NCBI RefSeq assembly: GCF_900109925.1
Contig: NZ_FOBW01000001.1
Coordinates: forward strand, 248,001 to 312,000
Source: Mesobacillus persicus
Lineage (GTDB): Bacteria > Bacillota > Bacilli > Bacillales > Cytobacillaceae
DNA: 64,000 nt
Direction: 5' to 3'
Position 1 is the first letter of the stretch. Every line of letters starts with the position of its first letter. This document shows positions 1 through 64,000 of this stretch, piece after piece. The notes below the pieces were generated by a model. It was given only the letters and a program-made list of their open reading frames with translations. It searched no databases and was not told the origin of the DNA. The translations under genes and the position numbers were made by a program.

Positions 1-17
1 CATATGTTCTACCAATG

Positions 18-26
18 TGATATAAT
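18..26 (+). promoter_or_regulatory. extended -10 promoter of the small toxin gene
   Basis: TGATATAAT matches an extended -10 (TGN-TATAAT). It would start a transcript near position 33, leaving a leader of about 60 nt before the GTG at 93. No good -35 is visible, which is usual for extended -10 promoters. Confidence 0.6.
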
Positions 27-92
27 TAAACGGCAATAGAATAGGTTTCTCAAGGGTGGTCAGCTAATCCCCTAATGAAAGGGGGTGATGCT

Positions 93-176
93 GTGACGGT
101 ATTTGAAGCATTGATGTTTGCATGTGCTTTTGCAAGCTTAATTGTTGCAATCCTGTCTTTTACCAATAAAAAATAA
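93..176 (+). CDS. putative holin-like small toxin (type I toxin-antitoxin, Hol_Tox family)
   Basis: A 27-residue peptide beginning MTVFEALMFACAF and ending SFTNKK: a short acidic start, one hydrophobic helix (about residues 6-22) and a basic tail. This is the layout of the Bacillus Hol_Tox peptides (TxpA/BsrG/YonT relatives), membrane-acting type I toxins controlled by an antisense RNA. The GTG start at 93 is set by a very strong ribosome site, AAAGGGGGTGAT at 78-89. The leader segment 49-59 (CTCAAGGGTGG) is exactly complementary to 178-188 just after the stop, so the full-length mRNA could fold 5' to 3' and hide itself, as described for some type I toxins. TATAAT-like sequences on the minus strand (302-307 and 313-318) could start an antisense RNA, but that is inference. 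The family call rests on recognised peptide pattern only. Confidence 0.75.
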   Translation: MTVFEALMFACAFASLIVAILSFTNKK

Positions 177-254
177 CCCACCCTTGAGCCTAGCAGCCAG
201 GTGGATTATTTCCCTCTATAGCTGATCCCCTTTTAAGGGACCTTCTATTGTATC

Positions 255-290
255 GACCGTTTGGTGTTACCAGCACCAGCGGTCTTTTCT
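255..290 (+). terminator. terminator of the toxin transcript
   Basis: GACCG pairs with CGGTC, and inside it GGTG pairs with CACC. The hairpin is followed by TTTTCTTATTT. It would end the toxin mRNA at about 255 nt and lies in the region expected for overlap with an antisense RNA. Confidence 0.6.
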
Positions 291-355
291 TATTTATGTC
301 TATTATAGTTTTATTATAACCAAGATTCATTAAAAAGAAAACCAATAGGAAAAAA

Positions 356-923
356 CTACTTAGCTTTCTTCTTCTGTTTTTCAATATTTCCGATAGACTC
401 GCCGTTCGGGAGCCCATACAATCTGCTTTTAGGTTCGTGTATGGTTTGTGAAGGCCAAAGATAAGGTTATTCCCTTTAGCGATGTCATTTCCGTCACTCT
501 TCCCGTATTGCATATATAAATAGCCTATTGTAATTCCTTCTATTGGAAGAAAGTAGATTAGCCAAGCCTTTATTGGTGGCATCTTAATTGTCGCTCTAAC
601 ACTTATCATCGGTTCACAAGATTACAATGGCCGAGGTTTAGAAATGCTTGAGCAAGCCTTCGTCCCCTGCCTAGTCGCAAGTTTTGTTGGCCATTATGTA
701 ACTGTATCAGCCTGGGGGGTTAAACATAAAGAAAAAATGATGATTGATAATCTACCAGACCTATCTATCAATTCTTCTCGCGAGTTTCTCCAATCAAATC
801 ATTCACAGATAATAGAAGGGCCGTGGTGGAGCCAATAATTAGACCGATAAGAATGCCAAAGACAATCCATTTCGACAAAGTGAAGATAAATGTACGATAG
901 CTTTGTTTAGTATTCATTTTCAT
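356..923 (-). pseudogene. scrambled remnant of a CIC-type chloride channel gene
   Basis: Several pieces of one membrane protein family are recognisable but out of order. Minus strand 923-782 encodes an intact-looking N-terminus (KWIVFGILIGLIIGSTTALLL ... GETREKN). Minus strand about 587-455 encodes what should directly follow it (WLIYFLPIEG ... GKSDGN ... KGNNLI). Minus strand about 445-356, in another frame, encodes a likely C-terminus (HEPKSRLYGLPNGESIGNIE) ending at a TAG. Between the first two, on the plus strand (about 571-772), sit a late segment (GGILIVALTLIIGSQDY) followed by a middle segment (PCLVASFVGHYVT, AWGVKH). The family's central conserved part (GSAGREGT region) is missing. 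The result cannot be a working channel. Family assignment is from memory of bacterial voltage-gated chloride channel sequences; the rearrangement itself is visible. Confidence 0.6.
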
Positions 924-926
924 TCC

Positions 927-1538
927 TCATGTTAAATGTTTTGGTGGTTCTTTGTCATGTTCATTGTTTTTAATTTCAGAGAATATTGAGGATGACTGAT
1001 TTGATGAAATACTATGTAGTTTCGAAGGGGATGCATGGATGTTTGTTTGTACTAGAGAAATCAGCATGTTAATATCCTCTTTTGTTGCATATTGCTTTTC
1101 AGGTTTTAACATATAGCCTAATTGACCATTAGATTCAATTGTAGCCCACTGTAAATCGCTAATATTCTGAACACCTTGTTGTCTCAAACGAACCTCGAGC
1201 ATATCAACTGTTAGGCGTAGTTTTCTTAGATTTCGTTCATTTATTTTTCCATTTTCGACGACTATGATTGATTTGCCATAAAAAAACCTTTCAAGCGGAT
1301 CGAACTTTAAAACAAGATATTCAATGAAAAGTAGGGTAAGGACAAGCAATAAAGTAATGACCATCGTAATCCATATATTTCTTTCGCTTACTGGTTGTAT
1401 GATTAATGATCCAACAGCAATCATCATCACCGTTTGTGCAACGGTAAGTTGGGAAATAGATTTCCTTCCAGCTAAGCGCAAAATAAGAATGCCCCCGAAC
1501 ACGATGACGACAGATTTCCATATAAAGTGTAGATCCAA
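927..1538 (-). CDS. DUF421 / YetF-type membrane protein
   Basis: A 203-residue protein with the DUF421 (YetF/YcaP) pattern: an N-terminal membrane part of about three helices (residues 5-75, containing LRLAGRKSISQLT and a conserved central helix), then a soluble domain with the typical YGKSIIVVENGKINERNL and LRLTVDMLEVRLRQQGV stretches. The function of the family is not settled; members are inner membrane proteins, several of them spore-associated in Bacillus. Translation starts at a TTG placed 7-8 nt after a clear AAAGGAGG. The tail after residue 165 is low in similarity to what I remember of the family. It lies directly upstream of the broken chloride channel gene on the same strand. Confidence 0.8.
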   Translation of the reverse strand: MDLHFIWKSVVIVFGGILILRLAGRKSISQLTVAQTVMMIAVGSLIIQPVSERNIWITMVITLLLVLTLLFIEYLVLKFDPLERFFYGKSIIVVENGKINERNLRKLRLTVDMLEVRLRQQGVQNISDLQWATIESNGQLGYMLKPEKQYATKEDINMLISLVQTNIHASPSKLHSISSNQSSSIFSEIKNNEHDKEPPKHLT

Positions 1539-1710
1539 AAGAGTAACCTCCTTTCCCGATGCGCTTTCCTATTGGTTCCCATTATCTTTCTCTGCCTTGT
1601 GAAAAAATATCAGTATTCATCATTAACAACGCATTAAGGGTATATGAGGTGTGTGTATGTTTCTTTCGCTGACAACAGATAATACAAAAGTGGGTAAAGG
1701 GGGCGATAAA

Positions 1711-1872
1711 ATGGCTAAAAATGAAAAAACGGCTGAACGTTTGGAGCAGCCTTTGATGTCTACTGGAACCACGGAACAAGGATTTGATAGGGATACGAAG
1801 GATTCCAAAGTCGTAAGCAAACCTAAAATTGGCGAGACGATGTTAGGTGATAATGGAAAACTGGGCAAATAA
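1711..1872 (+). CDS. small hydrophilic protein, unknown
   Basis: A 53-residue, strongly hydrophilic protein (MAKNEKTAERLEQPLM ... GDNGKLGK) with no cysteine, tryptophan or membrane segment. A ribosome site AAAGGGGG sits 6-7 nt upstream of the ATG, so I regard it as real. Its size and composition recall minor small acid-soluble spore proteins, but it does not match any I can name. It is followed 40 nt later by another tiny hydrophilic gene with its own ribosome site and then a terminator, so the two are probably one short transcript. A spore role is only a guess from composition and the spore-forming host. Confidence 0.6.
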   Translation: MAKNEKTAERLEQPLMSTGTTEQGFDRDTKDSKVVSKPKIGETMLGDNGKLGK

Positions 1873-1912
1873 GATAAGAGTTAACGAGCTAGCTAAAAAA
1901 GGAGTGGGAAAA

Positions 1913-2053
1913 ATGAAGAAGAAAGAGCAATTTCTAGAGGGGGCTAAGGTGACTCAGGATAATCAAATCTTTGGTACACCTAATAGCAAGAGTAAAAATG
2001 GAACTGGTGATTCTCCTAATGATAATGTTAACAAGGGGAAATCTAATCGTTAA
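1913..2053 (+). CDS. small hydrophilic protein, unknown
   Basis: A 46-residue protein rich in Lys, Asn, Gly and Ser (MKKKEQFLEGAKVTQ ... VNKGKSNR), probably disordered. It has an AAAAAAGGAGTGG ribosome site upstream of the ATG at 1913 and is followed within 5 nt by a strong terminator, which supports expression with the preceding 53-residue gene. No family recognised. The composition again resembles minor spore proteins. A reading frame in another phase overlaps its end and runs into the next gene, but that overlap has no ribosome site. Confidence 0.55.
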   Translation: MKKKEQFLEGAKVTQDNQIFGTPNSKSKNGTGDSPNDNVNKGKSNR

Positions 2054-2057
2054 AATT

Positions 2058-2082
2058 AGCAGCCAATCGGCTGCTTCTTTTT
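2058..2082 (+). terminator. rho-independent terminator
   Basis: AGCAGCC, a 4-nt loop AATC, GGCTGCT, then TCTTTTT. It closes the two small-protein genes. Confidence 0.85.
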
Positions 2083-2142
2083 ATGTTCATTTACCTATGG
2101 TTTGTTATGATAAACAAAGAGGAATTATGGGAGGGAGAAAAG

Positions 2143-3075
2143 GTGGAAATAAACAAGATTATTGTTGCGAGTCCGATGTACAAAGAAATACAAGAAATTT
2201 TGAATAGAAAAGGTGTAAAGAAAAATTTTCGTTTTTATTCCGATGAAGAGGTGACACAAGAGGATTTAAATTGGGCGGATGCCTTTGTCTCATTTAGTAT
2301 GAAAGACCAATTTGATTATCATAATCTTAAATGGGTTCATTCACTTGGAGCGGGTGTTGATCGGTTTTTATTTGGGAAGGAATGGCCAACAGGTGTACTC
2401 TTAACAAGAACTGTTTGTTCGTTCGGGCAAAGAATTGGTGAGTATTGTTTAAGTTATTTATTGAAAGACTTACAGCTTCACGATCGCTTTCAAACATTAA
2501 AGGAACAAAAACAATGGAAACCCAAAACACCTCTATTATTAAGTGAACAGAAGGTCATGATTTATGGCACGGGGGAGATTGGACAAACAACAGCGAAGAT
2601 CCTTTCTCAATTTGGAGTGAAAGTATACGGTGTCTCATTAAGTGGGGAAAACAAAGAACATTTTAATGAAGTCATGAATCTTGAAAATCATTATGAAAAA
2701 TTAAGTGAAATGGATTTTCTGATTAATACACTCCCGTTAACGGCACAAACAGTCAACCTATTTAATGAGGAAATTCTAAATAAGTTAACGGGTGTCGGGT
2801 TGATCAATGTAGGCCGCGGTGCAACAGTAAACGAAAAAGCTTTATTAGCTGCATTACATACTAAGCATGTTAGATTTGCTGTACTGGATGTCTTTATTCA
2901 AGAGCCACTTTCAGATGAAAATGACTTATGGAGTCATCCGAATGTCTTCATCACTCCACATATATCCGCTGTGACTACTCCAAGCGAAGGAGTAGAGTGT
3001 TTTATTGAAACATTAATAAAAGTTGAAGGGAATCGCCCGCTTTCAAATATTGTCGATGTAAAAAGAGGTTATTAA
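2143..3075 (+). CDS. D-2-hydroxyacid dehydrogenase (NAD-dependent)
   Basis: A 310-residue member of the D-isomer 2-hydroxyacid dehydrogenase family. Visible signatures: KWVHSLGAGVD in the substrate domain, the Rossmann loop GTGEIGQ at about residues 141-147, NVGRGATVNE containing the catalytic Arg (about 224), a Glu in FIQEPLS (about 255) and the catalytic His in TPHIS (about 272). It would reduce a 2-keto acid to the D-hydroxy acid or the reverse; the substrate cannot be read from sequence. I chose the GTG at 2143 because GGGAGGG lies 8 nt upstream and the protein then begins VEINKIIVASP, like its relatives. An ATG at 2107 would add a hydrophobic start with no ribosome site. The gene stands alone between two terminators. 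Confidence 0.85.
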   Translation: MEINKIIVASPMYKEIQEILNRKGVKKNFRFYSDEEVTQEDLNWADAFVSFSMKDQFDYHNLKWVHSLGAGVDRFLFGKEWPTGVLLTRTVCSFGQRIGEYCLSYLLKDLQLHDRFQTLKEQKQWKPKTPLLLSEQKVMIYGTGEIGQTTAKILSQFGVKVYGVSLSGENKEHFNEVMNLENHYEKLSEMDFLINTLPLTAQTVNLFNEEILNKLTGVGLINVGRGATVNEKALLAALHTKHVRFAVLDVFIQEPLSDENDLWSHPNVFITPHISAVTTPSEGVECFIETLIKVEGNRPLSNIVDVKRGY

Positions 3076-3100
3076 CTTTATTACAGGCATTATATAAGAA

Positions 3101-3131
3101 AAAAAGGAGCTGTAAAATCTGCTCCTTTTTT
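3101..3131 (+). terminator. rho-independent terminator
   Basis: AAAAAGGAGC, loop TGTAAAATCT, GCTCCTTTTTT. It ends the dehydrogenase transcript. Confidence 0.9.
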
Positions 3132-3133
3132 GT

Positions 3134-3477
3134 GTTGAGTTAGCCTCACACTTTTCCTTGTACCGGATTATAGGAACATAAGCGACTGAAACTAGAACTT
3201 TGCAAGCCTTTGGTTCTAATCTGTTTGCGATAATGATAACAAAAAAAATTAGGAAAGAAGAAAAGGAGGAGAATAGTTAGATAAGGAGTAATTGATGATC
3301 ATTTCTATCAAGCATTTTTATAAAGGGGATGATTTCTTTTGAAGAATCACCCTTTTTTGAGGCCATAGGTCAATGAATGAAACTTCCGGTTGTCTGCAAA
3401 TACTATGAAGACTAGCAATCATAAGGTCAATAGTATACATATTAAGCGTTTTCCCGTGTCCTTAATGAATCTACCAT
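3134..3477 (+). other. intergenic region with a second terminator-like hairpin
   Basis: I see no coding sequence here. At 3323-3356 an imperfect hairpin (GGGGATGATTTCTT / AAGAATCACCC) is followed by six T, so it could be another terminator or an attenuator ahead of the phosphatase gene. AAAGGAGGAG at 3263-3272 looks like a ribosome site but no open frame of useful length follows it. Confidence 0.45.
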
Positions 3478-3492
3478 AGGAGTTGTTGCGAG

Positions 3493-5076
3493 CTGTTAAA
3501 ATTTATCATTCCAATTTTATTATTTTTATTATTAGTAACAACAGCCTATTTAAATCTAATCAAACCAACCGAAAAGACATCTAATCAACTCAATCAACAC
3601 GATCTTACACCAGATAAGAAGGTTGTTATGATCATCATTGATTCAATCATGGATGAGCCATTACAATCTACCATTTCACAAAGTAAAGCGCCTGCATTGC
3701 AATTCCTCATTAATAATGGTCAGTATTATCCTGAAATGGTTAGTAGTTTTCCAACAATGTCTGTGGTGGTGGACAGCACCTTATTAACAGGGACCTATTC
3801 TGATCAACATAAAGTGCCTGGACTCGTTTGGTTCGATACAAATGAAAACCGTTTTATCAGTTATGGTAGTGCACAAAAAGAAATTCGAAAACTTGGTATA
3901 AAGCAAGTTCTTAACGAAAGTTTATTTCGCTTAAATCACCAACACCTAAGCCCGAATGTTAAAACCATACATGAAGAAATAAATGGACAAACGGCATCGA
4001 TTAACACGCTTATGTATCGGGGAAATCATACAAAACCTTTAAATGTACCGAAAATTGTTAGCCTTGCCGGCCTCCTGAAAGAAGATGCTTCTATTAAAGG
4101 CCCTAATTACTTTTCCTACGGATTGCTTTCAATGATTAACCCAACTAATAAGCATAAACATGTATGGGAAGCTTTTGGGTTTAATGACCGATTTGCGGCT
4201 GACGAATTGAAATATTTGATTGAACACAACCGATTACCCACTTATACTTTAGCTTATTTTTCAGATAATGATAAGAAAGTACACGAGAAAGGGGTCAATG
4301 TTACAAAGGGGATTGAAGATGCCGATAAACAGTTACAGAAGGTTCTTAATGAGTATCCCTCATGGGAAGGGGCATTAAAGGATACTGTTTGGATTGTGAT
4401 GGGAGATAGTGGGCAAACAGATGTTCTTGTTCACAAAGAACAAGCATTAATTGATCTAAGAGACCTCCTTAAAGAATATCAAATTTATAAAATAAGCGGA
4501 CCAGTACAGGAGAATGACCAAGTTGTCCTCGGCTTAAATGAACGGATGTCTTTTATTTATCTATTAGATGAAACGATCTTTAAGGAAAATATCATTAATC
4601 TCCTTAGTAGGGATGACCGTATTGACAATATCGCTTGGCAAGAAGGTGAGAAAGTTAACGTTGTTTCTTCGGATTATAACGGATTGTTATCATTCAAGCC
4701 TAATGGAGAATACACCGATCAGTATGAGCAGACATGGACGATTGAAGGGAATGCGCAAATTTTAGATTTAAGTATGATGAACGATAAAAGAATTACATAC
4801 AACGACTATCCGGACGGCCTTGCTCGTTTATATAGTTCATTTCAGTCACATTCAGGAAATTATCTTATTGTGAATGCAAAACCAGGCTATGAATTTGTTG
4901 GTGAGGGGTCACCAACCCATATTGGTGGGGCGGGGCATGGGTCTTTGCACAAGCAAGATACGTTTTTTCCAATGATTATAGCTGGTACGGAACTAGAGCC
5001 CAAATATGAGCGAATCGTGGATTTGAAAGAGTGGATACTCCGAGTTCTAGAACAAAAAAATGAACAGAATCAGTGA
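3493..5076 (+). CDS. membrane-anchored alkaline phosphatase-superfamily phosphodiesterase
   Basis: The frame reads through from 3493 as an N-terminal membrane anchor (KFIIPILLFLLLVTTAYLNL, residues about 4-23), then a metal-dependent phosphatase/phosphodiesterase fold: first metal Asp in VVMIIIDS, a threonine nucleophile region FPTMSVVVDSTLLTG, VWIVMGDSGQTD and the C-terminal GGAGHGSLHKQD. Length 527 residues. Such enzymes are tethered outside the membrane and cleave phosphoester substrates, possibly nucleotides or lipid headgroups. No ATG, GTG or TTG occurs in frame ahead of the anchor; CTG at 3493, 10 nt after AGGAG (3478-3482), is the best start. The first in-frame ATG (3628) would delete the anchor. 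Followed with slight overlap or a short gap by an EEP hydrolase, so an operon is likely. Confidence 0.7.
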   Translation: MLKFIIPILLFLLLVTTAYLNLIKPTEKTSNQLNQHDLTPDKKVVMIIIDSIMDEPLQSTISQSKAPALQFLINNGQYYPEMVSSFPTMSVVVDSTLLTGTYSDQHKVPGLVWFDTNENRFISYGSAQKEIRKLGIKQVLNESLFRLNHQHLSPNVKTIHEEINGQTASINTLMYRGNHTKPLNVPKIVSLAGLLKEDASIKGPNYFSYGLLSMINPTNKHKHVWEAFGFNDRFAADELKYLIEHNRLPTYTLAYFSDNDKKVHEKGVNVTKGIEDADKQLQKVLNEYPSWEGALKDTVWIVMGDSGQTDVLVHKEQALIDLRDLLKEYQIYKISGPVQENDQVVLGLNERMSFIYLLDETIFKENIINLLSRDDRIDNIAWQEGEKVNVVSSDYNGLLSFKPNGEYTDQYEQTWTIEGNAQILDLSMMNDKRITYNDYPDGLARLYSSFQSHSGNYLIVNAKPGYEFVGEGSPTHIGGAGHGSLHKQDTFFPMIIAGTELEPKYERIVDLKEWILRVLEQKNEQNQ

Positions 5077-5087
5077 GGTATGCTTCA

Positions 5088-5804
5088 TTGAACATCAAAG
5101 TCATGACTTATAATATTCATCATGGTAAGGGAACCGATAAAATAGTGGACTTGAAAAGGATAGCCGATGTTATCACACAAAGCGGTGCAGAGATCATTGG
5201 GTTAAACGAGGTAGATAAGCACTTTTCAAACCGCAGTCATTTCGTAGATCAAATTCATTTTCTCGCTAAGGAATTAAAGCTGCACTATGCGTTTAGTCCT
5301 TCACTAACACTAAAGACTAAAAACGCCAAGACCATTCGTCAGTACGGAAATGGGATCCTTTCTCGTTATCCCATCGTATCGAGTCATCATCATCTACTAA
5401 ACTTTATCCCTCGTCTTATTGAAGGAAGATCGATATTAGAGACGGTCATTAATGTAAATGGGAAATTACTTAACGTTTATGTCACTCATTTAAGTTTAAA
5501 TCCTTTTTTACATAAAAAACAAAGCGGATTTCTTTTGAAAAATACCAAGGAACTGGCGATTATCCTTGGAGATTGGAATATGAAACCAAACACTAGGAAA
5601 TGGAAGAGCGTAAGTGAAAAATATCGAGATGTGTGGTTAGAGTCGGGAAAGGGCGCGGGTTTTACTTATCCTTCAAGAAAGCCGCGCACAAGATTAGATT
5701 ATATATTTACTACAAAGGACTTTAAAGTAGATAAAACAGAGGTTTTGGATGCAATCCCAATAGCTTCGGACCATTTACCATTACTAGCTACTTTATCTAT
5801 TTAA
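5088..5804 (+). CDS. endonuclease/exonuclease/phosphatase (EEP) family hydrolase
   Basis: A 238-residue EEP-fold hydrolase. Key stretches are MTYNIHHGKG at the start, IGLNEVD (Mg-binding Glu), GNGILSRYPI, VTHLSL, GDWNMKP (Asp/Asn pair), RLDYIF and ASDHLP (catalytic Asp-His). EEP members of this size cleave phosphodiesters of lipids, sugars or nucleic acids; the short form without a nuclease extension suggests a small-molecule or lipid substrate. TTG at 5088 is preferred because GTGAGGT lies 8 nt upstream and MNIKVMTYN fits the family start. A GTG at 5073 overlapping the previous stop is the alternative. The protein seems short between VTHL and GDWN (about 25 residues), where relatives often have more. 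It sits in an apparent operon with the phosphatase before it and the VTT protein after it. Confidence 0.8.
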   Translation: MNIKVMTYNIHHGKGTDKIVDLKRIADVITQSGAEIIGLNEVDKHFSNRSHFVDQIHFLAKELKLHYAFSPSLTLKTKNAKTIRQYGNGILSRYPIVSSHHHLLNFIPRLIEGRSILETVINVNGKLLNVYVTHLSLNPFLHKKQSGFLLKNTKELAIILGDWNMKPNTRKWKSVSEKYRDVWLESGKGAGFTYPSRKPRTRLDYIFTTKDFKVDKTEVLDAIPIASDHLPLLATLSI

Positions 5805-5840
5805 TCTTGCAAAAAGTGTTGTTGACAGGGAGTCTTTCTT

Positions 5841-6476
5841 ATGAAAAAAGGAATCGCATTCATTATTCTTTATGGAATTATCCTATTTGTCGCTTTTTTG
5901 TATCGAGAACCTTTATTGGATTGGTTGCATCAAAGCAATCTTTCCCAGCTGCCATTGATGTTTGTACTAGCTGTCTTATTTAGTACAATTCCAATTATAC
6001 CTTTTACGGTTTTTGCTGGATTGATGGGGGCTAAGTATGGAGTATGGATTGGTGCGTCGATTAATTGGGTCGGTACCGTAGGAGCGGCTGCCATCTTTTT
6101 CTTGCTAGCACGGTATTTTTTTGTTGAGAAGTTTCAGGAATACATTTCAAAGTATAGCGGAATTAAGAAATTCGATTATATCATTAGTGAAAATGCATTT
6201 ATTGCTGTGTTATTTAGCCGCATGATTCCAGTGGTACCAACCCCGGTAATTAACATATACTCAGGACTGAGTAAGATGTTATTTAAGACCTATATTCTAG
6301 CAACTGCGATTGGAAAAATTCCTGGGATGATTGTTTACGCCTATTTAGGAAATGGACTTTTTTCGTCGAGCCATTCGTTGTTTTCTGGCATTTTTATTTA
6401 TATAGGCTTTCTTCTGATTGTGATTCTTTTCTATCGTAGGTGGTATAGAGGGAAGAGCAATACAGTGCTGGATTAA
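5841..6476 (+). CDS. TVP38/TMEM64 (VTT, DedA-like) membrane protein
   Basis: A 211-residue protein with five to six hydrophobic segments and the VTT domain signatures: a proline-rich re-entrant loop (IPIIPFTVFAGLMGAKYG, about residues 51-68), the glycine-rich NWVGTVGAAA, and a second loop FSRMIPVVPTPVIN (about 126-139) followed by GKIPG. VTT/DedA proteins move or scramble phospholipids or undecaprenyl phosphate across membranes. The ATG is preceded by AGGGAG. It follows a surface phosphodiesterase and an EEP hydrolase and is followed by a strong terminator, so a lipid or polyprenyl-phosphate substrate for the whole operon is plausible but unproven. Confidence 0.85.
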   Translation: MKKGIAFIILYGIILFVAFLYREPLLDWLHQSNLSQLPLMFVLAVLFSTIPIIPFTVFAGLMGAKYGVWIGASINWVGTVGAAAIFFLLARYFFVEKFQEYISKYSGIKKFDYIISENAFIAVLFSRMIPVVPTPVINIYSGLSKMLFKTYILATAIGKIPGMIVYAYLGNGLFSSSHSLFSGIFIYIGFLLIVILFYRRWYRGKSNTVLD

Positions 6477-6484
6477 TAAGCGAA

Positions 6485-6522
6485 TAAAAAACCTTTTTCG
6501 CTTTTGACGAAAAAGGTTTTTT
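6485..6522. terminator. bidirectional terminator
   Basis: AAAAAACCTTTTTCG, loop CTTTTGA, CGAAAAAGGTTTTTT. It separates the plus-strand VTT operon from the convergent 67-residue gene. Confidence 0.85.
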
Positions 6523-6555
6523 CCTAGATTAGACCTAGATTTATTGTTAACCTAT

Positions 6556-6759
6556 TTACTTCTTCTTTGAATCCTTTTCGTTTTGCTTAGGCTTCTTTTT
6601 AAAGGCGATATTTATATGATAAAGCTCTTCATTCACTTTATCGACACCTAGAATATCTGCTTTACGGCCTTTTATTATTACGTTGTCGCCTGAAGGAATC
6701 TGTTGGACCAATTGACTTAATACGTGATCATTATTTTCTAAATATTTTACGACAATCAT
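6556..6759 (-). CDS. small conserved-looking protein, unknown
   Basis: A 67-residue protein (MIVVKYLENNDHVLSQL ... KGRKADILGVDKV) with a compact alternating pattern for its first 53 residues and a very lysine-rich tail (KKKPKQNEKDSKKK). No membrane segment or cysteine. AAAGGAGAT lies 7 nt upstream of the ATG, and it ends next to a bidirectional terminator, so it is probably expressed as a single gene. I recall similar short Bacillus hypotheticals but no function. The basic tail could bind nucleic acid; that is a guess. Confidence 0.6.
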   Translation of the reverse strand: MIVVKYLENNDHVLSQLVQQIPSGDNVIIKGRKADILGVDKVNEELYHINIAFKKKPKQNEKDSKKK

Positions 6760-6929
6760 ATTATTATCTCCTTTATAATTTAGTCTATAATTTCAACGTA
6801 TTGAATCGCTTCTCGTTTTAGAACGAAAAATGGAACAAATAAAAATTCAAGAAATTCATGTTGTGTTACACTGAAATATAAAATAGGAAAAATGGGTAGG
6901 CAGTTAATAAATGAAAAGGTGAGAAGTTA

Positions 6930-8030
6930 ATGAAATGGTTGCGAATCATCCATTTAATACATGGAGTTCTGTTTAGTGTCATGCTACTAACAGGCTTATT
7001 TTTGTTTATGTCGGGGACAAGAACGTGGTTTAATCAAATAGGCTTTCCGTTAGTTCAGTTTCATTTAGTGATCGCTTGCGGTTACTTATTGTTGACCGTT
7101 GCTTCGCTTGCTCGCGTAAAGCGTTATTTGTTAAAAAAACCGCGGATAAAGAAATTTAATTTTTATTTTAATACGATTTTCTTCTTTACATGGTCGATTT
7201 CCGGAATTCTTATGTATTTTCAAGCCTCTTTACCTGCTGAGATAAGAAACGGCGCGGTCGTTGTTCATGATTGGGCCACTTTTTTATTTTTACCATGGGT
7301 TGGGGCTCATATCATCGGGCATTTATTTAAGGTCCACTTGCCTTGGCCCTCGTGGTGGAAGAAACAAGTCCCATTGCCACCTAGCATTCAAGAAAATCAA
7401 TTAGAGCGCCGTGACTTTTTAAAGCTGTTTGGATTCACGTTTGTGTTTTTATTGATAGGAGGCGGTGTCAAATGGATTACGCCGATTTTATCAGTAGCGA
7501 ATAGTGAAACGAAGCGACGTGGCTACTTTCGAATTTACAATGTTACCAATGAGATACCCAGTTATCCTAATAATGATTGGGTATTAAAAATTGATGGGTT
7601 AACGAATAAGGAAGTGGAAGTGAGTTATTATGATTTATTGAGATTACCCTCGACGACAATCATTGATGATTTTCATTGTGTAACGGGGTGGAGCGTGACG
7701 AACGTGGAGATGAAGGGAGTTTTGTTAAAGGACTTACTTAAGGCTTATGAAATTGAAGTAAACGGTGAGTTTGTTACTGCTTACTCGGGAGATGAGACGT
7801 ATTTCGATTCTTTCGTTTCAAAGCAATTAATAGAAGAGGAATCCTACTTAGTTTATGAAATGGATGGGCAACCTTTGAAATCCGTACAAGGTTATCCATG
7901 TCGTCTTTATCAACCTAATATGTACGGGTACAAGTCAGTGAAGTGGCTGGTACGCATTCACGTAAAAGATTCACGGGAAATCGGTTATTGGCAGCAGAGT
8001 GGAGGCTATGATTTAGATGGGTACTTATAG
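6930..8030 (+). CDS. membrane molybdopterin-dependent oxidoreductase (sulfite oxidase-like) with fused cytochrome-b-like domain
   Basis: A 366-residue two-part protein. Residues 1-135 form about four transmembrane helices with histidines placed as in di-heme cytochrome b domains (IHLIHGVLF, FHLVIACGY, VVHDWATFLF, VGAHIIGH). After the join (RRDFLKLFG plus another hydrophobic helix) residues about 190-360 form the sulfite oxidase-type molybdopterin domain with the cofactor-ligating Cys250 in FHCVTGW, AYSGDETY, and LYQPNMYGYKSVKWL. It is probably a surface-facing Moco reductase that passes electrons through its own membrane heme domain, instead of using a separate MsrQ/YedZ-type partner. ATG at 6930 has GGTGAGAAG upstream. 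It overlaps the next gene by 14 nt. Confidence 0.8.
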   Translation: MKWLRIIHLIHGVLFSVMLLTGLFLFMSGTRTWFNQIGFPLVQFHLVIACGYLLLTVASLARVKRYLLKKPRIKKFNFYFNTIFFFTWSISGILMYFQASLPAEIRNGAVVVHDWATFLFLPWVGAHIIGHLFKVHLPWPSWWKKQVPLPPSIQENQLERRDFLKLFGFTFVFLLIGGGVKWITPILSVANSETKRRGYFRIYNVTNEIPSYPNNDWVLKIDGLTNKEVEVSYYDLLRLPSTTIIDDFHCVTGWSVTNVEMKGVLLKDLLKAYEIEVNGEFVTAYSGDETYFDSFVSKQLIEEESYLVYEMDGQPLKSVQGYPCRLYQPNMYGYKSVKWLVRIHVKDSREIGYWQQSGGYDLDGYL

Positions 8031-8736
8031 GCCATTGAAAAAAGTCATGATTCCGATTGTGTCATTGTTAATCGCGCTATCGATAACCTTATGGCTTTTA
8101 CCTTCTAGAATGGATCATCAATGGAAGCAATTATTAGCTAGGACAAAACAATGGGAGACGACTAGTTATCAAATTGACAGTACTTTTATGTATGATAAGG
8201 AGAAGGCTACAACAGAGCGAGGAGAGTGGTCACTACAGAAAAGCCATTATCAAATAGCTGCGATTGTTTCTGACGATAGTAGTTTTGATTTTCAAGTCTA
8301 TTTTGAGGATGAAGCGTTTTTTGTGTTATCAGGTGATCAATGGTATCAAAACAAAGTTAATACTCGGTTTGTGGAGGAATTAGCACCGCTTGATCAGCCT
8401 TTTGAATGGGTCCGTCAGTTGCTCGATGAAGCCGATAAGATAGAGGTAATCACTCATGGTGAACAAGTGAAGTATAAGGTGGGTTTTAATGATTTTAATG
8501 AGTATGATTTCCGCGGTTCAATGCTCAAAGAACAAGAGCAATCTACTTTGATTATATCGGTGATAGATAACCAGATCAAATCTATTGTTTTTGATGTGCA
8601 GCCAATTAGACCTGAGAGCGTGGGCATATTAGATCGTTATCCTCGCCATCTTTTATACACTATTGAGTTTAATCCGGTGAAGGACGTTGAGTTTCAATTA
8701 CCTAAGGATGCTTACGAGAGTGAATTAATCAATTAA
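8017..8736 (+). CDS. membrane-anchored extracytoplasmic protein, unknown
   Basis: A 239-residue protein with one N-terminal hydrophobic segment (VMIPIVSLLIALSITLWLL, about residues 10-28) and a soluble remainder rich in beta-prone stretches. The outline (single anchor, then repeated strands with WYQNKVNT, DKIEVITHGEQVKYKVGF, TLIISVIDNQIKSIVFDV) loosely resembles LolA/LppX-like lipoproteins that hold hydrophobic ligands, but no diagnostic motif is visible. Its start overlaps the end of the Moco oxidoreductase by 14 nt, so the two are translated from one mRNA and may act in the same envelope process. ATG or GTG-type alternatives were not better. Confidence 0.65.
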   Translation: MGTYRPLKKVMIPIVSLLIALSITLWLLPSRMDHQWKQLLARTKQWETTSYQIDSTFMYDKEKATTERGEWSLQKSHYQIAAIVSDDSSFDFQVYFEDEAFFVLSGDQWYQNKVNTRFVEELAPLDQPFEWVRQLLDEADKIEVITHGEQVKYKVGFNDFNEYDFRGSMLKEQEQSTLIISVIDNQIKSIVFDVQPIRPESVGILDRYPRHLLYTIEFNPVKDVEFQLPKDAYESELIN

Positions 8737-8749
8737 AGGAATGAAAAGG

Positions 8750-8778
8750 GGTGTTGCCATTTATAGGCAGCCTTTTTT
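8750..8778 (+). terminator. rho-independent terminator (weak stem)
   Basis: GTTGCC, loop ATTTATA, GGCAGC, then CTTTTTTG. It follows the oxidoreductase pair. Confidence 0.65.
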
Positions 8779-8840
8779 GTTTTCAAATAAGGTAGTAGAA
8801 AAAAAGGTCAGAGATTAAATATAAGTTATTACCCTGCGGT

Positions 8841-9690
<850 letters not shown>

Positions 9691-9710
9691 TTTCATTAGG
9701 AGAGGATATT

Positions 9711-10082
9711 ATGTGGATTAAAGGTAACGGAAGGTTAATCTCAATTACAGATGAATCTAGGGTTAAATTTAGAACGAATATTAGTAAATCAATCCTAGAT
9801 CAACTTAATAAGTTAGCTATTGAAAATAACACGCATGTGAACTACTTAATCGAAAGTGGATTAGTGGCAGTGCTTTCTGAGGGTTTTATTTCCTACAACA
9901 AAGAATTAAGACCTAAGGACCGTGTGCAATATAAAACTACATATGATAAAGACTTACTAGAAAATGTAAAACAGTTTGCAAAGCAGCATGGTTTATTTAT
10001 CAATGATGTTATTGAGTATAGTGTAAAACACATTAATCTTGAGAACATAAAAAATAGCGCTTATAGGAATAGGGTGGAATGA
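9711..10082 (+). CDS. two-repeat ribbon-helix-helix-like DNA-binding protein
   Basis: A 123-residue protein in which two halves resemble each other: VKFRTNISKSILDQLNKLA with NYLIESGL, and VQYKTTYDKDLLENVKQFA with DVIEYSVKHI. Each half has the strand-helix-helix outline of a ribbon-helix-helix unit, so one chain may mimic the usual RHH dimer. ATTAGGAGAGGAT precedes the ATG. It lies 20 nt after the LAGLIDADG gene and shares its LexA-boxed promoter. It may regulate, guide or restrain that protein; this is inference from position. I recall similar Bacillus hypotheticals but no characterised one. The last 20 residues are polar and probably flexible. Confidence 0.65.
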   Translation: MWIKGNGRLISITDESRVKFRTNISKSILDQLNKLAIENNTHVNYLIESGLVAVLSEGFISYNKELRPKDRVQYKTTYDKDLLENVKQFAKQHGLFINDVIEYSVKHINLENIKNSAYRNRVE

Positions 10083-10480
10083 ATTATTGCTCATTTAAAG
10101 AAACGCCCCCGACATAATATATATTCTCGGAAGTTATAAAATCAATTTCAATACCAGTCTCAATGACTAAGTATACTCATAATAGTGAGACGGAAACAGA
10201 TTTTTTGAGCAATTTAGCATTCAACCAATTCTTAAATGGTTTTATTAATTGTTTTGAGTTGATCTATAAAGTTAGTTTGTTAGAGTAAATCAACTTATGT
10301 ATAAATGTTTATGTAGTTGTTGTTCTGGGCCATTCTCTAATTATCATGTAGTGTTTTTGAGAAGTTTTAAAGAATTGAATTCTAATTAGTTACTATTATC
10401 TCTTGCTGAATTTTCCCCTCTCTTAGTTTACATAATAATATTATCATTAAAAACATAACGTCAACTTGCCTACTAACAAG
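10083..10480. other. AT-rich non-coding region
   Basis: No convincing gene. GTCTCA at 10157-10162 and TGAGAC at 10186-10191 form a spaced inverted repeat around a GTATAC, with no T run after it. The rest is AT-rich sequence with stop codons in all frames. It separates the SOS-type gene pair from the convergent staygreen gene. Confidence 0.4.
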
Positions 10481-10508
10481 AAAACACAAGCTTAAGCCTG
10501 TGTTTTTG
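10481..10508. terminator. terminator overlapping the end of the staygreen gene
   Basis: AAAACACAAGC, loop TTAA, GCCTGTGTTTTT with one mismatch. It can serve both directions; on the minus strand it overlaps the last codons of the staygreen gene. Confidence 0.6.
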
Positions 10509-10983
10509 TCATTGATTTATTGGTAGCTGCTGTTAAGTATTGTCTTGGTGTACCATAATAAAGAAGTTCATTGAATTCTGGGTATACGGAATCAAATTGG
10601 ACCAAAATCGGACAATCGATTAACCATGGATAGTTTGTATAAAACTGCCGATCTCCATAAATGATTCCGGTTAAAGCCAATTCAAGTTCCTTCTTAAAGA
10701 TCATGTAGCGTACTTGAGAGAACTTGATATCATATTCCCCACCGCTTACATAAACCTTTGCTAATAAAAGATACTCTCCGCATCTCGTCTGCCACTCCGC
10801 AAGAACCTCGTCACGAAGCTTTGGGTCAACAGCAGCTAAATCATAGTTCTTACCGATTGATAAAAATAATTCGCCCGTGTCATCCGAGTGTGTCAATGTA
10901 TATCTTCTTCCTTCAATCGGACCGAATATATTTACAGGGGGAATATATTTAATACTCAATCTGTCTGGTTCGAATGTGGTCAT
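10492..10983 (-). CDS. staygreen (SGR) family protein
   Basis: A 163-residue protein with the Staygreen domain over most of its length: SIKYIPPVNIFGPIEGRRYTL, THSDDTGELFLSIG, LRDEVLAEWQ and the VYVSGGEYDIKFSQVRYMIF core. In plants SGR removes magnesium from chlorophyll; bacterial homologues occur in non-photosynthetic Firmicutes and some show the same dechelatase activity in vitro, but their normal substrate is unknown. There is no signal peptide, so it is cytoplasmic. AAAGGGGTTTTC lies upstream of the ATG at 10983. The gene stands alone, with its own terminator downstream. Confidence 0.85.
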   Translation of the reverse strand: MTTFEPDRLSIKYIPPVNIFGPIEGRRYTLTHSDDTGELFLSIGKNYDLAAVDPKLRDEVLAEWQTRCGEYLLLAKVYVSGGEYDIKFSQVRYMIFKKELELALTGIIYGDRQFYTNYPWLIDCPILVQFDSVYPEFNELLYYGTPRQYLTAATNKSMTKTQA

Positions 10984-11027
10984 GGAAAGAAAACCCCTTT
11001 CAGGAAGTTACCTAATCTTACCATAGC

Positions 11028-11831
11028 CTATGTTACATTCGATGGGTTCGTTACATCTACCTGTTTTTTCTGCTTTGTTTTCGAATTTTTCCGTATCGAT
11101 GTGTCAATAATTCGCCATTTTCCATTCTCATATACCCATGATGATTCAACAAAACCGATTGTATCATTATTAGCTACTCCACTAATTCTTTGAACCCCTC
11201 TTAACCCTGTTTTATTTTTATCCTTGCTGATTTTCACAGGCTTTAGGGTACTATATGGAGAGACAATTAGTTCCATTGGTTCATTAAGCTTTCCTTCATT
11301 ATATAACCCAAGTTGATCGTATTTAGCTTTCCGGTCAGACAGATCAAATATATGAGATTCACCTGTTGCATCAATTTTAATCATCGCTTTATAACCTTCC
11401 TCAAACTGGCTGATAATCGATAAAGGTTCTGGTACTGGTAATTCCTCCTGCTTTGCATTTATGGCGGTATAAAGATAGTAGTTAGAGGAGCCACCACTCT
11501 CCCCCGTTTCAACACGCAAAAGAATATCATTTATCTTGTCATGGTTAAGGTCGTTAAATTTTATCGCCGGTTCATAACCAGCATCAAGCTTACTTTTCAA
11601 TGTTTTGCCTTCAGAAGTCTTAATTTTTAAAGTAATTTCTTTTAAAAATAAGCTTCCTTCCTCAAAAGGGGTTCCCCTAATTTCAATTAAATCCTCCTTC
11701 TTATCTCCAGTAATATCGCCTTGTTTTAGATAAGTTGTTACATCCTGTGCTTGTTTTTTATCAACAGCGTAAGCAGTAAATGCTGTTAATGATAAAACGA
11801 GGAAGGTTATTAACAAAATTATTTTTTTCAT
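11028..11831 (-). CDS. secreted protein with FG-GAP-like Asp-rich repeats, unknown
   Basis: A 267-residue protein with a clear signal peptide (MKKIILLITFLVLSLTAFTAYA, probable cleavage after residue 22). Two Asp-rich loops, GDITGDKKEDLIEI (about 38-51) and NDLNHDKINDILL (about 93-105), resemble the DxDxDG calcium loops of FG-GAP/VCBS repeats. The C-terminal half contains VESSWVYENGKWRIIDTSIRK. It is probably exported and possibly calcium binding. No enzyme motif is visible. GGTGGGAAG precedes the ATG. The gene sits between the staygreen gene and the AGCS symporter, all on the minus strand but separated by terminators or gaps. Confidence 0.65.
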   Translation of the reverse strand: MKKIILLITFLVLSLTAFTAYAVDKKQAQDVTTYLKQGDITGDKKEDLIEIRGTPFEEGSLFLKEITLKIKTSEGKTLKSKLDAGYEPAIKFNDLNHDKINDILLRVETGESGGSSNYYLYTAINAKQEELPVPEPLSIISQFEEGYKAMIKIDATGESHIFDLSDRKAKYDQLGLYNEGKLNEPMELIVSPYSTLKPVKISKDKNKTGLRGVQRISGVANNDTIGFVESSWVYENGKWRIIDTSIRKNSKTKQKKQVDVTNPSNVT

Positions 11832-11911
11832 AAACTTCCCACCTATCTAATCTTTTATACAAGTTAAAATGTCCATAAATGGGATAATTATGCATTAACA
11901 TTAGTTAAACA

Positions 11912-11946
11912 GCAAAAAGCCCCCTGAAATAAATCAGAAGGCTGTT
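11912..11946 (-). terminator. terminator of the symporter gene
   Basis: Read on the minus strand: AGCCTTCTGA, loop TTTATT, TCAGGGGGCT, then TTTTGC. It lies just after the symporter stop. Confidence 0.8.
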
Positions 11947-11949
11947 TGC

Positions 11950-13371
11950 TTAGTTTGTATCTTTTCCTTTTTGATATTCCCAAGACTCAATGCCCTTTAA
12001 GCCAGGAATTGAGTCTGCGTAGAACACAGGATCTTTCTTATCTTTTCTCTGTAGTTGATAATCCTTTAACGCAGCGTAAGCAACCTTTCCAAGCAATGTT
12101 ATCGCAACCAAGTTGATTAGTGCCATTACACCCATAAATAAATCAGCAAGATTCCAGACTACTGCTAAATCAACGATCGAACCAAAGATGACCATTCCTA
12201 GAACAGCAAGTCTATAAATAAATAATGCTGGTCGGCTATTTTTAATGAACTCAATGTTGGTTTCACCATAGTAGTAATTTCCGATAATAGATGAGAAAGC
12301 AAAGAGGAAAATTGCAATACTTACAAAGGCAGGAGCCCAAGTACCTACATGTGAACTTAGGGCAGCTTGTGTAAGTTGAATTCCCGTTAGATCAGGATTT
12401 GTATAAGCACCTGACAAAATGATAATAAAAGCAGTTGCCGAGCAAATTAAGATTGTATCGACGAATACACCTAGAGTTTGGATTAACCCTTGTTTTGCGG
12501 GGTGAGAAACTGCAGCTGTTGCAGCCGCGTTCGGTGCACTACCCATCCCTGCTTCATTGGAGAACAATCCACGTTTAATTCCCATCATTACTGCTGCTCC
12601 CATTCCTCCACCGACGGCTTCTTGTAAACCAAATGCGCTTTGGAAGATGAGAGAAACCATTCCTGGAATTTCAGGAAGATTCGTGATTACGATAAATAAT
12701 GCTAGAACTAAATAAAGAATAGCCATGATTGGTACAATCACCTGAGAAACATGAGCAATTCTCTTAACCCCACCAAAGATTATAATGGCTGTTAAAATAG
12801 CAATGATAGCACCTGTCCATATTCGGTCTATGCCAAATGCTTCATTGACCGCGAGCGAGATAGTATTAGATTGGACGGAGTTAAAGATTAATCCAAAGCA
12901 AAAGGTAATAATAATGGCGAACAGAATCCCCATCCACCTCATATTAAGACCCTTTTCCATATAATAAGCTGGACCGCCTCTAAAGCCATCCTTATCTTTA
13001 ATTTTATAGATTTGTGCAAGCGTACTCTCAATAAAACTTGAAGCAGCCCCAATAAAAGCAATCAACCACATCCAAAAAACCGCCCCGGGTCCCCCTGCTG
13101 AAATCGCGGTCGCCACACCCGCAAGATTACCAGTACCCACACGGGAGGCTGCTGAGATGGTGAATGCTTGAAAAGATGAGAGCCCTTTTTTCCCTTCTTT
13201 TGATAAGAGTGCTTTGTCCCCAAGAAGACGGAACATTTCACCAAAATACCGGACCTGAACAAAGTTAGTCCGGATAGAAAAATAAACTCCTAAGATAATC
13301 AATACCGCAATGAGGATATATCCCCACATAAGATCATTAAGTAAATTGATAATTTCGTTTAGTGCATCCAT
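11950..13371 (-). CDS. alsT: alanine/glycine:cation symporter (AGCS family, AlsT-like)
   Basis: A 473-residue integral membrane protein with about 11 helices and the AGCS signatures: FQAFTISAASRVGTGNLAGVA (residues about 66-86), GGPGAVFWMW, GFRGGPAYYMEKGL and GLFSNEAGMGSAPNAAA (about 266-282). Members import alanine, glycine or glutamine with Na+ or H+. In B. subtilis alsT lies next to parC, as here, which supports the name; the substrate is not fixed by sequence and AlsT has been linked to glutamine. The ATG at 13371 has AAGGAGTTT upstream. The gene follows parC on the same strand with a terminator between them. Confidence 0.88.
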   Translation of the reverse strand: MDALNEIINLLNDLMWGYILIAVLIILGVYFSIRTNFVQVRYFGEMFRLLGDKALLSKEGKKGLSSFQAFTISAASRVGTGNLAGVATAISAGGPGAVFWMWLIAFIGAASSFIESTLAQIYKIKDKDGFRGGPAYYMEKGLNMRWMGILFAIIITFCFGLIFNSVQSNTISLAVNEAFGIDRIWTGAIIAILTAIIIFGGVKRIAHVSQVIVPIMAILYLVLALFIVITNLPEIPGMVSLIFQSAFGLQEAVGGGMGAAVMMGIKRGLFSNEAGMGSAPNAAATAAVSHPAKQGLIQTLGVFVDTILICSATAFIIILSGAYTNPDLTGIQLTQAALSSHVGTWAPAFVSIAIFLFAFSSIIGNYYYGETNIEFIKNSRPALFIYRLAVLGMVIFGSIVDLAVVWNLADLFMGVMALINLVAITLLGKVAYAALKDYQLQRKDKKDPVFYADSIPGLKGIESWEYQKGKDTN

Positions 13372-13480
13372 TTAAAAACTCCTTCTTATGCCTGATAAGT
13401 GTGACTTTTCTTTTTGGTGTATCTTATTGTTCCGAAGTAATCTAAAAAGAACTCAGGAGCCTTCTCTTTATTTAACACGT

Positions 13481-13512
13481 AAAAGCACCCTAGTTTTTAC
13501 ACTAGGGTACCT
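13481..13512 (-). terminator. terminator of parE-parC
   Basis: On the minus strand: GTACCCTAGTG, loop TAAAAA, CTAGGGTGC, TTTTACG. It lies 25 nt after the parC stop. Confidence 0.8.
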
Positions 13513-13536
13513 TTACTTCCTAAAATAGCCTTTAAT

Positions 13537-15981
13537 CTACTGTTTAACCGACGGATCCTCTTTTGATTCAACTCTCCAAGTCTCTTGAAGTTGGCCACTT
13601 TCATTTTCATCAAAAAGGAACGATCCATTTGAATATCGATCGTTGAAACGGAGAGATTCTGGTTTTAGTGAGAAGACTTTTTGTTTTTCGGTAAGTAAAA
13701 AGATTTCATCGGTGGCTCTTGCGGCTTCAAATCCTACCACCCTGTGAGGATTTGATTTCAATTCTCTAAGTGTAATCATTCCTCGTTTTGCCCGTGTACT
13801 CAACTCAAATTCAGAAAGCTTCATTCGCTTTATAGCCCCACGGTGAGTGGCAAGGACAATAGACTGTTCCTTCTCATTTTCAATTAATTTTCCACCAACA
13901 ACTGAATCGCCATCTTTTAGGTTGATTCCTTTAACACCAGCAGCCCTGATCCCGATTGGGCCCACTTCATCTTCAGTAAACCAAAGCGCATATCCCAATT
14001 GGGTGACTAAGAACAAGCTTTTTTTGCCATCAGTGAGATGAACGTCAACCGTTTCGTCATTCCCCTTAACATTCATTGCCGTTAATGTTTTCGAATAACG
14101 CTGTGCTTGATATTGTTTCAATTCCGTTTTCTTCACCATTCCATTTCTGGTGACAAACAGAAGGAATACTTCTTCCTCAAAGTCTTTTACAGGAATGGCC
14201 TTGATGATGTGTTCATCTCGTTCAAGCGGGACAATATTTGCAATATGTTGACCGAGGTCCTTCCAGCGAATATCTGGAAGCTCATGAACAGGTAGGTATA
14301 GATAACTTCCCTTATTTGTAAATAACAGCAGTACCTCTTTTGTGTTCATATCTAATTGAGCAAGGAGCCTGTCCGTATCCTTCATCGCAAAATCCTTGCC
14401 GTTCGAAGCAGCATACGAACGCTGACTCGTCCGTTTGATATAACCATCCTTTGTTACCGTGACGATTACATCTTCGCTCGCAATTAGAACCTCTAAATTG
14501 ATTTTAATTTCTTCAATTTCTTCTTCGATTTTGGATCTACGTCCATCTGCAAAACGCTTTTTCACATCTTTTAATTCTTTTTTGATGACAGATAGGAGTT
14601 TTTTCTCACTTTCAAGAATCGAAACGAGTTCGTCAATCTTTTTTGATAACTCCTCTTGCTCTGCTTGAAGTGCGGTAACATCTGTATTTGTCAATCGATA
14701 AAGCTGTAATGAAACAATCGCTTCGGCCTGAGCTTCGGTGAAGTCAAATTGTTTGATCAAATTGTTTTTCGCATCGCGCTTATCTTTTGAAGCACGAATC
14801 GTTGCTATAACCTCATCCAAGATGGATAAAGCCTTAATTAGTCCTTCAACAATATGCTGCCGCTCTCTCGCTTTATTTAAATCGAACTCTGAACGTCTAG
14901 TGACGACTTCACGCTGATGAGCGATATAGGCATCTAAAAGCTCCGCAAGGCCCATTAATCTTGGGCGCTTATTATGAATTGCAACCATATTGAAGTTATA
15001 AGTGATCTGTAAATCCGTATTCTTGAAAAGATAATTCAGGACACCATTCGCATCAGCATCTTTCTTTAATTCAATAACAATACGAAGGCCAGTACGGTCT
15101 GTTTCATCCCGGACTTCAGAGATTCCTTCGACTTTGCGGTCCATTCGTAACTCATCAATTCGTTTAACAAGATTGGCTTTATTGACCTCAAATGGTATTT
15201 CTGTAACAACGATCTGCTGCTTGCCACCGCGAATCGTTTCAATCTCTGTTTTTCCCCGGACAATGACTTTTCCTTTTCCGGTTTTATAAGCTTTTAGGAT
15301 GCCATCGACCCCTTGAATGATCCCTCCAGTAGGAAAATCCGGACCTTTTACGACAGTCATTAAGTCCTCAATAGAGCACTCCGGATTGTCCATCCGCATG
15401 AAGACCCCTTCAATCACTTCGTCTAAGGAATGAGGTGGAATATCCGTTGCATAACCAGCTGATATCCCTGTTGATCCATTTACTAGCAAATTGGGATACA
15501 TGGATGGGAGCACGGTTGGCTCCTTTGATGTATCATCAAAATTCGGAATAAATTCTACGGTGTTTTTGTCAATATCGCGTAATAGTTCAGAGGCGATGGC
15601 CGATAACCTTGCCTCTGTATATCTCATTGCTGCTGGTGGATCACCGTCAATACTACCGTTATTCCCATGCATTTGAATTAAAAGATTACGAACCTTCCAA
15701 TCCTGACTCATCCGGACCATTGCTTCGTAAACAGAAGAATCACCGTGTGGATGATAATTACCGATAACGTTACCGACCGTTTTTGCTGACTTCCTGAACC
15801 CTTTTTCCTGGGTATTCCCTTCATAATGCATGGCGTAAAGAATTCGCCGCTGAACTGGTTTTAGACCATCGCGGGCATCAGGTAGGGCCCGTTCTTGTAT
15901 AATATATTTACTGTAACGACCAAATCGGTCACCAATTACATCTTCAAGGGGGAGGTCACGAAATTTCTCTATACCGCTCAT
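13537..15981 (-). CDS. parC: DNA topoisomerase IV subunit A
   Basis: An 814-residue type IIA topoisomerase A subunit. The breakage-reunion domain has catalytic Tyr121 in [10 protein letters not shown], and the quinolone-determining stretch [12 protein letters not shown] at residues 77-88 has the sensitive-type serine and glutamate. The C-terminal domain shows several six-blade beta-pinwheel repeats ([29 protein letters not shown]) and lacks the GyrA box typical of gyrase, which fits ParC. With ParE it forms the heterotetramer that unlinks daughter chromosomes. The start overlaps the parE stop by 4 nt (ATGA), so translation is coupled. Confidence 0.97.
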
Positions 15982-17957
15982 TCTTCTGAACCCTCCTCAG
16001 CTACAGTGATGTTTTCATTTTCTAAAATATTATCGCCTTCATCTAACGTAAATGCGACGTTGGACTCTATCCATTTTCGACGAGGTTCAACTTTATCGCC
16101 CATTAGGGTTGTTACCCGGCGCTCAGCACGGGCTGCATCGTCAATTTTGACGCGAATCAGTGTTCTCGAGTCTGGATTCATCGTTGTTTCCCATAGTTGA
16201 TCCGCATTCATTTCTCCGAGACCTTTATAACGCTGAATCATGTAACCCTTGCCAATCTTTTTAATTGCTCCTGAAAGTTCATCATCACTCCAGGCATATT
16301 CGATGACTTCTTTTTTTCCAGTCCCCTTGCTAACCTTATATAAAGGTGGTAAGGCTATGAACACTTTTCCACCTTCAATGAGTGGTCTCATATAACGATA
16401 AAAGAAAGTCAACAGCAAGACTTGGATATGAGCTCCATCCGTATCCGCATCAGTCATAATGACAATTTTATCGTAATTGATATCTCCAAGGTTAAAATCC
16501 GCACCGACACCAGCACCAATGGCATGGATAATTGTGTTGATTTCTTCGTTTTTAAAAATATCTTGGAGTTTTGCTTTCTCCGTATTAATAACTTTTCCTC
16601 GCAAAGGTAGTACAGCTTGGAATTTTCTGTCTCGCCCTTGCTTTGCAGAACCTCCAGCAGAGTCACCCTCGACTAAATATAGCTCATTTTTTGCCGGGTT
16701 CTTACTTTGAGCAGGTGTAAGTTTCCCTGACAATACAGCCTCTGACTTCTTTCGTTTTTTTCCACTACGTGCATCTTCCCTTGCTTTACGTGCGGCTTCT
16801 CTTGCTTGGTAAGCTTTAATCGATTTTTTTATTAAAAGGGAACTTTTCTCTGGGTTTTCCTCTAAAAAGTAAGATAGATGCTCAGAAACGATGGAATCAA
16901 CTGCTGACCGGGCCTCACTTGTTCCAAGCTTGCCTTTTGTCTGACCTTCAAATTGAAGTAACTCTTCAGGGATGCGCACAGAGATGATTGCAGACAAGCC
17001 TTCGCGGATGTCTGCCCCATCGAGATTTTTATCTTTTTCCTTTAAAAGGTTTGCTTTCCGTGCATAATCGTTGAACGCACGAGTCATCGCCGTTTTTGTT
17101 CCGACCTCATGCGTACCTCCGTCTTTTGTACGGACATTGTTAACGAAACTTAAGACATTTTCAGAATATCCGTCATTGAACTGAAAAGCGAAGTCAACCT
17201 CAATTCCTCCACTTTCTCCTTCAAAACTGACAACAGGGTGTAGAGCGTCTTTCTCTTCGTTTAAATATTCAACAAACGCCTGAATTCCTGTTTCATAGTG
17301 AAATAGTTCGCGGACATCGTTCCGTTCATCAATGATTTCAATTTTAAGCCCCTTAAGTAAAAAAGCAGACTCCCGTAGGCGCTCGCATAATGTATCGTAA
17401 TTATAAGTAGTTGTGGAGAAGATTGTAGGATCTGGTTTAAAGTGAATGGTGGTTCCAGTCTGATTGGTCTTGCCTAATTTCTCAAGTGTAGTAACAGGTT
17501 TCCCACCGTTTTCGAACCGCTGTTCATAAACGAATCCATCCCGCTTGATTGTTACAACCAACTTTTCAGAAAGAGCGTTTACGACAGAAGCACCAACCCC
17601 GTGGAGCCCCCCACTTGTTTTATAACCGCCTTGGCCAAACTTTCCTCCAGCATGGAGAACAGTAAGAATGACTTCAGGTGTAGGCTTACCGAGCTTGTGC
17701 ATGCCAGTCGGCATTCCGCGCCCTTTATCTGAAACCGAGATGGAGTTATCCTTGTGTATTTTAACAATGATAAGGTCGCCATGCCCCGCTAACACTTCAT
17801 CAACAGAGTTGTCGACAATTTCATAAACTAGGTGGTGAAGGCCACGCGTGTCTGTACTGCCAATATACATTCCTGGGCGTTTTCGGACGGCCTCAAGACC
17901 TTCTAATACCTGTATGGCATCATCGTTGTAATCAAAAGCTTGCTGGTTTCTAGCCAC
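15978..17957 (-). CDS. parE: DNA topoisomerase IV subunit B
   Basis: The ATPase subunit of topoisomerase IV, 659 residues. Visible motifs include [16 protein letters not shown] near the N-terminus, [20 protein letters not shown] and [15 protein letters not shown] of the GHKL ATPase site, then the TOPRIM domain with [17 protein letters not shown] and [11 protein letters not shown]. The GTG at 17957 is the likely start because AAAGGGG lies 7 nt upstream and the protein then begins with [12 protein letters not shown] as in relatives; upstream in-frame codons lack a site. parE leads a coupled parE-parC operon. A LexA-like box lies 110-130 nt upstream, in line with parEC belonging to the B. subtilis SOS regulon. 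Confidence 0.97.
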
Positions 17958-18066
17958 TAAAATACCCCTTTCATAACTAGCAAAAAACGACATTGACTAA
18001 ATTTTTTATCTAGTGTCAATGAATTCGAATGTTTCTTAGGAGAATCTTTCCCCTAAAAATGAAAAA

Positions 18067-18113
18067 GAACTAACAAACGTTCGTTCCTGGCTTATTTTAT
18101 CATATTTTTAAAA
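18067..18113 (-). promoter_or_regulatory. parE promoter region with a LexA-like box
   Basis: On the minus strand TATGAT (18113-18108) is a candidate -10. About 15-35 nt downstream of its start point lies GAACGAACGTTTGTTAGTTC (18086-18067), a partly symmetric 20-mer. Its inner 12-mer on the plus strand, TAACAAACGTTC (18071-18082), differs at one base from the LexA box at 8842-8853. A repressor bound here would act as a roadblock or cover the start site. Confidence 0.5.
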
Positions 18114-18324
18114 GCCTTATATGCTTTATTTTAGCGATTTCTCATGATTTGGCAAATTGATTTCCCTTTTCTCTAGTTATTTTTGTCATAAATTTTGTCA
18201 TTTTGGGTACAAATTCGGAAATCTCGACACGATTATAATTGACCTTTTAATTCCTACATGCCAATGATTCCCGCCGTTATTTTTCTTTTTAAACCATAAC
18301 ATATAGGTAACAAGGTAAACTTTT
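18114..18324. other. divergent intergenic region parE / subtilisin-like protease
   Basis: AT-rich and non-coding. It must hold the protease promoter, but no pair of hexamers stands out; the sequence GACACGATTATAATTG at 18226-18241 contains a TATAAT-like element (TTATAAT) that could be its -10. Confidence 0.35.
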
Positions 18325-18338
18325 AGGAGGTGTATTGT

Positions 18339-19760
18339 TTGAATCGTTCTAAAATCATCTTACTCATAGCCGTTTCCACGGTGCTTGTTATTATAGCATC
18401 AAGTAGTTTGTTTCAGACTCAAGAAATAAATAGGATTCAAAATATCAAAGAAACTCCCTTGATATTAGACGGAACCAAGAAGGATTCTCACCTATTACAA
18501 ATAAACAATGTTACTCGTGGGAACAAGCTTAAACATCATCTTGATAATCGCGTGGAAGTTACTCATTTTCACCATAATCAACAGGATACCAGTCATTATC
18601 TTGACCATGAAGTTGCGGTGAACTTTACAACTGCACCAACAAAGGCTGACCTAGAGCAAATATTACAAGATATAGATGGACGAGTCATCAAACAGGATGG
18701 ACTCCTTCTCCTGTTCCGGTCGAACAGCATAGAAACCCCTGAAATGCTTGAATATTTTCAAGGAAAGCCTAAAGTGGACTATGCAGAACCACAGTACTTG
18801 CTGATGCAAAATTCAATTAGGAATGCAAATGGGCTAAACCTGCCAAACGATCAATATTATCAAGAGGAGTATCAATGGAATTTACCTGCTATCGGAACAG
18901 AACAGGGATGGACGATTTCTCGTGGCAATGAAGACATTACGGTAGCGGTAGTAGATACCGGAGTCGATTTGGATCATCCAGATTTAGTAAATAGACTTGT
19001 GGCAGGTTATAACGTGCTCGGTGAAAATCAGCATCCTGATGATGACAATGGTCATGGTACTCATGTCGCCGGGATTATCGCCTCAGAAACCAATAACCGC
19101 GAAGGGATTGCTGGGGTGACTTGGTATAACAAAATCATGCCGATAAAAGCAATGAGCGCTGAGGGTTATGGAACGACGTTTGATATATCAAAGGGAATCA
19201 TTTGGGCAGTTGACCATGGTGCAGATGTCATTAATCTTAGCTTAGGGAATTACAAGGAGTCGAACGTTTTAAAACGAGCAATTCGCTATGCTTATGAAAA
19301 AGATGTGGTGTTAATCGCAGCCGCCGGAAATGATAGCTCACAGCAACCTTCCTATCCAGCAGCTTATCCCGAAGTCATTAGTGTTTCAGCTGTTAGTTAC
19401 GATGGCTCACTTGCAGGATTTTCGAATTACGGAAGCTATATCAATATTTCTGCTCCAGGTGAATATATCCCAAGCACCTATTTTAACGAGCAATATGCCT
19501 CGCTTTCAGGAACATCGATGGCAGCTCCCCATGTAGCTGGTTTGGCTGGATTAATGAAAGCCACGAATTCTAATTTAACTAATAAGGATATCATGTCAAT
19601 CATCCAAAACTCTGCACGAGATCTCGGGAAAAGAGGAAAGGATATTCAGTTTGGAAATGGTTTAATAAATGTGAACCAAGCCTTAAAAGAGGCACAAGTA
19701 GCAGAAGGGGGTAAAACCACCCGTAATAAAATAAGGGAGAGATTAAATATCTTTCGCTAA
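18339..19760 (+). CDS. S8 family (subtilisin-like) serine protease, exported
   Basis: A 473-residue preproprotease. It has an N-terminal export signal or anchor (IILLIAVSTVLVIIASSSLF, about residues 6-25), a propeptide of the inhibitor I9 type (about 85-165, AVNFTTAPTKADLEQ ... VDYAEPQYLL), then the catalytic domain with Asp206 in VAVVDTGVDLDHPDL, His242 in GHGTHVAG and Ser393 in LSGTSMAAPHVAG. All three catalytic residues are present, so it should be active outside the cell. The TTG at 18339 is chosen because TAGGAGG lies 8 nt upstream; an earlier GTG overlaps that site. The short basic tail is unusual but harmless. It is transcribed alone. Confidence 0.92.
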   Translation: MNRSKIILLIAVSTVLVIIASSSLFQTQEINRIQNIKETPLILDGTKKDSHLLQINNVTRGNKLKHHLDNRVEVTHFHHNQQDTSHYLDHEVAVNFTTAPTKADLEQILQDIDGRVIKQDGLLLLFRSNSIETPEMLEYFQGKPKVDYAEPQYLLMQNSIRNANGLNLPNDQYYQEEYQWNLPAIGTEQGWTISRGNEDITVAVVDTGVDLDHPDLVNRLVAGYNVLGENQHPDDDNGHGTHVAGIIASETNNREGIAGVTWYNKIMPIKAMSAEGYGTTFDISKGIIWAVDHGADVINLSLGNYKESNVLKRAIRYAYEKDVVLIAAAGNDSSQQPSYPAAYPEVISVSAVSYDGSLAGFSNYGSYINISAPGEYIPSTYFNEQYASLSGTSMAAPHVAGLAGLMKATNSNLTNKDIMSIIQNSARDLGKRGKDIQFGNGLINVNQALKEAQVAEGGKTTRNKIRERLNIFR

Positions 19761-19824
19761 TGCTCTTTTCTCAAATTTTGTTGCTTTTGGGTATTAATTA
19801 TTTTTAGATATAAATTTAACTACT

Positions 19825-19863
19825 GTGAAAAGAAGGGAGGATGAAATTCCTCCCCTTCTTCAC
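19825..19863. terminator. bidirectional terminator hairpin
   Basis: GTGAAAAGAAGGGAGG, loop ATGAAATT, CCTCCCCTTCTTCAC: a long stem between the convergent protease and helD genes. T runs are short, so efficiency is uncertain. Confidence 0.7.
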
Positions 19864-22178
19864 TATTGTATGAAAGTATCTCTATTTACCCCGTTTAGAA
19901 ATGGTGGATACTCTGTAGAGAACAAATGCAATTCGTGCATGGCCCTCGTACATGCAGTGTAAAAAAGCTTCCGTTCGCCCTCTTCCTGATATGCAGAGGC
20001 ATCATAGATAATGACAGCATCAAACTCAATTCCCTTTGCTAGATAGGCAGGTAGAATGCTAATTCCTTTTTCATAAGCGATTGTACCTTTTTCAATTAGC
20101 CTGGCACTTAGTTTTTCTCCGATTGCTTGAAAAACTTTCCGACTTTCTTGCTCCGTTCTACAAATCACAGCGATGGTTTTATGCTCTTCCCTCCAATTAT
20201 TAATCCTTTCAACAATGGAACTATGAAGTTGTCCTTTATTCTCTTGAATCGTTAAATGTGGCTTGTCGCCATTTCGATTAAACGCTTCAATTGAATCCCC
20301 ACCTTCTATCAATTGCCGAGTAAACTCCACAATTTGCCTTGTAGACCGGTACGTTCTGGATAGGGTAATCACTTCTTTCTCAACAATCCCAAGGGCATCC
20401 TCTGCTAATACGGTTTCAGAGTCTGTTGGCCCCGAGTAGACAGCCTGATTTGGATCTCCTAGTAATGTCAGCTTACTGTAAGGAAATAGCTGCCGAATAA
20501 ACGCATATTGAAACGGAGTGTAATCTTGCGCCTCATCAATGAATACGTGACGGATGCTTGTGTTTGATTTCCGCCCCTCAATTAAGTCCTGTAAATAAAG
20601 ATATGGAGTCGCGTCTTCGTATCTTATTCTTCTTTCCTGTAACTCTTTCACCGTCATTGTCGAGATATTCTTCCAAGAGGATGGTAGTTCTACGGAAGGG
20701 TGAGCCATTTCAAATAATTGTGTATAAATAGCCCTCATATCAACAAACTTCAATCTTTTCACCGCATTAAACAATGGTTTCATCCGTTTATTCACGAGCA
20801 TTCTTGAAAGAACCTTCTGTTCGCGTTCCAGATCATCAAAGGTATCTTCATTAAACTGTTTTTTCTCCTGAAGCTGTTTATAGGCATCGAGAAATTCTTC
20901 TTTGTTTAAAAATTGAATTTCTTCCTCAACCCATTCCTTTTTCTGTTCCTGTTTTGCTATTTTTTTCAGTTCAAGACGCAGCCACTCTTTCACCAGCTGA
21001 ATTCGGTTTGGAATGGAAATAGTTCGATCTAGTGAATAAAAGTATTCATAGAGCTGTTCCTGACTAAACAGTACTTCTTTACGGAAACGGATATCTCTAA
21101 AAATCAATCCAGCTTCCATTAATCCTTCCGCATAACTGTCAATTAAATCTTTGTATTTCAAACTAGATTTAAACCGAATGCTTTCGAGGCGGACAAAATA
21201 GTCTTTGTCATTGCTGTTGGAGAGCAAATATTCCATTTGGCTAAAGATATCTTCTAATTCCAATGCTCTACCCATTCGGGATAGGAGGTATTCCTGAAAG
21301 GTTGCTTGCTGCATATTCTCTTCGCCTAATTCAGGTAAAACCGTCGCCACATAGCTATTAAACATTGGATTTGGAGAGAATAGCATGATATTTTCTGATT
21401 TAATAATGTTTCGGTACCGATATAATAAATAGGCAATCCGCTGCATCGCTGCCGATGTTTTCCCACTGCCGGCTACTCCTTTAACAATCAAGAGCTTACT
21501 ATGGTCATTTCGGATGATTTGGTTCTGCTCTTTCTGAATGGTAGCCACAATGCTTTTCATTTGTGTATCTGCGTGATTTCCGAGCACTTCTTGAAGCATC
21601 TCATCCCCGATGGTCACTCCGGTATCAAACATAGCTTTGATCTTTGCGTCTCTAATGACGAATTGACGCTTAAGGTCAATGTTCCCCGTCACCTTCTCAA
21701 CACTAGTTTGATACTCAGCAGGTCCTGGTGGATAGTCGTAGTATAGACTTGATATCGGTGCTCTCCAGTCATAAATTAAAAATTCTTCGTCTTTTTCATC
21801 CATAAAAGATGCGATGCCTACATAAATGGACTCGGCGCGACGCTCTCCATCTTCGTGAAAATCTATACGCCCAAAATAAGGGGAGTTTTTAAGCCTTGTA
21901 AACGTTTTGATTTGTTTATCGATTTGCGTTTGGCTACGCTCACGTTCAGACAGAAGTTCGGCCTGCTGTTTAATGCTTGTATAAGTTTCACCGACATCAT
22001 CGGGTTCATCAAAGTTAACGGTGACATCTTCCCAAAACGTGCTGCGGATATGAAGCGCTTCAGATTCGATTTTGTCCGTATGCTTCTTGAGTTTTGTGAA
22101 TTTCTTCTTGATTATGTCCGTAATCCACTCTACCCTGTTTTGTTCTTCTTGTATTTCTGTTTGTTCGGGTTCACTCAT
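19863..22178 (-). CDS. helD: HelD, RNA polymerase-recycling UvrD-like ATPase
   Basis: A 771-residue superfamily 1 ATPase matching B. subtilis HelD in length and pattern. The N-terminal coiled coil (about residues 1-85, rich in Glu/Lys/Gln) is the arm that enters the RNA polymerase secondary channel. Walker A is VKGVAGSGKTSAAMQR, Walker B IFIDEAQDYT (FIDEAQDYTPFQYAF), and motif VI TACTRAMHELHLFS. A UvrD-like GDPNQAVYSG also appears. It uses ATP to release stalled or DNA-bound polymerase. The ATG at 22178 has AAGGAGTGA upstream; a longer frame exists but lacks a site. Single gene on the minus strand. Confidence 0.93.
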   Translation of the reverse strand: MSEPEQTEIQEEQNRVEWITDIIKKKFTKLKKHTDKIESEALHIRSTFWEDVTVNFDEPDDVGETYTSIKQQAELLSERERSQTQIDKQIKTFTRLKNSPYFGRIDFHEDGERRAESIYVGIASFMDEKDEEFLIYDWRAPISSLYYDYPPGPAEYQTSVEKVTGNIDLKRQFVIRDAKIKAMFDTGVTIGDEMLQEVLGNHADTQMKSIVATIQKEQNQIIRNDHSKLLIVKGVAGSGKTSAAMQRIAYLLYRYRNIIKSENIMLFSPNPMFNSYVATVLPELGEENMQQATFQEYLLSRMGRALELEDIFSQMEYLLSNSNDKDYFVRLESIRFKSSLKYKDLIDSYAEGLMEAGLIFRDIRFRKEVLFSQEQLYEYFYSLDRTISIPNRIQLVKEWLRLELKKIAKQEQKKEWVEEEIQFLNKEEFLDAYKQLQEKKQFNEDTFDDLEREQKVLSRMLVNKRMKPLFNAVKRLKFVDMRAIYTQLFEMAHPSVELPSSWKNISTMTVKELQERRIRYEDATPYLYLQDLIEGRKSNTSIRHVFIDEAQDYTPFQYAFIRQLFPYSKLTLLGDPNQAVYSGPTDSETVLAEDALGIVEKEVITLSRTYRSTRQIVEFTRQLIEGGDSIEAFNRNGDKPHLTIQENKGQLHSSIVERINNWREEHKTIAVICRTEQESRKVFQAIGEKLSARLIEKGTIAYEKGISILPAYLAKGIEFDAVIIYDASAYQEEGERKLFYTACTRAMHELHLFSTEYPPFLNGVNRDTFIQ

Positions 22179-22282
22179 CAAATCACTCCTTGGAAAGACC
22201 ACAGATTGGTTGACAATATGTATATTATGTCTAAAAGTAGTTGATACCTTCAATTTCATCCAGAACTTAGCGAAAGTCGATG

Positions 22283-22316
22283 CAAAACGCGGAACCTAAA
22301 GTTGGTTCCGCGTGTA
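22283..22316 (-). terminator. terminator of the CoA-binding protein gene
   Basis: On the minus strand: ACGCGGAACC, loop AACTTTA, GGTTCCGCGT, then TTTGC. Perfect 10-bp stem directly after the stop at 22319. Confidence 0.85.
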
Positions 22317-22318
22317 AT

Positions 22319-22732
22319 TTACTTGGTCATTGCATGTTCTACCTTGATGCAGCGGTCCATGATGACAGTATAACCTTTTTCTTTTAGAAAATGATAAGCA
22401 TCTTCATTTTCGACTCCAAGCTGAGCCCAAAAAATGTCCGCGTCGATTTCAGCAAATTCTTTAGCTAATTCAGGTAAGAACTCGGAACGTCGGAAAATAT
22501 TCACGATATCTACATGCCCTTCCAGTTCCTTTAAGGATGAGACAGTCTTCACCCCTAGAATTTCCTCTGCATTTGGATTAACAGGAATGATTTCATACCC
22601 AGCATCCTGCATCGCTTTGGAAACCATGTAGGAGGTTCGCTCAGGATTATCGCTTAACCCTACAACTGCGATTCTTTTTGAGTTTTTTAATATTTGACCA
22701 ATTTGTTCGCGGCTTGGATATTCAATAGCCAT
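22319..22732 (-). CDS. yneT: CoA-binding domain protein (YneT/YccU type)
   Basis: A 137-residue single-domain protein with a Rossmann-like CoA-binding fold: IAVVGLSDNPERTSYMVSKAM at about residues 20-40, IPVNPNAEEILGVK, VDIVNIFRRSEFLPEL and FWAQLGVENEDA, ending in MDRCIKVEHAM. It resembles the N-terminal domain of succinyl-CoA synthetase alpha without the catalytic parts. Its role is not known. The ATG at 22732 is favoured over a TTG two codons upstream because of spacing from AAAGGGAGTGGG. In B. subtilis yneT sits between plsY and parE; here it has the same neighbours with helD and the protease inserted. Confidence 0.88.
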   Translation of the reverse strand: MAIEYPSREQIGQILKNSKRIAVVGLSDNPERTSYMVSKAMQDAGYEIIPVNPNAEEILGVKTVSSLKELEGHVDIVNIFRRSEFLPELAKEFAEIDADIFWAQLGVENEDAYHFLKEKGYTVIMDRCIKVEHAMTK

Positions 22733-22914
22733 ATGCAACCCACTCCCTTTGTATTCTATGCTTCTTCTTCATTTTAACCCATGATTGTCTAGAAATGTAC
22801 CGATGTGCTTGAAACTACTTAATGGACAATTATGAATTTTGTTGAACGAAAAGTAGCAGAAATATTATTAGAACGTGGTACAATAACTATATTATTTTTA
22901 AAGGAGAAATTTTA

Positions 22915-23511
22915 ATGGCAGTAAATGGTCTTATTCTTTTATTGGCTTACTTACTTGGATCGATTCCGTCAGGTCTGATTGTGGGCAAGCTCTTCTACAA
23001 AAAGGACATCCGCGAGCATGGAAGCGGAAATCTAGGAGGAACGAATTCGTTTCGTACTCTAGGTGTGAAAGCAGGCATCGCTGTCACACTGGCTGATATC
23101 TTAAAAGGAACGCTTGCAGCAATTCTTCCCCTTCTCTTTGATTCTAGTTTACATATGCTTTTAGTGGGGATTTTTGCGGTTATTGGACATATGTATCCAA
23201 TTTTTGCAGGTTTCAGAGGGGGAAAAGCAGTCGCTACTTCAGGTGGGATTCTGCTAGCCTATGCGCCTTATTTGTTCTTATTTATGCTTACCTTTTTCCT
23301 GCTCAGTCTACTTACGAGTAAATATGTTTCGTTGTCTTCGATTTTAACGGCGATTGCCACGTTCATTTATGCCCTGTTTACTGGAGATGTTGCTTTAATT
23401 CTTGTTGTGTTCTTCCTAATGGCCTTTGTCGTTTATCGTCATCGGGCAAACATTAAAAGAATCCGCGAAAAAACTGAGCCTAAAGTTAAATGGTTTAATA
23501 AAAAGAAATAA
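22915..23511 (+). CDS. plsY: glycerol-3-phosphate acyltransferase PlsY
   Basis: A 198-residue protein with about five transmembrane helices. PlsY signatures are visible: [28 protein letters not shown] (motif 1, about residues 37-51), [21 protein letters not shown] (motif 2, about 96-116) and a C-terminal [10 protein letters not shown]. It transfers the acyl group of acyl-phosphate (made by PlsX) to glycerol-3-phosphate, the first step of membrane phospholipid synthesis. GGAGAAATTTTA precedes the ATG. It is divergent from yneT and followed by a strong terminator, so it is transcribed alone. Confidence 0.96.
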
Positions 23512-23547
23512 AACAAGGAGGGGTAGCACTTGCCCCTCCTTGTTTAT
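23512..23547 (+). terminator. rho-independent terminator of plsY
   Basis: AACAAGGAGGGG, loop TAGCACTTG, CCCCTCCTTGTT. A perfect 12-bp stem; it also faces the convergent selenoprotein gene. Confidence 0.9.
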
Positions 23548-23579
23548 TTGCAATCTATTCATCTCAGTAAATATTCTTT

Positions 23580-23867
23580 TCACACTTTCAGTAATTGAAA
23601 TCGTCCGGATCCCAGGGTATCGATGACATAATCTAATTTCGTATGTTCAAAATAAACCATATCTTGATTATGTATGAGAAGATCAAGCTCATAAATGTGA
23701 AAAATTTGATCATCGGATAAGGGTTGCTCCTCCAGAGACAACTGTAGCTTTGGCCCTCCTCAACCAATGCCCATTGACAGACGGATAAAGAGCCTCTCAT
23801 TTTCGTTTTGTTCTTTTGTAACTACGCTTTTTAAAACTTCGCACGCTTTCTCAGTTAGACTAAGCAT
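23580..23867 (-). CDS. HesB-like selenoprotein (in-frame UGA read as selenocysteine)
   Basis: Read through one UGA, the minus strand gives a 95-residue HesB/IscA-fold protein starting MLSLTEKACEVLKSVV. The UGA is codon 36 (23762-23760), inside RLSMGIG-U-GGPKLQLSLEE, which is the site where HesB-like selenoproteins carry Sec and other relatives Cys. Coding similarity continues past the UGA to the normal end (DYVIDTLGSGRFQLL, stop UGA at 23582-23580). The C-terminal CGC pair of IscA is absent, as in this subfamily. AGGGGGATATAA precedes the ATG. A modest stem (CTACAG / CTGGAG) begins about 13 nt after the UGA and could be the SECIS. The role is unknown, perhaps redox or metal handling. Standard gene finders will miss it. 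Confidence 0.85.
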
Positions 23868-24045
23868 TTATATCCCCCTAGCTTAAATAATTCATTGTTC
23901 GTTTGACTACGATAAGTTTATAATCAATTTGTGGACATTATTTGTAGTTTTTCGTCAAATTCACCTATATTCCTACATCTATAATATATTATCCATAAGG
24001 AATGGAAAATAAAAATGCTCCAACAGGGCTAAAGGAGAAGCCGCA

Positions 24046-25212
24046 ATGATGAAGAAAAAGCGACGTTTCTATACAACTGGGATTATAACAGTAATACTAT
24101 TAGCTGGAGGATTGCTGTTCCTGCAAAAAGAACAGAGTGAAGCCAACGCTTTAGATGCAGACAAATTGTCTAATACTAAACATATTACACGAGATAGTTC
24201 TGTCGAAGGGAAAACGTATCAAGAAACGATTACGATTGCTGCAATTGGTGACGTCTTAATTCATGATACGGTTTTTGAGGATGCAAGAACCACTGATTCC
24301 TTTGACTTTAAACCAATGCTGGCACCTGTAAAAGAAGCGTTGATGAAGCCTGATATACTGCTCGCTAACCAAGAAACCATCCTTGGCGGGATTGAATTAG
24401 GTTTATCGGGGTATCCAACCTTTAATAGTCCGCGTGAGGTTGGAGAAGCTTTAATGGATGCTGGAGTGGATATTGTTTCTACGGCTAACAACCATACGCT
24501 GGATAAAGGTGAAAAAGGGATACAAAGCTCAATGAGTTATATGACTGAAGTCGGTCTTCCCTATGTCGGTTCTTTTAAAGATGATGAGGACAAGCAAAGG
24601 TTAAGAGTTTTAAACCATAGCGGTATAAACATTGCCTATCTTTCCTATACATATGGGACGAACGGTATTCCAGTTCCTGAAGGTAAGGACTTTCTTGTTA
24701 ATTTAATTGATAAAGCGGCGATGAAGGAGGAGATTCACCGCGCAAGAGAAGTTTCTGATGTCGTTGTCATGAGTATTCATTGGGGAAATGAATATCAACG
24801 CTTCCCTGATACGATTCAACAAGAACTTGCTCAGTTTATTGTTGATGAAGGGGTTGACGTTGTCTTCGGCCATCATCCTCACGTCCTTCAGCCAATGGAA
24901 TGGCTCAAAGCACAAGACGGGCGGCAAGCGTTGGTCATTTATTCTTTAGGAAATTTCCTATCAGGACAGATGTGGGATTATAAAGATATAGGCGGGATGG
25001 CCTCCGTTGATATCATTAAACAGGTTAGCCCTTCAGGCATGTCAGTGGAACTGGCTAATCCGTCTTTCTTTCCTACCTTTGTTTCTAGTAAGGGGCAACG
25101 GAATTACAAGGTAGTTCCGTTAAAACAAGCGAGTGATTTTGGTCTTGAAAATGCTTCTGCCAAATATGAAGAAATTTTAACTCATATGATGGATCCTCTG
25201 AATGTAAACTAA
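24046..25212 (+). CDS. CapA-family (PGA_cap) metallophosphatase-like exported protein
   Basis: A 388-residue protein with an N-terminal signal/anchor (TTGIITVILLAGGLLFL, about residues 9-25) and the CapA domain: AAIGDVLIHDTVF, ANQETILGG, GVDIVSTANNHTLDKGEKGI, VMSIHWGNEYQ, GVDVVFGHHPHVLQP and VIYSLGNFL. The Asp, Asn, His-rich motifs are those of calcineurin-like metal sites. The family takes its name from poly-gamma-glutamate capsule export, but most stand-alone Bacillus members have no known substrate, and no capB/capC genes are nearby. GGAGAAGCC precedes the ATG. It is transcribed alone, ending in a terminator. Confidence 0.88.
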   Translation: MMKKKRRFYTTGIITVILLAGGLLFLQKEQSEANALDADKLSNTKHITRDSSVEGKTYQETITIAAIGDVLIHDTVFEDARTTDSFDFKPMLAPVKEALMKPDILLANQETILGGIELGLSGYPTFNSPREVGEALMDAGVDIVSTANNHTLDKGEKGIQSSMSYMTEVGLPYVGSFKDDEDKQRLRVLNHSGINIAYLSYTYGTNGIPVPEGKDFLVNLIDKAAMKEEIHRAREVSDVVVMSIHWGNEYQRFPDTIQQELAQFIVDEGVDVVFGHHPHVLQPMEWLKAQDGRQALVIYSLGNFLSGQMWDYKDIGGMASVDIIKQVSPSGMSVELANPSFFPTFVSSKGQRNYKVVPLKQASDFGLENASAKYEEILTHMMDPLNVN

Positions 25213-25219
25213 TGGTACA

Positions 25220-25245
25220 CCCATCCTTTGATGGGAGTTTTTTTC
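25220..25245 (+). terminator. rho-independent terminator
   Basis: CCCATC, loop CTTT, GATGGG, AGTTTTTTT. It lies 8 nt after the CapA-type gene. Confidence 0.85.
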
Positions 25246-25348
25246 CACTTTTCCTCCATAATAATAACTGGTGAAACAAAAACTTCGACAGGTTGATATT
25301 TGGGTTTTATAATGAACCTACGTTAAACGGAAGGGAGCTTACATATTC

Positions 25349-25639
25349 ATGGAACTAACAATCAGCGATGAAGCGGCTTCATGGTACCAATCTGAGATGG
25401 ACCTAACCGAGGGTAGTTTTGTTCGTTTTTTTGCCCGTTATGGCGGAGCGAGTCCAATTCAGCAAGGTTTTTCCTTAGGGATTTCAAATGAAGAACCTGA
25501 GGCAGAGGTGGGGTCAAGTGTGAAGAAGAACGGAATTACCTATTATGTACTTGAAAAAGACCTATGGTACTTTGATGGACATAATCTTATTGTTGAATAC
25601 AATAACGATGCCTTAGAGCCTATGTACAAATATAGTTAA
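25349..25639 (+). CDS. yneR: HesB-like protein without cysteines (YneR type)
   Basis: A 96-residue protein of the HesB-like (iron-sulfur biosynthesis-like) fold: MELTISDEAASWYQSEM, VRFFARYGGASPIQQGFSLGI, and VLEKDLWYFDGHNLIVEY. It has no cysteine at all, so it cannot hold an iron-sulfur cluster as IscA does; this is the YneR subfamily, with unknown role. AGGGAGCTTAC precedes the ATG. Its position between plsY and yneQ matches B. subtilis. It is a distant relative of the Sec-containing HesB-like gene 1.5 kb upstream, so two paralogous types lie close together here. Confidence 0.85.
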   Translation: MELTISDEAASWYQSEMDLTEGSFVRFFARYGGASPIQQGFSLGISNEEPEAEVGSSVKKNGITYYVLEKDLWYFDGHNLIVEYNNDALEPMYKYS

Positions 25640-25680
25640 AACAAAGCAGACGCTATTTTGGCGTCTGCTTTGTTCTTTTT
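25639..25680 (+). terminator. strong rho-independent terminator
   Basis: AACAAAGCAGACGC, loop TATTTT, GGCGTCTGCTTTGTT, then CTTTTT. A 14-bp stem right after the yneR-type gene. Confidence 0.92.
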
Positions 25681-25734
25681 TATATTGTTTAGGAAAAGTT
25701 AAGGGTGTGGATAATTGTGTTCGTTCTTTACATT

Positions 25735-25784
25735 CCAGCTCAGCGCCTAGCCCCTCGGGGCTGTTCAAGGCGCTTGCGCTTTTG
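25735..25784 (+). repeat. short Bacillus-type intergenic repeat, GC-rich double stem
   Basis: AGCGCC (25742-25747) pairs with GGCGCT (25769-25774), enclosing AGCCCC (25749-25754) paired with GGGGCT (25757-25762), followed by TGCGCTTTT. The sequence 'AGCGCCTAG ... GGCGCTTGCGCTTTT' recurs in many Bacillaceae genomes as a mobile-looking intergenic repeat, as I remember it. Its GC content contrasts with the AT-rich surroundings. Only one copy is in this window. Confidence 0.55.
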
Positions 25785-25787
25785 TTC

Positions 25788-26078
25788 TTACCAAATAAGA
25801 TGGTCAAGCCCTTCTTTTCTTAATATCTCGTCCCGTCTTGCCCCAAATAAGTCAAAATGTGGGAGGTTTGCTTTTCGCTGGTCAATCCATTCGGGTTGAA
25901 GGTGATGCTTCTTGCCCCACTCAATCAATTTTTGTATATCAGAGCAACCTACCTTCGTGACCGTTTTAGAATCTGGAAATCGGTCATCTAGCCAATAATG
26001 AGTAAGAAAAGCGATTTCGCCTCGAGCTACCTCTTCCTTCCACCTTTTTAGTTCGGACCTCTTTATACCAAACGCCAT
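25788..26078 (-). CDS. yneQ: YneQ-like small protein, unknown
   Basis: A 96-residue protein (MAFGIKRSELKRWKEEVARGEIAFLTHYWLDDRFPDSKTV is its recognisable theme, with the stretch RWKEEVARGEIAFLTHYWLD at the front). It contains one cysteine (VGCSDIQ) and a basic, aromatic C-terminal half ending HFDLFGARRDEILRKEG. Function unknown. It starts 3 nt after the thioesterase gene yneP and completes the run AAA ATPase-yneP-yneQ, all on one transcript. The same yneP-yneQ adjacency occurs in B. subtilis. Confidence 0.75.
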   Translation of the reverse strand: MAFGIKRSELKRWKEEVARGEIAFLTHYWLDDRFPDSKTVTKVGCSDIQKLIEWGKKHHLQPEWIDQRKANLPHFDLFGARRDEILRKEGLDHLIW

Positions 26079-26081
26079 CGC

Positions 26082-26522
26082 CTATGACCCACTAACTTCC
26101 TCTGGTTGTGCTTTTGCTTTCATATAGGCCTCATGCCATTCAGGATAAGAACGCTTGATCGAGATTGGGCGGAAGGAGTCTTTTTTGACACAGACGTGTC
26201 GAGAATTTCCTGTTAATGAGAGTTCCCCAGCACCGTTATAAACCTCGTAATTATATGTAACACGTAATCCGTCATACTCAGAAACCCAAGTTTTAATGAG
26301 TGCTTTTTCACCATAGCGGACGGGGGTTTTATATGATGCTTGGATGTCAATCACAGGAGAGATGACTCCCTCCTTTTCCATCGCTGCATAATTAAATCCT
26401 AAATCCTCAATTAGTTTTGTCCGTCCAAGCTCCATCCACACTAAATAGTTAGAATGGTAAACAACACCCATTTGATCGGTTTCAGCGTAACGAACTTCAA
26501 TTTCCTTTGTTGATATGTGCAT
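26082..26522 (-). CDS. yneP: acyl-CoA thioesterase, YbgC/hotdog family (YneP)
   Basis: A 146-residue 4-hydroxybenzoyl-CoA thioesterase-like hotdog protein. It begins with the diagnostic IEVRYAETDQMGVVYHSNYLVWME, in which the Asp of AETDQMG is the catalytic carboxylate; GYNAAM-type helix (LIEDLGFNYAAMEKEG) and VRYGEKALIKTWV follow. It should hydrolyse a small acyl-CoA in the cytoplasm; the substrate is unknown. Its ATG follows directly after the stop codon of the AAA ATPase gene, and yneQ starts 3 nt after its end, so the three are tightly coupled. Confidence 0.88.
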   Translation of the reverse strand: MHISTKEIEVRYAETDQMGVVYHSNYLVWMELGRTKLIEDLGFNYAAMEKEGVISPVIDIQASYKTPVRYGEKALIKTWVSEYDGLRVTYNYEVYNGAGELSLTGNSRHVCVKKDSFRPISIKRSYPEWHEAYMKAKAQPEEVSGS

Positions 26523-28847
26523 TTAGTAATCCCCTTTGTTTATTTTTAAAAGTGCTTGCTCAAAATCTTGCTTGTCTAACCTAAACGCTTCCTCTGTTAA
26601 ATCAGACATTCCATCTTCCATTAATCTAAACGCCTGGGCCTGGATGGCTTCATTGATTAAGTTAGCTGCCAAACGACCATTTCCGCCTAGGCTTGTTGTC
26701 TCTAAGGAAGTATAGATAAAGTCCTTTGCCTCTGTAGTAAGCTGATATTGATAGTTACCTGCGTAATCCTCCATAATCTCTAATAATTCTGTCGCGGTAT
26801 AGTCAGGAAAGTGGAAAAACTTCTTAAATCGAGATCGAAGCCCTGGATTGCTTTCTAGTAACTGATTCATTTCTTGAGGATATCCAGCAAGGATTACCAC
26901 TAAATTTTCATTATGGCGAGTCATTTCATCCACAAGGGTGTCAATGACTTCTTTTCCAAAATCCCCGTTACCCTGAGCTAAAAGAGAATAAGCTTCATCG
27001 ATGAATAACACTCCACCCAGTGCTTCCCGGATTTTCTTCTTTGTTTTTATCGCTGTTTGGCCAACATAACCAGCTACAAAGTCTGCTCGGCTTCCGATCA
27101 TTAAATGGCCACGCTTTAAAATCCCACATTCCTTAAGCAGCTCAGCATAAATTTTTGCGACAGTTGTCTTCCCTGTTCCCGGATTCCCAGTGAAAACAGA
27201 ATGAAGCTGAATTGGGACAGCCGGTAAACCTTTATCGCGGCGTAATTGTTGCATATGAACAAATGAAATAAGAGATCGAACCTCATTCTTAACATTTTCT
27301 AGACCAATCAGCTTGTTTAATTGCTCTTGTGCATCTTTGGTTGGTTGTTGTTCTTCATTGATAAAATCTTCTTTCTCTAAAAGGGAATAACTGAAAAAAT
27401 CCAGTTCTCCTTCTTGTTGGGAACCTTTATTAAAAATAGCCTCCTGGACGATGTTCCTGACCGTTCGGGCATTGCCAAAGGTGTCGTCAACCCGTTCCTG
27501 CTCAATACGGCCTAAGAGCTCAGTTTTTGCTCCTTCTGATAGCGCAAAATCGTTATCTGCGGCTGCTTTTTCACCAATTTGGAGAAGCTCTTCATCGGTG
27601 TAGTCTGGTAAATGAATCAGATTTGACTGAGGAAAACGACTTCTAAGCCCCGGGTTTGAATCAAGAAATTGCCGCATTTCTTCCGGGTATCCAGCTAGAA
27701 TGACAGCAAACTGATCTCCATATTCACTACCAGTCATCAGTGAAACAAGCGTATCGATTGCCGTTTGTCCATAATCATTCCCTGACTGGCCCTCCCTTTT
27801 TAAGCTATAGGCCTCATCAATGAAAAGAACGCCTCCTAGTGCTCTTTCAACCATTTTACGAACATTTTCTTCGGTTTGTCCAACATATGCACCTACCAGC
27901 TGTGACCGGTCAGCCTCAATCACCTCAGCCCTCGGGAGCACGCCTAATTGGTAATAAATCTTCGCTAACAGACGGGCGATTGTTGTTTTACCTGTTCCAG
28001 GGTTCCCTGTTAAAATCATATTGAAGCTAAGCGCATCCTTCGATTGGAATCCAAGATCTTTCCGCTTTTTTTGAAATTTGAGAAATTGATAATATCGATT
28101 CACTCGTTCTTTGACAGAACTTAGGCCTATCAATTTGTTTAATTCAACTAGTGGATCTTCGTTCTCGGGAGCTTCGTTCTTGCTATAGAGAAACTCATTT
28201 TTCCATAATACTTTTATCTCTTCCAGATGCTTAACACGCAGTTTCATTTCTTCATAATGGACTGAAGTATGAAAAACACCTGAAATGGACTCTTCATACT
28301 CCTCAGCGGCTTTGAGGAGAGACGTTGCTTCCTTAATGGCATCATCTAAGAGGTTTTTTAATTTTTGATATTGCTCCTCATACCCGCTCGTTTCTCTATG
28401 GTTGATCCCCTGTAGTTCATCTAATTGTTTTTCTGAGTAATCAAGGAATTGTCGGCAAATAGAAACGAACTGTTCGGCAGTTTTCTTTTTGGCAGCCCGA
28501 TTATCGGTTTCTCTTAATGGAGGGAAACTTAGTTTATTAAAAACTTCTTCCATTCCCTTCCACCTATGAGCTGCAATGTAGAGGATTGCACGTTGATTCT
28601 CCGGATCAATATTTAAAACTTCTTCCATCCAGCTTGTTACAACGGTATCGTGCCCGTTCTGATAAGATCTTGAAAGGGCAGCTAAGGCTAGTAATTCTGC
28701 TTTTTCTTTTCTGTTTTGTTCATCAGATAATGTTTTTATATAAGTGAGGAGGGCACCTTCATCTCGAATATAACCGTTTAATGTTAACTCATGTTCCCAC
28801 TTATGCAATAGCTGATTTTCTTCTGATAATTTTCGTTGTTGTTTCAT
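26523..28847 (-). CDS. tandem CbbX/SpoVK-type AAA+ ATPase
   Basis: A 774-residue protein: an alpha-helical N-terminal third (about 1-235, TPR-like or coiled-coil), then two complete CbbX/SpoVK-type AAA+ modules. Each has LNKLIGL..VK, a Walker A GNPGTGKTT (near residues 281 and 553), GGVLFIDEAYSL as Walker B, AYVGQT/GYVGQT pore-loop region and NPGLRSRF as the arginine-finger segment. All ATPase residues look intact in both. B. subtilis SpoVK has one such module and acts in spore maturation; EccA of type VII secretion also belongs here. Fused double modules suggest a large remodelling ring. It leads the operon with yneP-yneQ and lies beside tlp and sspN, so a spore-stage role is a reasonable guess. 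Confidence 0.85.
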   Translation of the reverse strand: MKQQRKLSEENQLLHKWEHELTLNGYIRDEGALLTYIKTLSDEQNRKEKAELLALAALSRSYQNGHDTVVTSWMEEVLNIDPENQRAILYIAAHRWKGMEEVFNKLSFPPLRETDNRAAKKKTAEQFVSICRQFLDYSEKQLDELQGINHRETSGYEEQYQKLKNLLDDAIKEATSLLKAAEEYEESISGVFHTSVHYEEMKLRVKHLEEIKVLWKNEFLYSKNEAPENEDPLVELNKLIGLSSVKERVNRYYQFLKFQKKRKDLGFQSKDALSFNMILTGNPGTGKTTIARLLAKIYYQLGVLPRAEVIEADRSQLVGAYVGQTEENVRKMVERALGGVLFIDEAYSLKREGQSGNDYGQTAIDTLVSLMTGSEYGDQFAVILAGYPEEMRQFLDSNPGLRSRFPQSNLIHLPDYTDEELLQIGEKAAADNDFALSEGAKTELLGRIEQERVDDTFGNARTVRNIVQEAIFNKGSQQEGELDFFSYSLLEKEDFINEEQQPTKDAQEQLNKLIGLENVKNEVRSLISFVHMQQLRRDKGLPAVPIQLHSVFTGNPGTGKTTVAKIYAELLKECGILKRGHLMIGSRADFVAGYVGQTAIKTKKKIREALGGVLFIDEAYSLLAQGNGDFGKEVIDTLVDEMTRHNENLVVILAGYPQEMNQLLESNPGLRSRFKKFFHFPDYTATELLEIMEDYAGNYQYQLTTEAKDFIYTSLETTSLGGNGRLAANLINEAIQAQAFRLMEDGMSDLTEEAFRLDKQDFEQALLKINKGDY

Positions 28848-28909
28848 TAAAAATCACTTCTTTAATATAGGATTATCTCGTATCTTATCATATTTCAGAA
28901 CAAAACATG

Positions 28910-28940
28910 AAAAGACCTGCCCAATTTGGACAGGTCTTAG
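28910..28940 (-). terminator. terminator of tlp
   Basis: On the minus strand: AAGACCTGTCC, loop AAATT, GGGCAGGTCTT, TTCATG. It lies 10 nt after the tlp stop. Confidence 0.85.
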
Positions 28941-28950
28941 GTCGCAAAAT

Positions 28951-29175
28951 TTATTTTTTACGGGCGTTAGCTTCGTCTCTTATTTCAGAACGAAAAGCAT
29001 CAATGGAATCTCGGCGTCTTTCATTTTTTGCTTTGATTTGTGATTGGTCTTCAGCAGATGAAAAGGCCATTGCCTCTTCCGCCTCTTCCATGTTTTCAAT
29101 CGTATGGTGAATCATCGATTGTAATTTCTCAACATTATCACTACGATCATCCGGATTTGGTTTATTGTGAGCCAT
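28951..29175 (-). CDS. tlp: small acid-soluble spore protein Tlp
   Basis: A 74-residue, strongly charged protein: AHNKPNPDDRSDNVEKLQ at the start, then IHHTIENMEEAEEAM and a helical DQSQIKAKNERRRDSI segment. This is the Tlp (thioredoxin-like in name only) minor spore protein, made in the forespore and degraded in germination. AAAAGGGGGAGAA precedes the ATG. In B. subtilis sspN and tlp are adjacent, as here, but in this genome a terminator lies between them (29277-29306). Confidence 0.92.
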   Translation of the reverse strand: MAHNKPNPDDRSDNVEKLQSMIHHTIENMEEAEEAMAFSSAEDQSQIKAKNERRRDSIDAFRSEIRDEANARKK

Positions 29176-29276
29176 GTTTTCTCCCCCTTTTTTGCGACCG
29201 AGTTTAGTTTGTGTTTAAAGGCATAGAAATATAAAGGAAATGAGTGTAAATACCCAAGGTGAATTTATTTTCACAA

Positions 29277-29306
29277 CAAAAACCCCGCCTATATAAAGAC
29301 GGGGTT
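29277..29306 (-). terminator. terminator of sspN
   Basis: On the minus strand: AACCCCGTC, loop TTTATATA, GGCGGGGTT, TTTGTTG. Confidence 0.85.
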
Positions 29307-29316
29307 GTATAAAAAG

Positions 29317-29460
29317 TTATTCGCCTTTAGTCTGGATGACCTGAGCATGTTCTCCTGATTTATCCTGCATTTTTTTCCCTTTGTTATGTCCGAAGCTTTT
29401 AGGTTGTGTCCCTAAATGGCTCGGAACAAAGTGTTTACTATCGCGTTTTGGATTACCCAA
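29317..29460 (-). CDS. sspN: small acid-soluble spore protein N
   Basis: A 47-residue protein starting at [21 protein letters not shown], then [17 protein letters not shown] and ending VIQTKGE, which is the full SspN pattern (PSHLGT, NKGKKM, TKGE). A minor forespore protein of unknown exact role. The TTG at 29460 has GAGGAGGGGA upstream at suitable distance. It lies between fbpB-type and tlp genes on the minus strand, consistent with B. subtilis order. Confidence 0.92.
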
Positions 29461-29529
29461 TTTAAATCCCCTCCTCTTTCGATAGTTTTACCGGAACAAG
29501 AGGGAATCATTTATGGAAAAAGAATGCTA

Positions 29530-29661
29530 TTACTCAGCTTTGCTTAGACGCTTTTGTTCTAATTTTGCTTCTAGCTTCTCTAGAGCATCGCGATCGTTTA
29601 GGATTTGGCGTTTATTTTCTAAAACAAGTTCTTCAAAAGAACGTTTTCTAGGTTTTCTCAT
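29530..29661 (-). CDS. FbpB-family small basic protein
   Basis: A 43-residue basic, helical protein (MRKPRKRSFEELVLENKRQI ... KRLSKAE). The start matches the FbpB family (Fur-regulated basic proteins), small proteins proposed to help the FsrA small RNA in the iron-sparing response of B. subtilis. GGAAGGTGAAC precedes the ATG. No Fur box is obvious just upstream, so iron control is not supported by the sequence here. It sits between yneN-type and sspN genes. Short size limits certainty. Confidence 0.75.
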   Translation of the reverse strand: MRKPRKRSFEELVLENKRQILNDRDALEKLEAKLEQKRLSKAE

Positions 29662-29811
29662 AATGTTCACCTTCCTTTGTTATCATTGTAACAGTAAGTA
29701 TGCCCAGAAACGGTTTCAATTATTACAACTTTTTGAAAATTTAATCCTTTTTTAAATACCCAATATTTCTATGAGGAAACATTTTTAATTGTGAATATTT
29801 TGTGAACGTAA

Positions 29812-29841
29812 AAAAAAGACATTGGGATATACCCAACGTCT
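29812..29841 (-). terminator. terminator of the thioredoxin-like gene
   Basis: On the minus strand: GACGTTGGGT, loop ATATC, CCAATGTC, TTTTTTTAC. It overlaps the stop codon of the gene. Confidence 0.8.
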
Positions 29842-30368
29842 TAATAACTAATGAATTCCTCCATTTGATCTAGAGTCATCGCACCAATATGCTTTTTAAC
29901 GATAATCCCTTTTTCATCAACTAAAAAGGTTGTCGGTACCGAAAGGATGGAATAAGATTCATTGATTTTTCCTGATTCATCAAGAAGCACGGGAAAGGTA
30001 ATTCTATTGTCGTTCACAAAACCAGCTACATCATTTTTAGGATCAATGTTAATGGCTAGTAAATCAAACTGCCCATTCACCCGTTCATACAATTTTTGCA
30101 TTGCCGGCATTTCAGCTTTACATGGCGGACACCATGTTGCCCAAAAATTGATGATTACCTTTTTTCCTTTATAATCAGAAAGCTTTACTTCATTTCCCTC
30201 TAGTGTTCGCAATGAGAATTCTGGAGCTTGTTTACTTACATCAGCACTCATTTTCATCCCTTGTTGTAAATTTATTTTTTCCTCATTGCTTTCGCTATCC
30301 GTTGCTTGAGTTATCCCAACCATAAACAATAGAAGCAAGGTTGAAATCATCAGCACCTTTTTTATCAT
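29841..30368 (-). CDS. yneN: membrane-anchored thioredoxin-like protein (TlpA/ResA type, YneN)
   Basis: A 175-residue protein: N-terminal signal anchor (MISTLLLLFMVGITQA), then a thioredoxin domain starting at APEFSLRTLEGNEVKLSDYKGK with the active site WATWCPPCKAEMPAM (Cys pair near residue 84-87), a central INIDPKN and the cis-proline in LSVPTTFLVDEKG. It acts outside the membrane on disulfides, probably as a reductant, as ResA does in cytochrome c or StoA in spore cortex formation. ATG at 30368 is chosen from the GGGGTGGG site. The neighbour upstream (30412-30828) is a polytopic protein that ends 44 nt before it and may be cotranscribed. yneN lies near citB in B. subtilis too. Confidence 0.85.
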   Translation of the reverse strand: MIKKVLMISTLLLLFMVGITQATDSESNEEKINLQQGMKMSADVSKQAPEFSLRTLEGNEVKLSDYKGKKVIINFWATWCPPCKAEMPAMQKLYERVNGQFDLLAINIDPKNDVAGFVNDNRITFPVLLDESGKINESYSILSVPTTFLVDEKGIIVKKHIGAMTLDQMEEFISY

Positions 30369-30411
30369 CTTACTGCCCACCCCTAATCCATTCAATTTCG
30401 TGTATTTTACC

Positions 30412-30828
30412 CTAAAAAAGGAGGAAAAATAAGGTGCGGGTTAACCAATAAGTCGTTATAAATGTAACAATTCCATATACGATTGCCTTTCCAGTTGAGT
30501 GAGGAGACCAACTCTGTTTACGGCCCTGCCAGCCTAGGTATAATCCACCAGCAATTATGCCTGTCAGCCACTCTTTAAACCCTCCTGATAAATAGAGAGC
30601 AGCGAGTGGGTTAGTGGTTAACAACTCTGGTCTATAGGCAAGAATGCTCAGTTTATATGTAACCATTCCTATTAATAATGTATTAATTAAAGCATCGAGA
30701 AACTGATCACGAAATTCCTGATCCTCTTTTAATAATTTTTTTAATAAAAAGTAGGTAACGACGATCGCAGTGATTGCGAAAAGCCAAGTGTATTTAATGA
30801 TAAATGGTCCTGCTTGAATTGCGTTCAA
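30412..30828 (-). CDS. four-helix membrane protein, Lgt-like outline, unknown
   Basis: A 138-residue membrane protein with about four hydrophobic segments. Its start (QAGPFIIKYTWLFAITAIVVTY) and first half (LLIGMVTYKLSILAYRPELL) resemble the N-terminal part of prolipoprotein diacylglyceryl transferase, but the catalytic region of Lgt is absent, so it is not an Lgt enzyme. It precedes the extracytoplasmic thioredoxin-like gene by 44 nt on the same strand and may supply electrons or a scaffold to it; CcdA-type cysteines are not present, so direct disulfide transfer is unlikely. AAAAGGAGTTAAG lies ahead of the ATG. Confidence 0.65.
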   Translation of the reverse strand: MNAIQAGPFIIKYTWLFAITAIVVTYFLLKKLLKEDQEFRDQFLDALINTLLIGMVTYKLSILAYRPELLTTNPLAALYLSGGFKEWLTGIIAGGLYLGWQGRKQSWSPHSTGKAIVYGIVTFITTYWLTRTLFFLLF

Positions 30829-30852
30829 TGGTTCTTAACTCCTTTTAGTAGG

Positions 30853-31719
30853 TTAATTCGTTGTCTCTTTAACAAGGGTGATAAAGTTCCGAGCTGGGGC
30901 CGACGTGAAGTGTTGCTCAAGCCAAATAATCCCGACAGAGGAATATAAATTTACGTCCTTTATGGGGATGGAGAATAACTTGCTATTCCCGTACACATCC
31001 ATAACCGATTTTGGAACAATCGTAGCGCCTATTCCATTTGAAACCAAGTCCATTAACACATGCATATCGGAGCATTCTGCAATACTATGTGGTTTTAGCT
31101 GTTGTTTTGAAAATGCGTTTAAAATGGTATTATAGCTCCCTAATCCCTCGGTACTAGGAATAATCAAGGGAAGTTCTGTGATTTCCTCTAAGGAAATGCT
31201 CTCGACCGACTCACGAGTTACGAACACAAAAGGTTCATGAAAGAGATGGTGATAAGCCAACCCTCGATGCTCGAGTGGCAACCGGACAAATGCCAGTTCA
31301 ATTCCTCTAGATCTCACCATTTCTGACAAGTAAAACGAATCATTTTGAACAATTTTCAAGGTCACTAATGGGTATTTTTTATGGAATGAAACGAGCATAT
31401 CCGAAAATCCCGGGATTGACAACGTGTTGATACCAACCGATAAAACTCCTTTTTTTCCCTCTTCTGTTTCGATAAGTTCATTTTTTACTTCCTCTAAACT
31501 ATTAACAAGGTGCAGGGCATGTTGATAAAGAACAACGCCTTTATCTGTCAGCTCCATACTTTTACCGTTCCGTTCAATTAGCTTAACCCCTAATTCTTCC
31601 TCTAGTTGCTTTAACTGCATACTAAGTGGTGGCTGGGACATATGTAACCTGTTGGCTGCTGCGGTAATATTCTTTTCTTCTGCAATCGCAATAAAATATC
31701 TTAGTTGTTTAATATCCAT
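30853..31719 (-). CDS. LysR-family transcriptional regulator
   Basis: A 288-residue LysR-type regulator. The N-terminal winged HTH is textbook: MDIKQLRYFIAIAEEKNITAAANRLHMSQPPLSMQLKQLEEELGVKLIER. The C-terminal ligand-binding domain begins near residue 92 (LSVGINTLSIPGFSDML). It is divergent from a purine-type permease gene with 124 nt between the starts, the usual arrangement for a LysR regulator and its target, so a role in controlling that permease is likely. The ligand cannot be read from the sequence. A TATATAT-rich tract lies between the two starts. Confidence 0.88.
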   Translation of the reverse strand: MDIKQLRYFIAIAEEKNITAAANRLHMSQPPLSMQLKQLEEELGVKLIERNGKSMELTDKGVVLYQHALHLVNSLEEVKNELIETEEGKKGVLSVGINTLSIPGFSDMLVSFHKKYPLVTLKIVQNDSFYLSEMVRSRGIELAFVRLPLEHRGLAYHHLFHEPFVFVTRESVESISLEEITELPLIIPSTEGLGSYNTILNAFSKQQLKPHSIAECSDMHVLMDLVSNGIGATIVPKSVMDVYGNSKLFSIPIKDVNLYSSVGIIWLEQHFTSAPARNFITLVKETTN

Positions 31720-31843
31720 GATGGTCCCTTCTATATAAAAAAAGTATGGTTTCTATTTGAATTATATATTTTTCATATATATATTGTCCATGGTAAGCTT
31801 ATTAACGTTTGCATCATGTACGTATTAAGAAAGGTGATTTGAA

Positions 31844-33130
31844 ATGGAACGTTTTTTTAACTTGAAACAACATGAAACTACGATTGGAAAGGAGCTCTCT
31901 GCCGGATTTATATCCTACATCACTGTCGTTTATATTATTATTGTAAATGCGACAATTTTATCTGTAGCAGGAATTCCGATGGAGGCTGGAATTATTGCCA
32001 CAATCTTAACGAGCTTTTTTGGCTGTTTAATTATCGGATTGTGGAGTAATACACCGATCCTACTTATTCCCGGGATGGGCTTAAACGCGATGTTTACGTA
32101 TACGATTGTCCAATCTGGGGGTTTTTCTTGGCAAGAAGCATTGGCTACTGTGTTTGTTGCAGGGATTATTTTTATCATTATTGCCTTCACACCATTGGCA
32201 AAGATCATCACGACTTCCATCCCAGATTCGTTAAAAGAAGCAATCACAGTTGGAATTGGAATCTTGTTAATCTTAATTGGCTTTGACAACGCTGGTATTA
32301 TTACCAACTCAGAGCATACCCTCCTTGCAATTGGAGATTTAAGCAGTTCCACAGCAATTATTACTTTTATTGGCTTGATTATTACTCTACTATTATTTAT
32401 CAAAAATGTACCCGGGAATCTATTGCTAAGTATTGTGATTACCTCGGTTTTAGCCGTAGGGTTTGGGGAATCTCAATCAGCGGGAGTGACGCTTTCTACT
32501 CCGAATTTTAGCGAATACTTCATGGTGTTTGGCCAACTTTCTTGGGCGCAAGCTGGCAACTTTATTTTTTGGCTTACGGCGATTAGCCTGGCTATGGTTC
32601 TTGTTTTCGAAAACATCGGCCTAATTCATGGGCACAGCAAAATGTTAAAACGCCCGGAAAGCAGTAAAAAATCACTTCAGGCTACGGCTGTTTCCGTACT
32701 GTCTTCTGGAGTTTTTGGAACAAGTCCAACAGTTGCATCGGTAGAAAGTGCAGCAGGTATTACCGCTGGAGGGAAAACGGGTTTGACGAGTATTGTGACC
32801 GGCGTGCTATTTCTCGTTTCTTTACTGTTTATACCAGTTATTAAAGCTGTTCCTCCGAGTGCCGTATCACCCGTACTTATTTTAATCGGGCTCTTAATGT
32901 TACAAAACATTGTTAATATCCCAATTGATGATTTAACGGATAGTGTCCCTGCGTTATTAATTATCGTCCTGATTCCTCTGACATACAGTATTGCTGATGG
33001 CATGGCGATTGGTTTTATTTTATATCCAGTGATGAAATTGTTGATGGGGAAAGGGAAGGAAATTCATCCTGCACTTTATATGATTGCCCTTCTCTTTATT
33101 AGTAATTATGTTTTACAATATGCATTTTAG
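31844..33130 (+). CDS. NCS2/AzgA-type purine permease
   Basis: A 428-residue permease with about 12-14 membrane segments. AzgA (adenine/guanine/hypoxanthine) signatures are visible: ELSAGFISYITVVYIIIVNATIL near the N-terminus, PGMGLNAMFTYTIV, the cluster PDSLKEAITVGIGILLILIGFDNAG and TSPTVASVESAAGITAGGKTGLTS (about residues 296-318). It imports a nucleobase with protons. No purine riboswitch is visible in the 124-nt leader region. A LysR regulator gene is divergent from it. GAAAGGTGATTTG precedes the ATG. It ends at a terminator. Confidence 0.88.
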   Translation: MERFFNLKQHETTIGKELSAGFISYITVVYIIIVNATILSVAGIPMEAGIIATILTSFFGCLIIGLWSNTPILLIPGMGLNAMFTYTIVQSGGFSWQEALATVFVAGIIFIIIAFTPLAKIITTSIPDSLKEAITVGIGILLILIGFDNAGIITNSEHTLLAIGDLSSSTAIITFIGLIITLLLFIKNVPGNLLLSIVITSVLAVGFGESQSAGVTLSTPNFSEYFMVFGQLSWAQAGNFIFWLTAISLAMVLVFENIGLIHGHSKMLKRPESSKKSLQATAVSVLSSGVFGTSPTVASVESAAGITAGGKTGLTSIVTGVLFLVSLLFIPVIKAVPPSAVSPVLILIGLLMLQNIVNIPIDDLTDSVPALLIIVLIPLTYSIADGMAIGFILYPVMKLLMGKGKEIHPALYMIALLFISNYVLQYAF

Positions 33131-33139
33131 CGCGAACTT

Positions 33140-33186
33140 AAGAAGCACCGGGCATGCATCCTTTTATGCTCCGGTTGCTTCTTTGT
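33140..33186 (+). terminator. rho-independent terminator
   Basis: AAGAAGCACCGG pairs with CCGGTTGCTTCTT (one bulge), with an inner GCAT/ATGC, then TGTTTT. Confidence 0.8.
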
Positions 33187-33204
33187 TTTATGTTCCATAG
33201 AATT

Positions 33205-33777
33205 TTAGTGTGGCTGCTTTTCTACGACCATACACTGGGCAACAGGGTTTCCAGCCCTAGCTCCCGTGAACTTCCTTAATAAGGCTAACTGAGCTGTCTG
33301 AGCTTGTTTGATTGAAGACATTCCTTCCATCATTAGTTTTCTTGCCAACTCTTCCATCGGGTTCAGTCGATAGGAAAGGTCATTTGCATAATATAGACTC
33401 TCGCCTATTTTAGGATAATGCGATTGAACCTCCTCGGCATCTGTAATGATGTGATATTGAATTTCGCCATTTTCGGAGACACCGCCTATTACTGCCTCCA
33501 TTTTAGCAGAAGTACGATCTTTCCTATTTAAATAATCATGGATAATGTTTGCTATATCTATTAATTTTAAGTCCTGAACAGAGAGGGCTTTGGCTACTTC
33601 CCAGGATGCCTCTCCATATTCAATTTGTCCGGCAAAAATATAAAAAGATTGATTAGGAGTAATTTCACGGAAAATGGTCATTTCTTGTGGGTATTGGTCG
33701 TCGTTGCTTTGAAACTCATTACAATCCAGCACGATTGATATAAAATCCTCTCTCGCCACAATAGAAAAAAGGCTCAT
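33205..33777 (-). CDS. conserved-looking cytoplasmic protein, unknown
   Basis: A 190-residue soluble protein (MSLFSIVAREDFISIVLDCNEF ... GARAGNPVAQCMVVEKQPH). The middle contains MEAVIGGVSENGEIQYHIITD, and the order of strand and helix segments recalls proteasome-like Ntn-hydrolases of the HslV kind, in which small Bacillus relatives exist, but the N-terminal catalytic Thr is not present after Met. I therefore give no function. AGGAGAGATTTC precedes the ATG. It lies alone between two terminators, downstream of citB on the same strand. Confidence 0.6.
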   Translation of the reverse strand: MSLFSIVAREDFISIVLDCNEFQSNDDQYPQEMTIFREITPNQSFYIFAGQIEYGEASWEVAKALSVQDLKLIDIANIIHDYLNRKDRTSAKMEAVIGGVSENGEIQYHIITDAEEVQSHYPKIGESLYYANDLSYRLNPMEELARKLMMEGMSSIKQAQTAQLALLRKFTGARAGNPVAQCMVVEKQPH

Positions 33778-33886
33778 TGAAATCTCTCCTTTCAGTATTT
33801 CCTACCTTAACAATAGAATTTATTTACAGAGTTTACAATACAAATTAGCGGTGAATTATGAGAATTGAGTGACAATTAGAGAAACG

Positions 33887-33922
33887 AAAAAGCCCTTATG
33901 TGTTTTAAACATAAGGGCTTTT
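33887..33922 (-). terminator. terminator of citB
   Basis: AAAAGCCCTTATGT, loop GTTTTA, ACATAAGGGCTTTT: a perfect, T-flanked stem just after the aconitase stop. Confidence 0.92.
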
Positions 33923-33927
33923 ATTTA

Positions 33928-36648
33928 TTAAGCTTTTAATTTATCACGTAGAACCATTTGTAGGATTCCGCCATGACGGTAGTAGTCAATTTCAACTTCT
34001 GAGTCGAAACGTACAACTGCTTCAAATGTTGTTTTGTTCCCAGCATCATCAGTAGCTGTTACTGTAATTAAATCACGTGGACGGACATTTTCATCAACTT
34101 GAACATCAAATGCTTCCTTACCAGTTAATCCAAGTGTTTCAGCATTTTCCCCATCTTTAAATTGAAGTGGAAGAACACCCATCAACACAAGGTTAGAACG
34201 GTGGATACGCTCAAAGCTTTCAGCGATAACCGTTTTGATTCCTAGTAGGTTTGTGCCTTTTGCTGCCCAGTCACGAGAAGATCCCATTCCGTAATCTTTA
34301 CCAGCAATGACCATTAAGCCAGTACCTTCTTCTTTATACTTCATACAAGCATCATAGATAGAAGTCACTTCGCCAGTTGGCCAGTGAGTTGTGTAGCCAC
34401 CTTCTGTGCCAGGAGCAATTTGATTCTTGATACGGATGTTCGCGAATGTTCCACGCATCATGACTTCATGGTTCCCACGACGAGATCCGTAAGAGTTAAA
34501 GTCACGTACCTCAACACCTTTTGAACGTAGGTATTTACCAGCAGGTGTATCTTTACCGATTGCACCAGCAGGTGAAATATGGTCAGTTGTGACAGAATCG
34601 CCGAACTTACCAACAACACGTAGTCCGCTTAACGGCTCAACCGTACCTGGTTCAGGGCTTAGGCCTTCGAAGAATGGAGGGTTCGCAATGTAAGTTGAAT
34701 CCTCATCAAATGTATAAAGTGCATCATTATTTGTTTGAATTTCGTTCCAACGCTCGTTATCGCTGAATACATTTTCATATTCGCTGCGGAATAATTCTGG
34801 TGTAACAACTTTGTTTACAACTTCGTTTACTTCTGCAGTTGATGGCCAGATATCCTTGAAGAATACATCGTTACCATCTTTGTCTTTACCGATTGCATCA
34901 TTTTGAAGGTCAATATTAACTGTTCCTGCTAATGCATAAGCAACTACTAATGGTGGAGATGCAAGGTAGTTTGCTTTTACAAGCGGATGAATACGTCCTT
35001 CAAAGTTACGGTTACCAGAAAGAACAGAAGTAACAAGTAGATCAGAGTCTGCAACTGTCTTTTCGATTTCTGGAAGTAGTGGACCAGAGTTTCCGATACA
35101 TGTTGTACAGCCGTATCCTACAAGGTTAAATCCGATTGTTTCTAAGTATGGTAGTAAGCCAGAATCACGAAGGTATCCTGTAACAACTTTAGATCCAGGT
35201 GCTAAAGATGTTTTTACGAACTTAGGTACTTCCATTCCCAATTCAACTGCTTTTTTCGCTACTAATCCCGCACCAACAAGTACGTATGGATTAGAAGTGT
35301 TTGTACAGCTAGTGATTGAAGCGATGGCAATTGCACCTGTCTTCATTGTTGCTTTATCGCCATTGTTGAACTCAACAACCGCTTCTCTCTCAACTTCAGC
35401 TGCTTCTAAACCAAATCCTTGGTTTCCTGCAGGAGCTGTAAGCGCATCGTTAAAGCTTTTCTTCATTTGAGAAAGAGGAATTAAATCTTGTGGACGCTTA
35501 GGACCAGAAAGATTTGCTTCAATCTCAGAAAGATCGATTTCGATAACATCTGTATAAACTGGTTCAAGAGCTGGATCAAAGAATAAACCGTTCTCTTTGC
35601 AATAAGTTTCAACCAAGTCAATTTGCTCTTCAGAACGTCCAGTTAGACGCATATAATCAAGTGACTCAGAGTCAACTGGGAAGAAACCACAAGTAGCACC
35701 ATACTCAGGAGCCATGTTGGCAACTGTTGCACGGTCAGCTAATGGAAGTGTTACCACACCAGGTCCGAAGAACTCTACGAACTTTCCAACTACACCGTGG
35801 CTACGAAGAACTTGAGTTACTTTTAATGCGAGGTCAGTTGCAGTTGAACCGTTTGGCATATCGCCTACTAATTTAACCCCTACTACCTCTGGTACTGGGA
35901 AGTAAGAAGGCTGTCCAAGCATTCCTGCTTCTGCTTCAATACCACCAACGCCCCATCCAAGAACACCGATACCATTAATCATCGTTGTATGAGAGTCAGT
36001 ACCCACTAATGAATCTGGGAATGCTTCGAATTCGCCATCTTCATTTTCGGTTGCAAGAACAACACCAGCAAGATACTCAAGGTTAACTTGGTGAACAATA
36101 CCAGTTGCTGGCGGAACCGCACGATAGTTGTCGAATGCTTTTTGTGCCCAGCTTAGGAACTGGTAACGCTCAGCATTACGTTCGAATTCAAGGTCCATGT
36201 TTGCTTGTAAAGCATCAGCAGTTCCGTATTTATCAACCTGTACAGAGTGGTCAATTACAAGATCAACCGGCTTCTCAGGATTGATTTTATCAGGGTCTCC
36301 ACCAAGGTCGGCCATCGCTTTTCTTAAAGAAGCAAGGTCAACAACAGCAGGCACACCTGTGAAGTCTTGTAGAATAACACGGGATGGCTTAAAAGGTACA
36401 TCCACTTCTTTAACTTCACTAGTTCCCCATTTTACTAGATTTTCAACATGTTCTTTTGTAATAACGCGGCCATCATATTGGCGAAGAACAGACTCAAGAA
36501 GCACCTTAATAGAGTAAGGAAGCTTCGATACATTGCCTAGTCCTGCTTCTTCAAGTGCAGCTAGACGGTAATAATGATAGCGTTTCCCGCTGGATTCAAA
36601 CGAAGTGCGGGCTTTAAATACATCAAGGTCAGTTAATTGTTTAGTCAT
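33928..36648 (-). CDS. citB: aconitate hydratase (aconitase A)
   Basis: A 906-residue aconitase of the AcnA/IRP1 class. It interconverts citrate and isocitrate in the TCA cycle. The 4Fe-4S ligand cysteines appear in [11 protein letters not shown] (about residues 444-454) and [11 protein letters not shown] (about 510-520); [23 protein letters not shown] and the mobile C-terminal domain ([44 protein letters not shown]) are complete. In Bacillus the iron-free form also binds RNA. GGGGGTAG precedes the ATG. The gene is monocistronic, with sspO divergent upstream as in B. subtilis. Confidence 0.97.
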
Positions 36649-36674
36649 CTGACTACCCCCTTTGGTCGATACCT

Positions 36675-36703
36675 ATCATACACTAAATAAATGTAATTGT
36701 CGA
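36675..36703 (-). promoter_or_regulatory. citB promoter
   Basis: On the minus strand TCGACA (36703-36698), a 17-nt spacer, TATGAT (36680-36675) give a reasonable sigma-A promoter, placing the start about 20 nt upstream of the coding region's ribosome site. Confidence 0.6.
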
Positions 36704-36749
36704 AAAGTTAGAATTGTCGATTCTCTCCTAACTTTTCTCACAATTCTAA
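36702..36749. promoter_or_regulatory. two interlocked inverted repeats upstream of citB
   Basis: GAAAAGTTAG (36702-36711) with CTAACTTTTC (36728-36737), and TTAGAATTGT (36708-36717) with ACAATTCTAA (36740-36749). Both are perfect 10-bp repeats, overlapping each other and the -35. They are candidates for a repressor site such as that of CcpC or CodY, but the expected consensus for neither is clear. Confidence 0.45.
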
Positions 36750-36980
36750 TCTTAATATAACTCTATGTATAAGTAAATGACAAGATTGTTATTGTTTTTG
36801 ATAAGAAAAACTTATGGTATTGCGTATTCCTACTGTGCAAACGTGATTAAACAGGTTATTTAAACTTTTTTAATTTCCCCGACAAGACATGCTTTTCCTG
36901 CTGTTACTATAGCGGAAAAGTATCGATTCATCGAATGCGGGCAAAATACTCATGAAACTACTAGAAACGGGGTGAGATGA

Positions 36981-37130
36981 ATGGCAAAACGAAAAGCAAA
37001 TCATGTTATTCCTGGGATGAACGCGGCAAGTGCCCAAGGAAAAGGTGCAGGTTTTAATGAGGAGCTATCAAACGAACCTTTAACAGAATTACAAAAGCAA
37101 AACAATAAGAAACGAAAGAAGAACCAATAA
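36981..37130 (+). CDS. sspO: small acid-soluble spore protein O
   Basis: A 49-residue protein: [20 protein letters not shown], then [10 protein letters not shown] and ending [12 protein letters not shown]. The KRKANHV-GMN-AQGKGAG and NNKKRKxNQ pattern is that of SspO (CotK), a minor forespore protein. GGGGTGAGATGA precedes the ATG. It is divergent from citB, as in B. subtilis. A strong terminator follows at once. Confidence 0.93.
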
Positions 37131-37153
37131 CGAAATCTAATGAGCTCATATAG

Positions 37154-37185
37154 AAAAGCGGAAGGCTGCTCCCTTCCGCTTTTTG
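37154..37185 (+). terminator. rho-independent terminator of sspO
   Basis: AAAAGCGGAAGG, loop CTGCT, CCCTTCCGCTTTTT. Confidence 0.9.
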
Positions 37186-37306
37186 GGTGGTCGAAATGTT
37201 AAAGTTACTCACAATTATGGATCGTTTTACGGATGGGATTTCACATCCAAATCTAGAGCATGCCATTAGTGATTAGTTTGCAAAATTTTTGTGTTTTGCC
37301 TATGTC

Positions 37307-37564
37307 TTATGGTAGATTGACCTCTTCGACAATTTGCTCTAGGTCACTCATAAAGCGTTCTAGTTGCGGTCTCTGCGTTTCAGATGCCACCTCTAGCGCA
37401 TTTTCAATTTGTTGATAGGCTTCGTTGACTTCGTTTTTCAAATGCTTAAGTTGATGTCCATAGCTTTCACTATCTTGTACAATCTCCTGGTAAAAATCTT
37501 GAACTTCTTCAAATCCTTGTTGTGCAGCTTGATAAGCCTGTTGTTTATTTTTATGATAAGGCAT
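37307..37564 (-). CDS. small coiled-coil protein, unknown
   Basis: An 85-residue, almost entirely helical protein rich in Gln and Glu (KNKQQAYQAAQQGFEEVQD, then YGHQLKHLKNEVNEAYQQI and RPQLERFMSDLEQIVEEV). The heptad-like spacing of hydrophobic residues suggests a coiled coil. It resembles other short Bacillus proteins such as YtzC in style, but I cannot assign a family. TAGGAGGTAG precedes the ATG. It lies between the two spore genes sspO and sspP but on the opposite strand. Confidence 0.6.
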   Translation of the reverse strand: MPYHKNKQQAYQAAQQGFEEVQDFYQEIVQDSESYGHQLKHLKNEVNEAYQQIENALEVASETQRPQLERFMSDLEQIVEEVNLP

Positions 37565-37710
37565 TTTAATCTACCTCCTATATATTAGTGAATTTCCCAT
37601 ATCGAAGCTTGATGTCTGCTCGAGTATTCGTAAATTGTGCATGTTCGTGCGAATTTATTCAGTATAAATTATCCCCCCTCTTAACAACCTAAAGTCAGGA
37701 GGGATGAAGG

Positions 37711-37854
37711 ATGAATAAAAACGATGGCAAAGATATGCGCAAAAATGCTCCTAAAGGCCATAATGAGGGCCAACCTGAACCATTAAGTGGCTCTAAAAAA
37801 GTGAAAAACCGTAACCATTCAAGGCAAAAACACGGTCATAACCACGATATGTAG
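37711..37854 (+). CDS. sspP: small acid-soluble spore protein P
   Basis: A 47-residue hydrophilic protein: [20 protein letters not shown], then [19 protein letters not shown] and a His-rich end [30 protein letters not shown] is the SspP (CotL) hallmark. CAGGAGGGATGAAGG precedes the ATG. In B. subtilis sspP lies close to sspO and citB; the 580-nt space here holds an opposite-strand gene. A bidirectional terminator follows. Confidence 0.93.
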
Positions 37855-37860
37855 AAGACC

Positions 37861-37898
37861 AAAACAGGTCCCAACCAAATTTGGTCGGGACCTGTTTT
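37861..37898. terminator. bidirectional terminator, sspP / selA
   Basis: AAAACAGGTCCC and GGGACCTGTTTT form a perfect 12-bp stem, with CCAAATTTGG nested inside. It serves sspP on the plus and selA on the minus strand. Confidence 0.92.
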
Positions 37899-37900
37899 AC

Positions 37901-39310
37901 TTATTGAAATGATGCTAAAGCTTCTACAATTACATTTTCTTCCTTTTCGTCCACCGTTCGGAGGTCAAGATGTACTTCTTCCTTCTGAATCCGAACGATA
38001 ATCGCTGGAGTAGATTCCATTCTTAGCCTCCTTGCGAGCTGTTCCGCAGAGAAATCCGTATGGGAGATGGCAACTAAGAAGGTTGGCAATTCTACGTCAG
38101 GCATTGTCCCGCCGCCAACCTGACTCGTACCTTCCTTTAAGCGAAACGTGTATTGACTAGAGAGTCCATTACACTTCTCTATAAAGCTTTTGGCTCTTTC
38201 CTTAATTTGCTCTGGATCCATCAGGAGGTCCCGAATCGTTGGGATTTGCTCGATCCCCTTTTCCCCTTTTAGATAATCAGTTAAAGTAGCTTCTAGGGCG
38301 GCTAGTGTCATTTTATCGACCCGTAAAACTCTGGCAAGCTGATGGCTCTTCAACTTATCAATCCATTCTTTTTTTCCAGCAATCATTCCTGCTTGTGGTC
38401 CTCCTAGTAGTTTATCTCCACTAAAAGAAACAATGTCGGCTCCCATCCTTAATACTTCGCTAACGACCGGCTCCTCTCCAATTCCATGCTTACGAAAGTC
38501 ATAAAGTACCCCACTGCCTAAATCTTCATAAAAGATTACGTTTTTATGTTTTTCGGCTATGCTTGCAAGTTCTTCTGTTTCAACCGATTTTGTAAAGCCC
38601 ATGATTTTAAAATTGCTAGTATGTACTTTTAGAATCATTCTCGTATCTTCGCAAATGGCTCGTTCGTAGTCAAAAGCATGCGTCTTGTTAGTGGTACCGA
38701 CTTCGACAAGCTTTGCTCCACTTTCTTCCATGATCGAAGAGATTCGAAAGGAACCACCAATTTCGACCAACTGGCCGCGAGAAACGATAACTTCTTTGTC
38801 CTCAGCCAAGGCACGTAAAATCAGAAAAACGGCTGCTGCATTGTTATTGACCACCATTGCGGCTTCTGCCCCAGTGATTTCTTTTAGCAATTCTTCAGCA
38901 TGACTATGCCTAGAGCCTCGTTTTCCTTCTTGAAGCTTATATTCTAGATTTGAATAGTTCTGCGCTGTTTCAACGACATGTTTTACGGCTCGATCACTTA
39001 AGCGGGCCCTGCCTAAATTCGTATGTAAAATGGTGCCAGTTGCATTGATTACTGGTTTAAGTGTGTAGCCTTGCTGTTGGTCCATTCTTTTTGTTAATTC
39101 TTCAAATAAATGACTTAAAAAGGCCGCTTCCCCTGGGGATGGACCATTCCAGGTGCTTTTTACGATACCCTGACGTACTTCACTTAAAAGGTCTTTTAAA
39201 TGATTCGTGAGAATACTCGGGTCGATTCCTATTTTTTCAGATATTAAAGCAAAACGAGCATCCTTTTGTAGCTCGTGGACAGGTGGCATTTGCCTAAGAA
39301 CTTCCTTCAC
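37901..39310 (-). CDS. selA: L-seryl-tRNA(Sec) selenium transferase
   Basis: A 469-residue PLP enzyme converting Ser-tRNA(Sec) to Sec-tRNA(Sec) with selenophosphate. SelA features: an N-terminal tRNA-binding domain (about residues 1-70), VINATGTILHTNLGRARLS, HTSNFKIMGFTKSV, FYEDLGSGVLYDF and the PLP lysine, about residue 300, in SFSGDKLLGGPQAG. The GTG at 39310 is preferred, since GGAGGG ends 7 nt upstream, while the ATG five codons earlier lacks a site. Its presence, with selD and three Sec-type UGA genes in the same window, shows the organism makes selenocysteine. selB does not follow it, unlike in many genomes. Confidence 0.94.
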   Translation of the reverse strand: MKEVLRQMPPVHELQKDARFALISEKIGIDPSILTNHLKDLLSEVRQGIVKSTWNGPSPGEAAFLSHLFEELTKRMDQQQGYTLKPVINATGTILHTNLGRARLSDRAVKHVVETAQNYSNLEYKLQEGKRGSRHSHAEELLKEITGAEAAMVVNNNAAAVFLILRALAEDKEVIVSRGQLVEIGGSFRISSIMEESGAKLVEVGTTNKTHAFDYERAICEDTRMILKVHTSNFKIMGFTKSVETEELASIAEKHKNVIFYEDLGSGVLYDFRKHGIGEEPVVSEVLRMGADIVSFSGDKLLGGPQAGMIAGKKEWIDKLKSHQLARVLRVDKMTLAALEATLTDYLKGEKGIEQIPTIRDLLMDPEQIKERAKSFIEKCNGLSSQYTFRLKEGTSQVGGGTMPDVELPTFLVAISHTDFSAEQLARRLRMESTPAIIVRIQKEEVHLDLRTVDEKEENVIVEALASFQ

Positions 39311-39452
39311 TTGTATTCCCTCCATTTAACAATTGCCCGTATATTATAGCATTATTTCCAAACATCACCGATGGAAAAACGATTCCTTGTCCTTCTTTTT
39401 CCTTTTTGTGCATATATTGTTCACAAAAGACAAGATCGGGAGGAAACAATTG

Positions 39453-39728
39453 ATGTTCAGTTTAATTGAAAAAGCCGTATTAGGGATGGCGTCTTTAAGG
39501 ATTTTATCAGGAAGTATCGAAATTTTCGCGGCAATTTTAATGTTGAAACTAAATGATGTTGGGAAAGCTCTAGTAGTCAATAGTTCCCTTGCATTGGTCG
39601 GTCCTGTCATTCTTATTTTGACAACGACAATCGGTCTTTTAGGACTAGCAGATAAAATTTCCTTTGGAAAAATGTTTTGGGTTCTTCTAGGTGTTGGATG
39701 CATTTTGTATGGTGTAAGAAGTAATTGA
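39453..39728 (+). CDS. yqhV: YqhV-like membrane protein (DUF2619)
   Basis: A 91-residue protein with three hydrophobic segments: ASLRILSGSIEIFAAILML, NSSLALVGPVILILTTTIGLLGL and FWVLLGVGCILYGV. This closely follows YqhV of B. subtilis, a small membrane protein encoded beside the spoIIIA operon there. Role unknown. GGGAGGAAACAATTG precedes the ATG at 39453; longer in-frame upstream codons have no site. Here it sits between selA and a DUF3231 gene, not beside spoIIIA. Confidence 0.8.
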   Translation: MFSLIEKAVLGMASLRILSGSIEIFAAILMLKLNDVGKALVVNSSLALVGPVILILTTTIGLLGLADKISFGKMFWVLLGVGCILYGVRSN

Positions 39729-39827
39729 TACTGATTACTAACCAATCGGATAAAAACGAGGATTTCCAAGTATGAAACGCTCCTGTTGTTGAAAAACTAG
39801 CATAAAGACAACAACAGGAGGGATAGT

Positions 39828-40328
39828 ATGGGGATTATGAGTGGAGATCCTAAAGAGGAGCCGTTGCATGCAGGTGAAGTGTATCATCTTTGGAATCATT
39901 TATTCGAATCAAAAGCTTTATTAGTTACCTTACAAGTTTTAATGAACCATACCGGTGATGAGGATTTAAAAAAGTTTCTTGGTGATTTTTCGAAAGATTG
40001 TATTAAGCAGGAAGAAGAACAAGTAGAAAGCCTCCTGAAAGAAAATGGTCTAAGGCTGCCCCCTGCTCCGCCTGATCGACCAATGGTCAATCTTGAAGAC
40101 ATCCCAGCAGGTGCCCGAATCAACGATCCAGAAGTCGCCGCCCTAATCGGTAAGGAAATGTTGGCTGGAAAGCTGCTTTGCAGCTATATCATGAGCATGG
40201 CGATTCGAGAGGATATTGGGCAAATGTACAATGAGTTTCACACTCAAAGAGTAGAGCTCCATAACAAACTTCTAAAAATGAATAAAGATAAAGGGTGGCT
40301 TGTTCCTCCTCCACTTAACACGAAATAA
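39828..40328 (+). CDS. DUF3231 / CotF-like helical protein
   Basis: A 166-residue all-helical protein (EEPLHAGEVYHLWNHLFESK, then LKKFLGDFSKDCIKQEEEQVE and EMLAGKLLCSYIMSMAIRED, ending GWLVPPP). This is one half of a DUF3231 protein; related proteins usually carry two such four-helix, ferritin-like repeats and some are spore coat components. Only a single repeat is present here. CAGGAGGGATAGT precedes the ATG. A terminator follows. Spore or stress function is suggested only by relatives. Confidence 0.78.
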   Translation: MGIMSGDPKEEPLHAGEVYHLWNHLFESKALLVTLQVLMNHTGDEDLKKFLGDFSKDCIKQEEEQVESLLKENGLRLPPAPPDRPMVNLEDIPAGARINDPEVAALIGKEMLAGKLLCSYIMSMAIREDIGQMYNEFHTQRVELHNKLLKMNKDKGWLVPPPLNTK

Positions 40329-40333
40329 GGGAT

Positions 40334-40368
40334 GAAAAAAGGCGGCTGGAAAAGACCAGGCGCCTTAT
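40334..40368. terminator. bidirectional terminator
   Basis: AAAAAAGGCGGCTGG, loop AAAAGA, CCAGGCGCCTTATTTT, with one mismatch. It ends both the DUF3231 gene and the convergent SelW-like gene. Confidence 0.85.
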
Positions 40369-40369
40369 T

Positions 40370-40606
40370 TTATGCTTCTAATTTTGCAATAATTTCTTCA
40401 GATGATGGAAACACTCCGGTCTCATCCTTTGAATAGAGTTTTTCTCCGTTCATCGATACTTCAAAGACACCACCGGTTGCTGGAACCAGCTCCATCTTCT
40501 CAATTTTCCCTCGAAAGTGTGTAAATAGGTCTTCTGCGATACTCGCAGCTTTTGGGGCGTAGTTTCACATCATGCAAAATTCGACTTTAATTTGAAACTT
40601 CTCCAT
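40370..40606 (-). CDS. SelW/Rdx-family selenoprotein with CxxU motif
   Basis: Read through one UGA, the minus strand encodes a 78-residue thioredoxin-fold protein: MEKFQIKVEFCMM-U-NYAPKAAS. Cys11 and the UGA at codon 14 (40567-40565) form the CxxU redox motif of the SelW/SelT/SelH (Rdx) family. The remainder (FRGKIEKMELVPATGGVFEV, NGEKLYSKDETGVFPSSEEI) is standard Rdx with the GGxFEV strand. A perfect 6-bp hairpin, CTGCGA-GTA-TCGCAG (40548-40534), begins 16 nt after the UGA, the right place for a bacterial SECIS. GGGAGGGATAAAAA precedes the ATG. The protein is likely a thiol/selenol redox protein. It lies divergently 134 nt from selD. Confidence 0.9.
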
Positions 40607-40740
40607 TTTTTATCCCTCCCAGAAGTAGGACTAGTTAGTAATGTTATTTTAGTAAAAACCTATCTAATTCGCAACCGAAAGGATTTGAAAAGTGATTTTT
40701 TGAAAAAGCTTCGGTATACTATTCACTGGAGGTGTTTAGT

Positions 40741-41793
40741 TTGAGTGAACAAGAAAAGATTCGTCTTACATCCTTGTCTTCGAAAGCAGGCTGAGGATGC
40801 AAAATTAGTCCTGAGGACTTGATGCAAGTTTTGCGTCTATTACCAAAACAAGAGCCAGTTCCTGAATTATTGGTTGGCAATGAAACCGCAGATGATGCTG
40901 GTGTATATAAGCTCACAGATTCAATTGCCTTAATCCAAACGGTAGACTATTTCACCCCAGTGGTGGATGATCCATATATGTTTGGCCAAATTGCGGCGGC
41001 CAATTCTTTAAGTGATGTCTATGCTATGGGTGGAGAGCCAAAAACGGTCCTCAATATTGTAGGGTACCCAGTAAAAAAACTAGGGCCGGATATCCTAGCG
41101 GAAATCATGCGAGGTGCGGCAGATAAGGTGAAGGAAGCGGGTGCAATTACAATCGGCGGACATTCTGTTGATGATCAAGAGCCTAAGTTTGGGTTATCGG
41201 TCACAGGAATCGCCCATCCAGACGCTATTTGGAAAAATGTCGGTGCCAAACCTGGAGATGTATTGGTCTTATCGAAACCAATTGGAGTAGGCATACTGAC
41301 GACAGGCATTAAACGGAATGCGGTCACTGCAGATCAGGAAAAAGCCGTTACTGAAACAATGGCCCTTCTGAATAAATCAGCAGCGGAAGCGTTAAAACCA
41401 TTCCACCCACATGCTGTTACAGATGTAACAGGTTTCGGCCTTCTTGGACACGGAAGCGAAATAGCTCGCGGTAGTGAGGTTACACTCGAGATTTCCCTAT
41501 CAAAAGTTCCGGTACTTGATGGGACCTTCGAGCTTGCTAGCCAAGGGGTTGTCCCTGGTGGATCGAAAGAGAACCATAAGTGGCTTGAAAACGATATCGA
41601 GTATCGTGACATTGCCGAGGAAGAACAACTCGTACTATGCGACGCAATTACTTCAGGTGGGTTGCTGGTTGCTCTTCCTGAGGCAGAAGCCGGCCCATAC
41701 GTGGAAGCTCTACATACAGCAGGTTTAACACAAGCCGCTATTGTGGGACATGTTACTGAGAAACAAGACAAGCTTATCCATGTTGTGCGTTAA
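40741..41793 (+). CDS. selD: selenide, water dikinase, itself a selenoprotein
   Basis: A 350-residue SelD that makes selenophosphate from selenide and ATP. The UGA at codon 18 (40792-40794) sits in LSSKAG-U-GCKISPEDL, the catalytic Sec/Cys site, followed by the essential lysine. The rest is complete: GNETADDAGVYKL, TVDYFTPVVDDPYMFGQIAAANSLSDVYAMGG, GGHSVDDQEPKFGLSVTG and TDVTGFGLLGH. The TTG at 40741 is chosen because GGAGGTG ends 6 nt upstream and the UGA lies in frame. If the UGA is read as stop, a truncated gene starting at ATG 40819 appears, lacking the active site. A terminator follows. Confidence 0.95.
40792..40834 (+). promoter_or_regulatory. UGA-Sec codon and candidate SECIS element in selD
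   Basis: After the UGA (40792-40794), GCAAAA (40799-40804) pairs with TTTTGC (40829-40834), and within it AGTCC (40807-40811) pairs with GGACT (40815-40819) around loop TGA. A bacterial SECIS should lie directly 3' of the UGA in the coding region, as this does. Confidence 0.65.
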
Positions 41794-41801
41794 GCGATTG
41801 T

Positions 41802-41839
41802 AAAAAAAGCAGTTTGCCACCTGGCAGACTGCTTTTTTT
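41802..41839 (+). terminator. rho-independent terminator of selD
   Basis: AAAAAAAGCAGTTTGCC, loop ACCT, GGCAGACTGCTTTTTTT, one mismatch. Strong. Confidence 0.92.
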
Positions 41840-41870
41840 CTATATACCTGAACTTTTAGTTATCCTACCC

Positions 41871-42683
41871 TTAGGCATGTGGCTTGTGGAACAAGCCCAT
41901 TACTTCCACTGTCTCCGTGATATTCACAAATGCTGTAGGGTCAACCTTCGATACCAATGACTTTACTTCCCCGAGTTCATAACGTGAGATCACTGTCATC
42001 AGGATGTTTCTCTTTTGGTTAGAGTATCCGCCCATTCCATCAAGTACTGTTACTCCTCGGTAAACATTTTGAAGCAAATGTTCGCGCATCTCATCTCCTT
42101 TTTCGGTGATAATCATCAAAGTAAGTTTTTCATGATGCGTATATACAGCATCAACCACTTTGCCTGTTACAAAAATCGACACCATCGTGTACAAGGCCGA
42201 ATCCCAGTTGAACAGGAACCCACTAATCAAAATAATGACTCCATTCATCGCCGTTAACATCGTGCCAATCGGGAAGTCCCTTTTTCTAGCAATCAGCATT
42301 CCGATTACGTCTAATCCACCAGAAGAGCCAGAACTGCGGAAAATCAAGCCGATACCAATGCCAGTGAGCGCACCACCGAAGATGGAGGACAAAATAATAT
42401 CCTGTGCGACTTTTACAATCGGAACAAAGTAGAGGCCGATTGAGATAACTGTGACCGACAGAATCGTATATAGAATAAATTTTCTTCCAAGTTTCAGATA
42501 CCCAAGTACTAATAGTGGGAAATTCAACAAAAAGTTTGCAACCCCTGTATTCATCGGTGTCAGCATCCCAATAATCATTGACACACCAGTCAATCCACTA
42601 CTTAGAATTTCATGCGGGATTAGGAAGAAGTTAAATGCGACTGCAACAATCACTGAACCAAAGAAGATTCCAAGGATTTGCAT
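41871..42683 (-). CDS. YitT-family membrane protein (DUF2179)
   Basis: A 270-residue protein with about six membrane helices (FFGSVIVAVAFNFFLIPHEIL, SGLTGVSMIIGML, GSSGGLDVIGMLIARKRDFPIGT) and a cytoplasmic DUF2179 domain from about residue 200 (RGVTVLDGMGGYSNQKRNILMTVISRYEL, DPTAFVNITETVEVMGLF). This is the common YitT/YqfU/YvjA family of Bacillus, with unknown function. AGGAGGACGAAC precedes the ATG. It ends close to the selD terminator, on the opposite strand. Confidence 0.9.
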   Translation of the reverse strand: MQILGIFFGSVIVAVAFNFFLIPHEILSSGLTGVSMIIGMLTPMNTGVANFLLNFPLLVLGYLKLGRKFILYTILSVTVISIGLYFVPIVKVAQDIILSSIFGGALTGIGIGLIFRSSGSSGGLDVIGMLIARKRDFPIGTMLTAMNGVIILISGFLFNWDSALYTMVSIFVTGKVVDAVYTHHEKLTLMIITEKGDEMREHLLQNVYRGVTVLDGMGGYSNQKRNILMTVISRYELGEVKSLVSKVDPTAFVNITETVEVMGLFHKPHA

Positions 42684-42802
42684 GTGTTCGTCCTCCTAAC
42701 TCATTTTCTCCTATATAAGAGAATACATAAAGGTATCCCTAACTGTAAACTTAATAGTTTTTTAGTATTATTTAGAGAAATCTGGCGATGACTTTATTCC
42801 AT

Positions 42803-42833
42803 AAAAAAATGGACAGATAAACTGTCCATTTAA
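42803..42833 (-). terminator. terminator of the tdh-type gene
   Basis: On the minus strand: AAATGGACAG, loop TTTAT, CTGTCCATTTTTTTAT. A perfect 10-bp stem. Confidence 0.88.
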
Positions 42834-42860
42834 AGTAAGACTCTATCAGAATTCTGCTAG

Positions 42861-43808
42861 TTAGATCGTTTTTAATGCTAGTTTGTTGAGCATATCCTTA
42901 GTCATCGTTTGAAGGTCATATTTGGTTGTGAAGCCCCATTCTTTCTTGGCGGCAGAGGCGTCGATGGAGTTTGGCCAGCTGCTTGCGATTTGCTGGCGGA
43001 CTGGGTCTACTGCATAACCAAGCGTGAACTCAGGGATTTCTTTTCTTATCGCCTCAGCAATTTCCTCAGGGTCAAAGCTCATCGCGGTCACATTGAACGA
43101 ATTCCGGTGCCTCAGGTTGGAAGGGTCTGCTTCCATTAAATCGATGATGGCATTAAGGGCATCTGGCATATACATCATGTCCATATAGGTCCCTTTATCA
43201 ATATAAGACGTGTAGTGTCCATGTTTGATCGCTTCATAGAATATCTCGACAGCATAGTCCGTCGTGCCTCCTCCAGGTGGGGTGACATAGGAAATGAGTC
43301 CCGGGAAGCGAAGTCCCCGAGTGTCTACCCCAAAGCGGTGGAAGTAATAATCTGCTAAAAGTTCACCAGCGACTTTATTTACACCATACATGGTGGTTGG
43401 GCGCTGAATTGTATCCTGAGGTGTCTCGTCTTTAGGAGTCGTTGGGCCAAATGCACCAATCGAGCTTGGTGTGAAAAACTGTGCATCTAGCTCTTTCGCT
43501 GTTTCAAGAGCATTCATCAAACCACCCATATTTAAATTCCAGGCAAAAACAGGGTTCGCCTCAGCAGTAGCAGACAGTAAAGCTGCCATATGAATAATTG
43601 TATCCGCATGATGGTTAGTTGCAGCCTCCATCATCCCTTTTGCATCCATGACATCTAAAATCTCAAATGGTCCTTCCGTTGCTGCTTCACTATCGTTCGT
43701 CCTGACGTCGGTTGCTAATACATTATCTCGACCGTACAAGTCTCGCAATTTAACCGTTAACTCTGAACCGATTTGGCCAAGAGCTCCCGTAATCATAATC
43801 CGTTTCAT
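42861..43808 (-). CDS. L-threonine 3-dehydrogenase, short-chain epimerase type
   Basis: A 315-residue extended SDR. NAD-binding motif [10 protein letters not shown] at residues 7-16, [14 protein letters not shown], and the catalytic Tyr-Lys in [17 protein letters not shown]; the stretch [27 protein letters not shown] with the Gly-rich PPGGG loop is typical of the epimerase-like threonine dehydrogenases. It oxidises threonine to 2-amino-3-ketobutyrate. The gene 74 nt upstream on the same strand encodes the next enzyme, Kbl, which makes the assignment firm. The ATG at 43808 follows GGGGGAATACC; ten upstream in-frame codons have no site. Confidence 0.9.
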
Positions 43809-43882
43809 ATGTTGGTATTCCCCCAAGCTTCCATCCAAGTTGTGATATTATCCTATTCCAGTCATTGAAAAATGGTTGGGAT

Positions 43883-45076
43883 TTACTGAATAACGCCCAT
43901 TTCCTTACCAACCGTCTCATATATAGCCAACGCTTCGTCTAACATGGCTTTTGTATGAGCAGCAGAAGGCATATTACGCACTCGCCCAGTCCCTTTTGGA
44001 ACCGTTGGGAAAACAATCGATTTTGCATAAACTCCCTTTTCGTTCAACCGTTTGCTGAACTCTTGTGTTTTCACTTCATCTCCAATGATACATGGAGTGA
44101 TTGGCGTTTCGCTGTTTCCAATATCAAAGCCAAGCTTTTGTAATCCTTCCTTTAAATAATCTGCGTTGTCCCAGAGCCGCTCGTTTAATTCAGAACTAGC
44201 AGTTAATAGTTCGATTGCCTTAATTGAAGCCGCTACATCAGCAGGTGTAAGTGCAGTAGAAAATAGGAATGGACGACTACGAACTTTTAGCCAGTCAATC
44301 AAATCACGCTTTCCAGCTACATAGCCACCAACGACACCAATTGCCTTTGAGAGTGTCCCGATTTGAAAATCGATTCTGTCAGATAACCCAAAATGCTTAA
44401 CTGTACCTGCTCCTTTGCCTAGGACACCTGAACCATGAGCGTCATCGACATAAGTAATTAAGTCAAACTCTTCAGCGATTTCAACGATCTCTGGAAGCTT
44501 TGCGATATCTCCGTCCATGGAGAATACCCCATCGGTAATCACCATGATTTTATTGTACTGCCCGGATTCCTTCGCTTCCTTAGCCTTTGCTCTAAGATCT
44601 TTCATATCTGAATGGTTAAAGCGGATGATTTTCGCCCTGGATAAACGACAGCCATCAATGATTGAGGCATGGTTTAATTCGTCGGAAAGAATGGCATCAT
44701 TTTTATCCATCACAGCAGAGATGGCCGCCATATTACAATTGAAGCCTGACTGATAGGCAATTGCTGCCTCAGTCTGCTTAAACTTGGCTAGCTTTTCTTC
44801 TAGCTCTAGATGGATGTCAAGCGTCCCATTTATGGTTCTAACCGCACCCGCACCAACGCCATATCTCTCTACGGCTTCAGCCGCTGCTTTTTTTAGACGC
44901 GAGTCAGTCGCTAAACCAAGATAATTATTTGAGGAAAGATTGATTAAACTCTTTCCGTTGATTGTAATCATTGGACCATTTGCACTTTGAAGAGGATCAA
45001 TCACATTATAGAGACCCTTCCCTTTTAAATCCTCAAGATTTTCTGTTAAAAATTGCTCTAATTGTTTACTAGACAT
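43883..45076 (-). CDS. kbl: glycine C-acetyltransferase (2-amino-3-ketobutyrate CoA ligase)
   Basis: A 397-residue alpha-oxoamine synthase, PLP-dependent. Visible: [61 protein letters not shown] and the PLP Lys244 in [16 protein letters not shown]. With the downstream dehydrogenase it converts threonine to glycine and acetyl-CoA. AAGGAGGGCTTAAG precedes the ATG at 45076. KBL and 8-amino-7-oxononanoate synthase (BioF) look alike; the tdh neighbour and absence of other biotin genes favour Kbl. Confidence 0.92.
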
Positions 45077-45216
45077 CTTAAGCCCTCCTTGAATATACAA
45101 CTGTACTCTCTGAGTGGACAGTAATACTTCTTATTGAACCTTTATAATTAAGGTTTACTTCTTATACTTTACCAATATTTTATTCCTTTGTACATTGTGG
45201 AGAGACAGAATTCTAA

Positions 45217-45248
45217 CAAAAAAAGAAGGGACATTTCGTCCCTCCTTT
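45217..45248 (-). terminator. terminator of pssA
   Basis: On the minus strand: GGAGGGAC, loop GAAAT, GTCCCTTC, TTTTTTT. It lies about 30 nt after the pssA stop. Confidence 0.85.
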
Positions 45249-45277
45249 CTTTCGTCATGATTAGACTGCTATTTCAT

Positions 45278-46015
45278 CTATTTTTTTCGTAACTTCCATT
45301 TAAATCGTTTAGGTAGCTTTCGTCTGCGAATCGGAAATCTGGGTTCTTTTTCCTTGAAGAAACGCACCACAACATAAAGGATGTACGTAGCAAGTGCTAC
45401 ATAGAAATAGACAGACACATGTTCAGTGCGCGTTTTCGTAAATAAATACACCATATAAAATAAAAACAACGTGATTAGCACACTGTATTTTGGTAGCCCA
45501 ATTTTCTTTAAACTAGGAATTTTCATCCGGCTAACCATCATAATGGCTAGTAAATAAAAAATAATCATAAATAGCCAAACAGGAATTGTTTTTGAGAATA
45601 ACACTAAAAATGTAACAATTCCTCCTGCTAATGTGATGGGAATTCCTTTAAAGAACTTTAAACTCTCTGATTGATCCGTAATATTAAACCTTGCCAGCCG
45701 ATACGCACCAAACAATGGGAATAATCCAGCTAAAAGTATGCCTGTCATTCCATAATCACCTAAATACGTATAAGCCACAAGTAGGGCTGGCACGACGCCA
45801 AAGGAAACAACATCAGCAAGTGAATCGAGTTCCTTTCCCAGTTCATCGGAGACCCCAAGGATTCTCGCTACTCTACCATCTACGGCATCAAGCATAATCG
45901 CGATGAATATTAAAATAGGGGCAATGCGCATATCACCATTAATAATATAAGTAATGGCTAAGAATCCGCAAAATAGGTTTCCCAAGGTGAGTAAATTAGG
46001 TATGTGTTTTTTCAT
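45278..46015 (-). CDS. pssA: CDP-diacylglycerol-serine O-phosphatidyltransferase
   Basis: A 245-residue membrane enzyme that makes phosphatidylserine. The CDP-alcohol phosphotransferase motif D-G-x2-A-R-x8-G-x3-D-x3-D is visible in MLDAVDGRVARILG followed by SDELGKELDSLADV (about residues 41-70). Seven or eight hydrophobic segments follow. The basic tail (KEKEPRFPIRRRKLPKRFKW) is longer than in B. subtilis PssA. No psd gene is next to it in this window, though the two are often paired. The ATG at 46015 has AGAAAGGCG upstream. Confidence 0.92.
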   Translation of the reverse strand: MKKHIPNLLTLGNLFCGFLAITYIINGDMRIAPILIFIAIMLDAVDGRVARILGVSDELGKELDSLADVVSFGVVPALLVAYTYLGDYGMTGILLAGLFPLFGAYRLARFNITDQSESLKFFKGIPITLAGGIVTFLVLFSKTIPVWLFMIIFYLLAIMMVSRMKIPSLKKIGLPKYSVLITLFLFYMVYLFTKTRTEHVSVYFYVALATYILYVVVRFFKEKEPRFPIRRRKLPKRFKWKLRKK

Positions 46016-46180
46016 GTCGCACGCCTTTCTAATTTTAAACTCTTTTTATAATTCTAATCGTTTATCCTTCATTATAGATGTAATGGAGAAAAATAAGTGC
46101 AATTCTAATAATATGTTCCATATCCTCCATTATATTCAAAAAAATAGGGGCATGGTTAAAATCATAACAAAAATACATGC

Positions 46181-46213
46181 AAAAAAATAGCGACGTTTTT
46201 GTAAACGTCGCAT
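46181..46213 (-). terminator. terminator of the AbrB-type gene
   Basis: On the minus strand: TGCGACGTTT, loop ACAA, AAACGTCGC, TATTTTTTTG. Confidence 0.88.
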
Positions 46214-46222
46214 TTAACTATA

Positions 46223-46510
46223 TTATCTAACGGCATTTAACAAAAAATCTTCAATCTCTTTCATTAATAACTCTGCACCCTCTTGACTAACGATAATTTT
46301 CCCGTTCGCGAGTTCTAAATTGTCAGAGCTTATTTTTCCGGTTATCATACATGTTTTATGAGGCTCGTACTTGTGGAGGATGATTGTATCTTGATCAACA
46401 AAAATTTCTAGTGGGTCATTCTCATGAATGTCCATTTTTTTGCGCAATTCCATTGGAATGACGATACGTCCTAGTTGGTCCGTTTTTCGAACAATACCAG
46501 TCGCTTTCAT
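46223..46510 (-). CDS. AbrB/Abh-type transition-state regulator
   Basis: A 95-residue protein with the N-terminal swapped-hairpin DNA-binding domain of AbrB: MKATGIVRKTDQLGRIVIP, then MELRKKMDIHENDPLEIFVD and TIILHKYEP, followed by a C-terminal multimerisation part (SSDNLELANGKIIVSQEGAELLMKEI). It binds DNA as a tetramer and represses genes in exponential growth. It could be AbrB, Abh or a SpoVT relative; sequence alone favours AbrB/Abh. AAGGAGGGATT precedes the ATG. Transcribed alone, divergent from the ABC-F gene. Confidence 0.9.
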   Translation of the reverse strand: MKATGIVRKTDQLGRIVIPMELRKKMDIHENDPLEIFVDQDTIILHKYEPHKTCMITGKISSDNLELANGKIIVSQEGAELLMKEIEDFLLNAVR

Positions 46511-46694
46511 CTAAATCCCTCCTTTTTTCTTACCATAATTATAGCAAATGGAGGAATTATTTTACAGGAATAAACTACGAGGTTTACAAAATTATAACTG
46601 ACTCCAAAGAAAAGAACTTTCACAATCTGTCCAAATTTAGTATTATCGAATAATGAGTGTATCGATGACAAAGATAAAAAGTGAGGATTAATAG

Positions 46695-48245
46695 ATGAGC
46701 TTACTAACTGTAGATAAATTAGGTCACTCGTTTGGTGACCGTACTCTTTTTAAGGATGTTTCGTTTCGCCTACTAGCAGAGGATCACGCTGGCCTTGTTG
46801 GTGCAAATGGTGTTGGCAAATCAACATTGATGAATATCATCACCAATCAGTTGATCCATGATACTGGTAAAGTAGAGTGGACACCTGGAACACATTACGG
46901 GTACTTGGATCAGCATACTATTCTAACTCCTGGTAAGACGATCCGTGATGTACTAAATGATGCTTTCCTTCCTCTCTTTAAGAGAGAAGCAGAGTTAAAT
47001 GAAGTAACAGGGAAAATGGCAGATGCCTCTCCGGAAGAGCTTGAAGAACTATTAGAACAGATGGCAACAATCCAAGACGAATTAGATGCTGGTGGTTTTT
47101 ATACATTAGATATGAAGGTAGAGGAAGCGGCTCGCGGACTGGGCATTGATGCCATTGGGCTTGATCGCGATGTTTCCGCCTTGAGTGGTGGCCAACGAAC
47201 AAAGGTTTTGCTCGCAAAACTATTATTAGAGCAACCGAAAGTTCTGCTTTTAGACGAGCCAACAAACTATTTGGACGTCGAGCATATTCGTTGGTTATCA
47301 GGTTATTTAAAAGAATATCCATATGCCTTCCTATTAATTTCACATGATACAGAGTTTATGAATTCTGTGTCTAACGTAATTTTCCATTTGGAATTCTCTA
47401 AGCTTTCCCGTTATACAGCTACCTATGAAAAGTTCTTAGAGCTTGCAGAAATCAATAAAAATCAACATATCAATGCCTATGAAAAGCAGAAAGAATTTAT
47501 TAAAAAGCAGGAAGATTTTATTGCGAAAAATAAAGCGCGTTATTCCACGACTGGCCGGGCGAAAAGCCGTCAGAAACAGTTGGACCGTATGGAACGAATC
47601 GACCGTCCTGAAACAGCGATAAAACCTACCTTTGAGTTTAAGGAATCCCGTAGCTCCAGCCGTTATGTATTTGAAGGAAAAGACGTTGAAATTGGGTATA
47701 GCCATCCACTTTTACCTAAGCTTACGATGACAATTGAGCGCGGGGAAAAAATTGCCTTAGTCGGGATGAATGGTGTCGGAAAGTCAACACTATTGAAAAC
47801 CATTTTAGGTAAAATCCCTCCTTTAAGCGGCCAAATAGAACGCGGGGACTTCCTCTACCCTTCTTATTTTGAACAAGAAGTAAAGGCAAAAGACATTACC
47901 CCGATTGATGATGTTTGGGCCTCCTTCCCTGGACTTGACCAACATCAAGTACGTGCAGCTCTTGCCCGCTGCGGTCTAAAAAACGAGCATATATCACGCC
48001 CGCTAAGCCAGTTAAGTGGTGGCGAGCAAGCAAAGGTTCGCCTTTGTAAATTGATGATGGAAGAAAGCAATTGGCTCTTATTTGACGAGCCGACCAACCA
48101 TTTGGATATAACAGCCAAAGCAGAATTAAAAAAGGCTATGAAAGAGTTCAAAGGGACAATCATTCTAGTTAGTCACGAGCCTGACTTTTATGAAGATTGG
48201 GTTACAAAGGTCTGGAATGTTGAAGAGTGGGCAGAGAAAGAGTAG
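46695..48245 (+). CDS. ABC-F family ATPase (YfmM/YkpA type)
   Basis: A 516-residue protein with two ABC ATPase domains and no membrane segment. Walker A: GLVGANGVGKSTL and ALVGMNGVGKSTL; signatures LSGGQRTKVLLAKLL and LSGGEQAKVRLCKLM; Walker B LLLDEPTNYLD and LLFDEPTNHLD. Between them is a basic linker (NKARYSTTGRAKSRQKQLDR) that contacts the ribosome. ABC-F proteins act on stalled ribosomes or give drug protection; this housekeeping-like form resembles B. subtilis YfmM in length. GTGAGGATTAATAG precedes the ATG. It ends at a terminator. Confidence 0.9.
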   Translation: MSLLTVDKLGHSFGDRTLFKDVSFRLLAEDHAGLVGANGVGKSTLMNIITNQLIHDTGKVEWTPGTHYGYLDQHTILTPGKTIRDVLNDAFLPLFKREAELNEVTGKMADASPEELEELLEQMATIQDELDAGGFYTLDMKVEEAARGLGIDAIGLDRDVSALSGGQRTKVLLAKLLLEQPKVLLLDEPTNYLDVEHIRWLSGYLKEYPYAFLLISHDTEFMNSVSNVIFHLEFSKLSRYTATYEKFLELAEINKNQHINAYEKQKEFIKKQEDFIAKNKARYSTTGRAKSRQKQLDRMERIDRPETAIKPTFEFKESRSSSRYVFEGKDVEIGYSHPLLPKLTMTIERGEKIALVGMNGVGKSTLLKTILGKIPPLSGQIERGDFLYPSYFEQEVKAKDITPIDDVWASFPGLDQHQVRAALARCGLKNEHISRPLSQLSGGEQAKVRLCKLMMEESNWLLFDEPTNHLDITAKAELKKAMKEFKGTIILVSHEPDFYEDWVTKVWNVEEWAEKE

Positions 48246-48253
48246 ATCTTAAA

Positions 48254-48288
48254 TAAAACAAAAGGCCCAATATGGGCTTTTTGTTTTA
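48254..48288 (+). terminator. rho-independent terminator of the ABC-F gene
   Basis: AAAACAAAAGGCCC, loop AATAT, GGGCTTTTTGTTTT. Confidence 0.88.
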
Positions 48289-48449
48289 AAAGAAAGTATG
48301 TCATTTTGTAATAAGGATTTTGTCGCTTGTTCATGTATTTATTTTATCAATAGTAGATAGTACAAATTATCGGATATATGAATTGTTACTCCCTTAGTCT
48401 TCAATGGTATAGTGGAGTAGATATTTTTACAGACGAGGGAGATTACAAG

Positions 48450-49337
48450 ATGAAAAAACAACTCACTTTTTTATTAGGAATGATCATGATTCTTTTCTTA
48501 GCAGCTTGCGGGAACTCTGAGGATAACAATGAAGCAGATGAGACAACTGAAGACAAACAAGTAGAGATGATTAAGATTGGGATGATTCCCGATCAAAATG
48601 CAGCGGAAATTAACCGTGGAATGGAAGATTTTGCAAAAGACTTAGCTGAAAAGACAGGTTTTAATGTTGAATTCGTTCCTTCTGTTGATTATGCTGCGCT
48701 TGTTACAGCGTTTGAACGTGGCGAAATACAGCTAGCATGGTTTGGTGGATTAACAGGTGTGCAGGCTAGAAACCTTGTCCCTGAGGCCGAAGCAATTGCT
48801 CAGCGCCCGATTGATGAGAAATTTGAATCTGTTTTTGTTGCTCAAGCAGATTCAGGAATTGAATCATTGGAGGATCTTAAGGGGAAAACCCTAACTTTTG
48901 GTAGTGAAAGCTCAACTTCTGGACATTTAATGCCTCGTTACTTTATGATGGAATCTGGAGTCAACCCGAACGAAGACCTTGATGGAAATCCAAACTATTC
49001 AGGTTCGCATGACAAAACTTATAAATTAGTAGAGTCAGGTGCCTTCCAAGCAGGTGCTCTTAATATTTCTGTTTGGGAAGCAGCGGTTGCTGAAGGCAAT
49101 GTCGATACAAACAAGGTTACAGCCTTCTATACGACTCCTGAGTATTATGACTATAACTGGACAGTCAATAAAATGGACGAAGAAACTAAAGCAACATTGA
49201 AAGAGGCGATTCTTTCAATGAAAGCTGGTGACAATGAAGTAATGGACCTCCTCTCTGCTGAGAAATTCATTGAAACAAAGAATGAAAACTACTCTGCGAT
49301 TGAGGAAGTTGCGAAAGAACTAGAGATTATCAAGTAG
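48450..49337 (+). CDS. PhnD-type substrate-binding lipoprotein, resembling the predicted selenate ABC transporter
   Basis: A 295-residue lipoprotein. Signal peptide with lipobox LAAC (LFLAACGNSED). The mature part has GMIPDQNAAEINRGM, FVPSVDYAALVTAFERGEIQLAWFGGLTGVQAR, FGSESSTSGHLMPRYFM and GSHDKTYKLVESGAFQAGALN. These stretches fit the PhnD-like subfamily that NCBI names putative selenate binding protein, whose genes tend to sit near selA/selD. It may therefore bind selenate/selenite and supply selenium for SelD; phosphonate or phosphite remain possible. GAGGGAGATTAC precedes the ATG at 48450, and TATAGT (48409-48414) is a possible -10. It heads a four-gene operon with an ATPase and two permeases. 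Confidence 0.8.
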   Translation: MKKQLTFLLGMIMILFLAACGNSEDNNEADETTEDKQVEMIKIGMIPDQNAAEINRGMEDFAKDLAEKTGFNVEFVPSVDYAALVTAFERGEIQLAWFGGLTGVQARNLVPEAEAIAQRPIDEKFESVFVAQADSGIESLEDLKGKTLTFGSESSTSGHLMPRYFMMESGVNPNEDLDGNPNYSGSHDKTYKLVESGAFQAGALNISVWEAAVAEGNVDTNKVTAFYTTPEYYDYNWTVNKMDEETKATLKEAILSMKAGDNEVMDLLSAEKFIETKNENYSAIEEVAKELEIIK

Positions 49338-49347
49338 GTGACACCGT

Positions 49348-50100
49348 GTGTCTGAAAAGAACATAATAGAAATTAACCAAATATCGAAAAACTATGAGCG
49401 GAAGATAGCCTTATCTTCCCTTTCTTTTGTTGTGGAAAAAGGCGAATTGATCGCTCTTATTGGTCCGAGTGGAGCAGGAAAAACCACACTCCTCAACTTA
49501 CTAGCCTCGATTCTTGAGGCGGATAGTGGAGAGTTGTTGGTTGATGGGAAGCCAATGAGCCAATTTTCTGACCAAAAGAAGCGTGCAAAAAAAATCGGCA
49601 TCATCCGTCAACAGTTTGACCTCGTTGGTCAATTGCCCGTTATTCATAATGTGCTCGCCGGGCGCTTGGCAGATTGGGGCTTCTTCAAATCCTTATTTAA
49701 CTTATTTATTCCACAAGAACGGCAGGAAGCAACAACAGCTCTAAAGCGAGTCGGCCTTCCTGACAAATTGTATGAACGCACCTCAAATCTATCAGGTGGA
49801 GAGCAGCAGCGCGTGGCTCTGGCAAGGCTACTAATGCAGAAGCCAGAAATCATTCTTGCGGATGAACCAGTTGCCTCACTTGATCCAGCGAGAGCAGACG
49901 ATGTTTTAGATATGCTGACAAAACTGGCAAAAGAGGAACATCAAACCGTTATCGCTAGTCTCCATTCTGTTGATTATGCACGTAAGTATTTTACAAGATT
50001 GATTGCTCTTAAAAATGGGAAATTATTCTTTGACCTCCCTGCTGACCAAGTAACCGATAAACAGCTTGAGGAGCTCTATCAGTTGAAGGAGCTGAGTTAA
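49348..50100 (+). CDS. PhnC-type ABC transporter ATP-binding protein
   Basis: A 250-residue ABC ATPase. Walker A LIGPSGAGKTTLLNLLA (about 37-53), Q-loop GIIRQQFDLVGQLPVIHNVLAGRL (typical PhnC), signature LSGGEQQRVALARLL, Walker B IILADEPVASLDP, and the H-loop His in IASLHSVDYA. It powers the importer formed with the lipoprotein before it and two PhnE-type permeases after it. Start GTG at 49348, 10 nt after the lipoprotein stop. The stretch RQQFDLV ties it to the PhnC subfamily. Confidence 0.88.
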   Translation: MSEKNIIEINQISKNYERKIALSSLSFVVEKGELIALIGPSGAGKTTLLNLLASILEADSGELLVDGKPMSQFSDQKKRAKKIGIIRQQFDLVGQLPVIHNVLAGRLADWGFFKSLFNLFIPQERQEATTALKRVGLPDKLYERTSNLSGGEQQRVALARLLMQKPEIILADEPVASLDPARADDVLDMLTKLAKEEHQTVIASLHSVDYARKYFTRLIALKNGKLFFDLPADQVTDKQLEELYQLKELS

Positions 50101-50102
50101 AG

Positions 50103-50891
50103 ATGCTCTCATTTGATCTTCATAAAAGAAAGTTTTTAACTGTCTTTTTACTCCTATTATTTGCATGGAGTTTAATGGGTGTAAATTGGCAAGAAGGTGT
50201 TATGCATTCCAGTGGGATTAGTACGGCAGGTGAAATTTTTGCTGCCATGTTTACCCCTGACTTGAGCATGGATATTCTGCTCCTAGCGGCTGAATCTTCT
50301 TGGCTTACACTCGCTTATGCAACCGCCGGGATGAGCCTTGCACTTATACTGGCACTCATTTTTGGCATCCTCGCTTCGGGTGTGCTTTCGTCTGGAAAGC
50401 GGTCGAGAACTTTGATGAAGGGTTCATTTCGTGGAGTGCTTGGGTTTATGCGAGCGATTCATGAGCTTGTCTGGGCCTGGTTATTCGTTGCTTCATTTGG
50501 CCTTTCCCCCTATGCAGCAATTTTTGCACTAGCGATTCCGTATGGAGGCATTCTTGGCCGGATCTTTGCTGACATGATTAATGATGTACCTGAGGAGCCA
50601 ATTAAAGCACTCAGAGCGACCGGAGCCTCTAGGTTACAATGTCTCTTTTATGGTTACCTTCCCAGTGTAAAAAACAGTATGATTAGCTATACAATGTACC
50701 GCTACGAGTGTGCAGTCAGGTCTTCAGCGATTATGAGTTTTGTAGGTTTAGGCGGCCTTGGTTATCAAATTCAGCTTTCGTTAGATGACCTTCATTATGA
50801 TGAAGTATGGACGTTTTTATATTTCCTTATCATCCTTGTCGTAATTATTGATGGTTGGAGCAATATGTTAAGAAGGAGGATGGCGCAATGA
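50103..50891 (+). CDS. PhnE-type ABC transporter permease 1
   Basis: A 262-residue permease with six membrane helices and the EAA-like cytoplasmic loop AIKALRATGASRLQCLFYGYLPSV-type (KALRATGASRLQ). LTLAYATAGMSLALILALIFGIL and FVGLGGLGYQIQLSLDDLHYDE follow the PhnE pattern. It starts 2 nt after the ATPase stop. Together with the second permease it would form the membrane pore. Two non-identical PhnE proteins in one operon are also known in phosphonate and the predicted selenate systems. Confidence 0.87.
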   Translation: MLSFDLHKRKFLTVFLLLLFAWSLMGVNWQEGVMHSSGISTAGEIFAAMFTPDLSMDILLLAAESSWLTLAYATAGMSLALILALIFGILASGVLSSGKRSRTLMKGSFRGVLGFMRAIHELVWAWLFVASFGLSPYAAIFALAIPYGGILGRIFADMINDVPEEPIKALRATGASRLQCLFYGYLPSVKNSMISYTMYRYECAVRSSAIMSFVGLGGLGYQIQLSLDDLHYDEVWTFLYFLIILVVIIDGWSNMLRRRMAQ

Positions 50892-51724
50892 AAAAACGTA
50901 GATCTCCTTTTCTCACCTTTTCCTTTTATGCCTTCCTCCTCTTAATTGCTAGTTCCTGGTACTTTGTAATTGGAATTAAAAATGCGAGCTTAACGGAGCT
51001 GTTTTCTAAGGAAAATCTTGAGTACGCAACTAAGTTCTTTAAAGGTTTACTTGGGGTTGGTCAAGAGGAAATTGCCTTTTTGAATCGTGACAGCTGGTCA
51101 GATGCCTTTAAACTAACGGTTGAAACTTTGCAAATGAGTATTATGGCGATTGGATTCTCGACCATTGTCATGTTTCTCACCGTCATTCCGGCGGCTAGAA
51201 ATGTTGCTGACGGAACCTTAACGCTTTCTAGAAGATGGTACCGTTGGTTTGTATTTGGTCTCATTCGTGTTTCTTATATTTTTAGTCGAGCGATTCCTGA
51301 GCTTGTGTGGGCAATGATTGTTATCTTTATTTTTAAGCCTGGGATTCTTCCAGGAGCCATTGCTTTAGCTCTTCATAATTTCGGTATACTTGGTAAACTC
51401 TGTGCTGAAGTCATTGAGGATACAGATTCTCGCCCGATCAGAAATCTTGCTTCAGCCGGCGCAAATCGTGCACAAATACTAATGTATGGGGTGTTTCCAA
51501 CTGTACTCCCTCAATTCCTAACGTACATCCTCTACCGCTGGGAAGTCATTATGCGTACAACCATTGTCGTTGGATTTGTTGGTGCGGGCGGATTAGGACA
51601 AGAGTTTAAACTTAGCATGAGCTTTTTCCATTATACCGAGATCACACTCCTGTTGATTTGCTATCTGATTCTGGTCATTATTGCCGACTATATATCGGAG
51701 AAATCAAGATTTTTCGTGAAATAA
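50888..51724 (+). CDS. PhnE-type ABC transporter permease 2
   Basis: A 278-residue permease with six helices, the loop RNLASAGANRAQILMYGVFP (EAA-type), and FVGAGGLGQEFKLSMSFFHYTE near the end. The ATG at 50888 overlaps the TGA of permease 1 by 4 nt and is preceded by AAGGAGGATGG, so translation is coupled; an in-frame start at 50855 inside the previous gene is less likely. A terminator follows after 0-10 nt. With the binding protein and ATPase this completes the four-gene importer. Confidence 0.88.
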   Translation: MKKRRSPFLTFSFYAFLLLIASSWYFVIGIKNASLTELFSKENLEYATKFFKGLLGVGQEEIAFLNRDSWSDAFKLTVETLQMSIMAIGFSTIVMFLTVIPAARNVADGTLTLSRRWYRWFVFGLIRVSYIFSRAIPELVWAMIVIFIFKPGILPGAIALALHNFGILGKLCAEVIEDTDSRPIRNLASAGANRAQILMYGVFPTVLPQFLTYILYRWEVIMRTTIVVGFVGAGGLGQEFKLSMSFFHYTEITLLLICYLILVIIADYISEKSRFFVK

Positions 51725-51753
51725 AAACGAGCCCTTATTGAGGCTCGTTTTTT
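51723..51753 (+). terminator. rho-independent terminator of the ABC operon
   Basis: AAAAACGAGCC, loop CTTATTGA, GGCTCGTTTTTT. Confidence 0.92.
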
Positions 51754-51760
51754 AGTTGAC

Positions 51761-51910
51761 TTAAGATTGGCTGAACTTTTCATAATGCACCATTGATTCT
51801 CTCGGTAGCATTTCTTTCGCGACCGGCTCTGTTTCTGGGTATCCCAAACCTAAGATTGCAACCACACGCCGATCTTCGGGAACGTCCAAGGCATGTCGAA
51901 CATGGTTTTC
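51761..51910 (-). pseudogene. 3' remnant of a nitroreductase gene
   Basis: The minus strand encodes HALDVPEDRRVVAILGLGYP, then PVAKEMLPRESMVHYEKFSQS, which matches the last 45-50 residues of nitroreductase-family proteins (LGYPxExP, VHYEKW-like end). Upstream, the frame loses similarity after about 51910 and runs into the terminator of the next gene, with no ribosome site or plausible start. It is therefore the stub of a deleted gene. It is not an intact small protein. Some of the more 5' sequence (VGEEMLLSRKYPKAC) may be scrambled remains. Confidence 0.6.
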
Positions 51911-52004
51911 TCTGCGTTTTCTACATGCTTTAGGATATTTTCTACTCAGCAACATTTCCTCCCCGACATTGGTAAGAATCCACCGCAGATAAGCCATTAA
52001 ATAG

Positions 52005-52034
52005 AAAAAAACGAGCACCTTCTGGCTCGCTTTT
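52005..52034 (-). terminator. terminator of the HD-domain gene
   Basis: On the minus strand: AGCGAGCC, loop AGAAGGT, GCTCGT, TTTTTTTC. It lies 20-50 nt after the HD gene stop and overlaps the end of the nitroreductase stub. Confidence 0.82.
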
Positions 52035-52057
52035 CACATGCCTATTTTTTAAACAGA

Positions 52058-52594
52058 CTAAGACAGCCTTTGCTCCTTAGCTAAACCAAGTTCGGCATCA
52101 ATCAGTTGATCGAGGCGAATTATGCTTTCCCTTGCCCTGTCTATTTTGATTGTTCGATAATGATGGGCGCCCCCTTCTTCTTCATCCTTTTCGTCGGCCC
52201 ATTTGACGATTTTTTGTAGAGTGGTCCGCTCTATATCATTTGTAGGCAGGAAAGAATCGGTGTGAAATAAAATCGCGAGTGCGGTCTCCTTCGCTTGAAC
52301 TGGATTTTCACCTAACCGGATTAGCAATTTATGTGCTCTTTCGGCGCCTTTAATCGGGTGGATATCGTTTTTTCGGTACAATTCATAATCCCATTTCCCG
52401 TTCCGGTACCAAGTGAAATGACCAATATCATGGAGAAATCCCGCTTTGGCAGCTATGTCGACATTCTCTTTGTATTGTTTTGCGAGATGAAACGCATGGT
52501 ACGCAACAGCAATAGCGTGGGCAAATCCCGAGCGCTTAACGTATTTCTGCGTAATATGATGTTCGAAAATATTCAGTAAGGTGACGTCTCTCAT
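52058..52594 (-). CDS. HD-domain metal-dependent phosphohydrolase-like protein
   Basis: A 178-residue HD-superfamily protein: HAFHLAKQY, AAKAGFLHDIGHFTWY with the His-Asp pair (about residues 53-54), HPIKGAERAHKLL and AILFHTDSFLP. These residues build the metal site used to cleave phosphoesters, often nucleotides. Specificity unknown; no second domain is present. GGAGGAATGATTC precedes the ATG. Single gene, terminator downstream. Confidence 0.82.
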   Translation of the reverse strand: MRDVTLLNIFEHHITQKYVKRSGFAHAIAVAYHAFHLAKQYKENVDIAAKAGFLHDIGHFTWYRNGKWDYELYRKNDIHPIKGAERAHKLLIRLGENPVQAKETALAILFHTDSFLPTNDIERTTLQKIVKWADEKDEEEGGAHHYRTIKIDRARESIIRLDQLIDAELGLAKEQRLS

Positions 52595-52838
52595 GAATCA
52601 TTCCTCCTTTGTTTTTAGCGTACCCTTAACATCTATTTTTGCTATATATCATTTTTAAAATGTCTCATGCTTTCAAAATTGCCAACTCACTTTTTTGATA
52701 ATTTTTGTGAGGATAACATAGATTTTTAACCTTCACAAGTGGTTTGCGAGAAAAAGTTACAATTATCAGAATTTGTTCGTTTATACAATTTATTAAATTA
52801 AGGTGGAAAGTGTCCAATAAAGAAGCCCTTTCACGTAT

Positions 52839-52872
52839 AAAAAAGACCAATCTTATAAGGAAGATTGGTCTT
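52839..52872 (-). terminator. terminator of the large membrane protein gene
   Basis: On the minus strand: AAGACCAATCTT, loop CCTTAT, AAGATTGGTCTT, TTTTATACG. A perfect 12-bp stem. Confidence 0.9.
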
Positions 52873-52885
52873 GATTGGTTTGTCT

Positions 52886-55800
52886 TTAGTCCCACTGCTT
52901 TAGTTTCTTTCTAATTGCTTCTATTATTTTGCTGAGCAATGTCTTTTCTCCTCTGGCAGCTTTTTGTTTATTCCACTCGTTAAAGCTCGCAATTGTTATT
53001 AAAAGCGTTCCAACAATGAGTAGGTAACCCCACCAAGGCAAATTCCCCCAAAATGGTTTTGTCTGTAAGAATACGTTTAGCAACAAGACACCTGAACCAA
53101 CAAAGAAGTAAGCCTTGATCCGAAGCCACATACCAGCGAGTAATGATACAAGCGAAAGGGACCCTAGGATAAGTGCATCGTATATAGTTGAACTAGCAAG
53201 GCCATCTGCTACTAGCAACAAGGATACTAGAAGGAGAACGGCCCATTGAATATAGTTCATCAGACTATTCCATTTCCCCCTCAGAGTAACTTTTAGATAA
53301 ATCATTAAAAGAACCCAAGGAAGGAGAATGGCTTCTTGTTGCCATAAAGGGTGTAACTCTAGTTCGTTCAAGATTGTATAGTATGGTAGCAACAAATAGG
53401 CACCCGCAAGGAAGGTTAAGCTAAAACGAATTTCACTAGGAACTCTTAGCCGTTGAGTCCATAAGGCAACGGATATAAGAACCCCATGGACAATTCCTGC
53501 CCAGAAGGTTTCCGACCGGAACAAATATATGGAAGCAAAGAACAAAAATGCCGCTATCGTATACCCATCCACTTTTACAACAGGAAGCTTTTCCCCCGGT
53601 TCCCATAATCTCTTGTACATAATGCAGCCTGTAGCAAGAAGACCTACACCTATTCCCGCTAGCAAAAAGACGTCAACCAATGCACTGTATTCAGCCGTAC
53701 GAATAAACTCCAATGTCCCAAATAGGAAGAACAAAAGTGGTAAAATTGCAAGGTTACCCCACTTTCCTTGATGGAGCAATACGAGCAATCCGACCACGTA
53801 TCCTGTGAGGATGAGATATAAAGTTCCTGTAAACGGATAAACGCTTAGTAAATCGATTAAGCCAAGTAACGAAAATGGAACAAGATAATAAAACGTTCTT
53901 TTTTTAAACAGCTTATTTGCAAGCGTATAGTATACACCAAGCGTTATGCTCGCCAGTAAGAATGCGTAATGACTTAATGCCTCCCCAACAAACAGTCGGA
54001 GCCCGGCATCCAATGCTAAGAATAAGGTTGTAAAAGCGCCGTAAAGGAATAGCTTTATGGACCATTCCACACGGGTAAAACGGATGGAAATCACATAGAT
54101 AACCACACCCATCAGCAAGGGCCAAGTTGATTCGGCACCAAATGCAAAGTAAGTGAGTAATAACGCAGGAACAAGATAAATTTGACCCACCCATGCAAAA
54201 GCGATAGCCAATTCCCTATCCCTTCTTTTCAACCACAGCGAGATGAGCAATACAACCATTCCACCCATTCCAAGTACAAAGGAGTCCATTGTCCTCGTAA
54301 ATTCGATTTGGTCGTGAAGTGGGATTTGAATGATGAAGTAAAAGGCTAACGAGCTCCCAGCTACAACGCTTCTCATCCATTTATAATCGGTAAACCGATA
54401 CATGATATAGAATAGGAAAATCCCGACAAACCATAAGGACGGCCTGACTATCATGTTGTCCATCGGTAAGATCACTGAATAAAGCAACGCTAAAGCGTAG
54501 AAAACTTGCCCAGTTAAAAATGAACGGTTAGTAAGTTCTTTCAGTTGAAGCTTCAATAAAATCCAAGATGTGAACAGTGTAAGGATTCCTGCACTTGCAA
54601 AGTGAAACGGCCTGCCAAGATCCTCGGAATAAAACAATGAATGAAAATACAATTCTTCTCCGAAACACACAATGGAAATCCCGATGACTATTGGAAATAG
54701 CCAAGGGGTTATGAGGCGAGAAGGCTTTCTCTTATCTATTTTTACCATCACAAATAAGACAGTTCCGAGAAACAACAGCATCAAACCTAATTCCCACCAT
54801 TGAGAAAGCAAAAAGCCGACCCAAATAACTAAGCTCATAATGATGAAACCTACGTCTCGGAAGCTTTGCTTGATTACTTGCAGCCATTTATGACCAATCA
54901 TCCAACCAATTAAAAACAGAATATATCCGATAAAAAAGATTGGTAGAGTATAGATAGTAAAATCCAGCCATTGATCAAGAATCCGAACCCCTTCAAATAA
55001 TGCTGATGCGAGAAACACTGGGCTTAAATAACGAAATAAACGGGCAGATTCGGTATTAGCTAAATAAATAAAATTTGCCGTAATCATTAGGTAAGCAAGC
55101 AACAGAATAATGGATGGTTCATCTGCCCTTAGTAACATCCCTTCAACACTTATGTACAGAAACGCAAGGATGGAGACAACCGCACTTGTCGACCTGAATG
55201 CCTTATCCAACCCAAATTCCTTGGTTATAAATCGAGGCACTAATAAAAAAACGATACCTACAAGAGCAAAGCCCATAGGACTGATAGCGTCAAAAGTCCA
55301 GCTCTCAAAGATCTGGTAAGCCGCATAAACGAGCATCACACTAAAAACAAAATGGTACTGCTTTTTACCGCTCACATAGATCATCGCTAAATAGATACAA
55401 GCTGTTAGTATGAGGTTGAAACCATAAAATACTTGGTGTTCATAGAAAAACAGAAGCAATAAAGTCGATAGAACTAAATTTACCTGAGCGAAAGGTGCGA
55501 GTTCGTTCGTAAACAGAGGCTGCGTGCCACGTTTTTTCATCGTTTGAACTCCAATCACAAGTCCGCTGTTGTAAAGCATCATACCTAAGTAAAATGCGTC
55601 AATCCCCCATCCAACTGCCCTTAATAAAAACGCTGCCCCGGCTGTTAAGGCGATCAACGAAAACCACACAAATAGACGCGAGGTAAGTCTTTGGGCAATG
55701 ATTGCGTATATTGGCAAAATCAATATACTACCAATTACACCTAAGAGAAACTTCCCTTCTCCTTCAAAAGAGAGAAATTCGCCCAATAATTGAAACCATC

Positions 55801-56308
55801 CTAATGACAGGATAAAGATCGGAATAAATAAACTTCCAAGGACAATAAATGCGAATGCCGTTTTCTCAATTTTTAATAGTTTAAGGGCTATTAACGCAAT
55901 TCCATAAAATAGAAGTGAAACCAAACCAATGGATGCTGCTTTCATCAAGTCGGACATAGTTGCCCAATTACTTGTAGCAACAAACAGCCCGCCGATAAGC
56001 AGTAAAATAACCCCTAGGTTAAGTAGCCATGAAATGTTTCGCTCTCGGATTTCTTCATTAGTTAATTTCCGCTTTTTCGTGGATTTTTGCATTTTAACCT
56101 GCGTCGTTGCAACATTAGGTTTTTCTCTTATGGACTGAGCTGCTGCTAATGTTCGAGCTTCCTCTTCTTTCGTGATTAAATCACGGGAGTATTGATTATG
56201 TACTGCGATGAGATGATCGATTTCTTCTTGCTCTAGATATCCTTGCCGTTTTAATGTATATAATTCATCTCTAAAAATCCTTCTTCTCTCTTCCCTGTTG
56301 TTATCCAT
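52886..56308 (-). CDS. very large multi-spanning membrane protein (DUF2157-like start), unknown
   Basis: An 1140-residue protein. Residues 1-90 are soluble and helical (RRIFRDELYTLKRQGYLEQEE, then LTKEEEARTLAAAQSIREK); the remainder holds roughly 30 hydrophobic helices with very short loops. NISWLLNLGVILLLIGGLFVATSNW resembles the DUF2157/SCO7-type membrane domain. No catalytic or transport motif is visible. Frequent pairs of helices with similar length suggest internal duplication. Relatives in Bacillus are of unknown function. AGGGGAAAATGG precedes the ATG. It is transcribed alone, next to a 1.2-kb gene-free region upstream. Confidence 0.78.
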   Translation of the reverse strand: MDNNREERRRIFRDELYTLKRQGYLEQEEIDHLIAVHNQYSRDLITKEEEARTLAAAQSIREKPNVATTQVKMQKSTKKRKLTNEEIRERNISWLLNLGVILLLIGGLFVATSNWATMSDLMKAASIGLVSLLFYGIALIALKLLKIEKTAFAFIVLGSLFIPIFILSLGWFQLLGEFLSFEGEGKFLLGVIGSILILPIYAIIAQRLTSRLFVWFSLIALTAGAAFLLRAVGWGIDAFYLGMMLYNSGLVIGVQTMKKRGTQPLFTNELAPFAQVNLVLSTLLLLFFYEHQVFYGFNLILTACIYLAMIYVSGKKQYHFVFSVMLVYAAYQIFESWTFDAISPMGFALVGIVFLLVPRFITKEFGLDKAFRSTSAVVSILAFLYISVEGMLLRADEPSIILLLAYLMITANFIYLANTESARLFRYLSPVFLASALFEGVRILDQWLDFTIYTLPIFFIGYILFLIGWMIGHKWLQVIKQSFRDVGFIIMSLVIWVGFLLSQWWELGLMLLFLGTVLFVMVKIDKRKPSRLITPWLFPIVIGISIVCFGEELYFHSLFYSEDLGRPFHFASAGILTLFTSWILLKLQLKELTNRSFLTGQVFYALALLYSVILPMDNMIVRPSLWFVGIFLFYIMYRFTDYKWMRSVVAGSSLAFYFIIQIPLHDQIEFTRTMDSFVLGMGGMVVLLISLWLKRRDRELAIAFAWVGQIYLVPALLLTYFAFGAESTWPLLMGVVIYVISIRFTRVEWSIKLFLYGAFTTLFLALDAGLRLFVGEALSHYAFLLASITLGVYYTLANKLFKKRTFYYLVPFSLLGLIDLLSVYPFTGTLYLILTGYVVGLLVLLHQGKWGNLAILPLLFFLFGTLEFIRTAEYSALVDVFLLAGIGVGLLATGCIMYKRLWEPGEKLPVVKVDGYTIAAFLFFASIYLFRSETFWAGIVHGVLISVALWTQRLRVPSEIRFSLTFLAGAYLLLPYYTILNELELHPLWQQEAILLPWVLLMIYLKVTLRGKWNSLMNYIQWAVLLLVSLLLVADGLASSTIYDALILGSLSLVSLLAGMWLRIKAYFFVGSGVLLLNVFLQTKPFWGNLPWWGYLLIVGTLLITIASFNEWNKQKAARGEKTLLSKIIEAIRKKLKQWD

Positions 56309-56466
56309 TTTCCCCTCCCATTATTGCAAATACCCCACACTAAAATGTTACATGAAGACCAGTGAATTTTGCACCATTATCTGTAATTTAGTTAATTGAT
56401 ATTATTCGACAAAGGCGAGACGGAAGAATAAAACGGTGTCCACACCACCCATTCTTTGTTGGTTAA

Positions 56467-56543
56467 TTATCCACAATTTGAAAAACTTATTCACAAAACA
56501 ACTTGTCCACAAGGTCTTTTGGCCTAAAAAGAAGTTATCCACA
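56467..56543 (+). promoter_or_regulatory. cluster of four DnaA boxes
   Basis: TTATCCACA at 56467-56475 and 56535-56543 are perfect DnaA boxes; TTATTCACA (56487-56495) fits TTATNCACA; TTGTCCACA (56503-56511) has one mismatch. All lie on the same strand within 77 bp. Neither dnaA nor dnaN is nearby, so this is not oriC but a DnaA-binding cluster like those scattered in B. subtilis. Confidence 0.65.
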
Positions 56544-56721
56544 ATTATTGAAATAGTAACTTCGTTTTTCTTTTTTAAGAACAACGGTATATAGCTATAA
56601 CACAAGTGAGTAACTGTATTACACGCGAGGGTTAACTGTTTCATTCTCATATTAGCACCTGGTACTAATTATGTCCATTGAGTTGTACTCTTGGTGCGGA
56701 CACTTCGGTGTTTCCTAGTAG

Positions 56722-56750
56722 ATAACCTCCCCTCCCCTATCGGAGGTTAT
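56722..56750. repeat. perfect 9-bp inverted repeat
   Basis: ATAACCTCC (56722-56730), 11-nt loop, GGAGGTTAT (56742-56750). It lacks a following T run, so it is not a clear terminator. Confidence 0.5.
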
Positions 56751-56903
56751 TGTGGGGGTTGAAAAATAGACTTTGCCTATAAAAAACTGCCATGCTGAAC
56801 GTGAGTGGGTTCTGCTTTGAAGTAAAAAATACGAATTAACCTTGCATTCGGAAAGTAATTCGCACAAAAAATAAAAAACAATTTGGTAAGTAAATCAGAA
56901 ATG

Positions 56904-56943
56904 AAAAAAGCTTGGAGACATATATATGCTCCAAGCTTTTTTA
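56904..56943. terminator. terminator-like hairpin
   Basis: AAAAAGCTTGGAG, loop ACATATATATG, CTCCAAGCTTTTT: a perfect 13-bp stem with A and T flanks, able to stop transcription from either side. No gene is directly adjacent. Confidence 0.75.
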
Positions 56944-57007
56944 TCCCAGTTATGCGCTGGTTAGCGATTTCCAAAATTTCAAGAAATGCCAGTAAATTAG
57001 CAATTAA

Positions 57008-57196
57008 AATAAGGGGAGAAATTCCTCTTATTAAGGAAATAGCACGAAAAATAGATTAAATAGAGGGAAAGATTCCCCCTATTTACTAGAAAAACATGAA
57101 AATGGACCATTTTGACTGCCTTAGAGGGAAAAACTCCCCTTATATCCCCAAACCAAGCGCTATTCTGCTGGCTAAGGGGAAAAACTCCCTTTATTT
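57008..57196. repeat. array of four related palindromic repeats
   Basis: Four imperfect palindromes of 23-27 bp with the theme TA(A/G)(G/A)GGGAAAxxxTCCC(C/T)(T)TAT: 57008-57032, 57058-57084, 57121-57144, 57173-57196. The TA(A/G) starts at 57010, 57061, 57122 and 57173, so spacing is 51, 61, 51. The intervening sequences are unrelated. The copies differ at several bases, unlike CRISPR repeats. Confidence 0.7.
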
Positions 57197-57410
57197 AAAC
57201 AATCAGAAGTTACTCAATTAAGGATAAGAAAGAATGTCTGCTTCATTATCTACCTTCCAGACATTAACACGCACCTCTTGCTAGTTAAAAATCATTTATA
57301 GCACCACCTATTTTCATGCCGACAAAATCTATGACACAATGTTCAAAGGGGGTTCGAAATTCAGGTCGCATTCCCCGTTTATTTTATTAAACCCGTATAT
57401 ATATAAACAA

Positions 57411-57449
57411 AAAAAGAAGCAGTCTAATTCAGTTGTGAATAGGACTGCT
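57411..57449 (-). terminator. terminator of the SDR gene
   Basis: On the minus strand: AGCAGTC-CTATT, loop, AAT-TA-GACTGCT, TCTTTTTTT. It lies about 85 nt after the SDR stop. Confidence 0.7.
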
Positions 57450-57532
57450 AACTTGTGTGCTAATTCAATTTTTGTATTCGAAATCAGAACCCGTCAGCTG
57501 AACGCATGACAGTATTTTTTAGTTAGTTTTTT

Positions 57533-58249
57533 TTATGGATTCGTTGACCATAGACCGGTTGATTTCACGAACACACGCGGATGGAGTTTGAGTTGGGCAA
57601 TCATCATTTCAGCAAGATCTTCTGCTTGCATGACTCGTTCAGTATTTTCGCCAACGAGATTATTTTCAACTGCCAGATCCGTTGCAACTGTACTTGGAGT
57701 CATTGCTGTTACTCGAATATTGTGTTTTCGAACTTCCATTAATAACGACTCTGTCAGACCTAGAACGGCAAATTTAGAAGCACTATAGGCGCTTGTTACA
57801 GGAGCACCCTTTTGACCCGCTGTAGAAGAGATGTTGATGATATCGCCAGCCTTCCGTTCAATCATTTCAGGAAGAACGGCTCTTGTCACATAATATGTAC
57901 CCATTAGGTTTACTTGAATAATCTTTTCCCATTCTGCAGGCTCAAGTTCTAAAAAGCCGCCAAATTTTGCCGTACCAGCATTATTGATTAGAATATCAAT
58001 AGGCCCTAACTCAGAGCGAATATGTTCGACAGCATGCTCAACTGATGCTAAATCCGCTACATCAGCAGCTGCTCCAGAAACATTTACGCCATATTCCTCT
58101 AACTCTTCTGTGACTTTTTCCAAATTGGTTAACGTTAAGCCTAACAGTCCGACGTTAACCCCCTCTTTCGCCAGAGCGATCGCAGCAGCGCGACCAATTC
58201 CTCTACCGGCTCCTGTTACTAAAGCTGTTTTTCCTTTAAGTGATTGCAT
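57533..58249 (-). CDS. short-chain dehydrogenase/reductase (FabG-like)
   Basis: A 238-residue classical [13 protein letters not shown] (NADP loop, residues 12-21), [19 protein letters not shown] and the catalytic YSASKFA (Tyr/Lys near 153 and 157). It resembles 3-oxoacyl-ACP reductases, but is not beside fab genes, so it probably reduces some other ketone or aldehyde. [13 protein letters not shown] near the C-terminus is typical of the Bacillus group. GGAGAATGTATAT precedes the ATG. Single gene. Confidence 0.85.
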
Positions 58250-58320
58250 ATATACATTCTCCTTCCGTTGTCAGGTATTATAGAAAGCAAACTAAAGAAC
58301 TACCTTGTATAGTTTGCCCA

Positions 58321-58352
58321 AAAAGATTGGGACCAACAAAAGTCGGCCCCAA
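58321..58352 (-). terminator. terminator of the GNAT gene
   Basis: On the minus strand: TTGGGGCCGAC, loop TTTT, GTTGGTCCCAA, TCTTTTT, two mismatches. Confidence 0.8.
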
Positions 58353-58375
58353 GTTGTTTTATCTCTATAGCTTTC

Positions 58376-59050
58376 CTATAGCTCTAAAAGATGAACCATT
58401 TCTTTGCTCTTTAATTGTTCAATCATATCTAACCAAGCTTGCGGTTTATCCGGCAGCACTGAATAATACGTTGAAAGGAAATCAACAACCAAAGTCGATT
58501 TCAATTCATTCACAGAATCATCTAAGGGCATAAAACACAAATCGAGCCCTTCAACCGCTGTTCCATCATTTTCCCACGATGGGTGGACATACGGAAAATC
58601 TAGTCGCTTATATCCTAAATGGGATAAAACTTCTCGCCGCACATAAGGATCCATGGTCTTTACGCCACCAAAGTCATGGTCGCCAATCCGATATGGATCA
58701 TAGATTTCTGCGAACATCCCATTTAATTCAACGCCATTTTGACTTGCAAGCTCCTGTAGGTCTTCCATTCGCTTGTTAGCAATGAAGCGCCCAAGACCAA
58801 GTCCAGGTCTTCCAATGATGGTAAAATCGGTCATCGCAATATTCCATTCCGGATAGTAACGGTACTCCGTTACTCCCACCACTTCCTCTTGATGCACAGC
58901 AACAAAAACACGTATCGATGGATCCTCCAATGGCCCCTTCCATAAGTCAAAGTCCAACACCTCTTCAGGTGGGAAGACTTCTTTCATTAATTGATGGAGT
59001 TTAGCGAATAGTGGATCATCAATGCTAGTAACTCGAATATAGTCCATCAA
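58376..59050 (-). CDS. GNAT-family N-acetyltransferase
   Basis: A 224-residue acetyltransferase-fold protein. VFVAVHQEEVVGVTEYRYY and MTDFTIIGRPGLGLGRFI match the beta4/beta5 region and the acetyl-CoA loop (GxGLGR, about residues 81-86) of GNATs. The C-terminal half (YDPYRIGDHDFGGVKTMDPYVRREVLSHLGYKRLDFPYVHP) is larger than in simple GNATs. It is encoded 19 nt downstream of a nitrilase-family gene on the same strand, and this pairing recurs in Bacillus, where some nitrilases carry a GNAT domain fused. The two may form one modification unit. AAGGAGCTAC precedes the ATG. Confidence 0.8.
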   Translation of the reverse strand: MMDYIRVTSIDDPLFAKLHQLMKEVFPPEEVLDFDLWKGPLEDPSIRVFVAVHQEEVVGVTEYRYYPEWNIAMTDFTIIGRPGLGLGRFIANKRMEDLQELASQNGVELNGMFAEIYDPYRIGDHDFGGVKTMDPYVRREVLSHLGYKRLDFPYVHPSWENDGTAVEGLDLCFMPLDDSVNELKSTLVVDFLSTYYSVLPDKPQAWLDMIEQLKSKEMVHLLEL

Positions 59051-59068
59051 AAAGTAGCTCCTTTTTCC

Positions 59069-59944
59069 TTAGATTCTCTCTGCTTCTTTTTCCCAATCGG
59101 TATAGAGGTCAGTCCTACGGTCACGCCATGTTGTAACAGACCCACGAGCGCGTACCTCGTAGAGTAAATTCAGGTCAAGGTCAGCAGTAACAATCATATC
59201 ATCATTTAATTCCCCTTCAGCCATAAGGCCTTTAGGTGGAAATGGAATATCATTCGGTGTAATGATGGCAGCCTGCCCGAAATTTGCTCTCATAAAGTCA
59301 ACTGTCGGCAATGAACCGACCGTACCGGTTAGAACAACGTAAACCTGATTTTCGATTGCTCGGGCATGACTTGTATAGCGCACACGATGGAATCCGTGGC
59401 GATCATCTGTACAAGACGGACAAAAGATAACATCAGCACCCTTTGCTTTGGCCATACGGACGATTTCAGGAAATTCAATATCATAACAAGTTAACAAGGC
59501 AATTCTACCTTTATCTGTATCGAAAATACGGAAGTCATCTCCAGCAGACATATTCCATTCATCCACTTCAGTTGGAGTAATATGGAGCTTAGCTTGCTCC
59601 TCAATCCGTCCGTTTGGATAAAACAAGTGTGCGACATTATATAGTTTATTGTTCCGAGAAATCACGTGAGTGCCACCAATAATATGCATTCCTGTATTAA
59701 TCGCTAGAGCCTGAAATAAGTCTAAATACTGTTCCGTGAACCCTGGTAATTCGCTGATTGTCAAGCTTGTTTCTTGTTCACTGCCAATTGATAGCAGCTG
59801 AGTTGTAAAAAACTCGGGAAACAGGACAAACTCGGACCCATATTCTTGAGCGGTTTTAACGTAGTGCTCACATTGGGCCGCAAATTCTTCAAACGACTTA
59901 ATGGTATGAAGATGATATTGAACTGCAGAAACTCTCATTTTCAT
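59069..59944 (-). CDS. carbon-nitrogen hydrolase (nitrilase superfamily)
   Basis: A 291-residue amidase-type hydrolase. The Glu-Lys-Cys triad is visible: LFPEFFTTQL (Glu, about residue 43), AKLHITPTEVDEW (Lys), and LTCYDIEFPEIVRMA (Cys). FCPSCTDDRHGFHRVRYTSHARAIENQVYVVLTGTVG is the typical end of the catalytic core. It cleaves a non-peptide C-N bond of unknown substrate. The ATG at 59944 is chosen because GGGGGGATTATC lies upstream and the longer frame begins with unrelated sequence. It is followed within 19 nt by a GNAT gene, so the two are one operon. Confidence 0.87.
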   Translation of the reverse strand: MKMRVSAVQYHLHTIKSFEEFAAQCEHYVKTAQEYGSEFVLFPEFFTTQLLSIGSEQETSLTISELPGFTEQYLDLFQALAINTGMHIIGGTHVISRNNKLYNVAHLFYPNGRIEEQAKLHITPTEVDEWNMSAGDDFRIFDTDKGRIALLTCYDIEFPEIVRMAKAKGADVIFCPSCTDDRHGFHRVRYTSHARAIENQVYVVLTGTVGSLPTVDFMRANFGQAAIITPNDIPFPPKGLMAEGELNDDMIVTADLDLNLLYEVRARGSVTTWRDRRTDLYTDWEKEAERI

Positions 59945-60388
59945 ACGATAATCCCCCCAAGCTTTAGATAAATGTTCGAACCAAGAAAAAACATCGACAA
60001 TCATTATATAGCATCCCCAGTGGAATGGATACAATTTTATGTCCAATATTGGAAAATGTTCTAATGCCTATCATCTGCATAGAAACAAAGCCTGACTAGA
60101 TTAATTAGTCAGACTGATCATGGTTCATCGATTGATAATCATACAAAAGGATATATAGGCTGTCAAGAAATAAGCAAGCGTATAGAAGTCGATATTCATT
60201 TGTTATCTATGTGATATTAAATGATAGCACAAAGCTATCATCATCTATCTACTTATTTCGACATTAATCAAACGTTTGATTAATGTTTCGGCAGAAATCG
60301 TGTAAATACGCCAAAATTAGTTTTTGAACTATAAAAGAATTCAGAAAACTGTCGTGTTCTGCGCTTCCCCGAGAAATAGTTGTTGCTG
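59945..60388. other. gene-free region with hairpins and an operator-like palindrome
   Basis: No gene recognised. It carries a short hairpin CTGACTA/TTAGTCAG (about 60092-60114), a perfect ATGATAGC/GCTATCAT hairpin with a 5-nt loop (60221-60241) and a perfect 24-bp palindrome (60262-60285). It separates the nitrilase-GNAT operon from the S66 peptidase gene. Confidence 0.55.
60262..60285. promoter_or_regulatory. perfect 24-bp palindrome, operator-like
   Basis: CATTAATCAAAC followed at once by its exact reverse complement GTTTGATTAATG. A spacer-free dyad of this length is typical of operators for TetR-family repressors. It lies about 320 bp upstream of the nitrilase start. No tetR gene is in the window. 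Confidence 0.5.
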
Positions 60389-61309
60389 TTAACTAAGAAT
60401 TCCACTCTCCACATGTAATCGCCTCATCTTCGTATCTAGCATGGCGGTTACATTTAATGGGATAGCAAAATTCGGAGAGCAATGACCTATCTGAAAGCCT
60501 CTTAACGCAGGCCTATTGCTTAACCTAACATAATGATTAATCACTTCTTCAAGCGTCAACGATGGCCCTGACTCTGCGACACAATGATTGAAATCGCCAA
60601 AAACAATTCCTGCTGAGGACTGAAGTTTGCCAGCCATGTATAGTTGGTTTAGCATACGATCAATCACACGAGGTTGTTCACTAATTTCCTCAATAAATAA
60701 TATCTTCCCTTTTGTTTCGATTTCAAACCTAGTTCCTAGTGAACTTGTGATTAAAGATAAGTTCCCGCCAACAAGTGGGCCAACAGCGATCCCATTAACA
60801 ATCGGCTCAAGAGTCGAAATCTGCTCTGTGTATTCAATCGGGCTGGGTGAAAAAAGTTGGCTAAAAGATAGCTTTGTTATCAGGTCCACCTCTTCCTCAC
60901 CCAGGTCTGAGGCAATCATAGGTCCGTGAAAAGTAACGAGATCTGTTAGTTGGGTAATGGCTAGATGTAAAAAAGTAATATCACTATAGCCCCAAAAAAT
61001 CTTTGGGTTTTCCTTAATCAATTGATAATCAATCATCGAGGCGATTCGCGCTGTTCCATACCCACCCCGAGCACAAAAAATCGCACTTATTTCCTTGTCT
61101 CTGAACATGGAATGTAAGTCTTCTACTCGCTCTTCATCCGTACCAGCAAGGTAGCCTTGTTGATTAAAAACATGATTTCCGAGTTTTATGTTTAAGCCTA
61201 ATTGATTGAGAAAAATAAGGCCCTTTTCTAGTTTCTCGGGCTGTGGCGTCCCAGCAGGAGCAATGACTCCAACGGTATCTCCTTTTTGTAGTCTTTTTGG
61301 TTTTATCAT
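60389..61309 (-). CDS. S66 family LD-carboxypeptidase (LdcA/MccF-like)
   Basis: A 306-residue serine peptidase of family S66. RLQKGDTVGVIAPAGTPQP at the start, CARGGYGTARI (about 78-88), the nucleophile Ser in FWGYSDITFLHL (about residue 111), HGPMIASDLG, GPLVGGNLSLITSSLGT, ILFIEEISEQPRVIDRML (catalytic Glu) and GHCSPNFAIPLN (catalytic His). It cleaves L,D-peptide bonds of murein fragments or detoxifies microcin-like compounds. No other murein recycling gene is beside it. GGAGGGACCCCC precedes the ATG. Single gene. Confidence 0.9.
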   Translation of the reverse strand: MIKPKRLQKGDTVGVIAPAGTPQPEKLEKGLIFLNQLGLNIKLGNHVFNQQGYLAGTDEERVEDLHSMFRDKEISAIFCARGGYGTARIASMIDYQLIKENPKIFWGYSDITFLHLAITQLTDLVTFHGPMIASDLGEEEVDLITKLSFSQLFSPSPIEYTEQISTLEPIVNGIAVGPLVGGNLSLITSSLGTRFEIETKGKILFIEEISEQPRVIDRMLNQLYMAGKLQSSAGIVFGDFNHCVAESGPSLTLEEVINHYVRLSNRPALRGFQIGHCSPNFAIPLNVTAMLDTKMRRLHVESGILS

Positions 61310-61507
61310 CTGGGGGTCCCTCCTATTCAGAGGTAATCTATGATGGAATCATGCTTTTATGACAAATTGGGTAAATCCAGGGGAGTATCATTAAAAATGG
61401 TATGACCCAATCGGTACAAGCATATAGTTTAGAAGGAGTGAGCTGCGGTTTTCTTTCGATTCTTCAATGCAATAGAAGGTAAAAAAAGATGGAGGTGAGA
61501 AAATTAC

Positions 61508-61813
61508 GTGCGGACCTTTATTCCTTTAGGACTGTTTTTCATTTTACTATTAGGAGTCATCGAATTAACGATAAATGAGGTATTGGAGTCCTCTTCTGAT
61601 GGAGCGGTTATGGTTAGTTCGTTTAAAGATGAGTCAGAGCTCCAAAATGAAGTAATTCCCTCTTTAGAGATGTTTCTCGTAAGCCAAGAGGATGAGGGCA
61701 AGGAGATTCTTGAAACGTATAGAGAGTACGAAGTGTACTACAATGAAAATGGTGAAGTGGAAAGAAAAGAGCCGACCTCACATTATGAATACATCCGTTA
61801 TAAAAAATACTAA
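61508..61813 (+). CDS. small membrane-anchored protein, unknown
   Basis: A 101-residue protein with an N-terminal hydrophobic segment (FIPLGLFFILLLGVIELTI, residues 4-22) and a very acidic soluble part (EVLESSSDGAVMVSSFKDES, then EDEGKEILETYREYEVYYN and KEPTSHYEYIRYKKY). It is probably anchored with the tail outside the cell. No family recognised. GATGGAGGTGAG lies upstream of the GTG at 61508. A bidirectional terminator follows. High acidic content and Tyr-rich tail are distinctive but not diagnostic. Confidence 0.6.
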   Translation: MRTFIPLGLFFILLLGVIELTINEVLESSSDGAVMVSSFKDESELQNEVIPSLEMFLVSQEDEGKEILETYREYEVYYNENGEVERKEPTSHYEYIRYKKY

Positions 61814-61838
61814 GTCTTACAAAGAATGAATAGTTAAA

Positions 61839-61872
61839 GAAGCACGGCCTCCTAATGAAGGCCGTGCTTTTC
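61839..61872. terminator. bidirectional terminator
   Basis: AAGCACGGCCT, loop CCTAATGA, AGGCCGTGCTT, TTCTT. A perfect 11-bp stem between convergent genes. Confidence 0.9.
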
Positions 61873-61882
61873 TTAACTCTAT

Positions 61883-63244
61883 TTACGCGATCACACCAGC
61901 AAAAAACTCATCATATAATGCTTGGACCGCTTTCTTTTCATCGGTCTCATTGACACCGAACATCATACTGACCTCAGATGATCCTTGGTTGATCATTTCA
62001 ATATTAACTCCGCTGGTAGCAAGGGCTTTTGCAGCTCTTGCCATAGTCCCTACATTGCAACGCATTCCTTCACCAACGACCATAATTAGGCTTAGGTTGT
62101 GCTGTATTTTCACTTCATCTGCCTGCAACTCATTTTTAATCCGCTGCAAGATATCTTGTTCAAACACAAAATTCATTTGTCCTTGGTTTAAAATAATCGA
62201 GATATCATCAATACCTGAAGGCAAATGCTCGTAGGATAGCTCGTATTCTTCTAAAATCTGCAGGAGTTTCCGGCCGAAACCAATTTCTCGATTCATTAGA
62301 TATTTGCTTACATAAATGCTGCAAAATCCTTTATCACTGGCAATTCCGATTACAGGACCATTTTCATTTTTACGCTTATTTACAATCCTTGTCCCTGGTG
62401 CAGTTGGGTTATTGGTATTGCGAACATGTACAGGAATACCTGCATGAAAAGCCGGCATAAGGGCTTCATCGTGAAAAACTGAAAATCCAGCGTAGGAAAG
62501 TTCACGCATTTCGCGATAAGTTAGCTCGCGAATTTCTTTCGGATTTTGCACGATACCAGGGTTTACTGAACAGACTGCATCCACATCAGTGAAATTTTCA
62601 TACACATCTGCTTTTACGCCGTTGGCTAAAATCGAACCTGTTATATCTGAACCACTTCGGGAGAAGGTAACAATATCCCCGTCCTTCGTATAACCGAAAA
62701 ATCCTGGAATAATTAAAATGCCTGGTTTGTTCCTAAGCTCGTATAAATTATCATACGTTTCAGGAAGGACCTGAGCATGACCAGGTTCATCACTTACAAG
62801 TAGTCCAGCATCCTTCGGGTTAACATATTGAGCGTCTACTCCTCTGGATTGAAAATAGGCGGCAACCAGTTTGGCGTTATTATCCTCGCCACTTGCCTTA
62901 ACAGATTCCATAAAATGCTCACGACTTTTTGAGCGATCTGCCAATAGCTTAAGCAAATCATCTGTAATAATTTCAACAATCTCCTCAGTAAGCCCTAGTT
63001 CGTTTGCAATTGCGGTGTATCTTTGGATGACGGCATCAAAAAACTCGCCACCCTCACCCGTTTCCATCACATGCTCTCCACAAGCAATTAAAAGGTCCGT
63101 CACTTTAATGTCGTCAGGATACCTTTTACCTGGTGCAGAAACAACGACTACTTTTCTTTCTTGATCTGAAGTTATGATATTAAATACTTTTTCTACCTGC
63201 TCACCGGAGGCTAAAGAAGAGCCCCCAAATTTAACGACTTTCAT
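61883..63244 (-). CDS. aspartate kinase (class with two ACT domains)
   Basis: A 453-residue monofunctional aspartokinase. MKVVKFGGSSLASGEQV (kinase signature), PGFFGYTKDGDIVTFSRSGSDITGSILAN and YENFTDVDAVCSVNP belong to the catalytic domain; two ACT domains lie at the C-terminus (about 300-450, GFCSIYVSKYLMNREIGF and LIMVVGEGMRCNVGTMARAA). It makes aspartyl phosphate for lysine, threonine and methionine. Length and start match B. subtilis aspartokinase III (YclM/ThrD). I see no lysine riboswitch in the short upstream region, in agreement with the threonine-linked type. AGGATG-type site GGAGGATGAAA precedes the ATG. Confidence 0.92.
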   Translation of the reverse strand: MKVVKFGGSSLASGEQVEKVFNIITSDQERKVVVVSAPGKRYPDDIKVTDLLIACGEHVMETGEGGEFFDAVIQRYTAIANELGLTEEIVEIITDDLLKLLADRSKSREHFMESVKASGEDNNAKLVAAYFQSRGVDAQYVNPKDAGLLVSDEPGHAQVLPETYDNLYELRNKPGILIIPGFFGYTKDGDIVTFSRSGSDITGSILANGVKADVYENFTDVDAVCSVNPGIVQNPKEIRELTYREMRELSYAGFSVFHDEALMPAFHAGIPVHVRNTNNPTAPGTRIVNKRKNENGPVIGIASDKGFCSIYVSKYLMNREIGFGRKLLQILEEYELSYEHLPSGIDDISIILNQGQMNFVFEQDILQRIKNELQADEVKIQHNLSLIMVVGEGMRCNVGTMARAAKALATSGVNIEMINQGSSEVSMMFGVNETDEKKAVQALYDEFFAGVIA

Positions 63245-63394
63245 TTTTCATCCTCCGCTATAGTTTTGTTTTCCATTATACCTTTAACTTTCAAAGATGC
63301 AAGAATTTTCCCTTTTGTTAGAAGAATTAAACTAAAATGAACATTACAAAGTTAAGTCAATATAAAGTACTGAACCGAGTACTAGGTATAAAAA

Positions 63395-64000
63395 CTATTC
63401 TATTGCGGTTACTTTGAGAAAATGCGTTAGAATTCTAGCAGTGAGCCCCCATATTACATGTCCATCATAGGAATAGAAATATTCATCCATATGTCTTGTT
63501 TGCCAATTATAGTTCTCGCCACCAACAATCAAGTCAAAAGGAAACCCATCTTCTGGCTGGACTTCGAAATGAATCTTATATCGGTCGGGCTCCGTTTCTT
63601 TTAGGTAAGAAAGAGGGACTGTGAAAACCTCGCCGACTTCGTCTGGATTAGGTTGAAGTTTATCGATGTCTTCAATGATTCCAACAAATGGATAGATAAT
63701 TGTGCCGAATGCGGAAACCATGTAATCTAGTGGAATAACATCGGAAATGTCGGTTTCATGGATTCCAAGTTCTTCGGTTGTTTCCCTGATAGCACATTGT
63801 CTCTCATCAAAGTCATTTTTATCTAACTTCCCTCCAGGAAAACACACTTCGTTTGGTTGTCTGCGCATGTGACTCGCCCTTACTTCAAATAAAACATGCG
63901 TTTCTCCATCTTTTTCTACAAGGGGCAAAAGGACAGAAACTTTAAAAAAATCCTCTTCCCCGAGGATACCCGGCTTTCTGCCTTTTAGTTTGTTTAGGAT
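63395..64000 (-). CDS. NUDIX hydrolase, CoA diphosphatase type (5' end outside the window)
   Basis: The frame runs off the window end, with 201 residues seen. It begins ILNKLKGRKPGILGEEDFFK and so lacks only a handful of N-terminal residues. FEVRASHMRRQPNEVCFPGGK is the CoA-pyrophosphatase (UPF0035) signature, followed by the NUDIX box GGKLDKNDFDERQCAIRETT, then EELGI. It hydrolyses CoA or acyl-CoA to 4'-phosphopantetheine and 3',5'-ADP, as YeaB/NudL. An internal ATG or GTG would cut into the domain, so the true start lies beyond 64000. No terminator found before the aspartokinase gene on the same strand. Confidence 0.88.
   Translation of the reverse strand: MLNKLKGRKPGILGEEDFFKVSVLLPLVEKDGETHVLFEVRASHMRRQPNEVCFPGGKLDKNDFDERQCAIRETTEELGIHETDISDVIPLDYMVSAFGTIIYPFVGIIEDIDKLQPNPDEVGEVFTVPLSYLKETEPDRYKIHFEVQPEDGFPFDLIVGGENYNWQTRHMDEYFYSYDGHVIWGLTARILTHFLKVTAIE

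Follow-up and report, generated by a model that had tools for sequence, protein, structure and literature searches.

A probable HesB-like selenoprotein of Mesobacillus persicus, from a Bacillaceae branch in which a cysteine form seems never to occur

HesB-like selenoproteins are an accepted family, listed since 2005 (PMC1088965, PMC1794560) and tallied at 90 proteins in 86 organisms (PMC5029168). One of them has been labelled with 75Se in Methanococcus maripaludis, in a work that calls the function of the family unclear (PMC11097638), and a review gives the motif of the TIGR01911 model as UxGP (PMC13188914). The proteins of TIGR01911 (HesB_rel_seleno) and NF038090 (IscA_HesB_Se) share with the one described here a Sec residue in the U-x-G-P motif of their HesB/IscA domain. 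The protein described here falls below the cut-offs of both models (22.0 versus 66.35 bits and 32.7 versus 85 bits, respectively) and differs from them in belonging to a Bacillaceae branch without other Cys residues, for which no Cys counterpart was found. A search of the open literature, with subscription journals outside its reach, retrieved no paper on HesB selenoproteins of Bacillaceae, nor any linking a HesB selenoprotein to a CstR/persulfide cluster. While HesB-like selenoproteins as such are known, this branch, lying under both model cut-offs and seemingly devoid of a Cys form, seems to be new. Its hosts are numerous aerobic and often tractable bacteria, and the curated models miss it.

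The window analysed, a stretch of 64,000 nucleotides of the M. persicus genome, contains the gene at the coordinates already given in the preliminary description, which had not stated that it lies on the minus strand (Table 1). When its internal TGA is taken as Sec, the translation reads MLSLTEKACEVLKSVVTKEQNENERLFIRLSMGIG-U-GGPKLQLSLEEQPLSDDQIFHIYELDLLIHNQDMVYFEHTKLDYVIDTLGSGRFQLLKV-stop, and the PF01521 model (Fe-S_biosyn, the HesB/IscA domain) matches the full length of the protein with 33.3 bits against a gathering cut-off of 26.3. The gene stands alone, flanked by plsY (22915–23511, +) and a CapA-like gene (24046–25212, +), both on the opposite strand, and a scan for its promoter and terminator gave no match above expectation. 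The nearest named relatives in a scan of named genomes were Mesobacillus species. Relatives divide into two sister clades, both Sec-only: clade A, marked by the motif SLEEQP and including the present gene, and clade B, marked by TLEESALE. We consider it highly probable, from comparative sequence evidence, that this is a real selenoprotein gene whose UGA is decoded as Sec, as had been proposed; the Sec machinery of the genome, the conservation of the UGA and of the frame, a SECIS hairpin, the alignment with the Cys site and the IscA fold all favour this reading, from which we infer the selenium in the protein and the chemistry of its Sec residue.

Table 1. Features of the hesB-like selenoprotein locus and of the associated selenium genes; positions are those of the window.
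Feature	Position	Strand	Remarks
hesB-like selenoprotein gene (clade A)	23580..23867	-	95 residues; ATG 23867-23865, stop TGA 23582-23580
In-frame UGA (Sec, residue/codon 36)	23760..23762	-	motif MGIG-U-GGPK; aligned to the first of the SufA-type ligand Cys
Shine-Dalgarno-like AGGGGG	23874..23879	-	6 nt upstream of the ATG; seen in the sequence
SECIS hairpin GUUG-U-CUCU-GGA-GGAG-CAAC	23723..23742	-	8 pairs with a bulged U; the apical loop, GGA, begins 26 nt past the UGA
Cysteine-free HesB-fold paralogue, likely YneR/PdhI	25349..25639	+	Tyr31 conserved; context, outside the selenoprotein system
selA, L-seryl-tRNA(Sec) selenium transferase	37901..39325	-	TIGR00474, 576 bits
selD, selenophosphate synthetase	40741..41793	+	TIGR00476, about 395-401 bits; in-frame UGA 40792-40794 (KAG-U-GCK)

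The A-type proteins IscA, SufA and ErpA (TIGR00049, PF01521) have the same fold, and in alignments with SufA-type proteins the Sec residue falls on the first of their three ligand Cys (GGGCSG), in agreement with the earlier placement of the UGA at the Sec/Cys site. The AlphaFold model of the protein (pLDDT 94.6) found its best PDB matches in IscA and SufA, with TM scores of about 0.75–0.82. A further match with an IscA-like fold is DsrR of Allochromatium vinosum (PDB 2k4z), an A-type-like protein of the sulfur oxidation pathway; it is not a selenoprotein, but it is reminiscent of the sulfur context of clade B. The modelled fold, the PF01521 score and the occupation of the first ligand place would together be compatible with Fe-S carriage of the A type, Sec standing in for one cluster ligand and the others being contributed across a dimer or by a partner. 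Against this, no sequence of clade A or clade B has the C-terminal CxC pair found in SufA-type proteins, 98/101 of these proteins have no Cys at all, and the host family has separate three-Cys proteins of the SufA type. The TIGR00049 score is 45.2 with a cut-off of 58.8, and of the three ligand Cys of A-type carriers only the first position is kept, as Sec. The missing CxC pair casts doubt on a classical role in carrying Fe-S clusters, and we regard Fe-S carriage in any form as a possibility of rather modest weight.

A role as an enzyme-binding regulator, with Sec serving as a redox switch, is suggested by the paralogue in the vicinity. The preliminary description had noted this neighbour as present and cysteine-free, which is the case, and had taken it as a natural comparison between Sec and Cys forms, an interpretation that does not stand. 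YneR/PdhI of Bacillus subtilis, which has the HesB fold in common with the selenoprotein and carries neither Cys nor Sec, inhibits the E1 component of pyruvate dehydrogenase, blocking it via Tyr31 (PMC10090944), and since Tyr31 is kept in the neighbour, the latter is likely the YneR/PdhI orthologue adjoining the selenoprotein gene, namely a putative pyruvate dehydrogenase inhibitor and not a Cys counterpart. The conserved position of clade A genes near a yneR-like gene, observed at 20/23 loci, the occurrence of a YneR complex model among the fold matches and the activity of YneR itself would all suit a similar regulatory function of the selenoprotein; even so, its sequence is distant from YneR, it is transcribed in the opposite direction to the yneR-like gene, and the neighbourhood is a weak argument on its own, so that we hold this explanation to be unlikely.

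The two clades occupy different surroundings. The chromosomal place of clade A is conserved, with plsY near 22/23 loci in addition to the YneR-like gene, and sulfur genes were found around 0/23 of them. Around clade B, genes for rhodanese/TusA, DsrE, TauE, CsoR or glutaredoxin lie within about 5 kb at 45/57 loci, and these kinds of genes match those of the sulfane-sulfur cluster controlled by YrkD in B. licheniformis (PMC9918477). Because the sister clade sits mostly in such sulfane-sulfur detoxification clusters, a Sec-based handling of sulfur is suggested for the branch. The product would be a small protein of the IscA/HesB fold whose only conserved chalcogen residue is Sec and which, devoid of the C-terminal CxC, is probably no classical Fe-S cluster carrier; its Sec might serve as a nucleophile, accepting sulfane sulfur or a thiol and handing it on through a Se-S intermediate, which appears more likely than Fe-S carriage. 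We put forward only tentatively this picture of a lone-Sec, IscA-fold protein handling sulfane sulfur or thiols, and for the clade A gene, regarded as a paralogue, the sulfur role would be extended from the context of clade B. Still more speculative is the broader proposal that the whole Sec-obligate HesB/IscA branch consists of single-Sec sulfane-sulfur (selenopersulfide) carriers or reductases instead of Fe-S carriers, with one clade turned into a housekeeping gene that stands alone and its sister into a working component of YrkD/CstR operons. If true, selenium would take a direct part in reactive-sulfur homeostasis. The tractable hosts and the sulfane-sulfur context of clade B make the function accessible to testing.

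The genome of M. persicus encodes a complete selA/selB/selC/selD set, including tRNA-Sec (63.5 bits) and SelB (366.9 bits). Both selA and selD are located in the same window as the hesB-like gene, 14–18 kb away, and their products would supply the Sec used in its translation. Plain ORF calling makes selD begin only at 40819. Between selA and selD lies a gene for a SelW-like selenoprotein (40370–40606, minus strand), with an in-frame TGA in a CMM-U motif and a TIGR02174 score of 61 bits, above the cut-off, so that the window holds a small selenium cluster. In the same genome, selB is adjoined by a TIGR04053 radical SAM/SPASM gene (L048:310–1500) and by a second YneR-like small gene (1678–1974). 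The same genome also encodes a second HesB-like selenoprotein, of clade C (L161:4986–5264, corresponding to about 39785–40063 of G000:C17, plus strand), with the pattern GFG-U-GGPQIGLALDEP..CC and 58.4 bits to TIGR01911. Its gene is located directly 3' of arsA in an arsR-arsB-arsC-arsD-arsA operon; a link between clade C and ars genes was considered and rejected, the arsA neighbour being found in this genome only and missing at both further clade C loci that were tested.

The TGA at codon 36 was retained at 80/80 loci from named genomes, and Cys occupied the site at 0/80, in a scan that included one search pattern designed to catch the Cys form. Among the matches listed for 193 genomes of the GTDB family, about 150 relatives were recovered, and all the strong matches carried TGA at the site. 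At the level of the order (397 genomes), 57/58 matches contained exactly one TGA; the remaining one, from genome G454, appeared to lack the stop and was suspected of being a Cys form, a suspicion that was rejected when it proved to be a frameshifted copy with the TGA retained. Save for that copy, the frame is open on both sides of the TGA in the family, order and named-genome samples alike, far more often than chance would give, and in close clade A pairs the median dN/dS was 0.21 before the UGA and 0.16 after it. Conservation beyond the UGA, whose loss had been named beforehand as a possible refutation, has therefore held. Close Cys homologues, which had been expected to confirm the U-to-C correspondence, were not found, since Cys appears at the Sec site in none of the 80 close relatives and only in remote proteins of the SufA type. 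It seems from these alignments that the Cys form has never been in use in this Bacillaceae branch, and a Sec that is seemingly never swapped for Cys bears on the question of why Sec is retained.

Codon choice and covariation mark out a hairpin downstream of the UGA. When the hairpin region was compared with the rest of the same 101 distinct genes, codons +7 to +12 appeared nearly fixed. The fixed codons are otherwise little used in those genes, and this stretch folds as a hairpin whose loop is GGA. Leu is encoded by CTG at +9 in 42/42 and 59/59 genes (101/101; background 18% or less), Glu by GAG at +11 in the same proportions (42/42 and 59/59, 101/101; background 17–29%) and Ser by TCT at +8 in 40/40 genes of clade A (background 15%). 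The Gly and Pro codons immediately after the UGA vary freely, as does the Glu codon at +10. Changes on both sides of the stem were observed at pairs 21-40, 22-39 and 24-37 in some clade A sequences, pair 22-39 being U-A in the window itself, and the covariation count in clade A gave 98% paired cells, with double changes in 3 pairs and 10 cells; this score was reached by 0/500 shuffles, and slid registers performed far worse. Rfam models matched around the gene at chance level only, and hence the case for the SECIS was made through codon fixation and covariation. Energy folding of the 48 nt that follow the UGA in the window returned a different structure, no stronger than those of shuffles, a result that counts against our reading. 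The frozen codons and the compensatory changes in three pairs therefore point to a SECIS element at 23742–23723, inside the stretch 23720–23762 where it had been anticipated. Bacterial SECIS elements are hairpins that follow closely on the UGA and have G in a small apical loop (PMC1088965), and the GGA loop conforms to this rule. The hairpin would recruit SelB and Sec-tRNA(Sec), by which the UGA at 23762–23760 would be read as Sec.

The distribution of the gene follows that of Sec decoding. Among the 397 genomes of the order, tRNA-Sec was detected in 48/51 carriers of the gene versus 130/346 non-carriers (Fisher p about 2e-15, with no correction for relatedness). Low-level read-through of UGA occurs in Bacilli, and the codon might in principle be leaky and be read as Trp or Cys instead of Sec. 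Nonetheless, a Trp or Cys codon never occupies the site at the loci from named genomes, and the covarying hairpin after the UGA, together with the match to tRNA-Sec and SelB, fits only SelB-dependent decoding, which makes leaky decoding very improbable. Least credible of all is that the UGA is a true stop, leaving a pseudogene or a peptide of 35 residues, as the standard code would have it and as could be argued from the plasmid relatives for which no gene is annotated here (the gene table being incomplete) and from the frame that is kept in some Sec-less genomes, given the purifying selection past the UGA, a TGA invariant in more than 100 distinct genes, the frozen SECIS codons and the association of the gene with the Sec machinery.

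Exceptions to this association weigh against decoding of the UGA as Sec, the reading we favour. In the family sample, genomes without Sec decoding also lack the gene, apart from G079, G161, G050, G171 and G175. The first two are incomplete assemblies, and G161 has SelB; in G050 the tRNA-Sec appears when the search is run at full sensitivity. The clade A gene was found in no complete genome of the family without Sec machinery. Genes of the clade B type were found in five genomes without tRNA-Sec and SelB, intact in G171, G175, G452 and G523 and frameshifted in G454. It follows that the gene may persist after its decoding machinery is lost or spread ahead of it. The clade B regions of G171 (L160) and G175 (L158) are 99.98% identical to a stretch of the Sec-decoding genome G048 (L159, contig C2), and this near-identity marks them as a recent transfer ahead of the decoding machinery. 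The region common to the three genomes is plasmid-like and carries sulfane-sulfur genes along with the clade B selenoprotein gene. The frameshifted copy of G454 (L162; G454:C2, about 106256–106560), by its disrupted frame, is a gene evidently decaying in a host with neither SelB nor tRNA-Sec.
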